Assembly: GCA_026395755.1 (NCBI GenBank)
Contig: JAPLYC010000067.1
Span: 1 to 40,061 of the forward strand
Direction: 5' to 3'
DNA: 40,061 bases
DNA from: Candidatus Parcubacteria bacterium
GTDB taxonomy: Bacteria; Patescibacteriota; Patescibacteriia; CAIXNZ01
The number at the start of each line of letters is the position of its first letter. Positions within the stretch are counted from its first letter, which is position 1. Positions 1 to 40,061 of the stretch are shown piece by piece. Under the pieces are notes generated by a model, which ran no database searches, had not been told where the DNA came from, and saw only the letters and a program-made list of their open reading frames with translations. Position numbers and translations under genes: made by a program.

Positions 1-2262
1 CCCGCCCGGGACTTTGGCTGCCAGCATCCAGTTGATGGAGGCTTTAATTTCATCTCTCTTGCTGACCGGAACAAACATCAGCTTTAACAAAGCTTCAGCA
101 GCAGACATTCTGGCGCTGGCTTGCGGTGAAATCAAGCCGATGATGGGTTTAGTACCGACTGAATTGGCCATGCCAGTATGACTGAAGGGGCTGGGCGCAA
201 TCACCGAATATTTGTTGATCGGCAATTGCCAGGGGCCGACACACTGCTGCTGCACCACATGAGGTGTAACACTGCGGTCAACCACGTGAACTGCCCATTC
301 CTGCGAACCAACTTGTAACAGCTTGAAAGTTTTGGCCAGAGCTTGAGCCACTGACAGATCTTCGGGTAAGTTAAGCGGCTGAAGTTCTAGTTTGCGGCGC
401 GTATCCTCAAAAGTTTTCTGAGGATATTCGCCGAAAATCTGCTGGAGACTGAGATCAAAGAGAGTGGTATTGTTCTGAGAATCAATGACCACGACTTTGC
501 CGTCGCCAGTGATCGTGCCCACCACGGCGCAGGGAACTTTTTCCCGGTCGCAGATGGCCTTAAATTCTTCCCAGCGCTCTGGCTTGATTAACATGGCCAT
601 ATTTTCTTGGAACTCGGAAACCCAGATGGCCACCGGAGACATAGTTTTGTCGCCTAGGATAATATTGCGGATATCAACCCGACCGCCAGCCGGAGCCATG
701 ATTTCTTTGAGCACATTACCAGGTCCGCCAGCACCTTGGTCATGAATCGTTTCAATGGGATTATTATCACCCATCATAATGCAGGTGCGGATAACCTGGT
801 CAGTTTTGCGGGCCATTTCACCATTGGCGCGCTGCACTGATTTGAAATCCAGCGCCGCAATGTTCTGACCGCCCATTAAACTGGAAGCTGCACCGCCGCC
901 AAAACCAACTTCATAAGCCTTGCCGCCGATTCGGACAATCAGCCAGCCAGGTACAGGTTCGTGTTTTTTAACATGGCGATCATCAAGGAAGCCAAAGCCG
1001 CCGGTAAACATGATCGGCTTGATGTACTCCCAGCGTTCAGGGCCAATGCGTAAGCCAAAACTTTCAAAGAATGTCAGGATCACTGGCTCGCCGCACTGGT
1101 TGCCGTCATCAAAAGCGCCGTTAACAGCTTTGCGGAAAAATTTCAGCGGGCTTTCACACAGCGGATCATAGGCAAAGTTAGGGTCTTCCCAATCCAGGGG
1201 ATAGCCCGGAATATTGAGATTCCCGCCTAAAAATCCGGCTGAACAAGCCGCAATCAAACCACCCCTGCCCAAACCTTGGTTATCACGCCGCCGACCGCCA
1301 CCACCTGTCCCTGCTCCGGGATACGCTGCCCATAAGCAAGGATGGTTGTGCGTTTCGCAAGTCAGCACATAATGGAATAAAAGTTCGGCCATGCGTACTG
1401 GCGAAGGTAAGCCAGGTCTTTCAGGAATAAGGAAGCTGACTGGCACACCTTTAATCGCTGAAGCATTATCATCAAAAGCAATAATGGAGTTGCTGAGATT
1501 TGTCAGCGTGCTTTTGATAATGTCCATGAGAGTGAAAGGCATTGCCTGGCCGTCGATAATCAGCTTGGCGCGGAAGACATGATGTCGCGAATGTTCAGAA
1601 TTGCAGTTGCCCAGGTCGCACCATTCCACATCAGTGGGATTGCGCTTGGCAACTTCAGTGAAGAGATACAAGTAGTACTGCAAATCCGCCTTGTCCATGC
1701 CAGTGCCATATTCAGCATTGGCTTTGACCAGAGCATCCATGCCCTGTTCCATTACCGGGATATACTTGACCGGCTCCGGCTTTTTGTCAGTGACAAAAGT
1801 TGTCAGCTGATTGGGATACGGACACTCTGTCATTTTGTCGTGCAGCAACGGCAGAATCAGATCGATCTTGTCATTGCCCAAGGGTTGAACGCTTATAAAT
1901 TTGTAACGCCTGGCTTCTTCCAGTCTGATCACAGGCAGTTCGCAGGACTGGCAAATGGAAACGGCATTGGTTGAATTAGCTGTTTCAAAATGCAGCCGCG
2001 GACCGATTTCAATGACATTGCCAGGATCGCTGAAAAAAGTTTTGTCTGACAAACACTTAACTCTGTCAGGCCCGCCGAGCAGCCACTTCAGCCGCTCTAT
2101 TTCCTCGGCAGTCAATTCCCTGCTGGCTTCCAGACAAAAAACTTTTTCAGTTTCCAGCCCGGAAATTTCAGGTACAATTTCAGCCAATGACTGAGTTAAT
2201 TCCTCAGTTCTGGCTGCTGATAGCAAGGGCTGACGATAAACACGATAAAACACACTCATCAT
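1..2262 (-). CDS. purL: Phosphoribosylformylglycinamidine synthase, large single-chain type, 5'-truncated window copy (C-terminus missing)
   Basis: FGAM synthase, the fourth step of de novo purine synthesis, which amidates FGAR using glutamine and ATP. The frame is open from the start codon to the window edge (about 750 codons), so the C-terminal half, including the glutaminase domain expected for the ~1300-residue single-chain family, lies outside. The AIR-synthetase-like core is visible: ETHNHP near residue 302, followed by a glycine-rich loop (YPGAGTGGGGRRRD), then GFGGGAASSLMGGQN and HDQGAGGPGNVLKE. AGGAGG lies 2 nt before ATG 2262 and 5 nt before a second ATG at 2259; the latter has the better spacing. 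purN ends 24 nt upstream, so the two genes form a purN-purL operon. De novo purine genes are patchy in CPR bacteria. The function call is secure; completeness cannot be judged here. Confidence 0.93.
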   Translation of the reverse strand, partial: MMSVFYRVYRQPLLSAARTEELTQSLAEIVPEISGLETEKVFCLEASRELTAEEIERLKWLLGGPDRVKCLSDKTFFSDPGNVIEIGPRLHFETANSTNAVSICQSCELPVIRLEEARRYKFISVQPLGNDKIDLILPLLHDKMTECPYPNQLTTFVTDKKPEPVKYIPVMEQGMDALVKANAEYGTGMDKADLQYYLYLFTEVAKRNPTDVEWCDLGNCNSEHSRHHVFRAKLIIDGQAMPFTLMDIIKSTLTNLSNSIIAFDDNASAIKGVPVSFLIPERPGLPSPVRMAELLFHYVLTCETHNHPCLWAAYPGAGTGGGGRRRDNQGLGRGGLIAACSAGFLGGNLNIPGYPLDWEDPNFAYDPLCESPLKFFRKAVNGAFDDGNQCGEPVILTFFESFGLRIGPERWEYIKPIMFTGGFGFLDDRHVKKHEPVPGWLIVRIGGKAYEVGFGGGAASSLMGGQNIAALDFKSVQRANGEMARKTDQVIRTCIMMGDNNPIETIHDQGAGGPGNVLKEIMAPAGGRVDIRNIILGDKTMSPVAIWVSEFQENMAMLIKPERWEEFKAICDREKVPCAVVGTITGDGKVVVIDSQNNTTLFDLSLQQIFGEYPQKTFEDTRRKLELQPLNLPEDLSVAQALAKTFKLLQVGSQEWAVHVVDRSVTPHVVQQQCVGPWQLPINKYSVIAPSPFSHTGMANSVGTKPIIGLISPQASARMSAAEALLKLMFVPVSKRDEIKASINWMLAAKVPGG

Positions 2263-2286
2263 AGCCTCCTTTTACCCTCCGAAGCT

Positions 2287-2979
2287 TTACTCGCAGGAGG
2301 GTTGTTCGTTCTGTTGATCTAAAATCTTTTTAGCTGCCAGGCGCACTGCCAATGGCAACATTTGATGTTCAAAAGGCAAAACAATCTGCTGCAGCTTTTT
2401 GGCTGCGTCTTCTTCGTTACCTTCGTATATGCCGGTCACCCAAGCCTGAATTATATCTTGGGGGATTTCCACTTGCGCCCGCAAGAGCTCATGGCCTTTG
2501 TCATACTCAGCAACAACCTCGTGAACCGTGGGCTCAGTGAAAAAGCGATCAGTCGCTTTGGCCATGCCCCGTTTAATCAGATCATTGATTGCAGCCAGAA
2601 CATGCAGATGGACTTTCAGCCCATACATGCCCTGTCCGCCATGTTTGTGAGGATCAGCCGGATGAATGTTATACATGGGAATGCCTAGTTCAGGAACTTT
2701 TACGATGCACCCGACCAGGAAAATCAGAGCTACCCCGCCGAATTCCTCCAGCGCATTTTGCAAAGAAACCAGGGGCAGATGTTTTGATCTGCCGGGATCT
2801 ACAATACTGTATCTAATATCTAAGGCATTGGCCTTGTCGATGCAGCCGGCATATTCTTTGGTGCTGATCAAAACGACTTCCGAAACTTCGGGAAGCCAGT
2901 CATCTTTCCAGGCATTGGCAATGGACTTAAAGTCCGTGCCACTGCCTGACGCAATACACGCCAATCGAATTTGCTTCAT
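2287..2979 (-). CDS. purN: Phosphoribosylglycinamide formyltransferase-like protein
   Basis: GAR transformylase of the formyltransferase fold, which transfers a formyl group from 10-formyl-THF to GAR (third step of purine synthesis). Seen: an N-terminal nucleotide-binding loop ASGSGTDF; the substrate/catalytic segment YNIHPADPHKHGGQGMYG, where the Asn and His of the family NxHP motif are kept; and TVHEVVAEYDKGHELL, which carries the conserved catalytic Asp. At 230 residues it is slightly longer than the typical 190-215. A GTG at 2982 is adjacent to the ATG at 2979. The SD AAGGAG fits either start and ATG is preferred. It is the first gene of the operon, with purL following after 24 nt. The substitution of the usual LLPSFPG stretch after HP by DPHKHGGQG marks a divergent subfamily, so a formyltransferase with a related substrate is possible but less likely given purL. 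Confidence 0.85.
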   Translation of the reverse strand: MKQIRLACIASGSGTDFKSIANAWKDDWLPEVSEVVLISTKEYAGCIDKANALDIRYSIVDPGRSKHLPLVSLQNALEEFGGVALIFLVGCIVKVPELGIPMYNIHPADPHKHGGQGMYGLKVHLHVLAAINDLIKRGMAKATDRFFTEPTVHEVVAEYDKGHELLRAQVEIPQDIIQAWVTGIYEGNEEDAAKKLQQIVLPFEHQMLPLAVRLAAKKILDQQNEQPSCE

Positions 2980-3059
2980 CACTTTTGTCTCCTTTTTTCT
3001 TTTGTTTTGTTTTGTATCCTTAAACTCAAATTTTCAAGGTTCTTTTATGTAAAAAATAA

Positions 3060-3084
3060 AAAATTGCCCCCTTTAGACAATTTT
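3060..3084 (-). terminator. Possible attenuator hairpin in the purN leader
   Basis: On the minus strand AAAATTG, an 11-nt loop rich in G, and CAATTTT are followed by TTATTTTTT. It lies just downstream of the predicted purN transcription start and about 80 nt before the start codon, so it could attenuate the purN-purL operon. The stem is only 7 bp and AT-rich. Confidence 0.3.
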
Positions 3085-3097
3085 CATATTTGCCTTA

Positions 3098-3125
3098 AAT
3101 TTAGCATTTTGGTGATATTTGTCAA
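3098..3125 (-). promoter_or_regulatory. Promoter of purN-purL
   Basis: TTGACA (3125-3120), a 16-nt spacer and TAAATT (3103-3098) on the minus strand. It gives a leader of about 110 nt to purN. Confidence 0.6.
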
Positions 3126-3215
3126 TCGAAATCCGTTTTACGGTTTCGGCTTACGTTTCGTCATCCGTTTATCGATAAACGAAACGACTATCGATACCGA
3201 AAACCGAATAACGAA
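3126..3215. repeat. CG-word imperfect palindrome in the purN / surface-protein divergent intergenic region
   Basis: This 90-bp stretch is built from CGTTT, CGATA, CGAAA and their complements. It holds a perfect 16-bp palindrome (CGTTTATCGATAAACG, 3166-3181) nested in a longer imperfect dyad; CGGTTTCGG at 3141-3149 pairs with CCGAAAACCG at 3197-3206. A sequence of the same style, sharing ATCGATACCG, sits at 23213-23303, also between divergent genes. The rest of the 300-bp gap (2980-3282) holds the purN promoter and AT-rich sequence. I see no gene in it and no clear promoter for the plus-strand gene. Confidence 0.6.
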
Positions 3216-3282
3216 AATTACATGGGTACTTCAAAAAAAAGCATTTATTTGTTAAGATACTATTATCATTAACTTACAACCT

Positions 3283-5121
3283 ATGCTTTATTACCTCTTC
3301 ACAATCGCCTATATTCTCGATGCCTTTTTATTGGCATTGCTGATAGTTTTTATTGTTTTGATCATTAAACTGCTGAAAACTCTGGGGCAGAATTTCACTT
3401 TAAGGGAAAAAATGCGCTTAATCCCGATTTTTTTAACCAAACATTCCCACTATGCTTTTTTGCATCATGCTAAAAAGAATGACCAAGGCACTTATCAGGC
3501 TCCTTTTCATAAATATACAAAACTTAATATCACCTTAAAACACTTAATGCATGGCGCTCTGGGATTTTTAATGCTCAAAATAATTATTACCGGCTTAATT
3601 TTCTGGTATATTCCCAAACCGACTGAAGCCCAGCCGACCAGACTTACTTACAACGACAAAGGATTTACGAGTTTCAGTGCCGGGAGTTACAAATTGACTC
3701 AGTTTGAAAATGATGCCATTTTTATCGCACCCGGCTCATATAGCGGAAATTATATTTCCCAGTCAATCGGCGATGGCAAGGCAGAATATAACTGGCAGAG
3801 TTTAAGCTGGGAAGCTGACCGTGTTTATAATAAGAGACCTGATTATCCGACCGGAAAAATCGCGGTCTGGTCCCTGGATTCTTTAGAATATTGTTCTGAC
3901 AGCTTATCCCGCACTTATAATTGTAAAATCAAGAACATTGCTTTGACTAACGGACTTTATCAAACTAAGGCTTATTATTTCGATGGCGAAAACTCCAAGG
4001 CAAAAATCGAGGCTAATTTATCTTTTAAAGATTCCTTTACGATAGGAACCTGGGTAAAATTTGATGAAGACATTCTTGTCGGAAGTGCGGAGCAAAACTA
4101 TATTTTTCTGGGTAAAGGCTATGGCGATTATTATATCAAAAAAAATCCTTACCAATTAAAATACAATTACTATTTCGGGATTCTAGACGGCGCCTTGACC
4201 TTTAAATATTGGTCCGATGACAATCCCCTGCACTGGGGCTTGGTAAAAGACACCAACAACAATTTTACTGCTAATCGCTGGTATCATCTGGCTGTAAGCT
4301 TTGACAGTAAAACGAAATCCTTCAAAGTATTTATTGATGGCATTGATCATACCGAGGTGGTAACGGACTATGACGAGGGCGCTCTCAACCATTTCCCCAA
4401 TACAGGAGTGAATCTGCCGACCTGGATCGGCGGTATCGGCTATCTCTGGATGGATAATGAAGAAAAAATGGTTAATGTTATGAAAGGCACGCTGGATGAA
4501 CTCTTTATTACTAATACAGCCATGAATGTCTTGGATTTAAGAAAAATCATCAACCAATCGGGAGAAATTTATTTTCAGATCAGAACTTCAAATACCCTGC
4601 CCTTGGTTGGCAATTTCTGGGGGCCCGGCGGCAGATTGGATACTTATTTCACCCAAAATCAGACTGACAATCTTAAATTTGCCCCGGCCAGCAAATATTT
4701 ACAGTACATTGCCTTTTTTTCCCGGCCAATTACCAATTTTAATCCCAAATTATATAGCGTAACCGTAGAATATTCCGACGGGAAAATTGAGCAGGAGCAA
4801 GATCTAAAAATTTCCCTGTCCACAATTCAGACGAACGCCTCCAGCAGCCGAAATATTACTTTAGAAAAAGAAGCTCTTGGTTTTTATATCTCTATTTTCA
4901 AATCTCTGCCCCAAAGCGATCAGGATTGGCAATTTATAAATCTGTTTGCGTATAATAAAAATTATCAGCGGGACTTAAGCCAAGAGCAAAAAGCAATTAC
5001 TGCTTTTAATAAATTCTATAAAAAATTGCCCCAAAGCAGCCTGGATTGGAGCATTATCCGAGTGCTTTCATATTCCGTCAAAGGCCAGACTTTAATGGCA
5101 AACTGGCTTAAAATAAAATAG
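3283..5121 (+). CDS. Membrane-anchored LamG/concanavalin-A-like surface protein
   Basis: Large extracytoplasmic protein of unknown ligand, 612 residues. Two hydrophobic segments (about residues 5-30 and 85-107) suggest membrane anchoring with the bulk outside. Residues about 225-430 resemble a laminin-G/concanavalin-A-like jelly roll: YYFDGENSKAKIEA, then SFTIGTWVKF, WYHLAVSFDSKTKSFKVFIDG and GTLDELFITNTAM, the usual order of strands in LamG_3-type domains. The C-terminus carries two copies of a short F-x-K-x-LPQS-x-x-DW repeat (about residues 550-600), seen in other CPR surface proteins. The start ATG lacks an SD and is preceded by ACCT. The next gene is also secreted and in the same orientation, so the pair may work at the cell surface, for example in host or polysaccharide binding (inference). 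Confidence 0.75.
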   Translation: MLYYLFTIAYILDAFLLALLIVFIVLIIKLLKTLGQNFTLREKMRLIPIFLTKHSHYAFLHHAKKNDQGTYQAPFHKYTKLNITLKHLMHGALGFLMLKIIITGLIFWYIPKPTEAQPTRLTYNDKGFTSFSAGSYKLTQFENDAIFIAPGSYSGNYISQSIGDGKAEYNWQSLSWEADRVYNKRPDYPTGKIAVWSLDSLEYCSDSLSRTYNCKIKNIALTNGLYQTKAYYFDGENSKAKIEANLSFKDSFTIGTWVKFDEDILVGSAEQNYIFLGKGYGDYYIKKNPYQLKYNYYFGILDGALTFKYWSDDNPLHWGLVKDTNNNFTANRWYHLAVSFDSKTKSFKVFIDGIDHTEVVTDYDEGALNHFPNTGVNLPTWIGGIGYLWMDNEEKMVNVMKGTLDELFITNTAMNVLDLRKIINQSGEIYFQIRTSNTLPLVGNFWGPGGRLDTYFTQNQTDNLKFAPASKYLQYIAFFSRPITNFNPKLYSVTVEYSDGKIEQEQDLKISLSTIQTNASSSRNITLEKEALGFYISIFKSLPQSDQDWQFINLFAYNKNYQRDLSQEQKAITAFNKFYKKLPQSSLDWSIIRVLSYSVKGQTLMANWLKIK

Positions 5122-5206
5122 GCTAAAAATTATAAATTTGAAATTAGAATTTTAAACTTGTTTGATTATTGAGATTTGATTATTGATTATTATTAACCAT
5201 AATACT

Positions 5207-6628
5207 ATGTTAAAAAAATTTCTTGTGGGCGGATTGATTGCTGGTTGGCTTATGATCTTAATGCCAATTTCAGCCTCGGCCACAACCACTAATTTACAAC
5301 CCGGTACCTTAATTAAAGCCTCAACCCCCAGTGTTTACTATTATGGCGCTGACGGCAAACGTTATGTCTTTCCTAATGAAAAAACTTTCAAAACCTGGTT
5401 TGTGTCCTTTGATACTATTATTTCCATCAGCGATGAACTTTTGGCTGATGTTCCGATTGGCGGCAATGTTACTTATAAGCCGGGAACCCGTCTGATTAAA
5501 ATCACCTCTGATCCTAAAGTTTATTATGTTGATTATGCCGGCACGTTAAGGCATGTTGCCGATGAATCAATTGCCAAACAGCTTTGGGGCAATACCTGGT
5601 ATTCATTAGTGGATGATCTGCCCGATTCATATTTTGTAAATTATAAGACAGGAGAAGCGCTTTCCAGCCCGTCTATCCAGCCTGCTTCTGCCACATATTC
5701 AATTAATCAGGATAAGACTTTATCTGACCAGGCTGATCCCACTCAAAATTTAATCAGTAAAATTACTCTGACCGGTAAAATGGACGGCAATGTCGCGTTT
5801 TTAAACTGGACCACTGAAAGTCTGGACTCACCCAGTGGCTTTAAAGTCGTGATGTCTAATGACCCAAATCCGGTTTATCCCGGCAATGATTATCATTACT
5901 TATCATCATCAAGCGCCAAAAGTGATGCCTGGTATGAATTAAATTCTTCAGCCACTTATTATTTCCGCGTCTGCCAATACTTAGACAGTAAATGCGGAAT
6001 TTACAGCAATAATTTGTCTCTGACAGTTGCCGGCAGTGCCACAACACCGACTACCAGCAATAAATCAATTACTTTGAAATTAACTGCCTCCTCGACAAAT
6101 TCTGTTAATCTGGAATGGGTCACTAATTTCAGATCTCCTTATGGTTACAAAATAGTTAAATCAACTGAAGTTAATCCTGTTTATCCCGGCAATGACTATC
6201 ATTATATTGATAATGCCGATATCAAAGTAGATAACTGGACGCTGTCTTCAGGCACCTGGCATTTTAGAGTCTGTGAATATTTAAACGGCACTTGCGGAGT
6301 CTACTCCAATGATTTAACGGTTAAAATCGGCACAACCACAACTACTACCAGCGGCTCAATTTCTCTGACCGGCAGTGTGAGCGGTAAAAATGTATCTCTC
6401 AACTGGACTTTAAATAATATGACCTCGCCTTTAGGCTTTAAAGTTGTCAAAGCTGAACATTCTCTGCCGGTTTATCCCGGTGATGTTTATCATTATTATA
6501 CTGACCCGGGTTTAAGGTCAGATGCTTGGGATGGTTTGAGTTCAGGAACTTATCATTTCCGAGTTTGTGAATATCTTGGTGGAGCTTGCGGTAAATATTC
6601 CAATGATTTAACATTTACAGTACAATAA
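5207..6628 (+). CDS. Secreted protein with a CPR surface domain and three fibronectin-III-like repeats
   Basis: 473 residues from the ATG at 5207; an upstream in-frame TTG at 5183 adds eight residues and would spoil the signal peptide. Residues 1-26 form a signal peptide (MLKKFLVGGLIAGWLMILMP, then SASA). Residues about 30-150 form a module with repeated YYYGADGKRYVFPN- and YYVDYAGTLRHVAD-like strands that I recognise from CPR exported proteins of unknown function. Three tandem repeats of about 90 residues follow, each with PVYPG(N/D)xYHY and a C-terminal YHFRVCEYL-x-G-x-CGxYSNDL; their two cysteines probably form a disulfide. Repeats 2 and 3 are closest to one another. The fold is most likely FN3. 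The protein is probably a cell-surface adhesin or wall-associated factor; no enzymatic motif is seen. Confidence 0.75.
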   Translation: MLKKFLVGGLIAGWLMILMPISASATTTNLQPGTLIKASTPSVYYYGADGKRYVFPNEKTFKTWFVSFDTIISISDELLADVPIGGNVTYKPGTRLIKITSDPKVYYVDYAGTLRHVADESIAKQLWGNTWYSLVDDLPDSYFVNYKTGEALSSPSIQPASATYSINQDKTLSDQADPTQNLISKITLTGKMDGNVAFLNWTTESLDSPSGFKVVMSNDPNPVYPGNDYHYLSSSSAKSDAWYELNSSATYYFRVCQYLDSKCGIYSNNLSLTVAGSATTPTTSNKSITLKLTASSTNSVNLEWVTNFRSPYGYKIVKSTEVNPVYPGNDYHYIDNADIKVDNWTLSSGTWHFRVCEYLNGTCGVYSNDLTVKIGTTTTTTSGSISLTGSVSGKNVSLNWTLNNMTSPLGFKVVKAEHSLPVYPGDVYHYYTDPGLRSDAWDGLSSGTYHFRVCEYLGGACGKYSNDLTFTVQ

Positions 6629-6652
6629 AAAATCAGCACAATATAAAATATT

Positions 6653-6684
6653 GTAGGGGACGCAGATCTGCGTCTCCTACTTTT
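6653..6684 (+). terminator. Hairpin terminator after the FN3-like gene
   Basis: GTAGGGGACGCAGA pairs with TCTGCGTCTCCTAC (one wobble) and is followed by TTTTG. It ends the plus-strand surface-protein unit. Confidence 0.65.
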
Positions 6685-6714
6685 GTATTACAAAAGGCCG
6701 TTTTCGCAAAATAA

Positions 6715-6742
6715 AAACCGGACAATTTCTTGTCCGGAGTTG
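6715..6742. terminator. Bidirectional terminator between convergent genes
   Basis: CCGGACAA-TTTC-TTGTCCGG (6718-6737) has a T-run on the plus side (AGTTGTTTTTTT) and AAAAA on the other, which reads as a U-run on the minus strand. It separates the plus-strand surface gene from the minus-strand array. Confidence 0.75.
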
Positions 6743-6747
6743 TTTTT

Positions 6748-7518
6748 TTATAATTTAATCAACGATTTACCGGCTTTTGAGCTGATCAGCAACCCGTCTG
6801 GTTGCAAATCAATAATGGCAAGCATGGATCCTCCTTCCGCCTTAACATAGCCGTGATTTTCAGACTTCATTTCAGCCACTGGCTGCTGAGCAGTCAAAAG
6901 ATAGAGCAGATGTCGCATTTGCGGATCAGAAGCCGCATGGTCAATCTGTTCCACAATGACAAAGGCCGCAATGCCGTACTCAGCCCAAATCTTTTCCTGG
7001 GACAAAAGAGGCTCTTTATATGCCGGGCAACGAATAAGGTTGAGGTGACAACGATTTTCCCATCTATTATAGTGCGCCTTCATGATCCGCTCAACCTCGG
7101 CTTTGACCTTGTTTTTAAAAGACTCCTGCTCCTGAGCTGAAAGCCTGGGTCGCGAAATCTCGGTTTTCTCAAAGGTAAAGATCGCCTGTCGGTTGCCGTA
7201 TTTATTGTTGATGATTTCCACTTCAACCTTTACCTTGCCATCAGTCTCATCAACATTGACGGCGCCAATATCATGAACCGCAAGATCATACCGATCATTG
7301 CTGGCGCTATAGCGATCGCGCCATTGCCATTCCTTCATCAGGCTCTGTTCTTTATAAAAAACCCTGATCTGATCAAAGTAGGCGGTTCCGCCAGAGGAAC
7401 CATATTCGAGTCTCTTGTCCTTCATGACTGCAACTTCCGGAGTTACAATCTTAACTCCATAGCCTACAAACTTTTCAATCGCTTCCTGCAGTTCAAGACA
7501 AGGTTCAATCTTGCTCAT
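6748..7518 (-). CDS. Hypothetical protein, last gene of the minus-strand cassette array
   Basis: 256 residues from the ATG at 7518, which has AAAGGAGAAAAAG directly upstream. The frame stays open to 7608, but that region lacks a good SD and reads like leader. I do not recognise a family. The composition is that of a soluble mixed alpha/beta protein with no membrane segment or signal peptide. Features: a GSSGG turn near residue 40, charged strands (DGKVKVEVEIINNKYGN) in the middle, a helical stretch around residues 130-155, and a C-terminal VKAEGGSMLAIIDLQPDGLL segment. It is the promoter-distal gene of a six-gene operon of small accessory proteins; neighbours include a receiver domain and a P-loop kinase. 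No function is assigned. Confidence 0.7.
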   Translation of the reverse strand: MSKIEPCLELQEAIEKFVGYGVKIVTPEVAVMKDKRLEYGSSGGTAYFDQIRVFYKEQSLMKEWQWRDRYSASNDRYDLAVHDIGAVNVDETDGKVKVEVEIINNKYGNRQAIFTFEKTEISRPRLSAQEQESFKNKVKAEVERIMKAHYNRWENRCHLNLIRCPAYKEPLLSQEKIWAEYGIAAFVIVEQIDHAASDPQMRHLLYLLTAQQPVAEMKSENHGYVKAEGGSMLAIIDLQPDGLLISSKAGKSLIKL

Positions 7519-7625
7519 CTTTTTCTCCTTTGTCAGAAAGACCGTTAATGGCTCACTAATCCTAAAGTTAACAATACAAACATTACCGGTTATCTTATCA
7601 ACAAACATCCTTTTGGATGGAAAAT

Positions 7626-7754
7626 TTGTAAAAAAACATTACCTTTGTTCAGTCTTCCTCCCTGTCTGCCGAAGCTCCGACCTTCGGAGTGAAAGCAGGA
7701 CCTTGAGAAAGACTCAATTTAGGCGGGGAGCAGACTTTTTACAGTCCGCTCCCC
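7626..7754 (-). promoter_or_regulatory. Structured intergenic element (copy M6)
   Basis: Read on the minus strand: hairpin A (7754-7725, GGGGAGCGGACT / AGTCTGCTCCCC), then CCTAAATTGAGTCTTTC pairing with GAGGAAGACT (hairpin B, 7723-7642). The loop of B holds an extra CTCCGA/TCGGAG stem. A degraded boxA-like TGTTTTTTTACAA follows. The gene start lies another ~110 nt downstream, further than in the other copies. Confidence 0.55.
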
Positions 7755-7760
7755 AGGATT

Positions 7761-8168
7761 TTAACTTATACGAGCAGGGATGAGTTTTTCAGGGTGAACC
7801 ATCACCGTGAACAGGCTATTAGTGTAATCGGTCACAGTCTCATAGGTGCTCTTGCAGTGAGCATTGATGACAAGATCGAGATGATCACCCTGATCATCAG
7901 TATTCTCAATCTTATACCAAGTCCCGCCCCATGTCTGATCCAATTCCACAAGGTGACACCATTTCTTCGTCGACTTGTGCACCACATAAATCCGAACGAG
8001 AGACCAGTCTCCGGCCGGTCCGTAGTATCCCTTGTACCAAATGAACACGATGAAATTCTTGGTTTCCTTGTGAATCTTACACTGTGGCAAGGTTTCTCTG
8101 TTGTAGTAGTCCTGCGCTATCTCCGGAATTTGGACCAGGTCACGAATCATCTTGACATTCATTTTCAT
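7761..8168 (-). CDS. Hypothetical protein, 135 aa
   Basis: Small soluble protein I do not recognise. The start ATG has AAGGAG seven nt upstream; a second ATG two codons in is equally possible. The sequence is rich in aromatic residues (YKGYYGPAGDWSLVRIYVV, WGGTWYKIEN), with a strand-rich middle and no signal peptide or membrane segment. It lies between two structured intergenic elements, so it behaves as a one-gene cassette of the minus-strand operon. The element before it (8185-8260) carries a boxA-like AGTTCTTCAAAA. No catalytic motif can be named. Confidence 0.7.
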   Translation of the reverse strand: MKMNVKMIRDLVQIPEIAQDYYNRETLPQCKIHKETKNFIVFIWYKGYYGPAGDWSLVRIYVVHKSTKKWCHLVELDQTWGGTWYKIENTDDQGDHLDLVINAHCKSTYETVTDYTNSLFTVMVHPEKLIPARIS

Positions 8169-8184
8169 TGCCTGCTCCTTTTTG

Positions 8185-8260
8185 TTTTGAAGAACTTACC
8201 TATGATTAGTCTTCCTCACCTTAAGAAAGACTCATTTTAGGTGGGGAGCGCGGGCTCCCC
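8185..8260 (-). promoter_or_regulatory. Structured intergenic element (copy M5)
   Basis: Minus strand: hairpin A GGGGAGC/GCTCCCC (8260-8243), hairpin B with outer CCTA/TAGG (8241-8199) and inner AGTCTT/AAGACT, then boxA-like AGTTCTTCAAAA (8196-8185), then AAGGAG and ATG. Confidence 0.65.
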
Positions 8261-8271
8261 GATTTTGGTAC

Positions 8272-8805
8272 TTATTTCCTTTTTTTCGCAGTTGCCGTCA
8301 ATCTGGTAATCAATTCCTTAATGTCACCGCATGCTCCCGCCCAGTCCTTTCCTTTTCCCATCGGGGTGTCAACTCTTTCTGGCCTTGTATCACTTTGGAG
8401 CAAAAGGGACTTCGGACCATAGTAATTGCCGAGACATGCATCATCGAGCAAAAGCCCGATTACGTCTTTGTGGGAGTTCGAGTCAGTGACAATCGTGCAG
8501 GGCACTTTCTCACTCATCGCTTTGAGTGCGACTACCAGACCGGCGGGGATCATGTCGCCCGGTGCATAATGGTTCTTTACGTCATAATACCCGGGATTAC
8601 CCAATGGAATGTTCACATCTGTCAGGATCAGGTCTGGTCTCTCATTCTCGATTGCATGGGCTTTGAGAAGTTTTTCAAAAACTTCCATCGCCGTCGAGAA
8701 GAAAATCAGCTCGTGATCTTTTCCCAGCTGCATCTTTGCGGACTCGATGCTCGCCGGCTCATCCTCAACGATAAAAATCTTCAGTGCATCTCTCTTTTTT
8801 TTCAT
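8272..8805 (-). CDS. Stand-alone response-regulator receiver (CheY-like) protein
   Basis: Phosphoacceptor receiver domain without an output domain, 177 residues. The acidic pocket is seen at E14-D15, the phosphoacceptor at D63 in LILTDVNIPLG, a conserved Thr in the TIVTDS strand near residue 108, and a Lys in the YYGPKS segment near residue 131. The domain carries insertions compared with the usual ~120 residues, notably a GYYDVKNHYAPGD stretch after the phosphorylation loop. The C-terminus is basic (TATAKKRK). The SD AAAGGAG is well placed. No histidine kinase lies in the window, so the phosphodonor is unknown. Being in an operon with orphans and a P-loop kinase suggests an accessory signalling role. 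The fold call is firm; the pathway is unknown. Confidence 0.82.
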   Translation of the reverse strand: MKKKRDALKIFIVEDEPASIESAKMQLGKDHELIFFSTAMEVFEKLLKAHAIENERPDLILTDVNIPLGNPGYYDVKNHYAPGDMIPAGLVVALKAMSEKVPCTIVTDSNSHKDVIGLLLDDACLGNYYGPKSLLLQSDTRPERVDTPMGKGKDWAGACGDIKELITRLTATAKKRK

Positions 8806-8820
8806 CTTTTTCTCCTTTTG

Positions 8821-8907
8821 TTGTAAAGAACTTAACCTACTTTTGAATCTTCTTCTCTTTGAAAAAGACTCAATTTAGGCGGGGAATAAGTTTTGAGCTT
8901 ACTCCCC
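8821..8907 (-). promoter_or_regulatory. Structured intergenic element (copy M4)
   Basis: Minus strand: hairpin A GGGGAGTAAG/CTTATTCCCC (8907-8881, one G-U pair), hairpin B with outer CCTA/TAGG (8879-8836) and inner TTGAGTCTT/AAGATTCAA, three nt, then boxA-like AGTTCTTTACAA (8832-8821), then AAAGGAG and ATG. Confidence 0.7.
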
Positions 8908-8914
8908 TAGTAGT

Positions 8915-9469
8915 TTACTTCCGGACTGCGAGGAATCGATCACTCACACCCCAATAATCGCCATACCCCTCACGCCAAGAAGGTGTGATGCCGAGACAGC
9001 GCTTATGCTCATGACAGAACAGAATCGGACAATAATTAGATGTGCCGCCGTAGAAACCAGAAGGTTTAGTCGTCCAGATAGAATTGAGAGCGACGATCGG
9101 AAATTGCCTCTGGATATCCGGATAAGCCGAGCCAAAGGCAAGCAGGTGCTCGATTTTGGCCGATTCCAATCCAAGTTGGCGCATTCCCACATGCACTTCA
9201 GAGGTTTCACAAGCTCCCTTAACCACACCGTTTGTAATCGTGTTATGATGCGGATACACAAGAACCAATTGAACTTTTTTCTGACCCTCGCCCTCGATCT
9301 TGAAACGCTCAATGATCTTGTCTTTATCCTCATCGTACCTGCCCGCCTTAATCATATCTAATAGTGACAAGTTATAGTCCACGATGACATTGCAGTCGGT
9401 TATGTTGAAAGTCGTGTAGTAATATTCCATTCTAACTTCTTCTTCCCTGCTGTTCGTCAATTCTTTCAT
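8915..9469 (-). CDS. Hypothetical protein, paralogue of the 145-aa protein at 10291-10728
   Basis: 184 residues, start supported by AAAGGAGG. It shares with the neighbouring 145-aa protein the order DYxxxLxxMIKAGxxDE, a middle QLVLV strand, LGLExAKIEHLLAFG, then PxxQxQFPIVALxSxW and a C-terminal RFLAV(R/V)K. I recognise this as a widespread bacterial family of unknown function, often multicopy and near accessory genes, in which the '(F/L)PIVALGS' and 'RFLAVRK' motifs mark a predicted small-domain fold. This copy has a longer N-terminus (about 30 residues) and a Cys/His-containing insertion (NYCPILFCHEHKRCLG) that could bind metal; the paralogue lacks that set. Role unknown. Confidence 0.75.
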   Translation of the reverse strand: MKELTNSREEEVRMEYYYTTFNITDCNVIVDYNLSLLDMIKAGRYDEDKDKIIERFKIEGEGQKKVQLVLVYPHHNTITNGVVKGACETSEVHVGMRQLGLESAKIEHLLAFGSAYPDIQRQFPIVALNSIWTTKPSGFYGGTSNYCPILFCHEHKRCLGITPSWREGYGDYWGVSDRFLAVRK

Positions 9470-9485
9470 GGTAATCCTCCTTTTG

Positions 9486-9571
9486 TTTTAAAGAACTAAA
9501 CCTACTTTTGACCCCCCCTCACTCTGAGAGAATCTCAATTTAGGCGGGGAGCAATGTTGTATTTGCTCCCC
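9486..9571 (-). promoter_or_regulatory. Structured intergenic element (copy M3)
   Basis: Minus strand: hairpin A GGGGAGCAA/TTGCTCCCC (9571-9546), hairpin B with outer CCTA/TAGG (9544-9501) and inner GATTCTCTC pairing with GGGGGGGTC through several G-U pairs, then boxA-like AGTTCTTTAAAA (9497-9486), then AAAGGAGG and ATG. The inner stem differs from the other copies yet still pairs. Confidence 0.7.
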
Positions 9572-9577
9572 TTATAA

Positions 9578-10174
9578 TCAGCTGGCCAGCAGGAATCTGA
9601 CGATTCCGATGGCCTCACTGATGGTGCGGTCAATCCCATGATTGCCACGAATCACGATGTGATGGGAATGTTTGTCCCAGGCTTGCCTGGTTTTTGCTTC
9701 CAGAGCCTGCGCCTCTTCGAGTCCTTCCATACGATGCTCGTTGCCGGCCTTGCCATACTTTTCGGGTACGGCAGTGGCCAGGGACTCGAGGTGAATGACG
9801 GCTTCATAGCCTTCCAGCGTTGCGGTGGCATCCACCCCATAGCGGCGGCAAAATTCTTCGCTGCCGCCCGGAGTGTAGGCCGCGCCGTCGAGCACGCCCC
9901 GGTCGCAGATCAAGAGCTTGGCGCCCTTTTCTTCCGCGACTTGGGAGTAAGTCTGCTCCAGGGAAACCTGGAGCGTGGCGATGGCAGTCTGAAAGCTAGC
10001 CTGCCATTTTTCCGACCACTGGCAATCTTTGCCGGGGACCGGAAAGCCGCTCGAGAGCAGCATGGTTGCCGCTTCCGGAACCACCACGACCTGGCCCGCG
10101 AACTCTTCGCGAAGCGCGTTGAGGGTCGTCGACTTGCCACCACAGGGACCACCGGTCAGCACGATCTTCTTCAT
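9578..10174 (-). CDS. P-loop ATPase/kinase of the AAA_28 (NadR kinase-like) family
   Basis: 198-residue nucleotide kinase-like protein. The Walker A GGPCGGKST is at residues 8-16, a VVVPEAATMLL strand-helix follows at ~30-40, and a Walker-B-like LLICDRGVLDGAAY sits near residue 90. This order fits the AAA_28 family, related to the ribosylnicotinamide-kinase domain of NadR. The substrate is unknown; a nucleoside or a phospho-inositide/lipid-like substrate cannot be told apart from sequence. The gene is more GC-rich than its neighbours, which suggests separate origin. It is flanked by two near-identical structured intergenic elements, and the SD AAGGAG is clear. A link to NAD metabolism elsewhere in the window is tempting but is only inference. 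Confidence 0.8.
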   Translation of the reverse strand: MKKIVLTGGPCGGKSTTLNALREEFAGQVVVVPEAATMLLSSGFPVPGKDCQWSEKWQASFQTAIATLQVSLEQTYSQVAEEKGAKLLICDRGVLDGAAYTPGGSEEFCRRYGVDATATLEGYEAVIHLESLATAVPEKYGKAGNEHRMEGLEEAQALEAKTRQAWDKHSHHIVIRGNHGIDRTISEAIGIVRFLLAS

Positions 10175-10193
10175 TATTTTTCTCCTTGTTAAG

Positions 10194-10284
10194 GTTTAAA
10201 GAACTTTTCTTACCTACTTTTGAATCTTCTTCCCTTTGAAAAAGACTCAATTTAGGTGGGGAATAAGTTATGAGCTTATTCCCC
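10194..10284 (-). promoter_or_regulatory. Structured intergenic element (copy M2)
   Basis: Minus strand: hairpin A GGGGAATAAG/CTTATTCCCC (10284-10258), hairpin B with outer CCTA/TAGG (10256-10213) and inner TTGAGTCTT/AAGATTCAA, then boxA-like AGTTCTTTAAAC (10205-10194), then AAGGAG and ATG. Confidence 0.7.
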
Positions 10285-10290
10285 TGTTTT

Positions 10291-10728
10291 TTATTTGACG
10301 ACGGCCAGGAAGCGACACCAGTCACTCCAAAGACCGCCAGTGTCACCCGAAGAGATGCCGAGCTTGCGCTCGCCACCAATGCAATACAGGCTCGGGTAAT
10401 ATTTATAATAACCGTAACAGATCCAGACAGAGTCGAGAGCGACGATAGGGAACTGCTCCTGTAATTCCGGAAAAGTCGTTCCGAAAGCGAGCAGGTGCTC
10501 AATCTTCGCGGGCTCCAGTCCCAGTCTGGCCAGGTACCCAAACGCTTCCATGGTGGTAACATCCTTCTTCAGGTGAACCAGCACCAATTCCGTCTCCTGC
10601 GAGCCGACTCCCTTGAGCGGAAAATGTTTGCCATTGATGTCTTCGTCGACCTCATCGAACTTGCCAGCCTTGATCATTTTGGTCAGAGTCTTGCCGTAGT
10701 CCACAACGACTTTATAAATCTTTTCCAT
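10291..10728 (-). CDS. Hypothetical protein, first gene of the minus-strand array, paralogue of 8915-9469
   Basis: 145 residues. It shares with the 184-aa paralogue DYGKTLTKMIKAGKFDE, LGLEPAKIEHLLAFG, QEQFPIVALDSVW and the terminal RFLAVVK, in the same order. It is the shorter and probably the minimal form of the family: an N-terminal helical region, a central ELVLVH strand and a compact aromatic C-terminus (YGYYKYYPSLYCIGG). It is the promoter-proximal gene of the array, 120 nt downstream of a consensus promoter, with a leader that carries its own hairpin and boxA-like motif. SD AAAGGAG. Function unknown. Confidence 0.75.
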   Translation of the reverse strand: MEKIYKVVVDYGKTLTKMIKAGKFDEVDEDINGKHFPLKGVGSQETELVLVHLKKDVTTMEAFGYLARLGLEPAKIEHLLAFGTTFPELQEQFPIVALDSVWICYGYYKYYPSLYCIGGERKLGISSGDTGGLWSDWCRFLAVVK

Positions 10729-10742
10729 CGTAATCTCCTTTT

Positions 10743-10850
10743 GTCCTATATTACAGGACTGCTAGGGTGGTGAGGTCTTAAACTTTAAAGAACGGCTTTA
10801 CTTTATGTGATTCAGGTGTGAGCTAGGGACTTGTCCCCTTCTCAGCCTGA
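10743..10850 (-). promoter_or_regulatory. Leader of the minus-strand array with hairpin and boxA-like motif (copy M1)
   Basis: The first transcribed part after the promoter folds as a long broken stem (10850-10812: TCAGG..TGAG..GGGAC / GTCCC..CTCA..CCTGA). It is followed by boxA-like CGTTCTTTAAAG (10794-10783) and a small GTCCT/AGGAC hairpin just before the SD. It lacks hairpin A, as expected for a first gene. The remaining gap to 11056 holds two divergent promoters and no gene. Confidence 0.6.
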
Positions 10851-10856
10851 TTAAGT

Positions 10857-10885
10857 AGTATAGCATAGATTTTGGATTTTGTCAA
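10857..10885 (-). promoter_or_regulatory. Sigma-70-type promoter of the minus-strand array
   Basis: TTGACA (10885-10880), 17-nt spacer, TATACT (10862-10857). This near-consensus promoter is the only strong one seen for the six genes 10728-6748. Confidence 0.8.
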
Positions 10886-11000
10886 TAGTTTCGACAAAAA
10901 CTGTCGGTAGTTAAATAAGTAATTAGTCTGAAATACTGTATTTGTAATAAATTACTGGCTATTTTCAAAACAAGCCAAAATTCAAATGTTGACGGAAAAG

Positions 11001-11029
11001 TTGACATTTTTAGAAACGTATGCTATAAT
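11001..11029 (+). promoter_or_regulatory. Consensus promoter of the TrmB-like regulator
   Basis: TTGACA (11001-11006), 17-nt spacer, TATAAT (11024-11029). It is a perfect match to the sigma-70 consensus, divergent from the minus-strand array promoter 115 nt away. Confidence 0.85.
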
Positions 11030-11056
11030 ACAAATAGATAACTAATAAATAAACCT

Positions 11057-11791
11057 ATGGAATTACAAGAACAATTACAAACACTGGGCTTAAATGAAAA
11101 AGAAGCCAAGGTTTACCTGGCTTCCCTGGAATTAGGACAAAGTTCAGTACAGGATATTGCCAGAAAATCCCATATTAAACGCTCAACAGTTTACGAGATA
11201 ATAAATAACCTTATCGAACAGAACTTAATTACTATTATTCCCAAAGGGAAAAAGCGGTATTTTCTAGCGGCTGAACCGATAAAATTAACTGAATTAATTG
11301 ATCAGAAACAAAAAGTTTTGGCCAAAATGATGCCGGAACTTGAAGCGCTTAGCAAAATATCCCCGACTAAACCTAAAATACGCTTTTATGAAGGGAAAGA
11401 AGGAATTAAATCTATTTATGCTGACACAATTAAAGAAGGCAAAGAAATTTTTGGCTTTGTAGCTGTTACGGAGGGTCTTCAATCTAAGATTGGAAACTAC
11501 CTGACCAATTACGTCAAGCAGCGTTCAGAAAAAAAAATTATGGCTAAAGCAATCGCATCAGACTCCCCGATGGCCAGGGAATTTCAAAAAAGAGATCAGC
11601 AGGAATATCGGCAGACAAAACTTATTTCCGAAGATGATTACCCTTTTTCAATAGAAATTAATATTTATGGCAATAAAGTAGCCTTTATATCCTATAAAGA
11701 AAATGAGCTAATGGGCGTAATAATTGAATCAATGGAAATTGCTAAAACAATGAAGTCAATCCATAAATTTTTCTGGGATAAACTGAATTAA
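11057..11791 (+). CDS. TrmB-family transcriptional regulator
   Basis: 244 residues. The N-terminal ~70 residues form a TrmB winged helix (LQTLGLNEKEAKVYLASLEL, then IARKSHIKRSTVYEIINNLIEQ, with a wing KGKKRYFLA). A short coiled coil (about 80-105) leads to a C-terminal effector-like domain (KIRFYEGKEGIKSIYADTI, EIFGFVAVTEG, VAFISYKENELMGVIIES). TrmB proteins usually repress or activate sugar or stress genes. The divergent promoter of the minus-strand accessory array is the obvious candidate target besides itself, but no operator was recognised. No SD; the start is preceded by AACCT. Adjacent downstream is ftsH with no clear shared promoter. Confidence 0.88.
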   Translation: MELQEQLQTLGLNEKEAKVYLASLELGQSSVQDIARKSHIKRSTVYEIINNLIEQNLITIIPKGKKRYFLAAEPIKLTELIDQKQKVLAKMMPELEALSKISPTKPKIRFYEGKEGIKSIYADTIKEGKEIFGFVAVTEGLQSKIGNYLTNYVKQRSEKKIMAKAIASDSPMAREFQKRDQQEYRQTKLISEDDYPFSIEINIYGNKVAFISYKENELMGVIIESMEIAKTMKSIHKFFWDKLN

Positions 11792-11918
11792 GATTCAAAT
11801 CAAAAATTCAGCATTGCGTTGGGGATGCTTTTTAAAATATTCCTTTGACAAAATAATATAATTATTATAAAATCAAACCTATAACACTAAAATCTAAAAC
11901 ACTAAAACTCTATAATCT

Positions 11919-13736
11919 ATGTCCAAAATTATTCTCAAAAATTTTCTCATCTTTCTTCTTATCTTTCTTGTCATTGCCGCCTTATTTTCAACTTATAATG
12001 CTACAGCCGAAAAACCTCTGGCAGTCGGAATTGATCAATTGATCACCCAAATTCAGAATGAAGAGGTCTCCCAGATCATTGTTAGAGATGCCAAACTGGA
12101 AATTACCTTAAATAACGGCAAAAAAGAAACCTCCAAAAAAGAAAGTACTGATTCTTTAAGCACTTTACTGAAAAATTATAATATTGACCCGGCCAAAATG
12201 CTTAAGGTCAAAATTGATGTCAAAGAAAATGAAGGCTTTGGCTTTTGGGCTATAACTTTATTGCCAATTTTTGTACCCTTGCTTTTAATCGGTGTTTTTA
12301 TCTATATAATGATGCGTCAGGTTCAGGGCGCCAATACCAAAGCTATGTCATTTGGCCAAAGCCAGGCTCGCGAACTGCACCAAAAAGGCAAATCCAAAAC
12401 TACTTTTAAAACCGTGGCCGGCTGTAAAGAAGCCAAGGAAGAATTATCAGAAGTAGTAGAATTTTTAAGAAGCCCCAAGAAATTCCTGCAAATGGGTGCC
12501 AAAATTCCTAAAGGCGTACTTTTAATGGGCGCCCCCGGAACCGGCAAAACCTTACTGGCCAAAGCAGTGGCCGGCGAAGCCAATGTGCCCTTCTTTTCTA
12601 TTTCCGGCTCTGAATTTGTAGAAATGTTTGTGGGTGTAGGCGCTTCACGCGTACGCGACTTATTTAAACGCGCGAAAAAATCCGCGCCTTGCATAATTTT
12701 TATTGATGAAATCGACGCTGTCGGACGCCAGCGCGGCGCCGGCTTAGGCGGTTCCCATGATGAGCGCGAACAAACTTTAAATCAGATCCTGGTGGAAATG
12801 GATGGGATGGAAACCAAAATTAATGTCATTGTTATGGCCGCAACCAATAGGCCGGATATTCTTGACCCCGCGTTATTAAGGCCGGGACGCTTTGATCGCC
12901 GTATAGTTCTGGATATGCCGGACATTAATGACAGGGAAGAAATTTTAAAAGTCCATGCGGAAAATAAGCCTTTTAGCGCTGATGTTGATTTACGAAAGGT
13001 TGCTGAACGAACACCCGGGTTTTCGGGCGCTGATTTAGCTAATGCATTAAACGAAGGCGCTATTTTGGCTGCCAGACGCAATAAAAAATCTATTGACCAA
13101 ATTGATATTTTGGAAAGCATTGAAAAAGTCTTACTGGGACCGGAAAGAAGAAGCCATATTTTAAATGATAAAGAAAAGAAAATCACGGCTTATCATGAAG
13201 CCGGCCACGCCCTGATTGCCCATGAACTGCCCAATAGTGATCCGGTGCATAAAGTTTCTATTATTTCCCGCGGCCATGCTGCCGGCTATACTTTAAAAAT
13301 GCCGATAGAAGACAAGCATTTACACTCACGCTCAGAATTTATTGATGAACTGGCTGTATTTTTGGGTGGCTGGGTGGCGGAAAAAGAAACTTTTGGAGAA
13401 GTAACGACAGGCGCTTCCAATGACTTAATGCAGGCGACTAAATTGGCCAAAAGCCTGATTACCCAATATGGCATGGATGAAGACTTGGGTCCGCGCACCT
13501 TTGGCGAACGCGAAGAACTGATCTTTTTAGGCAAGGAAATACATGAACAGCGCGATTACAGCGACAAAACCGCGGAAATGATTGACCAGTCAATTACCAA
13601 TCTGATTTCCCAGGCTCAAAAAACTGCAAAGAGTATTCTGACCAAACACAAGGACCAGCTGGATAAAATTGTTGAAGCCTTATTAAAGAAAGAAACGCTG
13701 GAACGCGGCGATTTTGAAGCTTTATTTAAAAAATAA
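11919..13736 (+). CDS. ftsH: ATP-dependent zinc metalloprotease FtsH
   Basis: Membrane-anchored AAA+ protease that degrades misfolded membrane and regulatory proteins. It has 605 residues, close to the family norm. TM1 is at about residues 7-27 and TM2 at about 108-130, with a short extracytoplasmic domain between. Walker A GAPGTGKT is at 204-211, Walker [13 protein letters not shown] near 258, the pore loop FVEMFVG near 236, and the arginine-finger region RPGRFDR near 323. The protease motif HEAGH is at 426-430, and the third zinc ligand Asp lies in SNDLMQAT near 502. All key residues are intact. The start ATG is SD-less, preceded by AATCT. A strong terminator follows. Confidence 0.97.
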
Positions 13737-13747
13737 AAAACATATTT

Positions 13748-13785
13748 AAAAGCCCTGCGTCAAATGGCGCGGGGCTTTTGTTTTC
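13748..13785 (+). terminator. Rho-independent terminator after ftsH
   Basis: AAAAGCCCTGCG pairs with CGCGGGGCTTTT, followed by GTTTTCC. It ends 12 nt after the ftsH stop. Confidence 0.85.
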
Positions 13786-13871
13786 CCCAAAATTATTGTA
13801 TAATAAAAGCAGTTTTAACTTAGAATTAAGCTCTCCTACGCCAAGGCTTCGGAGAGCGAGGGGTAATAATT

Positions 13872-15200
13872 ATGTACATTTCATACAAAGACATTTTTAA
13901 GAATGCCTGGCAAATTACCGTCCAAAACCGCGCCTTGTGGATCTTTGGTATTTTTGCCTCGTTTATTTCCCTGGAAAATGTCTATGAAATTATCTTAACT
14001 CAATTTAATGAACTGAAAAATGCAGGCAGTTTTTTTAACCAGGTTCTGAATCTTTATCATACCCAATTGCAAGTCATTGACAGCAATCTTTTGATTCTCA
14101 GCCTCTTCTCTCAGAACTTAAGCGCCTATTTTTCGTTTATGATTTTCGGCGCGCTCATGATTTTGATTGTCTGGCTTGCTTTTACTTCTCAAATTTTAGT
14201 GATCAAAAGCACTGCCTTGCTATATCACGGCAAGAAAATCAATCTTTTTTCTATTTTTCAAGCAAGTGACGCGAAATTCTGGCCGGTTTTCATTATTAAT
14301 CTGATTGTAAAATTAATTTTATATGCAGGCTATCTGGCGCTCAGCTTACCACTGCTATACATGTTATTAATAAACAGTGTCAACGGTATTTTCCTGGCCA
14401 ATCTTTCTTTCTTCTTACTTTTTACGATCTTTGCCGTTTGTCTCAGCTTTATTTCGGCTTATGCCACCAATTTTATTGTTCTCAGAGATTATCATATTCT
14501 TGAAGCTTTTAGCGCTGCCTGGAAACTCTTTCAAAAAAATGTGGTTATCAGCTTAGAGCTGGCTTTCACCTTGTTTTTTCTTAAATTAATCAGCCTGATT
14601 CTGATCGTTTGCCTGGCCGTATTCTTTGCCATTCCCATCAGCCTGGTCTTTCTTATTACCTGGAGCAGTAAGGATCTAATTGGCATCGTAATGAGTTTAA
14701 CCTTAATGCTTTTAGCTTTAAGCTTTATTTCACTTTTCATCAACGCTATCTTCAATGTATTTTATTTATCCAGCTGGACCATTACTTTTATCAAATTAAC
14801 CGAGGAAACATTATTGGGCAGAATTTTTGCCTATATACGAGACTTCCCGCAATCCCTTAATGCCTTGGCCAAACGCTGGAATATAAAAATCGACAAGAAG
14901 GAAGCTAAGAAAGTCGCTGGCAAATTAGCCAAGCAAACAGAAGCCGAAGTCAAAGTACTGGCTAAAAATATTGCGGAAAAATATAAACAATATAAGCCGA
15001 TCGCCCAAAAACAAAGTAAAATTATGGTTAAGGAAATCCAAGCCGCCTATATTAAATATGAACCGCGTTTTGAGAAAGAGGCCAAAAAAATAGTACTGCA
15101 ATTGAAAAAAAAGCTTAAAAATCCAAAACCAGCCGAAAAAATAGACAGAAAAAAGTCAGGCAAAATAACTAAAAAAAAACTAAAAAATAATCATACTTAA
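13872..15200 (+). CDS. Polytopic membrane protein with a lysine-rich C-terminal tail
   Basis: 442 residues. About six or seven hydrophobic segments lie in residues 20-315 (for example FMIFGALMILIVWLAF, FIINLIVKLILYAGYLALS and LKLISLILIVCLAVFFAI). The pattern resembles 'glycerophosphoryl diester phosphodiesterase membrane domain'/DUF-type integral proteins, but no enzyme motif is present. The last 130 residues are soluble, very Lys-rich and probably helical (repeated AKxxAxKxK), which may contact nucleic acid or acidic phospholipid. An imperfect GCTCTCC/GGAGAGC hairpin lies just before the start. The next gene, a PilB/GspE ATPase, begins 6 nt after the stop, so the two are co-transcribed. A role in pilus or secretion assembly is possible by context only. 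Confidence 0.7.
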   Translation: MYISYKDIFKNAWQITVQNRALWIFGIFASFISLENVYEIILTQFNELKNAGSFFNQVLNLYHTQLQVIDSNLLILSLFSQNLSAYFSFMIFGALMILIVWLAFTSQILVIKSTALLYHGKKINLFSIFQASDAKFWPVFIINLIVKLILYAGYLALSLPLLYMLLINSVNGIFLANLSFFLLFTIFAVCLSFISAYATNFIVLRDYHILEAFSAAWKLFQKNVVISLELAFTLFFLKLISLILIVCLAVFFAIPISLVFLITWSSKDLIGIVMSLTLMLLALSFISLFINAIFNVFYLSSWTITFIKLTEETLLGRIFAYIRDFPQSLNALAKRWNIKIDKKEAKKVAGKLAKQTEAEVKVLAKNIAEKYKQYKPIAQKQSKIMVKEIQAAYIKYEPRFEKEAKKIVLQLKKKLKNPKPAEKIDRKKSGKITKKKLKNNHT

Positions 15201-15206
15201 TTTAGT

Positions 15207-16955
15207 ATGGCGGATATTGATGACGACCAAAATGTCAAAGGGCTGTCTGATTTAATCAAAGAAAGCAAAGGGAAAAAAATTAAACCAGTCATCTCCGAGC
15301 AAAAAGTCGCGGAAAAATTTTCCGATAAAATGGAAACCATAAAGGTTAAAGAGCTTGAGGAAGTTGCCCAACAGCAAGCTCCTGGGTTAGGCTTTCCCTA
15401 TATTAACCTGGTTGGCTTTCCCATTAACAGTGACACTATTAATAGTATCCCGCAAGAAATAGCCAAAGAACAAAAAGTCCTTTGCTTTTTTAAATCCGAC
15501 AAAGACGTTCGGCTTGCTTCACCGGTTCCCAATAATCCAAAACTGACTGAAATATTGAAAGGCTTAGCTACAGAAACAATCAGCGGTCACGGCGAAATTT
15601 ATCTGGTTTCCGAAAATAGTTTTAATTATGCTTTTAAATTTTATGAAAAATTTCCGCCGCCCCGAGAATTTGTGGCTGGGATAAAAATAACCGGCGAGGA
15701 GCTGGATAAGCTGAAAAATGAGATTAAAAACTTTGGAATATTAAATGCCAAACTGAACGAAGAGAAGAATATGACCAGTATCTTCAAGATGATTTTGGCC
15801 GGCGCCATGCAAGCCGGGTCTTCTGATATCCATATTGAAGCCGAAGAGGAAAAAATTATTTTAAGATTCAGAGTTGACGGAGTTTTACATATTGTCTCCA
15901 CTTTATCCAAGAAAATCTGGGAACGGCTTGATTCCAGGTTAAAAAATATTGCCGGTTTGAAAATAAATATTACAGAAAAACCCCAAGACGGCCGCATTAC
16001 CATCTATCTGGCCAAGGGTGAAAAGATGGAAGTGCGCGTTTCCACGTTGCCTACAGCTTTTGGTGAAAGCATTGTGATGCGCTTATTAAAATCAAATATT
16101 TCCAGCTTGAAATTTGAAGATTTGGGTATCAGGGGCAAAGCTTATGAAGATTTAAAGCGACAAGTCGAGCGGCCGACCGGTATGATTATAACTACCGGAC
16201 CAACCGGTTCCGGTAAAACCACTTCTTTATATGCTATTTTATACAAACTGAATAACCCGGAAACAAAAATTATTACTTTAGAAGATCCGATCGAGTATAA
16301 ACTCGAAGGCATTGCTCAAAGCCAGATTGACCATTCAGCCGGTTATTCTTTTGCCGATGGTCTGCGCTCGATATTAAGGCAAGACCCTGACATTATCATG
16401 GTCGGCGAATTGCGCGACCTGGAAACAGTGGAAGTCTCAATTCAGGCAGCCTTAACCGGCCATCAGGTTTTATCAACTTTGCATACCAATGATGCGGCCG
16501 GCGCCATCCCCAGATTTTTATCCATGGGCGCCAAGCCGTTTCTTTTGGCTCCTGCTTTAAACGCCGTTATTGGCCAGCGGTTAGTCAGAAAAATCCATGA
16601 TAAATGTAAAATTGAAATGGAATTAGGACCGGAAAAAATGGAACGCGTCAAACAAGCACTGGCTAAATTGCCGGCTGATTCAGGGTATAATATTGATTTG
16701 AATAAAATGAAATTCTACCGCGGCCAGGGCTGTGATGAATGCAACCATATTGGTTTAAAGGGAAGATTGGGCATCTATGAAATATTTACATTAAATCCCC
16801 AAATAGAAGCGGAAATTCTTTCAGGCAAAGCTTCAGAATATAAAATTGCGGAACTGGCTCATGACAGTGGCATGATTTCCATGGTACAGGACGGTATTTT
16901 AAAAGCTTTAGACGGTATAACCAGCATTGATGAAGTCTTTAGGGTTACCGAATAG
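15207..16955 (+). CDS. PilB/GspE-type secretion ATPase (type IV pilus assembly or type II secretion)
   Basis: Hexameric cytoplasmic ATPase that powers pilin polymerisation; 582 residues. The N-terminal ~170 residues are a divergent GspE_N-like region. The catalytic core follows: QAGSSDIHIEAEEEKIILRFRVDG (starting near 200), Walker A GPTGSGKTTS at 331-340, the Asp box ITLEDPIEYKLEGIAQSQI, Walker B DPDIIMVGELRD near 398, and the His box TGHQVLSTLHTNDA near 420. The zinc-binding region keeps CDEC late in the protein but only one Cys (HDKC) where the first CxxC pair of many GspE/PilB proteins would be. The start is SD-less and six nt after the membrane-protein gene. No pilin or PilC gene is in the window. 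Confidence 0.92.
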   Translation: MADIDDDQNVKGLSDLIKESKGKKIKPVISEQKVAEKFSDKMETIKVKELEEVAQQQAPGLGFPYINLVGFPINSDTINSIPQEIAKEQKVLCFFKSDKDVRLASPVPNNPKLTEILKGLATETISGHGEIYLVSENSFNYAFKFYEKFPPPREFVAGIKITGEELDKLKNEIKNFGILNAKLNEEKNMTSIFKMILAGAMQAGSSDIHIEAEEEKIILRFRVDGVLHIVSTLSKKIWERLDSRLKNIAGLKINITEKPQDGRITIYLAKGEKMEVRVSTLPTAFGESIVMRLLKSNISSLKFEDLGIRGKAYEDLKRQVERPTGMIITTGPTGSGKTTSLYAILYKLNNPETKIITLEDPIEYKLEGIAQSQIDHSAGYSFADGLRSILRQDPDIIMVGELRDLETVEVSIQAALTGHQVLSTLHTNDAAGAIPRFLSMGAKPFLLAPALNAVIGQRLVRKIHDKCKIEMELGPEKMERVKQALAKLPADSGYNIDLNKMKFYRGQGCDECNHIGLKGRLGIYEIFTLNPQIEAEILSGKASEYKIAELAHDSGMISMVQDGILKALDGITSIDEVFRVTE

Positions 16956-17048
16956 CTAGCCTCGGATTTGACAAGCTTTGAAGCGGGTGATAAGGTATTA
17001 AATCCTGGCAAGGGTATTAAATAGGAGTTCTACGAGGAGGGTTACAAA

Positions 17049-17231
17049 ATGGGGGAACCAAAGACAATCAGACGGCTAAGGACAGTAGTCCCAGAAGACG
17101 ATTTACGCGGCAAAAGGATGCAAAAAATATTGGATGACCACCGCGAAGATCCTTTGATGCCCATGGGGGAACTGATGATTGCCTCTCTTAATCGGGCCAG
17201 AGAAGCTGATAAGCAAAAAACTAAAAAATAG
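17049..17231 (+). CDS. Small basic hypothetical protein, 60 aa
   Basis: Start ATG with GAGGAGGG nine nt upstream, an unusually strong SD for this region. The sequence is charged and helical and ends in KQKTKK. It contains the string PEDDLRGKRMQKI, which resembles PDDDLRGQVMPRI in the convergent neighbour at 17285-18151; this may be chance or a shared binding motif. A terminator follows after 10 nt. I do not recognise a family. Confidence 0.6.
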   Translation: MGEPKTIRRLRTVVPEDDLRGKRMQKILDDHREDPLMPMGELMIASLNRAREADKQKTKK

Positions 17232-17240
17232 GCCAAACAA

Positions 17241-17272
17241 AATCGCCCCAACACTTAATGTGCGGGGCGATT
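17241..17272. terminator. Bidirectional terminator between convergent genes
   Basis: AATCGCCCC (17241-17249) pairs with GGGGCGATT (17264-17272), with AT-rich flanks on both sides. It separates the small plus-strand gene from the minus-strand gene ending at 17285. Confidence 0.7.
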
Positions 17273-17284
17273 ATTTATTATATT

Positions 17285-18151
17285 TTACTTTTTAAAATTT
17301 TCGTAAAAATTGCTGACTTTGGCCAACATCTCTTTAGCTTTAGCCAATTTGGCGGGTTCGATTCCCAGAGCCGCCTTATCAACAAAATCTCTTAAAGCCC
17401 CCTGCAAAGCAAAGACTTGTTTTTCAATTTCTAATCGTATTTTTACTTTCAAATCCTTTTCCGCTTCCGTCAGATCGGTTTTATTTTTACTCGCCATAAT
17501 GGCCGTGGCCATTTTTTCAATACTGCCATTATTTATAAAAAGTTGGATTCTGGGCATTACTTGCCCCCTCAAATCATCATCGGGGATATATTTAAATTCA
17601 GAATCTATATCATATTCATGGCCTTCACGCGGAAAACCCGCAACTTCAAATTTTCCGGCTCTGATCGCAGCAATAAAATTATCCGCCAAATTCTTAGCCG
17701 CACTATCACTTAAGGCATTATTTACACTTATTGCTAAGCCAAGATTTGTTTCATTTTCATCCGGTACGCTTAAAACAAAATCTGCCTTTTGCTTCAATTG
17801 ATCATAACGACATAAGGGTGTTATCTGCACCCCTTTTTCAGCCTCGGCGCTGGACTTTTCAAAAAGATACATTAATTCAACTGCGGCCATTAATTTTTCT
17901 TGGTATTCAAATTGTCTTGCCTGATAGCGTTTTTCTTCAACAGCCAAAGCCAATTGTTCGTCCTTATCCATTTCCTTAATGCTAAAATGTTCTATAGCCA
18001 CTTGTTTTTGATTTTCCACTGCAATTTTTCGCCATTCAGCTTGTATTTTAGCCAAAGCAGCCACCATTGGATTATTACCCTCTGTATCCAAGATGCCTTT
18101 TTTAAATTCTATTTGGGAAATTGCCTTATCTTCAAATGTTTGTTTAGCCAT
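17285..18151 (-). CDS. Hypothetical protein, 288 aa, largely helical
   Basis: Soluble protein with long predicted helices: residues ~30-110 (ALAKIQAEWRKIAVENQKQ onward to KLMAAVELMYLFEKSS) and ~235-285. Between them is a segment with NLADNFIAAIRAGKFEVAGFPREG and PDDDLRGQVMPRIQ. There is no signal peptide, membrane segment or cofactor motif. I do not recognise the family. The start at 18151 (MAKQTFEDKA) lacks an SD, like the neighbouring core genes. The shared P(E/D)DDLRG string with the small convergent gene is the only contextual clue. Confidence 0.65.
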   Translation of the reverse strand: MAKQTFEDKAISQIEFKKGILDTEGNNPMVAALAKIQAEWRKIAVENQKQVAIEHFSIKEMDKDEQLALAVEEKRYQARQFEYQEKLMAAVELMYLFEKSSAEAEKGVQITPLCRYDQLKQKADFVLSVPDENETNLGLAISVNNALSDSAAKNLADNFIAAIRAGKFEVAGFPREGHEYDIDSEFKYIPDDDLRGQVMPRIQLFINNGSIEKMATAIMASKNKTDLTEAEKDLKVKIRLEIEKQVFALQGALRDFVDKAALGIEPAKLAKAKEMLAKVSNFYENFKK

Positions 18152-18206
18152 AAATTTGTAAATTTATTTACTTATATTCTAATTTTAGCATGTTTTAGCC
18201 AAAAAG

Positions 18207-18650
18207 TCAAGCGGAAATTTTAAATTCTCTAGCATTACCTCTGATTATTATCTTTATCCAAACAACTTTTTTAAAATTTTTCAAATAGGATTTGATCTTA
18301 TCAGCCCACTCAATAATGACCAATGATTCTTTTTTATTTAAATATTCTTCAATGCCCAGATAGAATAATTCCTGCGGATCATCCAGCCGGTAGCAATCCA
18401 CGTGAATAAAGTGCTTTGGGCTCGGGGCTTTGAGCCTAGGGCTAGTATTATATATTTTCATTAGAACAAAAGTCGGACTCGTTACTTTTTCCTTAACTTT
18501 AAACGCTTTGGCCAAATACTGAGTCAGAGTTGTCTTCCCTGCGCCTAAGTCACCCTCTAAAGCGATTATCTCGCCACCTTTAAGCGACTTGGCCAGCTTT
18601 ATGGCAAATTTTTGAGTATCTTTTTCTGTTTTAAGGATTATTTGTTTCAT
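18207..18650 (-). CDS. tsaE: tRNA threonylcarbamoyladenosine biosynthesis ATPase TsaE
   Basis: P-loop ATPase that cycles the TsaD-TsaB complex during t6A37 modification of ANN-decoding tRNAs; 147 residues, normal size. Walker A GDLGAGKTT is at about 33-41, with the family SPTFVLMKIYN strand and the HVDCYRLDDPQELFYLGIEEYL and VIIEWADKI segments. The TsaD gene is 180 bp upstream on the same strand, separated by a repeat element, so co-transcription through the repeat is likely. No SD. Confidence 0.95.
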   Translation of the reverse strand: MKQIILKTEKDTQKFAIKLAKSLKGGEIIALEGDLGAGKTTLTQYLAKAFKVKEKVTSPTFVLMKIYNTSPRLKAPSPKHFIHVDCYRLDDPQELFYLGIEEYLNKKESLVIIEWADKIKSYLKNFKKVVWIKIIIRGNAREFKISA

Positions 18651-18675
18651 AATGCTAAAAATTTATAAGCGAAAG

Positions 18676-18814
18676 CATCTGTTTTTGTGTCATGGTGAGC
18701 CCTTCGGCTTAGCTCAGGGCAAGCTTGTAAGAGTTTACGGTGAGCAAGGTCGAACCGAACCATACACCGACGGCGTCACCCGTTCGACTATGCTCAGGGT
18801 GACAAAAACAGATG
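18676..18814. repeat. Dispersed inverted-repeat element (MITE-like) between tsaD and tsaE
   Basis: A 139-bp element with 13-bp perfect terminal inverted repeats, CATCTGTTTTTGT (18676-18688) and ACAAAAACAGATG (18802-18814). Inside it are the common bacterial strings CTTCGGCTTAGCTCAGG and TTCGACTATGCTCAG. The second (15 nt) recurs exactly at 34478-34492. It has no coding capacity of its own. Confidence 0.65.
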
Positions 18815-18829
18815 TTTCCCATTTTTACA

Positions 18830-19870
18830 TTAGATATTAAGGTTCGGATCCACCTTCACATTGCGCCAAGATTCGCTAAACCTATTCAGACCATGTTGAG
18901 CCTCAAAATAAGCTGCTACTGCTACCATTAAAGCATTGTCAGTGGTCAAATGCAAGTCGGGCTGGAAAAATTTTACCTGAGGCAATTTGGCTGCGGCTTG
19001 CGCTGATAATTGTTTCCTTAGTTCCTTATTGGCAGCTACACCACCGCCGAGTAATAAAGATTTGACTTCATACTTTTCCGCTGCTCTTAAAGTCTTGGCT
19101 ACCAAGACATCAATACTCGCCTGCTGAAATGCTGCGCACATATTGCGAATGGCTTTTTCATCCTGGAATCGGACTTTTTCCCATTCATTTCTGACCGCAG
19201 TTTTTAATCCGGAAAAACTAAAATCAAAATCCTTGGAATAAATCATGGGGCGCGGTAATTTATAAAAATCCTTATCTGCATTGGCCGCATGTTTGGAAAT
19301 AATGGGTCCGCCAGGATAACCCAGGCCCATGATTTTAGCAGCCTTATCAAAAGCTTCACCAACTGCATCGTCACGGGTTGAACCAATAGTCTTAAAATTA
19401 TTCGGATCATTAAGTAAAACCAAAGAAGTATGACCGCCTGAAACCACCAAACATAAAGCCGGATATTTAATATCTTCCAATTCACCCTGATCACCCTTTA
19501 AATAATTAGCCAGAATATGAGCCTTAACATGATTAACCGGAATTAATGGCTTATTCCAGACCATGGCCAAAGTCTTGGCTGTTTCCACCCCGACAATTAA
19601 TGAAGTAATTAAACCGGGACCATAAACTACTCCGATAGCATCTATATCCTCCTGTTTAATCTTTGCCTGCTTCATAGCCTTATCTAAAATAGGCAGCATA
19701 TTTTCCAAATGCTTGCGTGCTGCTACTTCAGGCACGACTCCTCCATATTTTTTATGGATATTAATCTGCGAAGCAACAAAATTTGCCAGAACTTTAAACT
19801 TCTGGTTAATAATTTCTAATATAGCCACCGCGGTTTCGTCGCAGGACGATTCAATAGATAAAATTATCAT
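18830..19870 (-). CDS. tsaD: tRNA N6-adenosine threonylcarbamoyltransferase TsaD
   Basis: Kae1/Qri7-family enzyme that transfers threonylcarbamoyl to A37 of tRNA; 346 residues, standard length. The signature SIESSCDETAVAIL is at the N-terminus, followed by GVVPEVAARKHLENMLP. The metal-binding His pair is in NHVKAHILANYL near residues 112-116, then VVSGGHTSLVLL and the C-terminal nucleotide-binding LLLGGGVAANKELR. A late TTDNALMVAVAAYF carries the metal Asp. The start ATG is SD-less, 7 nt downstream of the RAYT stop. It pairs functionally with tsaE; tsaB and tsaC are not in the window. Confidence 0.97.
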   Translation of the reverse strand: MIILSIESSCDETAVAILEIINQKFKVLANFVASQINIHKKYGGVVPEVAARKHLENMLPILDKAMKQAKIKQEDIDAIGVVYGPGLITSLIVGVETAKTLAMVWNKPLIPVNHVKAHILANYLKGDQGELEDIKYPALCLVVSGGHTSLVLLNDPNNFKTIGSTRDDAVGEAFDKAAKIMGLGYPGGPIISKHAANADKDFYKLPRPMIYSKDFDFSFSGLKTAVRNEWEKVRFQDEKAIRNMCAAFQQASIDVLVAKTLRAAEKYEVKSLLLGGGVAANKELRKQLSAQAAAKLPQVKFFQPDLHLTTDNALMVAVAAYFEAQHGLNRFSESWRNVKVDPNLNI

Positions 19871-19877
19871 AATTTAA

Positions 19878-20492
19878 TTAGTAATCACTTATTAACTCGG
19901 GGTAATTAGTAAAGATATATTTATAATTTATCGCATCGGGAATTTGATGCTTCATCGGGTTTTCAGAAATATATCGTATATGTTCGTCAAAGTCCCGTTG
20001 ATTACGAATATAGTGGTCGCGATATGACTTCTGCCAATGGAATTTAGAAAATTGAGTTTGATTTAATTCGTATTTGGTAATAAATTGTTGGCGCAATTCA
20101 ATCTTTCTCAGGGTAAACGCCTCAATTTCATTTTGTAAACCCTTATATATATCCCCTAGACGAAGAAGCGATTGGCCAATCGCTTCTTCGTCTAGGGCGG
20201 TGTAACCCAAAATGAAATTAATATTACGAGTAAAATGTCTTTTTAAAAATTGCATTATTTTGGATAAATCCCTTGATTCATTTGGAAAAAACATCAAATG
20301 AAAATGGTCTAACAATATTACAAAAGCAAAAAGATCCAGATTTTTCATTTTCTTAACCAACCGTAATTCCTCAATAAACAATTCGCAAAAAATCGGTTCT
20401 TTAAAATATTCAACCAGATTATTGGCAACCGAGATAACAAAATATGTCGCGCCATCAAAAAATATTCTTTTTTGAGCCCCCTTGTGTAACAT
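19878..20492 (-). CDS. REP-associated tyrosine transposase (RAYT; Y1/HUH family, IS200-like)
   Basis: 204 residues from the ATG at 20492; an in-frame TTG at 20528 adds 12 residues. The fold is the single-stranded-DNA Y1 transposase type that mobilises or maintains short palindromic REP sequences. The HUH motif is seen as H63-F-H65 in LLDHFHLMF. The catalytic tyrosine candidate is Y174 in the family C-terminus DHYIRNQRDFDEHIRYISENP. The early strand KRIFFDGATYFVISV is typical. Residues ~99-113 are encoded by a perfect 44-bp palindrome (20154-20197), in an expanded central region compared with short RAYTs. There is no partner accessory gene and no IS-type ends were found, so this is a domesticated or REP-type copy. 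tsaD begins 7 nt downstream. Confidence 0.88.
   Translation of the reverse strand: MLHKGAQKRIFFDGATYFVISVANNLVEYFKEPIFCELFIEELRLVKKMKNLDLFAFVILLDHFHLMFFPNESRDLSKIMQFLKRHFTRNINFILGYTALDEEAIGQSLLRLGDIYKGLQNEIEAFTLRKIELRQQFITKYELNQTQFSKFHWQKSYRDHYIRNQRDFDEHIRYISENPMKHQIPDAINYKYIFTNYPELISDY
20154..20197. repeat. Perfect 44-bp palindrome inside the RAYT coding sequence
   Basis: Two 22-nt arms with no spacer, centred on GGCC at 20174-20177 (arms begin CCCTAGACGAAG). It stays in frame and encodes residues ~99-113 of the transposase. It could form a cruciform or a very stable mRNA hairpin. Confidence 0.95.
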
Positions 20493-20553
20493 AAAAATGT
20501 ATCTAAATAATACCTTTAAAATTCGCAAAAATCAAGGGTAACATTATCAAAAG

Positions 20554-20588
20554 AAAAAACCGCCCTTACCAGGTAAAAGCGGTTTGTA
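20554..20588 (-). terminator. Terminator of the zinc-ribbon gene
   Basis: On the minus strand AAACCGC (20585-20579), an inner ACC/GGT stem, and GCGGTTT (20563-20557) followed by TTTC. It lies between the gene ending at 20598 and the RAYT gene. Confidence 0.75.
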
Positions 20589-20597
20589 TAAATAATT

Positions 20598-20891
20598 TCA
20601 GTCAAAGGAATTCTCAATCTTGTGCGTATTACCGCATTTTTGACATTTGAAAACAGTAACATCAAAGCCGGCAACGGGACCGCGTTCTGCCTGTTCCTCA
20701 TGCGTACCCATGTTTTTCATTTTACCCAGGCACTTTTCGCAGTATTTAGATTTTTTCAGCTCAACTTTTCTTGCCAGCTTGATTCTGACCTGAAAAGAAT
20801 CGCTATGCATGTCTTTTATGACATCCTTGCGTTCTACAACCTTGAAATCGCCTTCTCGGACTCTTACCGTTAATGCGGTTATCTTAGCCAT
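20598..20891 (-). CDS. Small zinc-ribbon protein, 97 aa
   Basis: Two CxxC pairs (YCEKCLG at about residues 50-53 and FKCQKCGN at about 82-85) form a likely zinc ribbon in the C-terminal half. The N-terminal half is a strand-rich domain (ITALTVRVREGDFKVVERKDV). The start has AAAGGAGGG upstream. It has its own promoter (20940-20968) and terminator, so it is monocistronic. The family is unknown to me; a nucleic-acid or ribosome-associated role is a guess from the zinc ribbon. Confidence 0.75.
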   Translation of the reverse strand: MAKITALTVRVREGDFKVVERKDVIKDMHSDSFQVRIKLARKVELKKSKYCEKCLGKMKNMGTHEEQAERGPVAGFDVTVFKCQKCGNTHKIENSFD

Positions 20892-20939
20892 CGCAATCCC
20901 TCCTTTTGTTGTTAAGGCTGGTAATTAATCTGTCATACA

Positions 20940-20968
20940 AGTTAATCATAGTAATATTTGAAAGTCAA
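20940..20968 (-). promoter_or_regulatory. Promoter of the zinc-ribbon gene
   Basis: TTGACT (20968-20963), 17-nt spacer, TTAACT (20945-20940), immediately after the terminator of the preceding minus-strand gene. Confidence 0.6.
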
Positions 20969-20970
20969 GA

Positions 20971-21003
20971 TAAAAAAGCCTCGCGCATTTTTTGCGCAAG
21001 GCT
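20971..21003 (-). terminator. Terminator of the 61-aa membrane-protein gene
   Basis: Minus strand: AGCCTTGCGC, 7-nt A-rich loop, GCGCGAGGCT, then TTTTTT. Textbook intrinsic terminator. Confidence 0.85.
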
Positions 21004-21012
21004 AGCAAGGCT

Positions 21013-21198
21013 TTAATCATTCCTGCATTTATCAAAGTAGATGAAGATCGAAAGCGTTAACGGCCAGCAAGCTGCCCATTTCAGACAGTCTTGTTGTGAA
21101 CTGCGATACCACCGCGGCTCCAATTCATGGCAGCGGCGATAAATTAACACAGTTACCGTTAAATAAGTTAAAAAGACCAGCGCGGCAAAATGGAGCAT
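21013..21198 (-). CDS. Small membrane protein, 61 aa
   Basis: The start ATG at 21198 is chosen because GAGGAGG lies 5 nt upstream; the frame continues to 21225 without an SD. Two hydrophobic segments (HFAALVFLTYLTVTVLIY at residues 3-20 and AACWPLTLSIFIYF near 40-55) are joined by a charged loop with several Arg. No family recognised. Terminated by the hairpin at 20971-21003. Confidence 0.55.
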   Translation of the reverse strand: MLHFAALVFLTYLTVTVLIYRRCHELEPRWYRSSQQDCLKWAACWPLTLSIFIYFDKCRND

Positions 21199-21399
21199 AG
21201 TATCCTCCTCTTTTTTAATCATCAATAGTCAAACGACAATCATCAAACAAATTCAAAATTCTAACAACTAAATTAAAAATTGAGATTTAGTAATTAGATA
21301 TTGTTTGATGATTGGTTATTATTAAATCATATATAATGTAACTAGTCAAGACTTTACTAAATGATTTAGGTAATATAGTATATGGTCAAGGAGGAAAAC

Positions 21400-21819
21400 A
21401 TGAGCAAACTACTGATTATGATTGCCAGCAAAAACGATGAAGTGTTTTTACAGCCAGGTATAAAATTCCTAAAGGAACAAGGCATTGATCATGAAATCCA
21501 TAACAGTTCCACCCACCGAGATCCAAGTGGCACGAATGCCATGATAGTGGGCGCTCTCACAAAAATGACCTGCAAAGTGATTATTGCCGGCGCAGCCACA
21601 GCAACCGGCTTACCCGGAGTTATAGCAGGTTACCTGCTGAAGACGAACATCCCCGTTTTTGGCGTCAGATTTTCCAAGGAACCCGGACCAAACATTATTG
21701 AGGATGCGACTTTCAATTTATCCTCAATGCCCAGCGGTGTACCGCTTGCCTACACCGGCTTCAATGAAAAAGGCTTTCTTCATGCCTGCATACTCGCAGC
21801 CAGGATTATCAAGGGTTAA
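21400..21819 (+). CDS. PurE-like protein (N5-CAIR mutase / AIR carboxylase family)
   Basis: 139 residues from the ATG at 21400, which has AAGGAGG five nt upstream (the frame opens at 21382). It keeps the PurE fold order: LLIMIASKNDE, HNSSTHRDP (equivalent of SAHRTP, catalytic His kept), VIIAGAATATGLPGVIAGYLL (equivalent of GAGGAAHLPG), SMPSGVPLAYTGFNEKG and a final ACILAARII helix. The family SDSD motif at the N-terminus is replaced by ASKND, and the His of GGAAHLPG is replaced by Gly. These residues normally contact the phosphate and the base, so the substrate may differ. purN and purL in the same window support a purine role. It stands alone with its own terminator. Moderately sure of the family, unsure of the activity. 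Confidence 0.75.
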   Translation: MSKLLIMIASKNDEVFLQPGIKFLKEQGIDHEIHNSSTHRDPSGTNAMIVGALTKMTCKVIIAGAATATGLPGVIAGYLLKTNIPVFGVRFSKEPGPNIIEDATFNLSSMPSGVPLAYTGFNEKGFLHACILAARIIKG

Positions 21820-21832
21820 ACATTTTACAACA

Positions 21833-21866
21833 AAAAAGGACTTACTACGGTAATGTCCTTTTTCTT
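21833..21866 (+). terminator. Terminator after the purE-like gene
   Basis: AAAAAGGAC pairs with GTCCTTTTT (21855-21863), followed by CTTATTTTT. Confidence 0.8.
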
Positions 21867-21876
21867 ATTTTTACTC

Positions 21877-21905
21877 TTGACTTAGTCAAGTTTTTACCCT
21901 ATACT
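21877..21905 (+). promoter_or_regulatory. Promoter of tRNA-Glu
   Basis: TTGACT (21877-21882), 17-nt spacer, TATACT (21900-21905), about 85 nt before the tRNA. Confidence 0.75.
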
Positions 21906-21992
21906 AAAAACATAATCCCTTACGGGATTTTTAGTTTAAATTGAATCTTTCTACAACTTTTGACTTTTCACTTTAAACTTTTAACTTGCTTT

Positions 21993-22064
21993 GCCGCCAT
22001 CGTCTAGTGGTTAGGACACTAGGTTTTCATCCTAGTAACAGGGGTCCGATTCCCCTTGGCGGTA
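21993..22064 (+). tRNA. tRNA-Glu (anticodon TTC)
   Basis: Cloverleaf by eye: acceptor GCCGCCA pairs with TGGCGGT (terminal G-U), the anticodon stem CTAGG/CCTAG encloses loop TTTTCAT, giving anticodon TTC, and the T arm AGGGG/CCCCT encloses TCCGATT. The discriminator is A and CCA is not encoded. A promoter and a terminator flank it as a single-gene unit. Confidence 0.95.
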
Positions 22065-22071
22065 CAAGAAA

Positions 22072-22106
22072 AAAAACTCTGTCCTGTTAGGAATCAGAGT
22101 TTTTTG
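22072..22106 (+). terminator. Terminator after tRNA-Glu
   Basis: AAAAACTCTG pairs with CAGAGTTTTTT. It can also work for the convergent minus-strand gene ending at 22112. Confidence 0.8.
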
Positions 22107-22111
22107 TTTGT

Positions 22112-22558
22112 TTAGCATGGCCGTGGAATGCCAAAGTCAGCAGGATTAACTCCTTTTATTTTCTCCCTAATAATTAGGGGGTTAATTTTGTGGAGTTGGG
22201 ATACAACCTTTTTGGCGATGCGAAAATTATCCTTGGCTTCTCTGGGAAGGGCAGTGAAAAATGGACTAAAGTCTTTTGGCATACTCCTCATGCTCAGGGT
22301 GATTTGCTCTAAAATTTCAGCTAACATCTCCCGCCAAAGCATATATTCCTGCCTAGTGAAAATATCTTGCATAAGCGAAGAACATATGAATGTTGTGCAG
22401 GCCAATCGTCGCTCTTTGGTCTTCTCGCAGGACAACTCATAAACCTTTGAACAATGGCCGCAACAATGGCCATGGCATGTTAGCGCACAAAACTCCCTGA
22501 TACCTGAATCGATCATAAACTGGTCAAATAACTGCAAAGTTTCTTCGTAGGTTAACAT
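22112..22558 (-). CDS. Cysteine-rich hypothetical protein, 148 aa
   Basis: The first 60 residues hold eight cysteines and two histidines in a tight pattern (FCALTCHGHCCGHCSKVYELSC, then ACTTFIC), which suggests a metal site such as a zinc cluster or an Fe-S cluster. The remainder is helical and ends in PRPC. The SD GGAGG is well placed and a consensus promoter lies 50 nt upstream, so it is expressed alone. I do not recognise the family. Confidence 0.7.
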   Translation of the reverse strand: MLTYEETLQLFDQFMIDSGIREFCALTCHGHCCGHCSKVYELSCEKTKERRLACTTFICSSLMQDIFTRQEYMLWREMLAEILEQITLSMRSMPKDFSPFFTALPREAKDNFRIAKKVVSQLHKINPLIIREKIKGVNPADFGIPRPC

Positions 22559-22604
22559 CCTTTTTCCTCCGTTATCTCAAAATTGAAGTGCGAAATTATG
22601 TCAT

Positions 22605-22633
22605 AATATATCACAAATAATTGAACTTGTCAA
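22605..22633 (-). promoter_or_regulatory. Promoter of the cysteine-rich gene
   Basis: TTGACA (22633-22628), 17-nt spacer, TATATT (22610-22605). Confidence 0.75.
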
Positions 22634-22682
22634 CCTGTTAACAAATATATATTACTTATTACAAAAAGTTGCCTGCAAAAAA

Positions 22683-22718
22683 TAAAAAACTCTGTTCCAT
22701 TTAGGCAACAGAGTTTTT
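22683..22718 (-). terminator. Terminator of the Nudix gene
   Basis: AAAAACTCTGTT/AACAGAGTTTTT stem with a 10-nt loop. On the minus strand the T-run follows. Its upstream arm overlaps the Nudix stop codon. Confidence 0.75.
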
Positions 22719-23154
22719 AGTTTGAAAAATAAAAGAGGTCAATACAATTATCCAGATCATGGATTAAAACCAGTTTTTTGGCCAATTCAGGATCAATCCA
22801 TTGAAATCCCTTGTGCTCCTTTGGGGTAATCTTTACTTCGGGGCGTTCTTTCAAAAGGCAGAAATAAATATGATAGACAAAATCTACCCCGTCATTTCTG
22901 ACAAAAATAGTCTGGAAAAAAATGATATCATCTAACGGGATAGCTAAGCCGGTCTCTTCAAAAATTTCACGCTTCATTGCCAAATGATTAGACTGGTCAG
23001 CATCATCTACTTTACCAGAGGGTAATCCCCAGGTATTCCCTGATTTTTTATGACCCTGCCTTAAAAGCAGCAAAATTTCTCCCTGGCATTGCAGGAAACA
23101 GCCGACTGCCTCAAACACAGGATTAAAATCCGCGGGCCTTTCTTCAAAGATCAA
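22717..23154 (-). CDS. Nudix hydrolase (MutT-like)
   Basis: 145 residues. The Nudix box reads GKVDDADQSNHLAMKREIFEETGL (residues ~47-70): the REIFEETGL part is canonical, but the first acidic residue is Asp where Glu is usual. The strand LQCQGEILLLLRQGHKKSGNTWGLPSG is typical of nucleoside-triphosphate or ADP-sugar pyrophosphatases. The substrate cannot be deduced. SD GGAGGAG. It is divergent from nrtR across a repeat-rich 270-bp gap, and the proximity to NAD genes makes an NADH/ADP-ribose substrate possible (inference). Confidence 0.88.
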   Translation of the reverse strand: MIFEERPADFNPVFEAVGCFLQCQGEILLLLRQGHKKSGNTWGLPSGKVDDADQSNHLAMKREIFEETGLAIPLDDIIFFQTIFVRNDGVDFVYHIYFCLLKERPEVKITPKEHKGFQWIDPELAKKLVLIHDLDNCIDLFYFSN

Positions 23155-23212
23155 ATTTATCTCCTCCTTTTTTAATACCTTATCACTATCTCATTGCTGA
23201 GTCAAAATTATA

Positions 23213-23303
23213 ATCGTATTACGTTTTTCGGCATCGTTGAGCGTTACGTTTTACGTATTACGCTAAACGATACGGGAATCGATACCGTTTAACGATTAAC
23301 GAT
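23213..23303. repeat. CG-word imperfect palindrome between the Nudix gene and nrtR
   Basis: About 90 bp rich in TTACG, CGTTT, AACGAT words, with ATCGTT (23233) matched by AACGAT near 23303 and an ATCGATACCG string near 23277-23286 shared with the dyad at 3126-3215. Non-coding. Confidence 0.55.
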
Positions 23304-23362
23304 CTCTATACCCATAAAATACCTGATTTTCCTAGCATTTTATACGATTTCCACAAAACCCC

Positions 23363-23391
23363 TTGACAACTTTTTGAGGGTATGATACATT
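23363..23391 (+). promoter_or_regulatory. Promoter of nrtR
   Basis: TTGACA (23363-23368), 17-nt spacer with a TATGA extension, TACATT (23386-23391). Confidence 0.75.
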
Positions 23392-23406
23392 GTGTATATA
23401 AGACAC
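23392..23406 (+). promoter_or_regulatory. Candidate NrtR operator at the nrtR start site
   Basis: GTGT-ATATAAG-ACAC overlaps the expected transcription start. The same GTGT-N7-ACAC layout recurs before pnuC. The published NrtR core is GT-N7-AC as I recall it. Confidence 0.65.
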
Positions 23407-23424
23407 TAAGTTATCCACACCCCT

Positions 23425-24096
23425 ATGAAACCACATCCAGCCAAACAGAATATCAAAGTCGCGGTAGACAATTGTATTTTTACTATTATTGATAATGAAC
23501 TTTATGTCTTGCTCATTCAAATGAAAAAAAGACCCTATCAGGGCATGTGGGCTTTACCGGGCGGACTGGTAAACCAACCGGAAAACCTGGACAAGGCGGC
23601 TCTCAGAATCTTAAAGGATGAAACGAATGTCACTGATGTTTATCTGGAACAGCTTTATACTTTCGGTAAAACCAAACGCGATGTCTTTGGCCGGGTTATT
23701 TCCATTGCCTACTTTGCCTTAATCCCCTCTGCCAATCAGCAGCTGAAAACTCTGGCAAAATACCAGTCAGTCCAATGGTGGAAATATGTCGATTTACCCA
23801 AACTGGCTTATGATCATAATGATATTGTTAAATATGCCAAACAACGCCTGGAATGGAAAATAGAATATACCAATGTTGTCTGGTCGCTTTTACCGGAAAA
23901 ATTCACTTTAAACCAATTGCAAAAAACCTATGAGGCAATTTTGGGCAAGGAAATTGATAAACGCAATTTTCAGAAAAAGATTTTTGCTTTGAAATTAATC
24001 CAGCCTTTAGGCCAAAAAGCCATGTATGGCGCCCATCGTCCGGCCGAACTGTATAAATTCAGAAGCAGAAAGCCGAAAATAGTTCAGATTCTCTAG
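23425..24096 (+). CDS. nrtR: NrtR-type Nudix-related transcriptional regulator of NAD metabolism
   Basis: 223 residues. The N-terminal Nudix-like domain (residues ~10-135) has MWALPGGLV and AALRILKDETNV, where a degenerate Nudix box (KDET instead of REUxEE) points to ligand binding rather than hydrolysis. The C-terminal ~75 residues form a winged helix (EKFTLNQLQKTYEAILGKEIDKRNFQKKIF, then GQKAMYGAHRPAELYKF). This is the NrtR architecture, which senses ADP-ribose or related NAD metabolites and represses salvage genes. A palindrome GTGT-N7-ACAC is present at its own start site and before pnuC, so autoregulation and control of pnuC-nadR are likely. No SD, start preceded by CCCCT. Confidence 0.9.
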   Translation: MKPHPAKQNIKVAVDNCIFTIIDNELYVLLIQMKKRPYQGMWALPGGLVNQPENLDKAALRILKDETNVTDVYLEQLYTFGKTKRDVFGRVISIAYFALIPSANQQLKTLAKYQSVQWWKYVDLPKLAYDHNDIVKYAKQRLEWKIEYTNVVWSLLPEKFTLNQLQKTYEAILGKEIDKRNFQKKIFALKLIQPLGQKAMYGAHRPAELYKFRSRKPKIVQIL

Positions 24097-24121
24097 TCCT
24101 TTGTTCTTACTTTTTTTTAAC

Positions 24122-24150
24122 TTGACTTAGTGTAAAAAATACACTTAAAT
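24122..24150 (+). promoter_or_regulatory. pnuC-nadR promoter with candidate NrtR operator in the spacer
   Basis: TTGACT (24122-24127), spacer and TTAAAT (24145-24150). The spacer holds GTGT-AAAAAAT-ACAC (24130-24144), extended by TTA/TTAA flanks. Occupancy would block RNA polymerase. Confidence 0.7.
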
Positions 24151-24179
24151 ATAAATTAACTAACCTAACCAACAAATCT

Positions 24180-24908
24180 ATGACAAACATTATCCTAAAC
24201 TTCTTTAACATCAACAACACCTTTTTCACTCTTTGGGAATATCCCATGAGCTATCTGGAATTCTTCGGTACCTTACTCAACATTCTCTCAGTCTACTTGG
24301 TCGCCAAGAAAAATATCTGGTCTTGGCCAATCGGCATCGTCGCCACTATCCTTTTCGGGGTTCTTTTTTACCAAATTCAACTTTACTCTGACTTCTTTGA
24401 ACAAATATATTTCTTAGTTACCGGCTTTATGGGCTGGTGGCTCTGGCAAAAAATGACCAGCAAAAACAAACAGGAAAATAAAGAAAAAATGGACCTTAAA
24501 TTTAACAGCCGTAAACTAAACTTAATCTTACTAGCAGGAATTGTGGTAGGTACAGGAGTTCTCGGTTATTTAATGAGCAATATTCACCTTTATTTCCCCG
24601 CCTTATTCCCCATCGCCGCTACCTTTGCCTATCTTGATGCCTTCACCACTGTCATGAGCTTTGTTGCCAATATGTTACTGGCCTATAAGCGCATTGAAAA
24701 CTGGATGCTTTGGATCACTGTCGATGTTATCGGTATCTGGCTATATTATGCCAAGGGCGTCAGATTTGTTTCTCTGCTTTATGTTATTTTCCTGGTTATC
24801 GCTACAAGCGGCTTAATCATCTGGATAAGAGATTATAAAAAAGCTAACAAACTAAATCAAACATATGAAAAACGGAATTATAATCGGGAAATTTTACCCG
24901 TTACATAA
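24180..24908 (+). CDS. pnuC: Nicotinamide riboside transporter PnuC
   Basis: Membrane facilitator for nicotinamide riboside, 242 residues with about seven hydrophobic segments. The family pattern is visible: YLEFFGTLLNILSVYLVAKKNIWSWPIG, LFYQIQLYSDFFEQIYFLV, GWWLWQ, and later SFVANMLLAYKRIENWMLWITVDVIGIWLYYAKG, with the conserved W and N/D residues of the NR pocket. The start is SD-less, preceded by AATCT. It overlaps nadR by 44 nt, so uptake and phosphorylation are coupled. Downstream of a predicted NrtR operator. Confidence 0.95.
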   Translation: MTNIILNFFNINNTFFTLWEYPMSYLEFFGTLLNILSVYLVAKKNIWSWPIGIVATILFGVLFYQIQLYSDFFEQIYFLVTGFMGWWLWQKMTSKNKQENKEKMDLKFNSRKLNLILLAGIVVGTGVLGYLMSNIHLYFPALFPIAATFAYLDAFTTVMSFVANMLLAYKRIENWMLWITVDVIGIWLYYAKGVRFVSLLYVIFLVIATSGLIIWIRDYKKANKLNQTYEKRNYNREILPVT

Positions 24909-25899
24909 CGGACATTTGGCCTTAATCAATTTTGGCCTTAATCAAGTGGATGAACTGACAGTAATTGTCTGTGATAAAGAAGGCCAAAGTATTCCTGCCA
25001 AAGTCAGAGCCGACTGGATTAAAGAGCTGGCACCAAAAGCAAAAGTAATGATTGTGCCAGATATTGGCCAAGACGATGATTCTCAGGTTTGGGCAGACTA
25101 TACCTTACAAGTCCTGGGCTATAAACCTGACTGCGTCATTACTTCAGAAACATACGGCAATACCTGGGCTAACTGTTTAAAAACTGAACATATCATGTTT
25201 GACCAAGCCAGAAAAATCGTTCCCATCTGTGCCACCAAAATTCGAGAAAATCCTTTGGCCAATTGGGAATATTTACCTCCTCCTGTTCGCGCCTACTTTG
25301 CCAAAAGAATCTGCATTATTGGCGCCGAATCAACCGGCACCACCACCCTAGCTAAAGACTTGGCCAAATATTATCAGACCACCTGGGTACCGGAATACGG
25401 ACGTTATTATTCAGAAGCCAAACTCAATAGCCTCGACAGCAACAATTGGCGCACTGAAGAATTTACCCATATAGCTGAAAAACAGAATCAGACCGAGGAT
25501 GAATTGGCCAAAACCTGCAATAAGATCCTAATCTGCGATACTGATTCCTTTGCCACAGCGCTTTGGCATGAAAGATACATGGCTACTTTGTCTGAACAAG
25601 TTGAAAAATTGTTTAGCAACAGAAAAATGGATTATTACCTGGTAACTAATGATGACATACCTTTTGTTCAAGACGGCACCAGAGACGGCGAACATATTCG
25701 CCATCAAATGCATCTTCGCTTTATCGAAGAACTTAAAAAAAGAAATAAAAAATTTGCCGTAATTTCTGGCAGTAAAGAAGAGAGGTTAACTAAAGCCGTT
25801 GAAATCTGCAACCAAATCCTGGGGGGACAGAATATATTCGCCAATGTTTATTTACAAACCAACAACATAACCATTAATAATAACGCTTATGTAAAATGA
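24865..25899 (+). CDS. nadR: NadR-like bifunctional NMN adenylyltransferase / ribosylnicotinamide kinase
   Basis: 344 residues with two domains. The N-terminal nucleotidyltransferase (1-145) has GKFYPLHNGHLALI (HxGH-type motif) and the late CATKIREN in place of the ISSTxIR motif; it adenylates NMN to NAD. The C-terminal P-loop kinase (147-340) phosphorylates nicotinamide riboside: IIGAESTGTTTLAKDLA near 151-167, VPEYGRYY, and ILICDTDSFAT. In the P-loop the residue at the usual Lys position is Thr (T159); I recall the same GAESTGTTT form in other NadR-like proteins. No N-terminal HTH is present, so regulation falls to NrtR. It overlaps pnuC. Confidence 0.93.
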   Translation: MKNGIIIGKFYPLHNGHLALINFGLNQVDELTVIVCDKEGQSIPAKVRADWIKELAPKAKVMIVPDIGQDDDSQVWADYTLQVLGYKPDCVITSETYGNTWANCLKTEHIMFDQARKIVPICATKIRENPLANWEYLPPPVRAYFAKRICIIGAESTGTTTLAKDLAKYYQTTWVPEYGRYYSEAKLNSLDSNNWRTEEFTHIAEKQNQTEDELAKTCNKILICDTDSFATALWHERYMATLSEQVEKLFSNRKMDYYLVTNDDIPFVQDGTRDGEHIRHQMHLRFIEELKKRNKKFAVISGSKEERLTKAVEICNQILGGQNIFANVYLQTNNITINNNAYVK

Positions 25900-25912
25900 A
25901 AACCCTTCTTCT

Positions 25913-26015
25913 CAGAAGCTGCGGTTATGGGACGCGGCTTCTGCGCTAGGATGATTTTTAAACCCGACTTAAGCAGATTGCTGTTTTAAGCGGGTAAAGG
26001 ATTGATCTTTGAAAC
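25913..26015 (+). promoter_or_regulatory. Structured intergenic element (copy P1)
   Basis: Hairpin A (25913-25943: CAGAAGCTGCG with CGCGGCTTCTG), hairpin B (25963-25994: CCCG.CTTAA.CAG with CTG..TTAAG.GGG), then boxA-like GATCTTTGAAAC (26004-26015) and AGGAGG before the ATG at 26067. Confidence 0.5.
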
Positions 26016-26066
26016 AATGTCTATAGGGCTTCATTTCAACAACCCAAACAATAGGAGGAAAGAAAG

Positions 26067-27623
26067 ATGCGAATCGACGAGTACGCGAAACTGGTAAAGT
26101 CTGGACAGACCACAAAAAAACCCGTCACCGGAATCTGCGGCCGAATAATCCGCGGCCAAAAACCGTCAGATTTTGCCAGCCTGACTGACGATCCTGAAAG
26201 AAAGATCGTCATGCTGGTGGATCCTGACGGCCTGGCCAAATTGCTCGGCAAAAGCGGATACGACATGCTCATTGAAGTCGGCTACCAGCCTGACTACCTC
26301 GAGCATAAAGTTAAAGAAGGCAACCAGTTCAAACTGGCGGTCTTCCCCGAAGGCGGAGCGGCCCAGCTCGCGACCTGGGACAATATCTTTGCCATGGTCA
26401 GTCAGGTCTATCCTGACATAACCTTCAGCAGCCCCATCAAAAACGGGCTGAAGAGCAAAAGCTTTGCCCAGATCGAAAAACTGGCCGGCTTCAAATTCCT
26501 CGACGCGGAAAAAGCCGGGAAAAATGATTCCCGCTTCATGACCTACAAGAGATTTCTGAAATCCGACCAGACCCTGGCCGACTTCCGAGCCTTCCTGTAC
26601 TTCACCATCCATTTGCGTGAACTGTACAGTGGCGACGGCTGGACCTATGACGACAAGGGCAATCGCGGAGTGAAAGAATACATCATCCCCAATCTGCCCA
26701 TTGCCGACCTCGGTCCCAGCGAGCTGATCGATATTGATATCCAACTTCCTTCAACCACCAGCCCTGCCCCCAAAGCAGGCCAAGACAGGAGAACGACAAT
26801 GAAGAACCTGAAAATCCATCTGCTCATCATCGACCCACAAAACGATTTCATGGACATCGACGGCGCAGCCCTGCCCGTTACCGGCGCCAAGGATGACATG
26901 GTCAAACTGGCCGGCTTAATCAATCGCGTCGGGCGAAAGCTGGCTGACATCCATGTCACTTTGGACAGCCACAGGCTGATCGACATCGCGCATCCTCTCT
27001 GGTGGGTTGACCAAAACGGCAACAATCCGGCCCCCTTCACCATCATCAACGTTGATGACGTGGCCAATCGCATCTGGGTTCCCCGCAATCCCAAATTCTA
27101 CGACCGCTGTCTGGCCTATGTTCGGGAGCTCAAACGCAAGGACAAGAACGTCCTCTGCGTCTGGCCCCCGCACTGCCTGATCGGAACCCCCGGAGGCAAT
27201 GTTTATCCCGAACTGAACGATGCCTTGCGTCTCTGGGAAGCCAAGGAATACGCTGATGTCGACTTCGTGACCAAGGGCTCCAATCCCTGGACCGAACACT
27301 ACGGCGCCATGGAAGCTGAAGTCCCGGATCCCGAAGATCCCAGTACTCAGCTCAACACCAACTTCCTCAATATGCTGGAAACGGCCGACATCGTCGCCAT
27401 TGCCGGCGAGGCACTGAGCCACTGCGTCAAATCCACCGTGACCCAGATCGCCGACAACATCGGCGAAGAGCACATCAAGAAATTCCAGATCCTGACCGAC
27501 TGCACCAGCCCTGTTGGCGCAGTTCCCGGCGGCCCTGATTTCCCCGCCATTGCCCAGCAATGGTTGCGTGAAATTGAAAAGCGCGGCATGACCCTGACCA
27601 CATCCGACGACTTCTTGCGGTGA
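26067..27623 (+). CDS. Fusion: unknown N-terminal domain plus nicotinamidase/isochorismatase-family amidohydrolase
   Basis: 518 residues. Residues 1-230 form a domain I do not recognise (DEYAKLVKSGQTTKKPVTGICGRII, then KIVMLVDPDGLAKLLGKSGYD and LAVFPEGGAAQLATWDNIFAMV). A Pro/Thr-rich linker (about 229-243) leads to a PncA-like hydrolase: LLIIDPQNDFMD with the catalytic Asp, PVTGAKDDM, TLDSH, VDFVTKGSNPW with the candidate Lys, WPPHCLIGTPGG, and AGEALSHCVKST with the nucleophilic Cys. It deamidates nicotinamide to nicotinate in the NAD salvage branch. An internal in-frame ATG at 26799 (residue 245) has its own SD and a small hairpin, so a shorter hydrolase may also be made. More GC-rich than the core genes. 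The first gene of the plus-strand array. Confidence 0.85.
   Translation: MRIDEYAKLVKSGQTTKKPVTGICGRIIRGQKPSDFASLTDDPERKIVMLVDPDGLAKLLGKSGYDMLIEVGYQPDYLEHKVKEGNQFKLAVFPEGGAAQLATWDNIFAMVSQVYPDITFSSPIKNGLKSKSFAQIEKLAGFKFLDAEKAGKNDSRFMTYKRFLKSDQTLADFRAFLYFTIHLRELYSGDGWTYDDKGNRGVKEYIIPNLPIADLGPSELIDIDIQLPSTTSPAPKAGQDRRTTMKNLKIHLLIIDPQNDFMDIDGAALPVTGAKDDMVKLAGLINRVGRKLADIHVTLDSHRLIDIAHPLWWVDQNGNNPAPFTIINVDDVANRIWVPRNPKFYDRCLAYVRELKRKDKNVLCVWPPHCLIGTPGGNVYPELNDALRLWEAKEYADVDFVTKGSNPWTEHYGAMEAEVPDPEDPSTQLNTNFLNMLETADIVAIAGEALSHCVKSTVTQIADNIGEEHIKKFQILTDCTSPVGAVPGGPDFPAIAQQWLREIEKRGMTLTTSDDFLR
26763..26801 (+). promoter_or_regulatory. Internal hairpin, SD and start codon at the domain junction of the fusion gene
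   Basis: CCTGC/GCAGG hairpin (26763-26779), AGGAG (26787-26791), 7 nt, then ATG 26799 in frame with the long gene. It looks like a former intergenic junction that lost its stop codon. Confidence 0.55.
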
Positions 27624-27662
27624 ATTACTGCAAAGTCGCCAACTAGTCATAAAGTCACCCCT

Positions 27663-27691
27663 CGGGTTACCCCGCTATGCGGGGTAACCCG
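27663..27691 (+). promoter_or_regulatory. Perfect GC-rich hairpin before the vWA gene
   Basis: CGGGTTACCCCGC, TAT, GCGGGGTAACCCG: 13 bp with a 3-nt loop. No U-run follows. It occupies the gap between the nicotinamidase fusion and the triad genes; no boxA-like motif is seen here. Confidence 0.8.
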
Positions 27692-27727
27692 GGTAACTAT
27701 CATTTCCCAACCGAAAAGGAGAAAACC

Positions 27728-28477
27728 ATGCCACGTCTTGATGATATGGAAGAATCCAAAATCCCCGGCATGCAGGGATTCAACTTCTCTGGCATTCGGA
27801 CCGAAAATCTGGGTGCCACCGAATACACCCTGGTCACGATCGCAGTGGACGAAACCGGATCGGTTTGCGGATTTGAAAACGAGCTGCGCAACTCGCTGAT
27901 CGCCGCGGTCGAGGCTTGCAAAAAGTCTCCCCACTCCGACAACCTGCTCCTGCGCGTGATCAAATTTTCCACCTGCTACAAAAACGGGGTGGAAGAAATT
28001 CACGGCTTCAAGCCGCTCGCGGAAATCGACCCCCAGGCCTATCCGAACTTCACGCCCGGCGGCTGCACCCCGCTTTTCGACGCCTGCTTCTCCAGTGTCG
28101 CTGCCATCAATATCTACGCCAAGAAATTGATGGACGATGATTTCCTGACCAACGGCATTGTCTTTGTCATCACCGACGGCTGCGATAACGATTCGCAGTC
28201 CACGCCGGCCATGATCAAAAAGGAAATCAACAAGGCCGTCAAAGGCGAAACCATCGAATCCCTGATCACCATTCTCGTCGGCATCAATGTCGCGGGCTGC
28301 ACCCGTGAACTGGATGACTTCCGCGCCAATGCCGGCATCGATCAGTTCATTGACGCGGGCCAGGCCACCAAAGGCAAACTCGCCAAGCTGGCAGATTTCG
28401 TTTCTCAATCGGTCTCCAGCCAGTCCCAAGCTCTGGGCACCGGCGGACCGAGCCAGAAAATTTCTGCCACGATCTAA
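27728..28477 (+). CDS. TerY-like von Willebrand factor A domain protein (TerY-P triad)
   Basis: 249 residues from the ATG at 27728, which has AAAAGGAG upstream (the frame is open from 27677). A single vWA domain: the MIDAS motif is D41-x-T43-x-S45 (VDETGSV, a DxTxS variant), then GGCTPLFDACF with the metal Thr and IVFVITDGCDND with the metal Asp. The C-terminus (SQSVSSQSQALGTGGPSQ) is low-complexity. It is followed by a PP2C phosphatase and a protein kinase, which is the TerY-P gene order described for tellurite/stress-associated systems (Anantharaman, Iyer and Aravind). In that model the vWA protein is a scaffold or substrate regulated by phosphorylation. High GC compared with the core genes. 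Confidence 0.88.
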   Translation: MPRLDDMEESKIPGMQGFNFSGIRTENLGATEYTLVTIAVDETGSVCGFENELRNSLIAAVEACKKSPHSDNLLLRVIKFSTCYKNGVEEIHGFKPLAEIDPQAYPNFTPGGCTPLFDACFSSVAAINIYAKKLMDDDFLTNGIVFVITDGCDNDSQSTPAMIKKEINKAVKGETIESLITILVGINVAGCTRELDDFRANAGIDQFIDAGQATKGKLAKLADFVSQSVSSQSQALGTGGPSQKISATI

Positions 28478-28484
28478 CAGACAT

Positions 28485-28523
28485 GGGAGATAATGGAGCA
28501 ATCTGTTATCTCCCTATTTTTTT
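28485..28523 (+). terminator. Partial terminator inside the triad operon
   Basis: GGGAGATAA/TTATCTCCC with a 12-nt loop, followed by TATTTTTTT. It comes right after the vWA stop and could lower expression of the phosphatase and kinase relative to the vWA protein. Confidence 0.7.
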
Positions 28524-28542
28524 CCCCGCGTGGCGGGGAAAA
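28520..28542 (+). promoter_or_regulatory. Short GC hairpin before the PP2C gene
   Basis: TTTTCCCCGC-GTG-GCGGGGAAAA, 10 bp perfect. It directly follows the terminator-like hairpin and may mask or expose the T-run. Confidence 0.75.
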
Positions 28543-28563
28543 TCAGAAAGGCAGGTGAGATTC

Positions 28564-29442
28564 ATGATCCAACTACAGACTGATCACTACTTTCACATCG
28601 GCAAGGCGCATTTAACCAGCGGCAAACCCTGTCAGGATTATGCAATCTCACAGATTATAAATGATGCCGCTCTGGCGATCATTTGTGACGGTTGCTCTTC
28701 GGGCGGACAAACCGATGTCGGTGCCAGGCTTTTAGCCTTAACCACCCAGGCCGCCCTGCATAATCACTGGCTGACCTTTGGCCAAATCGAAGCCGAAAAA
28801 ACCAGCGCTGAAATCAGGCTCAACCAAAAAATAAAATTGGCCGCTGCTTGTCAGCTACTTGGCCTACAACCTAACGATTTACTGGCAACTTGTCTTTACG
28901 CCTACCTTGGTCAGCAAAGTGGCATTGTCCACATTCAGGGAGACGGAGTTGTGGCTTTCAAGTTCAAAGATCAGCGCATTCTGATGCACCGCTTTGAATG
29001 GCAGGACAATCGTCCCTATTACCCGGCCTATGCTGAAAATCGTTTGGCTGATTTTGTCGCCGCCCATGGCAATGATCTGCAGGCTTTACGCCTGAAATCA
29101 GAATCCTGGGAAGTCACGGCCGACAACCAGCAGAAACTGTTACAAACCAGCGATTACACCTTAAGCCAGGGATTACAGGGACTGATCATCAACCTGGATC
29201 AAAACCTGCTCAACCAAGGCCTGGAATTCATTGCAGTCTTTTCAGACGGCGTCACTCAAATTGATAACGTCAGCTGGCAGGACGCAGTCATTGAATTTCT
29301 CGGCTTCAAAAATACCAAGGGTGAATTTGCCAAACGCAGAATGATCCGCGGTATTCAGGAAATGATCAGAGACAACAAGGGTCCGTTGGATGATATTGCC
29401 TATGCCGTCATTCGGCTTAACCCAGACCAAAAGGAGGTGTGA
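28564..29442 (+). CDS. PP2C-family protein phosphatase (TerY-P triad)
   Basis: 292 residues from the ATG at 28564. Metal-dependent Ser/Thr phosphatase fold: GKPCQDYAISQ early, LAIICDGCSSGGQTDVGARLLA with the metal Asp-Gly, GIVHIQGDGVVAF, LEFIAVFSDGVTQID and DDIAYAVIRL with the late metal Asp. This matches the PP2C_2 group found beside TerY-like proteins. It probably dephosphorylates the vWA protein or other targets of the adjacent kinase. The kinase ATG lies 2 nt after the stop, so the pair is translationally coupled. SD is weak (AGGTGAG). Confidence 0.88.
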   Translation: MIQLQTDHYFHIGKAHLTSGKPCQDYAISQIINDAALAIICDGCSSGGQTDVGARLLALTTQAALHNHWLTFGQIEAEKTSAEIRLNQKIKLAAACQLLGLQPNDLLATCLYAYLGQQSGIVHIQGDGVVAFKFKDQRILMHRFEWQDNRPYYPAYAENRLADFVAAHGNDLQALRLKSESWEVTADNQQKLLQTSDYTLSQGLQGLIINLDQNLLNQGLEFIAVFSDGVTQIDNVSWQDAVIEFLGFKNTKGEFAKRRMIRGIQEMIRDNKGPLDDIAYAVIRLNPDQKEV

Positions 29443-29444
29443 CC

Positions 29445-31178
29445 ATGCCAGCCAAATGTGGCAACATCGACATTGTTTTGGAAAAACGCGGAGCTTTGAC
29501 TCTGCGACCGGCTGATCACGTTGCCACAGGAGGAGAAGGCTCGATCTATCGGGCCAAAAACACCATCATTAAATTGTACACTGACCCGGGAAAAATGAAT
29601 CACGATGGCATGGCGGAAAAAATCAGACTTTTATCCGCCATCAAACATCCATTCATTGTTTCACCCAGCGGGTTGGTGACAACTAATGCCGGCGCTCCTG
29701 TTGGCTACTACATGCCTTTTGCCGAAGGCGAACCCTTGCCCCGAGTTTTTACCAACGACTGGCGCAAGCGTGAAAATTTCACTGACCAGCTGGCTTCGAC
29801 TTTAGTTGACGCCATGCGGCAAACAGTGGAATTCGCCCACGCCAATCACGCACTTTTAGTCGACGCCAATGAAATGAACTGGCTGGTGTCCTTAGCCAAA
29901 CCCAATCAAGCCGAACCCCGAGTCATTGACGTTGATTCCTGGCAAATCGGACGCTACCCGGCCAAAGTCATCATGCTTTCCATCCGCGACTGGCTCAGTC
30001 CGAAGTTCAGTGAACTGACTGACTGGTTCAGCTGGGGCATTGTTACCTTTCAGATCTATAGCGGCATCCATCCCTACAAGGGTACTTTGCCCGGTTACAA
30101 ACCCAACCAGATGACAGACCGCATGAAAGCCAAAGCCTCGGTATTTTCACCCGGCATTCAGCTGAACAAGGCGGTTCGAGATTTCTCAGTGATTCCCGGA
30201 CCTCTGCTCGACTGGTATGTGGCAACTTTCCAGCAAGGCGAACGCACTAAACCGCCTTCACCCTTTGATACGGGCAAAGCTCAATCCCAAGTGGCGCGAG
30301 TTTTGCACGCTGTTACCACTGCAAGCGGTCTGCTGATTTTCGAAAAACTGCTCAAGCCGGTCAATGATCCTGTAATCAGAGTCTTTCCTTGCGGCGTGGT
30401 TATGCTGAATTCCGGCAAACTCTTTGATCTGCAGAAGCAATGCCAAATCAGCTGCGCCAAAACAAAAGACGCTGAAATCATCAGAAGTGAAAACGGCTGG
30501 CTGAAAGCAGAAGTGATAAACAAGCGGCTGCAATTTTCTTTCATCAATGACACCAGTCTCAACGAAGAACAGCTGAAATTTGATTTGGCTGGCGAAAAGA
30601 TCTTTCGCAGCGACAACCGTTTGTTTGTCATCAATGATCAGGGTTTGACCGAAGTGATTCTGAAATTTTTTTCCAAGCCGATTCTGTCTCTGGGAAAAAC
30701 CTGGGGCGTGCTGGCGAATTCTATTCGCTGGTTCGACGGCTTGGGAATTCAGAACGCTATCGGCGCCACTTACATCATTGCACCGTTCAATGACACTGCC
30801 TGCGCCGAAATCAGAGTGCCGGAACTTGATGGTTTAAAACCCGTCAGCGCCAAAGGCGGCCAGCGCTTCATAGTTGTCATTGCTTTAGACAAGCAGGGCA
30901 ACTATCAAAAAGTTGAGCTGACTCTGGATCGGGAATATAAAACCTACAAGGTTTGGCAGGAAATTGTTGACAGCCCGGATTTAAATCTGACCATTTTGCC
31001 CAAAGGCGTCTGTGCCACCATCGTCCAAGATGGAGAGCTGAACATCTTTGTTCCCACCAGCAGCACTCAAAACACGGTCAAAGACAAAAACATTTCCACA
31101 GACATGTTATTGGGCAACTGGGAGAACAAAGTTGTGTATCTGCAAAACGGCGAAATCTGGTGTGTCAAAATGAAATAA
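29445..31178 (+). CDS. Protein kinase-like protein with C-terminal beta-rich domain (TerY-P triad)
   Basis: 577 residues from the ATG at 29445 (SD AAGGAGG). Kinase domain 20-290: glycine loop GGEGSIYR, NTIIKLYTDP with the ATP Lys, AEKIRLLSAIKHPFIV helix C, YYMPFAEGEPL hinge, LLVDANEMNWLV in place of HRDxxxxN (Asp and Asn kept, His-Arg lost), VIDVDSWQ in place of DFG, and DWFSWGIVTFQIYSGIHPYKG. The divergent loops are typical of TerY-P kinases. Residues ~300-577 are strand-rich and may form a propeller-like sensor (RLFVINDQGL, KTWGVLANSIRWFDG, NKVVYLQNGEIW). Activity is likely but not certain given the altered loops. Confidence 0.87.
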   Translation: MPAKCGNIDIVLEKRGALTLRPADHVATGGEGSIYRAKNTIIKLYTDPGKMNHDGMAEKIRLLSAIKHPFIVSPSGLVTTNAGAPVGYYMPFAEGEPLPRVFTNDWRKRENFTDQLASTLVDAMRQTVEFAHANHALLVDANEMNWLVSLAKPNQAEPRVIDVDSWQIGRYPAKVIMLSIRDWLSPKFSELTDWFSWGIVTFQIYSGIHPYKGTLPGYKPNQMTDRMKAKASVFSPGIQLNKAVRDFSVIPGPLLDWYVATFQQGERTKPPSPFDTGKAQSQVARVLHAVTTASGLLIFEKLLKPVNDPVIRVFPCGVVMLNSGKLFDLQKQCQISCAKTKDAEIIRSENGWLKAEVINKRLQFSFINDTSLNEEQLKFDLAGEKIFRSDNRLFVINDQGLTEVILKFFSKPILSLGKTWGVLANSIRWFDGLGIQNAIGATYIIAPFNDTACAEIRVPELDGLKPVSAKGGQRFIVVIALDKQGNYQKVELTLDREYKTYKVWQEIVDSPDLNLTILPKGVCATIVQDGELNIFVPTSSTQNTVKDKNISTDMLLGNWENKVVYLQNGEIWCVKMK

Positions 31179-31184
31179 ACCCAC

Positions 31185-31314
31185 GGGGGAGAAATTGTAC
31201 AACGTTACAATTTCTCCCCCACTTACTTTCTTTATATAACGTTCGGAGCTAAGCTCTCGGTACCGAGAGCTTAGCTCCGGGCATTAATCGAAGATTAAAG
31301 TTAGTTCTTTAAAA
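31185..31314 (+). promoter_or_regulatory. Structured intergenic element (copy P2) with a 36-bp perfect palindrome and boxA-like motif
   Basis: Hairpin A (31185-31220: GGGGGAGAAATTGTA/TACAATTTCTCCCCC), then a perfect 36-bp palindrome (31244-31279, centre GGTACC), then boxA-like AGTTCTTTAAAA (31303-31314). The start of the next gene is further away because a second repeat (31327-31399) is inserted. Confidence 0.7.
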
Positions 31315-31326
31315 ATAAAATATAAA

Positions 31327-31399
31327 CTTATACCCCACTTTAGTGGGCGCCGTCCACAAAAATCGTGCTTATTGGGCGCCTGCTAAAGCAGGGTATAAG
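31327..31399. repeat. 73-bp paired-hairpin repeat (BIME/MITE-like)
   Basis: Outer arms CTTATACCC and GGGTATAAG; inside, two hairpins CCACTTTAGTGG and CCTGCTAAAGCAGG face each other, each with a GGCGCC block. The halves are inverted copies with compensatory CA/TG to TG/CA changes. It fits the look of two inverted REP units and a RAYT gene exists at 19878-20492. Confidence 0.7.
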
Positions 31400-31434
31400 T
31401 GATACTTCTAAATTTCTAAAAGGAGGTACTAGCC

Positions 31435-31752
31435 ATGAACGACCGAATCGCGGAACTCACGAGAACCATTGACGACTCTGATACCAAACTTAAACGAGCT
31501 CGGGAAGAATTATCCCGAATTCGCAGTAGCTGCCTACACCAATGGGGACCGGTCAGGGATTGCTCTGAATATAAACCGGCCTATGATATTCCCGGTGATC
31601 CTCCCGGCACCATGGGCGTGGACTGGCGGCCCGGCTGCCATGTTCCTGCCCAAACCATTGAAAAATGGCAAAGAACCTGCCGGCTCTGTGGGCTGACCGA
31701 AACAACCACAGAAACTAATCAACAAGTTACCCACACCCCGAGATTTCGCTAA
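31435..31752 (+). CDS. Small coiled-coil/zinc-finger-like protein, 105 aa
   Basis: An N-terminal coiled coil (residues 1-32, IAELTRTIDDSDTKLKRARE) is followed by SCLHQWGPVRDCSEYK, with Cys and His ligands, and WQRTCRLCGLTETTTE with CxxC. The C-x-H plus CxxC layout suggests one zinc site. I recognise the pattern 'SCxHxWG...WxRTCxxCGxxE' from small proteins of CPR and phage genomes, function unknown. The SD AAAGGAGG is strong. It is the last gene before a terminator and a new promoter (31830-31858). Confidence 0.72.
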   Translation: MNDRIAELTRTIDDSDTKLKRAREELSRIRSSCLHQWGPVRDCSEYKPAYDIPGDPPGTMGVDWRPGCHVPAQTIEKWQRTCRLCGLTETTTETNQQVTHTPRFR

Positions 31753-31786
31753 GATTAGGAAATAAAAATGGGACAAATTCACCTCT

Positions 31787-31823
31787 GGGGAAAGTCAGGT
31801 TTAGGCCAGTCTTTCCCCTTTTT
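31787..31823 (+). terminator. Terminator before nadD
   Basis: GGGGAAAG/CTTTCCCC with a 16-nt loop, then TTTTT. It separates the triad transcript from the NAD genes. Confidence 0.8.
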
Positions 31824-31829
31824 AAAACC

Positions 31830-31858
31830 TTGACAAACCAGCTGTTATTTGATAAACT
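31830..31858 (+). promoter_or_regulatory. Promoter of nadD and downstream NAD genes
   Basis: TTGACA (31830-31835), 17-nt spacer, TAAACT (31853-31858). Confidence 0.7.
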
Positions 31859-31895
31859 AACGAGTCGTCTTTTCTCTAAGATTAGACAAGGATAA

Positions 31896-31964
31896 GAAAA
31901 ATTTAACTATCCTGAATCGAGCCAAAGTATAGTTGAAATTTTCTGGTCTTGACCTCGGTCGAGG
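31896..31964 (+). promoter_or_regulatory. Structured nadD leader
   Basis: GAAAAATTTAACTAT (31896-31910) pairs with ATAGTTGAAATTTTC (31929-31943) with one slip, then CCTCG-GT-CGAGG (31953-31964). The leader is about 135 nt from the predicted start to nadD. A regulatory RNA is possible; I do not recognise a known NAD riboswitch. Confidence 0.5.
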
Positions 31965-32000
31965 CCACTGCACTTTAAACTAAGCGAAGGGAGAAATCCT

Positions 32001-32663
32001 ATGCCAAAACAAATCATTGCGGTTGGCGGTTCAGCGGCTAATCCGCCTCACTTGGGGCACTTAGCTTTGATCCAAGCCATGTTACAATCAAAGAAGTTTT
32101 CTAAAGTCATGTGGATACCTTCGGGCATCCGCCCGGACAAACCTGACTTCATTGATCCGCAACATCGCTTGGCCATGACAGAACTGACCCTGCAATCAAT
32201 CAGGGACAAAAGATTCATTTTGAATCCCAGTGATGTTTATGGCAAAAACATGCCGACAATAAAATGGATGGAAATTCTCAAAGAACAAAATCCGCAAGCG
32301 GAAATTGTCTGGTACACCGGAATTGATTCGGTTGTGCCGCAGGAAAAATTTGGCGGGCTTTGTGAAATTGAAGCGCGCTGGCTACATGGGGAAAAATTAA
32401 TTAAGAATTACAAATTCCTAATTATTCCCCGCGCCGGCTATCCGCATCCATCGACTTTCGAAATTCCACTTGAGGATTATGAACTCCTGGATGTGGAATT
32501 ACCTAACATTGCCAGTTCAGAAATTCGAAAACTTATCCAAGGAGGTAACAGAGATTTTGAAAAACTAGTAACGCCTGAAGTCGCCAATTACATTAAGGCT
32601 GAAAAACTTTACGGATGGAAAGGAGAAAAGCATGGACCAAGCACTGTTGAAAGTATTGACTGA
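32001..32663 (+). CDS. nadD: Nicotinate-nucleotide adenylyltransferase
   Basis: Makes nicotinate adenine dinucleotide (NaAD) from nicotinate mononucleotide (NaMN) and ATP in the deamidating branch of NAD synthesis. 220 residues, standard length. Motifs: AVGGSAANPPHLGHLALI (HxGH), VMWIPSG, HRLAMTELTL, and NIASSEIRKLIQGG (the ISSxxIR equivalent), then VANYIKAEKLYG at the C-terminus. First gene after its own promoter; SD GAAGGGAG. The next gene starts inside its last 32 nt, so the two are translationally coupled. NadE, which would finish NAD, is not in the window. Confidence 0.95.
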   Translation: MPKQIIAVGGSAANPPHLGHLALIQAMLQSKKFSKVMWIPSGIRPDKPDFIDPQHRLAMTELTLQSIRDKRFILNPSDVYGKNMPTIKWMEILKEQNPQAEIVWYTGIDSVVPQEKFGGLCEIEARWLHGEKLIKNYKFLIIPRAGYPHPSTFEIPLEDYELLDVELPNIASSEIRKLIQGGNRDFEKLVTPEVANYIKAEKLYGWKGEKHGPSTVESID

Positions 32664-33351
32664 GGAACAGCTGAAGCTGCAGCCGTATCAGAGTTATCGA
32701 GTCAGAACGGTTAAAGCAGGCTTGGTGATAGTTGATGAGGTCAATGGCTTCTGTACCTACGGAAAATTGTCCACGCCATTTAAAGACCCGGTAATAGGCA
32801 ACCTGATCGAACGTACCAATAAACTGGCTAAGAAGTGGGGCAAAAAACCAATTCTGGCCTTTTTGGACACCCACGATCCTGACAAGCCCGAGTACCCCTA
32901 CCCCGACCATTGCGTCATCGGATCCGGAGAAGAAGATCTCGTTTCCGAGCTGGAGTGGTTGGAGAGTAGTAAAAATGCCACCCTGATTCGCAAAAACTGC
33001 ATCAATGGCATCATTGGCAGTTATAATTTCGAAGACTCGGGGATGAGCTATAACTTATTTCTTAACTGGGCAAATCGCTGCCAATTGAAAACCATTGTCG
33101 TGGTCGGCATCTGCACTGACATCTGCGTTCTGCAGTTTGTGCAGACTCTGCTTTCCTGCCGCAACCACGGCATGCTGCCCAAGCTGAAAGACGTCGTCGT
33201 CTACACCGAGGCCTGCGCAACCTACGATTTTCCTGAAAAGCTGGCAACCCAGCTGAAACGAACCCCGCATCCGCGCGAACTTGCTCAGCACATGGGACTT
33301 TATCTCATGCAGCAGTCCGGCGCGATCCTGGCAAAAAAAATCGTTCTGTAA
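32632..33351 (+). CDS. Nicotinamidase of the plant NIC type
   Basis: Hydrolyses nicotinamide to nicotinate. 239 residues; close in pattern to plant nicotinamidases: GLVIVDEVNGFCTYG (catalytic Asp), LAFLDTHDPDKPEYPYPDHCVIGSGEEDLV (metal ligands and Asp), ATLIRKNCINGIIG (Lys), and VVVGICTDICVLQFVQT with the nucleophilic Cys, then VVVYTEACATYDFPE. It overlaps nadD by 32 nt with SD AAAGGAG. This is the second nicotinamidase in the array, of a different subfamily from the one at 26067-27623. Together with pncB and nadD it forms the nicotinamide-to-NaAD route. Confidence 0.92.
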   Translation: MDQALLKVLTEEQLKLQPYQSYRVRTVKAGLVIVDEVNGFCTYGKLSTPFKDPVIGNLIERTNKLAKKWGKKPILAFLDTHDPDKPEYPYPDHCVIGSGEEDLVSELEWLESSKNATLIRKNCINGIIGSYNFEDSGMSYNLFLNWANRCQLKTIVVVGICTDICVLQFVQTLLSCRNHGMLPKLKDVVVYTEACATYDFPEKLATQLKRTPHPRELAQHMGLYLMQQSGAILAKKIVL

Positions 33352-33359
33352 AAAAACCT

Positions 33360-33470
33360 AAGGGTGAGTCCGATTAATTTCGGACTTACCCTTTAGAAAA
33401 ATGCAAGTAACAAAAGTTGTTTTCATTTTTCTTATCTCAACAAAGTGTTGAGGTAAAATGTTTTTTACAA
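33360..33470 (+). promoter_or_regulatory. Structured intergenic element (copy P3)
   Basis: Hairpin A (33360-33393: AAGGGTGAGTCCGA/TCGGACTTACCCTT), then AGAAAAATG/CATTTTTCT (33395-33432), a small stem TATCTCAACA/TGTTGAGGTA (33433-33455), and boxA-like TGTTTTTTACAA (33459-33470), then AAGGAG. Confidence 0.6.
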
Positions 33471-33484
33471 AAAGGAGAAAAAAG

Positions 33485-34405
33485 ATGAAAACCCATAACT
33501 ATCTCTGGCATGCTTTTGGGATGAACGGGAAAATTCTTAATTGGTGGCCTGCAGAAAAGAGCAAATTTTCAGCGCCAGAAGTTGAACTGGACATCTCTGA
33601 CATTCAATCGCCACTTTTCGAAAAAAAGCTCGTCTGGAGCAGTGCCAATGCCGATTGTAATCTTGAGAAGGAAGAATACATAACTAATTTTATTCTTGAG
33701 ATTTACCAGGCCTGGGGCAAATTCGGACCTTATGGCGATCTCCTGCAAATTCATTATGATCCCGACAACCATCAAGCTCATGTGGACTTCATCGGCCGCC
33801 TCGCCTGGCCCAAACCAGCCCTGGCCGCTGACCTGATTCCGATCATCCGCGATGCCAAAGGAAATCTTTTCTTCGTCGGCATTACCAGGAAGAAAGAGCC
33901 TGGCATTGGCAAGCCTGCCTTAATCGGCGGACATCTCGACATCAAGGGCTTTCATCTGGAAACCGCAGCCGAAGCCCTGATTCACGAAGCCAGAGACGAG
34001 GCCGGGATCAAGATCAAGGTAAACATGAAATCTAAACACGATTACAAAAACAAACCTTTCCTTCCTTGGATTCCAATTATTGTGAGTTTGAAACACCTTC
34101 CGAGTTTACGTAGCGAACTTCTACTCGTCGGAACATTTGAAACTTCGGACGAGGAGAACCAACCACAGCTGAAGACCAAAAGGGTCTTTCAAACCACGGC
34201 TTACACCATGATCATTGACATCCGTAATCGGACATTAACACCCAAGGATGTTACCATGTTGTTTTCCGCTGGTGATGATGCAGCTACCATCTACGTGAAA
34301 CAAATCACATCGCTCAAATCGCTACCGTTTGCGATCAATCATCATCGAACCATTTATAAGGCCACTCTGGCCAAGCTGCTGAGGGAAGACAGAATCAACA
34401 TCTAA
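33485..34405 (+). CDS. Nudix-domain protein with N-terminal extension
   Basis: 306 residues from the ATG at 33485 (AAGGAGAAAAAAG before it). The N-terminal ~105 residues are of unknown fold (HAFGMNGKILNWWPAEKSKF and WGKFGPYGDLLQIHYDPDNHQAHVDF). The Nudix domain follows: DLIPIIRDAKGNLFFVGITRK, GKPALIGGHLDIKGFHLETAAEALIHEARDEAGI, a variant box with H for R and D for the first E of EExG, metal-binding Glu kept. Nearby NAD genes suggest a nucleotide such as NADH or ADP-ribose as the substrate, by context only. Confidence 0.82.
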   Translation: MKTHNYLWHAFGMNGKILNWWPAEKSKFSAPEVELDISDIQSPLFEKKLVWSSANADCNLEKEEYITNFILEIYQAWGKFGPYGDLLQIHYDPDNHQAHVDFIGRLAWPKPALAADLIPIIRDAKGNLFFVGITRKKEPGIGKPALIGGHLDIKGFHLETAAEALIHEARDEAGIKIKVNMKSKHDYKNKPFLPWIPIIVSLKHLPSLRSELLLVGTFETSDEENQPQLKTKRVFQTTAYTMIIDIRNRTLTPKDVTMLFSAGDDAATIYVKQITSLKSLPFAINHHRTIYKATLAKLLREDRINI

Positions 34406-34412
34406 ACCACAT

Positions 34413-34550
34413 GGTGATTCATCGAAGTTACAAACTGCGATGAATCACCCTTAGAAAAATGAATCTCATGTCTATGCTTCGACTATGCTCAGCATGACAT
34501 GGGAAATATTTTTCTTATCTCAACTTTGTTGAGGTAAAAGTTCTTTAAAA
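34413..34550 (+). promoter_or_regulatory. Structured intergenic element (copy P4) carrying a dispersed repeat in its loop
   Basis: Hairpin A (34413-34449: GGTGATTCATCG/CGATGAATCACC), AGAAAAAT/ATTTTTCT (34453-34515) whose loop holds a CATGTC..GACATG repeat with TTCGACTATGCTCAG, small stem TATCTCAAC/GTTGAGGTA (34516-34536), boxA-like AGTTCTTTAAAA (34539-34550), then AAGGAG. Confidence 0.7.
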
Positions 34551-34566
34551 GAAAAGGAGAAATCCC

Positions 34567-35358
34567 ATGGATAAAATTTTTGTCGTTGCAGGAAAAATTG
34601 GTACCCTGGAATTCAATCAGGCGAAGAATGAGATTGTCAGCCAATTGCGTAAGCAAAGACGACTGACAACTCATTTGTCCAAAGCAGCAAAGATTCTGGT
34701 CCTTGGCGGCGACGGTACCATGCTCAAAGCCATCCGTCAGTATGGAGTTAATGAAATTCCATTCTGCGGCTTGAACTTCGGGCACATCGGCTTTCTGATG
34801 AACGAATATATCTTCAACACCATCAAGCAGATCACTGACAACAAGTTAAATTACATCAGCGTTCCTTTGCTTGAAGCCAAGCTTTTCGACCGGCACGATA
34901 AAAGAATCGGACTGACCTATGCGTTCAATGATATATATCTGGAACGCAGTTCCACCAATACCGCCAAAATCAGCATCAGCGTGGGCAAAGAAGTTTATTT
35001 TGATCCCCTGATCAGTGATGGCGTGATTGTAGCCAGCGCAGCCGGTTCCACCGGCTATACTGCTTCGGCCGGCGGCGTGATTGTGCCGATTGAAACCAAC
35101 AGTCTGATTGTTACGGGTATTTGCCCGGCTCTTTTCCATCGCTGGAAAAGCAGCCAACTGGCACCGGACAGCAGAGTGATACTTGCTGCCAAGGAACTGG
35201 ACAAGCGTCCGGTTCGGATGGTAGCTGATGGTGACGAGATCCCCAACGCGGTCAAAGCCGAGATTTACTATTCTGACAAAAAGGTCTGTCTGGCCTTTCT
35301 TGCCAGCCAAGACTTCCGCCGCAAAGTTCTGGATCTGCAGTTTCACAACCGAGTCTAA
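34567..35358 (+). CDS. nadK: NAD kinase
   Basis: Phosphorylates NAD to NADP with ATP or polyphosphate. 263 residues, normal length. Motifs: KILVLGGDGTMLKAIR (GGDGT), FCGLNFGHIGFLMNE (GxNxGxxGFL), AFNDIYLERS, SDGVIVASAAGSTGYTASAGG, and IVTGICPALFHRWKSSQLAPDSRV. All catalytic glycines and the Asp of GGDGT are present. SD AAAGGAG. pncB begins 11 nt after the stop with its own SD, so the two are co-expressed. Confidence 0.95.
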   Translation: MDKIFVVAGKIGTLEFNQAKNEIVSQLRKQRRLTTHLSKAAKILVLGGDGTMLKAIRQYGVNEIPFCGLNFGHIGFLMNEYIFNTIKQITDNKLNYISVPLLEAKLFDRHDKRIGLTYAFNDIYLERSSTNTAKISISVGKEVYFDPLISDGVIVASAAGSTGYTASAGGVIVPIETNSLIVTGICPALFHRWKSSQLAPDSRVILAAKELDKRPVRMVADGDEIPNAVKAEIYYSDKKVCLAFLASQDFRRKVLDLQFHNRV

Positions 35359-35369
35359 AGGAGGATAAG

Positions 35370-36974
35370 ATGAAACCGACCAATCCCTTAGTCAATCCAA
35401 TGCTGACTGATCTTTACCAGCTGACTATGGCTTATGCCTATTGGAAATCCAATCGGCACAATGTCCCGGCAGTTTTTGACCTCTTTTTCCGCAAATGTCC
35501 GTTTCAGGGCGAGTTTGCCATTTTCGCCGGACTCGAGGAAGTCCTCAAGTTTGTGGCGAATTACAAATTCACTCCTGAAAACATCGAGTATCTGAAAACC
35601 ATCATGCCGGGCTGCGATCCGGAATTCTTTGACTGGCTCAGTCAGCTAGACTGTTCCGAGGTAAAAATTTACGCGATCCCCGAAGGATCCCTAGTTTTTC
35701 CCCGCGAACCGCTTATCAGGGTTGAAGGTCCGCTGGCGATTTGCCAGCTGCTGGAAACCTCGCTGCTAAATCTGGTCAACTTCGCTTCGCTCTTAACCAC
35801 CAATGCTGTCCGCTTTCGGCTGGCAGCCGGTGATAAAACGACTCTCCTGGAATTCGGTTTACGCCGAGCCCAGGGGCCTGACGGCGCCTTGTCTGCATCC
35901 AAATATGCAGTCATGGGCGGGTTTGACGGCACCAGCAATGTGGAGGCCGGAGAAATTTTCGGAATGCCTGTCAAAGGCACGCATGCTCATGCGTTTGTCC
36001 AAAGCTACACCGGCCCTCAAGACTTGAAAACGCACAATCTTAAAGACAGCAAAGGCACGGAATTTAACTTCGTGAATGTTGTCCACAAATACCGCAGTGA
36101 GCTTGGCTGGACCAACACCAACATCGGAGAACTGATAGCGTTCATTGCCTATGCCCAGGCCTGGCCCAATGGATTCTTGGCTCTGGTTGACACCTATGAC
36201 ACCATGAATTCCGGAGTCAAAAATTTTCTCCTGGTTGCCCTGGCCTTAAACGAATTAGGCTACAAGCCAATCGGGATCAGACTTGATTCCGGCGACCTGG
36301 CCTACCTGTCCAAAAAATGCCGTGTGCTTTTTGGCGAAATCGCAAAAAAATACAACATCAAGTATTTCAAAAACTTGGCGATTACCGCTTCCAATGACAT
36401 CACTGTTGATGCTTTGCAGAGTATGAAAAGCCAGGGTCATGAAATCAATGCCTTTGGCATTGGCACTCATCTGGCCACCTGCAAAGAACAGCCGGCTTTT
36501 GGCGGAGTCTTCAAGCTGGTGGAAATCGACGGCTGGCCCAGAATCAAAAAGAGTGAAGATGCGGTCAAGATCACGATTCCGGGCAGGAAAAATACTTACC
36601 GGCTTTATCGGCTGGAAGACGGAGCCTATCTTGATTTGCTGACCATGGCTGATGAAGAAGCTCCCCTGCACCATCAAAAAACCTTGTGTCAGCATCCGTT
36701 TGATCCCAACAAAAAAATCTGGCTTACGCCCTACGCAGTAGAGCCACTAAACCAGCTAATGTGGGACGGCCAGCTGACTAAAGATGGTGAAAAAGAATTG
36801 GCTCGGAGTCTGATGGAAAAAAGAGATCTCGTCAAATCTCAGATTGAAAGACTCCGGCCCGACTATCTGCGCTTCACCAACCCCACGCCCTACAAAGTTG
36901 CTGTCAGTCAAAAGTTGTACAACTACATTCAGCAACTGATGAAGGAAACGACCATCGTCCCCGAAGTAAAATAA
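35370..36974 (+). CDS. pncB: Nicotinate phosphoribosyltransferase
   Basis: Makes nicotinate mononucleotide from nicotinate and PRPP with ATP. 534 residues, in the range of the long bacterial/eukaryotic form. Motifs: MLTDLYQLTMAYAYWKS at the N-terminus, LLTTNAVRFRLAAGDKTTLLEFGLRRAQGPDGALSASKYA, GGFDGTSNVEAGEIFGMPVKGTHAHAFVQ with the catalytic His region, GIRLDSGDLAYLSKKCR, ITASNDITVDAL and NAFGIGTHLATCKEQPAFGGVFKLVEIDG for the PRPP site. SD AAAGGAGG 12 nt after nadK. Completes the deamidated salvage route together with the nicotinamidases and nadD. Confidence 0.96.
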   Translation: MKPTNPLVNPMLTDLYQLTMAYAYWKSNRHNVPAVFDLFFRKCPFQGEFAIFAGLEEVLKFVANYKFTPENIEYLKTIMPGCDPEFFDWLSQLDCSEVKIYAIPEGSLVFPREPLIRVEGPLAICQLLETSLLNLVNFASLLTTNAVRFRLAAGDKTTLLEFGLRRAQGPDGALSASKYAVMGGFDGTSNVEAGEIFGMPVKGTHAHAFVQSYTGPQDLKTHNLKDSKGTEFNFVNVVHKYRSELGWTNTNIGELIAFIAYAQAWPNGFLALVDTYDTMNSGVKNFLLVALALNELGYKPIGIRLDSGDLAYLSKKCRVLFGEIAKKYNIKYFKNLAITASNDITVDALQSMKSQGHEINAFGIGTHLATCKEQPAFGGVFKLVEIDGWPRIKKSEDAVKITIPGRKNTYRLYRLEDGAYLDLLTMADEEAPLHHQKTLCQHPFDPNKKIWLTPYAVEPLNQLMWDGQLTKDGEKELARSLMEKRDLVKSQIERLRPDYLRFTNPTPYKVAVSQKLYNYIQQLMKETTIVPEVK

Positions 36975-36982
36975 ACCCCCTT

Positions 36983-37110
36983 GGGGCGATTCCGCACTTC
37001 GGAATCGCCCCTCTACTCAAATTATTTTTACTGAACCAAAATCTAGAATCTATAATCTAAAACCTAAAATCTAACTAAAAATAATTTAGGCGGAGAAAAG
37101 TTCATTACAA
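36983..37110 (+). promoter_or_regulatory. Structured intergenic element (copy P5)
   Basis: Hairpin A (36983-37011: GGGGCGATTCCG/CGGAATCGCCCC); hairpin B AAATTATTTTTA (37019-37030) with TAAAAATAATTT (37076-37087), whose loop is a degenerate AATCTA tandem; then boxA-like AGTTCATTACAA (37099-37110) and AAGGAG before the ATG at 37128. Confidence 0.65.
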
Positions 37111-37127
37111 AAAACAAGGAGAAAAGC

Positions 37128-38279
37128 ATGAAAGTAGTCTATGCCGGTGAAAAATTTTCCTCGAGCTGGAAAAAAGCAATTTTTCTCGCGGGTCCAACCC
37201 CGCGGGACAAAGCAGTTCCCTCCTGGCGGCCTCAAGCGATTGCATTGTTGCAGGCCAAAGGTTATGACGGCGTTGTTTTCTTTCCCGAAAGTCCCGACGG
37301 CCTGGTCAGACCTGATTACGATGATCAGGTTGTCTGGGAAACTGACGGTCTTAACCGGGCTGATGTGATTTTATTTTGGGTTCCCCGGGATTTGCAAACC
37401 ATGCCTGCCTTTACCACCAATGTGGAATTCGGCGAATGGTTCAAATCCGGAAAAATCATTTTTGGTTTTCCCAAAGACGCCGCCAATATCAGGTATCTGG
37501 AATACAAAGCAAAAAGCACCAACACGCCTTGTACCAATACCCTTGAAGCTACTGTCGACACGGTCTTATCCATGATCGGTAATGGCGCTGCCAGAGAAGG
37601 CGGAGAAACTTTTGTTCCTTTGCATATCTGGCAAACAGTGGCATTCCAGAACTGGTATCAGAACCTCAAAACAGCCGGTAACCGGCTGGATTCAGCTCGA
37701 GTCGAGTGGGTGTTCCGCGTTGGTCCCAAGAAAAACTTTGTTTTTCTCTGGGTCCTGTACGTTGATGTTTTCATCACCAAGGAAAACAGACACAAAACCA
37801 ACGAAGTCATTCTGGCACGGCCGGATATCGCCACCATTCTGATGTACAAGCCGGCCGAAACTTTATTGGCGACCGAGATTGTCTTAATCAGAGAATTTCG
37901 CAGTCCGGTATCCAATTCTGACGGCTATGTCTGGGAAATTCCCGGCGGTTCATCTTTCAAACCGAAAGAAGACCCCAACAAGGTAGCAGCTCATGAAGCT
38001 CATGAAGAAACCGGGCTGGAAATTCCAGCCGAACGTTTCAAAGCAATCGATGCCAGACAACTTTGCGCCACGCTTTCAGCGCACAAGGCACATCTATTTT
38101 CAGTGGAACTGACTGCCGAAGAAATCAACTGGCTGCGCCAGGAGCAGGGAGTTGCCCACGGAGTGATTGAAGATACTGAACGCACTTACGTGGAAATCAA
38201 AACCCTGAAAGAAATTCTGGATCAGAATCTGGTTGACTGGAGCATGCTCGGCATGATCTTGTCGGTACTTACAAAATAA
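37128..38279 (+). CDS. Nucleoside 2-deoxyribosyltransferase-like domain fused to a Nudix domain
   Basis: 383 residues. Residues 1-145: KAIFLAGPTPRDKAVPSWRPQAI, FFPESPDGLVRPDYDDQVVWE, LNRADVILFWVPRDLQTMPAFTTNVEFGEWFKSGKIIFGFP. This is the pattern of the Nuc_deoxyrib_tr_2 family, with the GP loop, a DVI(L)FWVPR strand and the catalytic-type NxEFGEW Glu. Residues ~190-383 are a Nudix domain: YVWEIPGGSSF and KVAAHEAHEETGLEI (box with HE for RE). A glycosidic-bond enzyme joined to a phosphohydrolase suggests nucleotide clean-up or repair, perhaps of damaged NAD or nucleotides. The substrate is unknown; the fold assignment of both halves is good. Confidence 0.82.
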   Translation: MKVVYAGEKFSSSWKKAIFLAGPTPRDKAVPSWRPQAIALLQAKGYDGVVFFPESPDGLVRPDYDDQVVWETDGLNRADVILFWVPRDLQTMPAFTTNVEFGEWFKSGKIIFGFPKDAANIRYLEYKAKSTNTPCTNTLEATVDTVLSMIGNGAAREGGETFVPLHIWQTVAFQNWYQNLKTAGNRLDSARVEWVFRVGPKKNFVFLWVLYVDVFITKENRHKTNEVILARPDIATILMYKPAETLLATEIVLIREFRSPVSNSDGYVWEIPGGSSFKPKEDPNKVAAHEAHEETGLEIPAERFKAIDARQLCATLSAHKAHLFSVELTAEEINWLRQEQGVAHGVIEDTERTYVEIKTLKEILDQNLVDWSMLGMILSVLTK

Positions 38280-38284
38280 AACCT

Positions 38285-38393
38285 GGGGGTGAACCACCCG
38301 GTTCACCCCCCTCTACTCAAATTATTATTTTCAAAATCTAAAACCTAAAATCCAGAATCTAATAATAATTTAAGTAGGGAAAGTTCTTTACCA
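38285..38393 (+). promoter_or_regulatory. Structured intergenic element (copy P6)
   Basis: Hairpin A (38285-38310: GGGGGTGAACC/GGTTCACCCCC); hairpin B CTACT.AAATTATTATT (38313-38329) with AATAATAATTT.AGTAG (38361-38377), 16 of 17 pairs, loop again an AATCTA-type tandem; then boxA-like AGTTCTTTACCA (38382-38393) and AAGGAG. Confidence 0.7.
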
Positions 38394-38421
38394 ACAAAAA
38401 TACCAAAAAGGAGAAAAGATC

Positions 38422-39285
38422 ATGACCATGCCGCTTGATTTGGTTTTAGTCCGTCATGGACAGTCTGAAGGCAATGTTGTCATTTATAATTACGAAAAAA
38501 ACGGCATTCCGGTTCCCCTGAATTATTATGACAAGCATACTGTCCACTGGCGCCTGACCTCTTTGGGGGTCAAACAAGCCCAAGTAACCGGACAGTGGCT
38601 AAAAGACAACAATCTGACCGATTTTAATCGTCACTATGTCTCTGATTACGTACGTGCCAAAGAAACAGCCGGACATTTGGCTTTAGCCAAGGCCGAATGG
38701 CTGGTGAATTTTTATCTGGGCGAACGTAATTGGGGAATCCTGGACCGTTTCACCGCTGAAGAAAGAGATGAAAAATTCAAAAAAGATTTTGAAGCCAAAA
38801 AAATTCATCCCTTTTACTGGACTCCCCCTCGGGGTGAGTCCATGGTTTCGCTCTGTCTGCGTCTGGAAAAAGTTCTAGACACATTACATCGCGAAAACAG
38901 CGACGGCAAAGTAATTATGGTTTGCCACGGCGAGGTAATGTGGGGCTTACGGGTACTTCTGGAAAGAATTCCAATTGACAAATATGTCAGAAGCGAAAGC
39001 TCTAAAAATCCGTTTGACCGCATCCACAACGGCCAAGTCATCCACTACTCCAGAGTCGATCCGCAAAACAGCAGAGTTTCACCTAAACTAAACTGGATGC
39101 GCTCGATCTGTCCGACTGATTTGACTCTTTCCAATAACGAGTGGCAAGAAATCGTACGTCCGAGATTTTCCAACGAACAACTGCTGCGACACGCTGAACG
39201 TTATCCTCGAATCATCGATAAATTCCCAAAATGCAGCAAGCTCAGCCCAAGGTCTGCGACTTTGACCGCCTCAAAATCGGCTTGA
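38422..39285 (+). CDS. Histidine phosphatase family protein (phosphoglycerate-mutase-like)
   Basis: 287 residues. Phosphohistidine loop LVLVRHGQSEGN at residues 6-17, with R8-H9 phosphoacceptor pair. RAKETAGHLAL has the second Arg, ERNWGILDR the family Glu region, and VIMVCHGEVMWGLRVLLE the second catalytic His. Residues 200-265 (RIHNGQVIHYSRVDP, LNWMRSICPTDL and NEWQEIVRPRFSNEQLL) fit the family C-terminus. The last ~20 residues (KCSKLSPRSATLTASKSA) overlap the start of the radical-SAM gene in another frame and look foreign, as if the natural end was replaced at a deletion junction. SD AAGGAG. The substrate is unknown. Confidence 0.88.
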   Translation: MTMPLDLVLVRHGQSEGNVVIYNYEKNGIPVPLNYYDKHTVHWRLTSLGVKQAQVTGQWLKDNNLTDFNRHYVSDYVRAKETAGHLALAKAEWLVNFYLGERNWGILDRFTAEERDEKFKKDFEAKKIHPFYWTPPRGESMVSLCLRLEKVLDTLHRENSDGKVIMVCHGEVMWGLRVLLERIPIDKYVRSESSKNPFDRIHNGQVIHYSRVDPQNSRVSPKLNWMRSICPTDLTLSNNEWQEIVRPRFSNEQLLRHAERYPRIIDKFPKCSKLSPRSATLTASKSA

Positions 39286-40043
39286 ATTATGCCAGATGTC
39301 TGGGCGCAACTCATGCTATCCTGACTGGCAGGGCTGATCCGCTTCAGGAACCGACCGAAGAGCTGTGTAACTTACTTCAGCTCTGCCGAGAATATCTACC
39401 GCTCACGGATATGCACACCAACGGCTTACTGCTCCATCCTGAATTCAATCGAGGAGATGACCTGGCCGAGCTCAAACGAGCCGGTTTGACCATGATCACT
39501 TTTTCTCTGGCATCCTTTGATGAGCAGCAAAACTATGAACTGATGCACATCAAAAAAAGCGCCGCAGATCTCATCAAAAAAGCAGTTGACATGGAACTGA
39601 TGGTGCGTTGCTCCCTGGTCGTCAATGCTCAGGGAGTCAGCGATGTAGCCGGTGTGATTGATTACTGCAGACAGGCCGGAGAACTCGGCGCTCATTCGGT
39701 CGTGATTCGCGAGGTCTGGGTGCCTGAAATCTATGGCCAATGCAACCAGGAAGTCTACAACTGGAACTTGGCCAACAAGATTGACATTAAGCCCATCCAA
39801 GCCCGTTTCATTGAAATTTGCCAAAAGAAAAATGATTTTGGTCTGTGCCAGCTTGATCCTTTGCCCTGGGGCACTCCGGTCTTTGGCATGGCCGGTGTCT
39901 TTACCAATCAGGACCACGGAGTGAACATCACCTTTGCCTGTTGCGATGAAGGCACTACCGGTACGGTCATCAAGTCCATTGTGCACAAACCCAATGGCCA
40001 CGGTTACCGCAACTGGGATCACGGCGGCCACATTCTTTATTAA
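39231..40043 (+). pseudogene. Radical-SAM-like domain lacking the CxxxCxxC cluster motif (probable N-terminal deletion)
   Basis: 270 residues in frame to a stop at 40043. The barrel pattern of radical SAM enzymes is seen: GATHAILTGRADPLQEPTEEL (GE-motif region), LTDMHTNGLLL, LKRAGLTMITFSLASFDEQQNYELMHI and MVRCSLVVNAQGVSDVAGVIDYC. The first strand with its CxxxCxxC motif, normally 40-60 residues ahead of LTGxxDPL, is absent. The frame is closed by stops just upstream of 39231, and no SD precedes the ATG. It overlaps the 3' end of the phosphatase gene by 55 nt. Most likely a deletion fused the phosphatase tail to the middle of a radical-SAM gene. A functional SAM enzyme is not expected. The last ~100 residues (GTPVFGMAGVFTNQDHG and FACCDEGTTG) are family-specific. 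Only 18 bases of non-coding sequence remain to the window end. Confidence 0.7.
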
Positions 40044-40061
40044 ATCCTTTAGGACGAACCT

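Follow-up and report, generated by a model that had tools for sequence, protein, structure and literature searches.

An in-frame palindrome of REP type inside a Patescibacterial RAYT gene, and its covariation with the encoded enzyme

Which REP a RAYT chooses, and the pairing of one REP family with one RAYT, have been settled biochemically for few enzymes only. The stretch of DNA analyzed here (the window, 40,061 nucleotides) contains a RAYT gene that carries a long perfect palindrome in its own reading frame, and so raises the question of whether the palindrome is a substrate of the enzyme, a regulatory structure, a part of the protein, or a passenger. To answer it, we compared the gene with its relatives, searched genomes for further copies of the palindrome, and analyzed how palindrome and protein vary together.

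The RAYT gene and its palindrome

The first-pass annotation of this DNA had described a spacerless 44-bp palindrome in frame in the gene, which we confirmed at codons 99-113. It is the one perfect spacerless 44-bp palindrome in the window, and the expectation that 22-nt arms pair perfectly by chance anywhere in 40 kb is about 40,000 x 4^-22, roughly 2e-9. According to the ORF listing of the window, the 204-aa frame at 19878-20492 (minus strand) stays open across it. The features of the locus are as follows.

18830..19870, minus strand: tsaD, neighbor of the RAYT gene (from the ORF list)
19878..20492, minus strand: RAYT / TnpA_REP (Y1 HUH nuclease) gene, 204 aa, ATG start at 20492
19971..19973, minus strand: catalytic tyrosine Y174 in YISENP, class-2 Y---NP signature (signature as given in PMC6006769)
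20154..20197, no strand: 44-bp perfect palindrome CCCTAGACGAAGAAGCGATTGGCCAATCGCTTCTTCGTCTAGGG, no spacer, codons 99-113 of the RAYT gene
20154..20161, no strand: left outer arm CCCTAGAC, particular to the window copy, self-complementary with the right outer arm
20162..20189, no strand: 28-bp REP core GAAGAAGCGATT-GGCC-AATCGCTTCTTC, with foot GAAG/CTTC, 12-bp stem, and the central 4 nt as predicted hairpin loop
20190..20197, no strand: right outer arm GTCTAGGG, pairing with the left outer arm
20223..20252, minus strand: codons 81-90 of helix alphaC (QFLKRHFTRN), of which residues 81, 82, 85, 86, 89, and 90 covary with stem positions 9-12 and the loop
20298..20306, minus strand: HUH motif H63-F64-H65, from the protein sequence
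20472..20474, minus strand: codon 7 (Q), covarying with the foot tetranucleotide

The ORF was matched by Pfam Y1_Tnp (E=2e-6), which places it among the Y1/HUH transposases, and its product scored 87.3 bits against a cut-off of 80 with the NCBIfam equivalog NF047646 (REP_Tyr_transpos, 'REP-associated tyrosine transposase'). The best PDB sequence match was Escherichia coli TnpA_REP (4er8), and the same entry, a TnpA_REP-REP hairpin complex, was the top Foldseek match (E=6.8e-07) of an AlphaFold model of the protein (mean pLDDT 87). The HUH motif reads DHFH in full, and Y---NP is described as a class-2 signature in the part of PMC6006769 drawn on here. The HUH motif, the Y---NP signature, the NCBIfam profile, and the fold together demonstrate that the ORF product is a RAYT/TnpA_REP of class 2 Y1. 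In the model, the palindrome-encoded residues form a disordered loop (pLDDT below 50 at 106-111) flanked by helix alphaC (76-95) and an extra helix (113-141) preceding beta4 (158-161), about 10 codons downstream of alphaC residues 81-90. In one relative (L057), the palindrome makes up practically the whole alphaC-beta4 insert. An Rfam search matched no RNA family at the palindrome; it did identify a tRNA gene at 21993-22064 (RF00005, 63 bits).

The HUH/Y1 fold and, by prediction, the recognition of single-stranded DNA hairpins are shared with IS200/IS605 elements (IS608, ISDra2). Each of those elements is a complete, mobile insertion sequence whose hairpins are subterminal, whereas the window holds a single gene with an internal hairpin. 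No IS ends were identified around the gene, and the source draft genome (1.46 Mb, 120 contigs) contains, besides the window gene, a single 41%-identical paralogue on contig C90 and no near-identical mobile copies with defined ends. Assignment to an IS200/IS605 insertion sequence was therefore rejected.

Conservation of the palindrome among relatives

Relatives were collected from named contigs and from genomes, several hundred in number, that belong to the class and phylum of the source genome; those found in named records belong to Patescibacteria (Falkowbacteria, Gracilibacteria, Peregrinibacteria, and others). All 40 family members that read through the region have a spacerless palindrome of 28 bp there, identically placed and always in one codon phase. 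It is perfect in 34 of them and has one or two unpaired positions in the remainder, so that about nine of 560 cells are unpaired altogether. The conserved unit is thus the inner 28 bp (20162-20189) and not the 44 bp, the outer 8+8 bp being individual to the window copy. Across the clade, the unit is laid out as G[A/T]AG, 8 nt, a 4-nt center, and the complement, giving a 12-bp stem and a 4-nt loop with a foot at both ends; the foot is mostly GAAG, and GTAG in part of the clade only. When homologues were aligned at residues 99-113, as the first-pass annotation had proposed, they did not encode the same residues without a palindrome, but other residues with a different palindrome at the equivalent site. 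Three more sequences, L101, L107, and L116, fall inside the window clade on the tree. The L107 gene has a perfect in-gene palindrome of another type, and a GNAG-type core is absent from the L101 and L116 genes; we therefore call the feature near-universal rather than universal.

These results bear on the proposal, made from the window alone, that the palindrome is an inserted target hairpin. Recent insertion of a stray hairpin is rejected, since 40 of 40 relatives carry one, and 'inserted' holds only in the deep sense that the palindrome is ancestral and near-universal in this RAYT clade. The other half of the proposal, that the palindrome is a target, is well supported by its conserved position and by the dispersed copies and the covariation with DNA-contact residues described below. 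The RAYT-tsaD pair occurs also in a different genus (genome G004, locus L042; RAYT 58% and tsaD 70% identical), which indicates that the gene has long been inherited vertically at one locus and has retained its palindrome. The draft is a metagenome-type assembly with 6.6% contamination, from which an inverted chimera might have arisen, or the pairing might be due to chance. We consider the probability of this negligible: the architecture recurs independently, with differing sequence, in dozens of genomes and assemblies, which already refutes it, and the syntenic orthologue beside tsaD has a palindrome as well.

Pairing is kept while the sequence changes. In 30 distinct cores, drawn mostly from the perfect ones, 99.7% of cells are paired, with 79 double-sided and 0 one-sided changes, whereas a slid-partner control on the same cores gave 39-47%. 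When the same peptides were redrawn with synonymous codons, 7.3 of 14 positions were paired and none of 8,000 redraws was perfect, against an observed 13.8 of 14 with 34 of 40 perfect. Since synonymous redraws never recreate the palindrome, it is the DNA that is constrained and not the peptide.

A role at the protein level is unlikely, in which the encoded peptide, [E/V]G-x5-[R/L]L, would be part of the hairpin-recognition surface and DNA and peptide would both be used. The invariant codon phase and the peptide ends, which stay [EV]G....RL-like, are consistent with it, as is the fact that the alphaC-beta4 region adjoins the hairpin-binding region in E. coli TnpA_REP (according to the part of PMC6006769 drawn on here). 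On the other hand, the segment is predicted to be disordered, third codon positions obey the palindrome too, and more distant RAYTs with other hairpins in the same loop encode different peptides.

The first-pass annotation had also considered a self-regulatory or mRNA-structure role, for which we obtained no positive support and which is not needed to account for the data. The hairpin would act in the transcript, through pausing or translation attenuation, or as an autoregulatory site bound by RAYT. A stem of 12-22 bp in coding mRNA would be very stable, and IS200-type genes, which use RNA structure for control, offer a precedent. Nevertheless, G-U pairs, which RNA permits, number 0 among 360 stem cells, the palindrome lies mid-gene, away from the translation start, and the core is also dispersed independently of the RAYT gene, mostly in intergenic DNA. 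In addition, coupling to DNA-contact residues would be left unexplained unless the site were autoregulatory. We regard this role as quite improbable.

The HUH motif of clade members is usually DHxH, and HUN or NHxH in others. HUN replaces HUH (DHINL, DHLNL) in L003, L009, L014, L015, L052, and others; metal binding or activity may differ in these members, and not all may be active.

Dispersed copies and other repeats

The exact 20-nt arm occurs once in the source genome, so that the search for further copies of the arm, suggested in the first-pass annotation, was negative for the exact sequence and positive for related 28-bp cores. A core-pattern search of the genome found nine further places; one is in frame within an O-antigen-ligase-like gene, and the other eight lie in intergenic DNA or at the edges of genes. 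Two are of the window type GAAG..GCGATT, and most others are of the GTAGGCGACAC type of the C90 paralogue. Genus and family relatives likewise have dispersed cores, about 20 of them in G004, and the exact 28-mer core of the window recurs only in another genus, at G004:C62. Copies number about 1-20 per genome, which is few compared with classical REPs. With a stricter pattern, GAAG-foot palindromes were found in 8 of 9 genomes with a strong RAYT-family match and in about 1 of 86 others (Fisher 7e-10, with the strong-match cut-off picked afterwards). Dispersed copies are closer to the in-gene cores of their own genome than expected when assignments are shuffled (p about 0.02), with a poor fit in G005 and G020, where many dispersed copies are not close to the sampled in-gene cores. 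On sequence grounds, the dispersed palindromes are REP elements (a 28-bp unit, inside the 20-40 nt span of REPs, with a GNAG foot, multicopy, mostly intergenic), and the RAYT gene carries one REP of its own.

Outside the RAYT genes, the window REP family was observed in frame in two others, one O-antigen-ligase-like and one PHP-domain-like (L063/L144 and L141/L155), at orthologous places in different genera; these copies lie in another codon phase than in RAYT and encode RRSDxxIASS. The outer arms of REP cores vary between copies and are nonetheless self-complementary, with a mean run of 2.8-3.3 bp against 0.33 by chance, and a third of the copies have a run of 4 or more. Such arms could have come from REPs landing at the centers of existing palindromes or from one arm having been copied in place onto its partner. 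L003 has a perfect palindrome of 66 bp immediately upstream of its RAYT gene, sharing its core with the in-gene palindrome, and L005 has a similar one of 34 bp.

The strongest rival to a functional placement is a passenger REP, which would have found its way into a loop of an ancestral RAYT that tolerates insertions and would have no role in the gene. Pairing would then be kept by hairpin-templated (template-switch) correction or by gene conversion from dispersed REPs, and alphaC would covary only because both helix and palindrome track the REPs of the genome. We regard this as quite possible, though somewhat short of an even chance. The palindrome sits in a disordered loop (the low-pLDDT stretch at 106-111), the REP family persists outside RAYT, being maintained in frame at orthologous places of two unrelated genes in two genera, and the self-complementary outer arms are what in-place arm copying would give. 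Furthermore, one-sided intermediates are lacking among the 30 distinct cores. On the other hand, presence in 40 of 40 members in one codon phase over a deep clade is hard to explain if the palindrome is dispensable, and REPs in other genes are sporadic. Both this reading and the one we prefer, that enzyme and substrate are kept together in one gene, take the palindrome for the cognate REP of the enzyme.

Two other repeats of the window were examined. A paired-hairpin element, ACTTATACCCCACTTTAGTGGGCGCC ... GGCGCCTGCTAAAGCAGGGTATAAGT, lies at 31326-31400, upstream of an ORF near 31436. The first-pass annotation had named it, at 31327-31399, as a possible other RAYT substrate. It belongs to a different family, without a GNAG foot and unrelated to the core, and was rejected as a RAYT substrate. 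Its left arm matches 10 places of the genome with up to 3 mismatches, and the stems of the family change in pairs (CCCCAC/GTGGG, CCCCTC/GAGGG, CCTCAC/GTGAG); it is a separate dispersed, MITE-like repeat family. At 31237-31286 there is a 50-bp spacerless near-palindrome (88%), for which the genome has a single further palindromic site, C8:44585-44620.

Covariation of enzyme and palindrome

Differences in each protein column were compared with differences in the palindrome by partial correlation, with the rest of the protein controlled for. Stem positions 9-12 picked out Q81 (z 4.9) and R85 (3.0), and the loop picked out R85 (z 5.4), H86 (4.2), N90 (3.6), F82 (3.3), and R89 (2.0). The five top columns for the loop, out of 145, all lie within alphaC (P = 3e-5 by count), and by helical spacing the loop-tracking residues share one face of the helix. 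The foot picked out Q7 (z 4.9), H160 (2.5), and D159 (2.1), of which H160 and D159 are next to beta4. The alphaC signals survived thinning to N=29 and N=19. In a parsimony test on a tree made without alphaC and the loop, stem positions 10-12 changed on the same branch as residue 81 nine times (null 4.3, p=0.002) and as residue 85 eight times (p=0.015), and the foot changed with residue 7 six times (null 2.4, p=0.008); as in all these comparisons, the pairs were picked with the alignment in view, and p values are uncorrected for multiple testing. Residue 93, for which no DNA contact is expected, co-changed with the stem too (p=0.0014), so that some linkage or segment exchange is possible, and exchange of short segments could contribute to the covariation.

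Individual comparisons show the same switches arising independently. The close relatives L003 and L134 have QF..RH with CATT and KS..EN with CACG, respectively, and two genes of one genome (G061), L012 and L048, have QF..RH with GATT and KS..EN with CACG. L136 and L133, also from one genome, are identical at 57 of 74 and 35 of 47 residues outside the segment and at 1 of 10 within 81-90, whereas L136 has 8 of 10 residues at 81-90 in common with the distant L020, and the stems of both end in CAA. At residues 91-96, nearer the palindrome, 1 of 6 is common, against 8 of 10 at 81-90. Linkage or a gene-conversion tract as the sole cause is weakened by this failure of most of 91-96 to follow and by the distance of residue 7, whose codon is about 280 nt from the palindrome. 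A link between foot and alphaC (GAAG with QF, GTAG with KS) was also rejected, since L124 and L134 combine KS with a GAAG foot and an ACG stem; this combination indicates that the helix tracks the stem and that the foot tracks residue 7. In the co-crystal of E. coli TnpA_REP, the foot is contacted at beta1 and around beta4, and K82 of alpha3, which aligns with R85 of the window protein, contacts the hairpin (PMC8266576). The covarying positions agree with these contacts. As judged from such correlated changes, the palindrome and the RAYT coevolve, the upper stem and loop with residues 81/82/85/86 and the foot with residue 7 and residues near beta4. Among published open-access articles, we found no report of enzyme-REP covariation.

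From its position, its near-universality, the pairing kept despite changing sequence, the related dispersed copies, and the change correlated with predicted DNA-contact residues, all of which are observed, we consider it probable that the palindrome is the RAYT's own cognate REP, lodged in the alphaC-beta4 loop, and that enzyme and substrate are inherited and change together. As single-stranded DNA, the core would fold into a hairpin of 12-bp stem and 4-nt loop. This double-foot hairpin, G[A/T]AG-stem-loop-stem-CT[A/T]C, would stand in frame in a flexible loop just past the DNA-reading helix, with alphaC (residues 81-90) reading the upper stem and loop, and the N-terminal region and the surroundings of beta4 reading the foot. 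The HUH/Y174 center would nick beside the foot, as nicking near the foot is documented in the literature for E. coli TnpA_REP, and REPs may be mobilized or copied by RAYT, seeding the dispersed copies. With the substrate inside the enzyme gene, enzyme and REP would be inherited together and change together, and this linkage may be the reason for the placement. Binding, nicking, and mobility of the window REP are likewise predictions.

If the in-gene palindrome is the cognate substrate, every gene of the clade is a matched enzyme-substrate pair, so that sequence comparison can yield a recognition code and short oligonucleotides can serve to test it; we see this testable code as the main value of the finding. 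The candidate code suggested by the pairs is QF or HF with ..TT, KS..EN with ACG, H-x with GAT, and F[ST]..KQ with CAA. It would also be simple to explain how a RAYT that is not mobile retains its substrate, which its own coding sequence would carry. A broader proposal, on which our judgment is evenly divided, holds that in one Patescibacterial RAYT lineage a single gene houses both enzyme and substrate, which together form a coupled specificity module with a decodable code and a route to new specificities. On this proposal, the in-gene arrangement would probably have two or more origins. The finding extends RAYT/REP biology to Patescibacteria, for which a search of published open-access articles returned no report of REPs.

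REPs inside RAYT genes are a known phenomenon, reported by Quentin et al. (2018, PMC6006769). In the part of that paper drawn on here, TnpA_REP subclass 2.4 (Bertels group 4) is characterized by an NH[IFV]H motif and by double-foot REPs, with foot GT[AG]G, that stand in frame inside tnpA_REP genes, inserted in a variable region that separates beta3 from alphaC. The window gene resembles this subclass in encoding a Y1 HUH class-2 protein, in its in-frame double-foot REP, and in having related REPs elsewhere in the genome. It differs in the insert, which lies between alphaC (76-95) and beta4 (158-161) rather than between beta3 and alphaC; in the motif, DHFH in the window and usually DHxH in the clade (HUN/NHxH in others) instead of NH[IFV]H; and in the foot, GAAG in the window and mostly so in the clade instead of GT[AG]G. 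That the in-gene REP sits in another loop than that of subclass 2.4 is the reason why the broader proposal includes two or more probable origins. By motif and insert position, L034 and L035, from the same organisms, are likely members of subclass 2.4 and are far from the window clade. On the tree, the window clade (support 0.949) is separate from both; deep branches are poorly supported, and subclass 2.4 is represented by these look-alikes only. The near-universal palindrome and the covarying specificity residues of the window clade also contrast with subclass 2.4, and the same part of the paper reports no enzyme-REP covariation.

E. coli TnpA_REP (REPtron, subclass 2.2; PDB 4er8), the best match in sequence and structure, is alike in its mode of recognition as predicted for the window protein: the region near beta1/beta4 recognizes the foot, and the alpha3/alphaC helix recognizes the hairpin. 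Its REPs flank the gene, whereas that of the window RAYT is inside; the E. coli REP has a bulged stem and an unpaired GTAG foot, and the alphaC-beta4 insertion of the E. coli protein is only short (about 10 aa). Intragenic REPs and Rickettsia palindromic elements are palindromic repeats in frame in coding genes, as described in the part of Di Nocera 2013 (PMC3733652) drawn on here, and the window family is similar in this respect, also through its two non-RAYT genes. The intragenic REPs described there are sporadic in diverse genes and the RAYT genes are REP-flanked, unlike those of the window clade, and that part of the article makes no mention of REPs inside RAYT genes.

In other Patescibacterial RAYT groups (L021, L103, L105, L118-L128, L130), inverted REP-like repeats were observed in the same alphaC-beta4 loop. 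They are often spaced pairs (REPIN-like), and in many of these genes the best inverted repeat beats every synonymous redraw.
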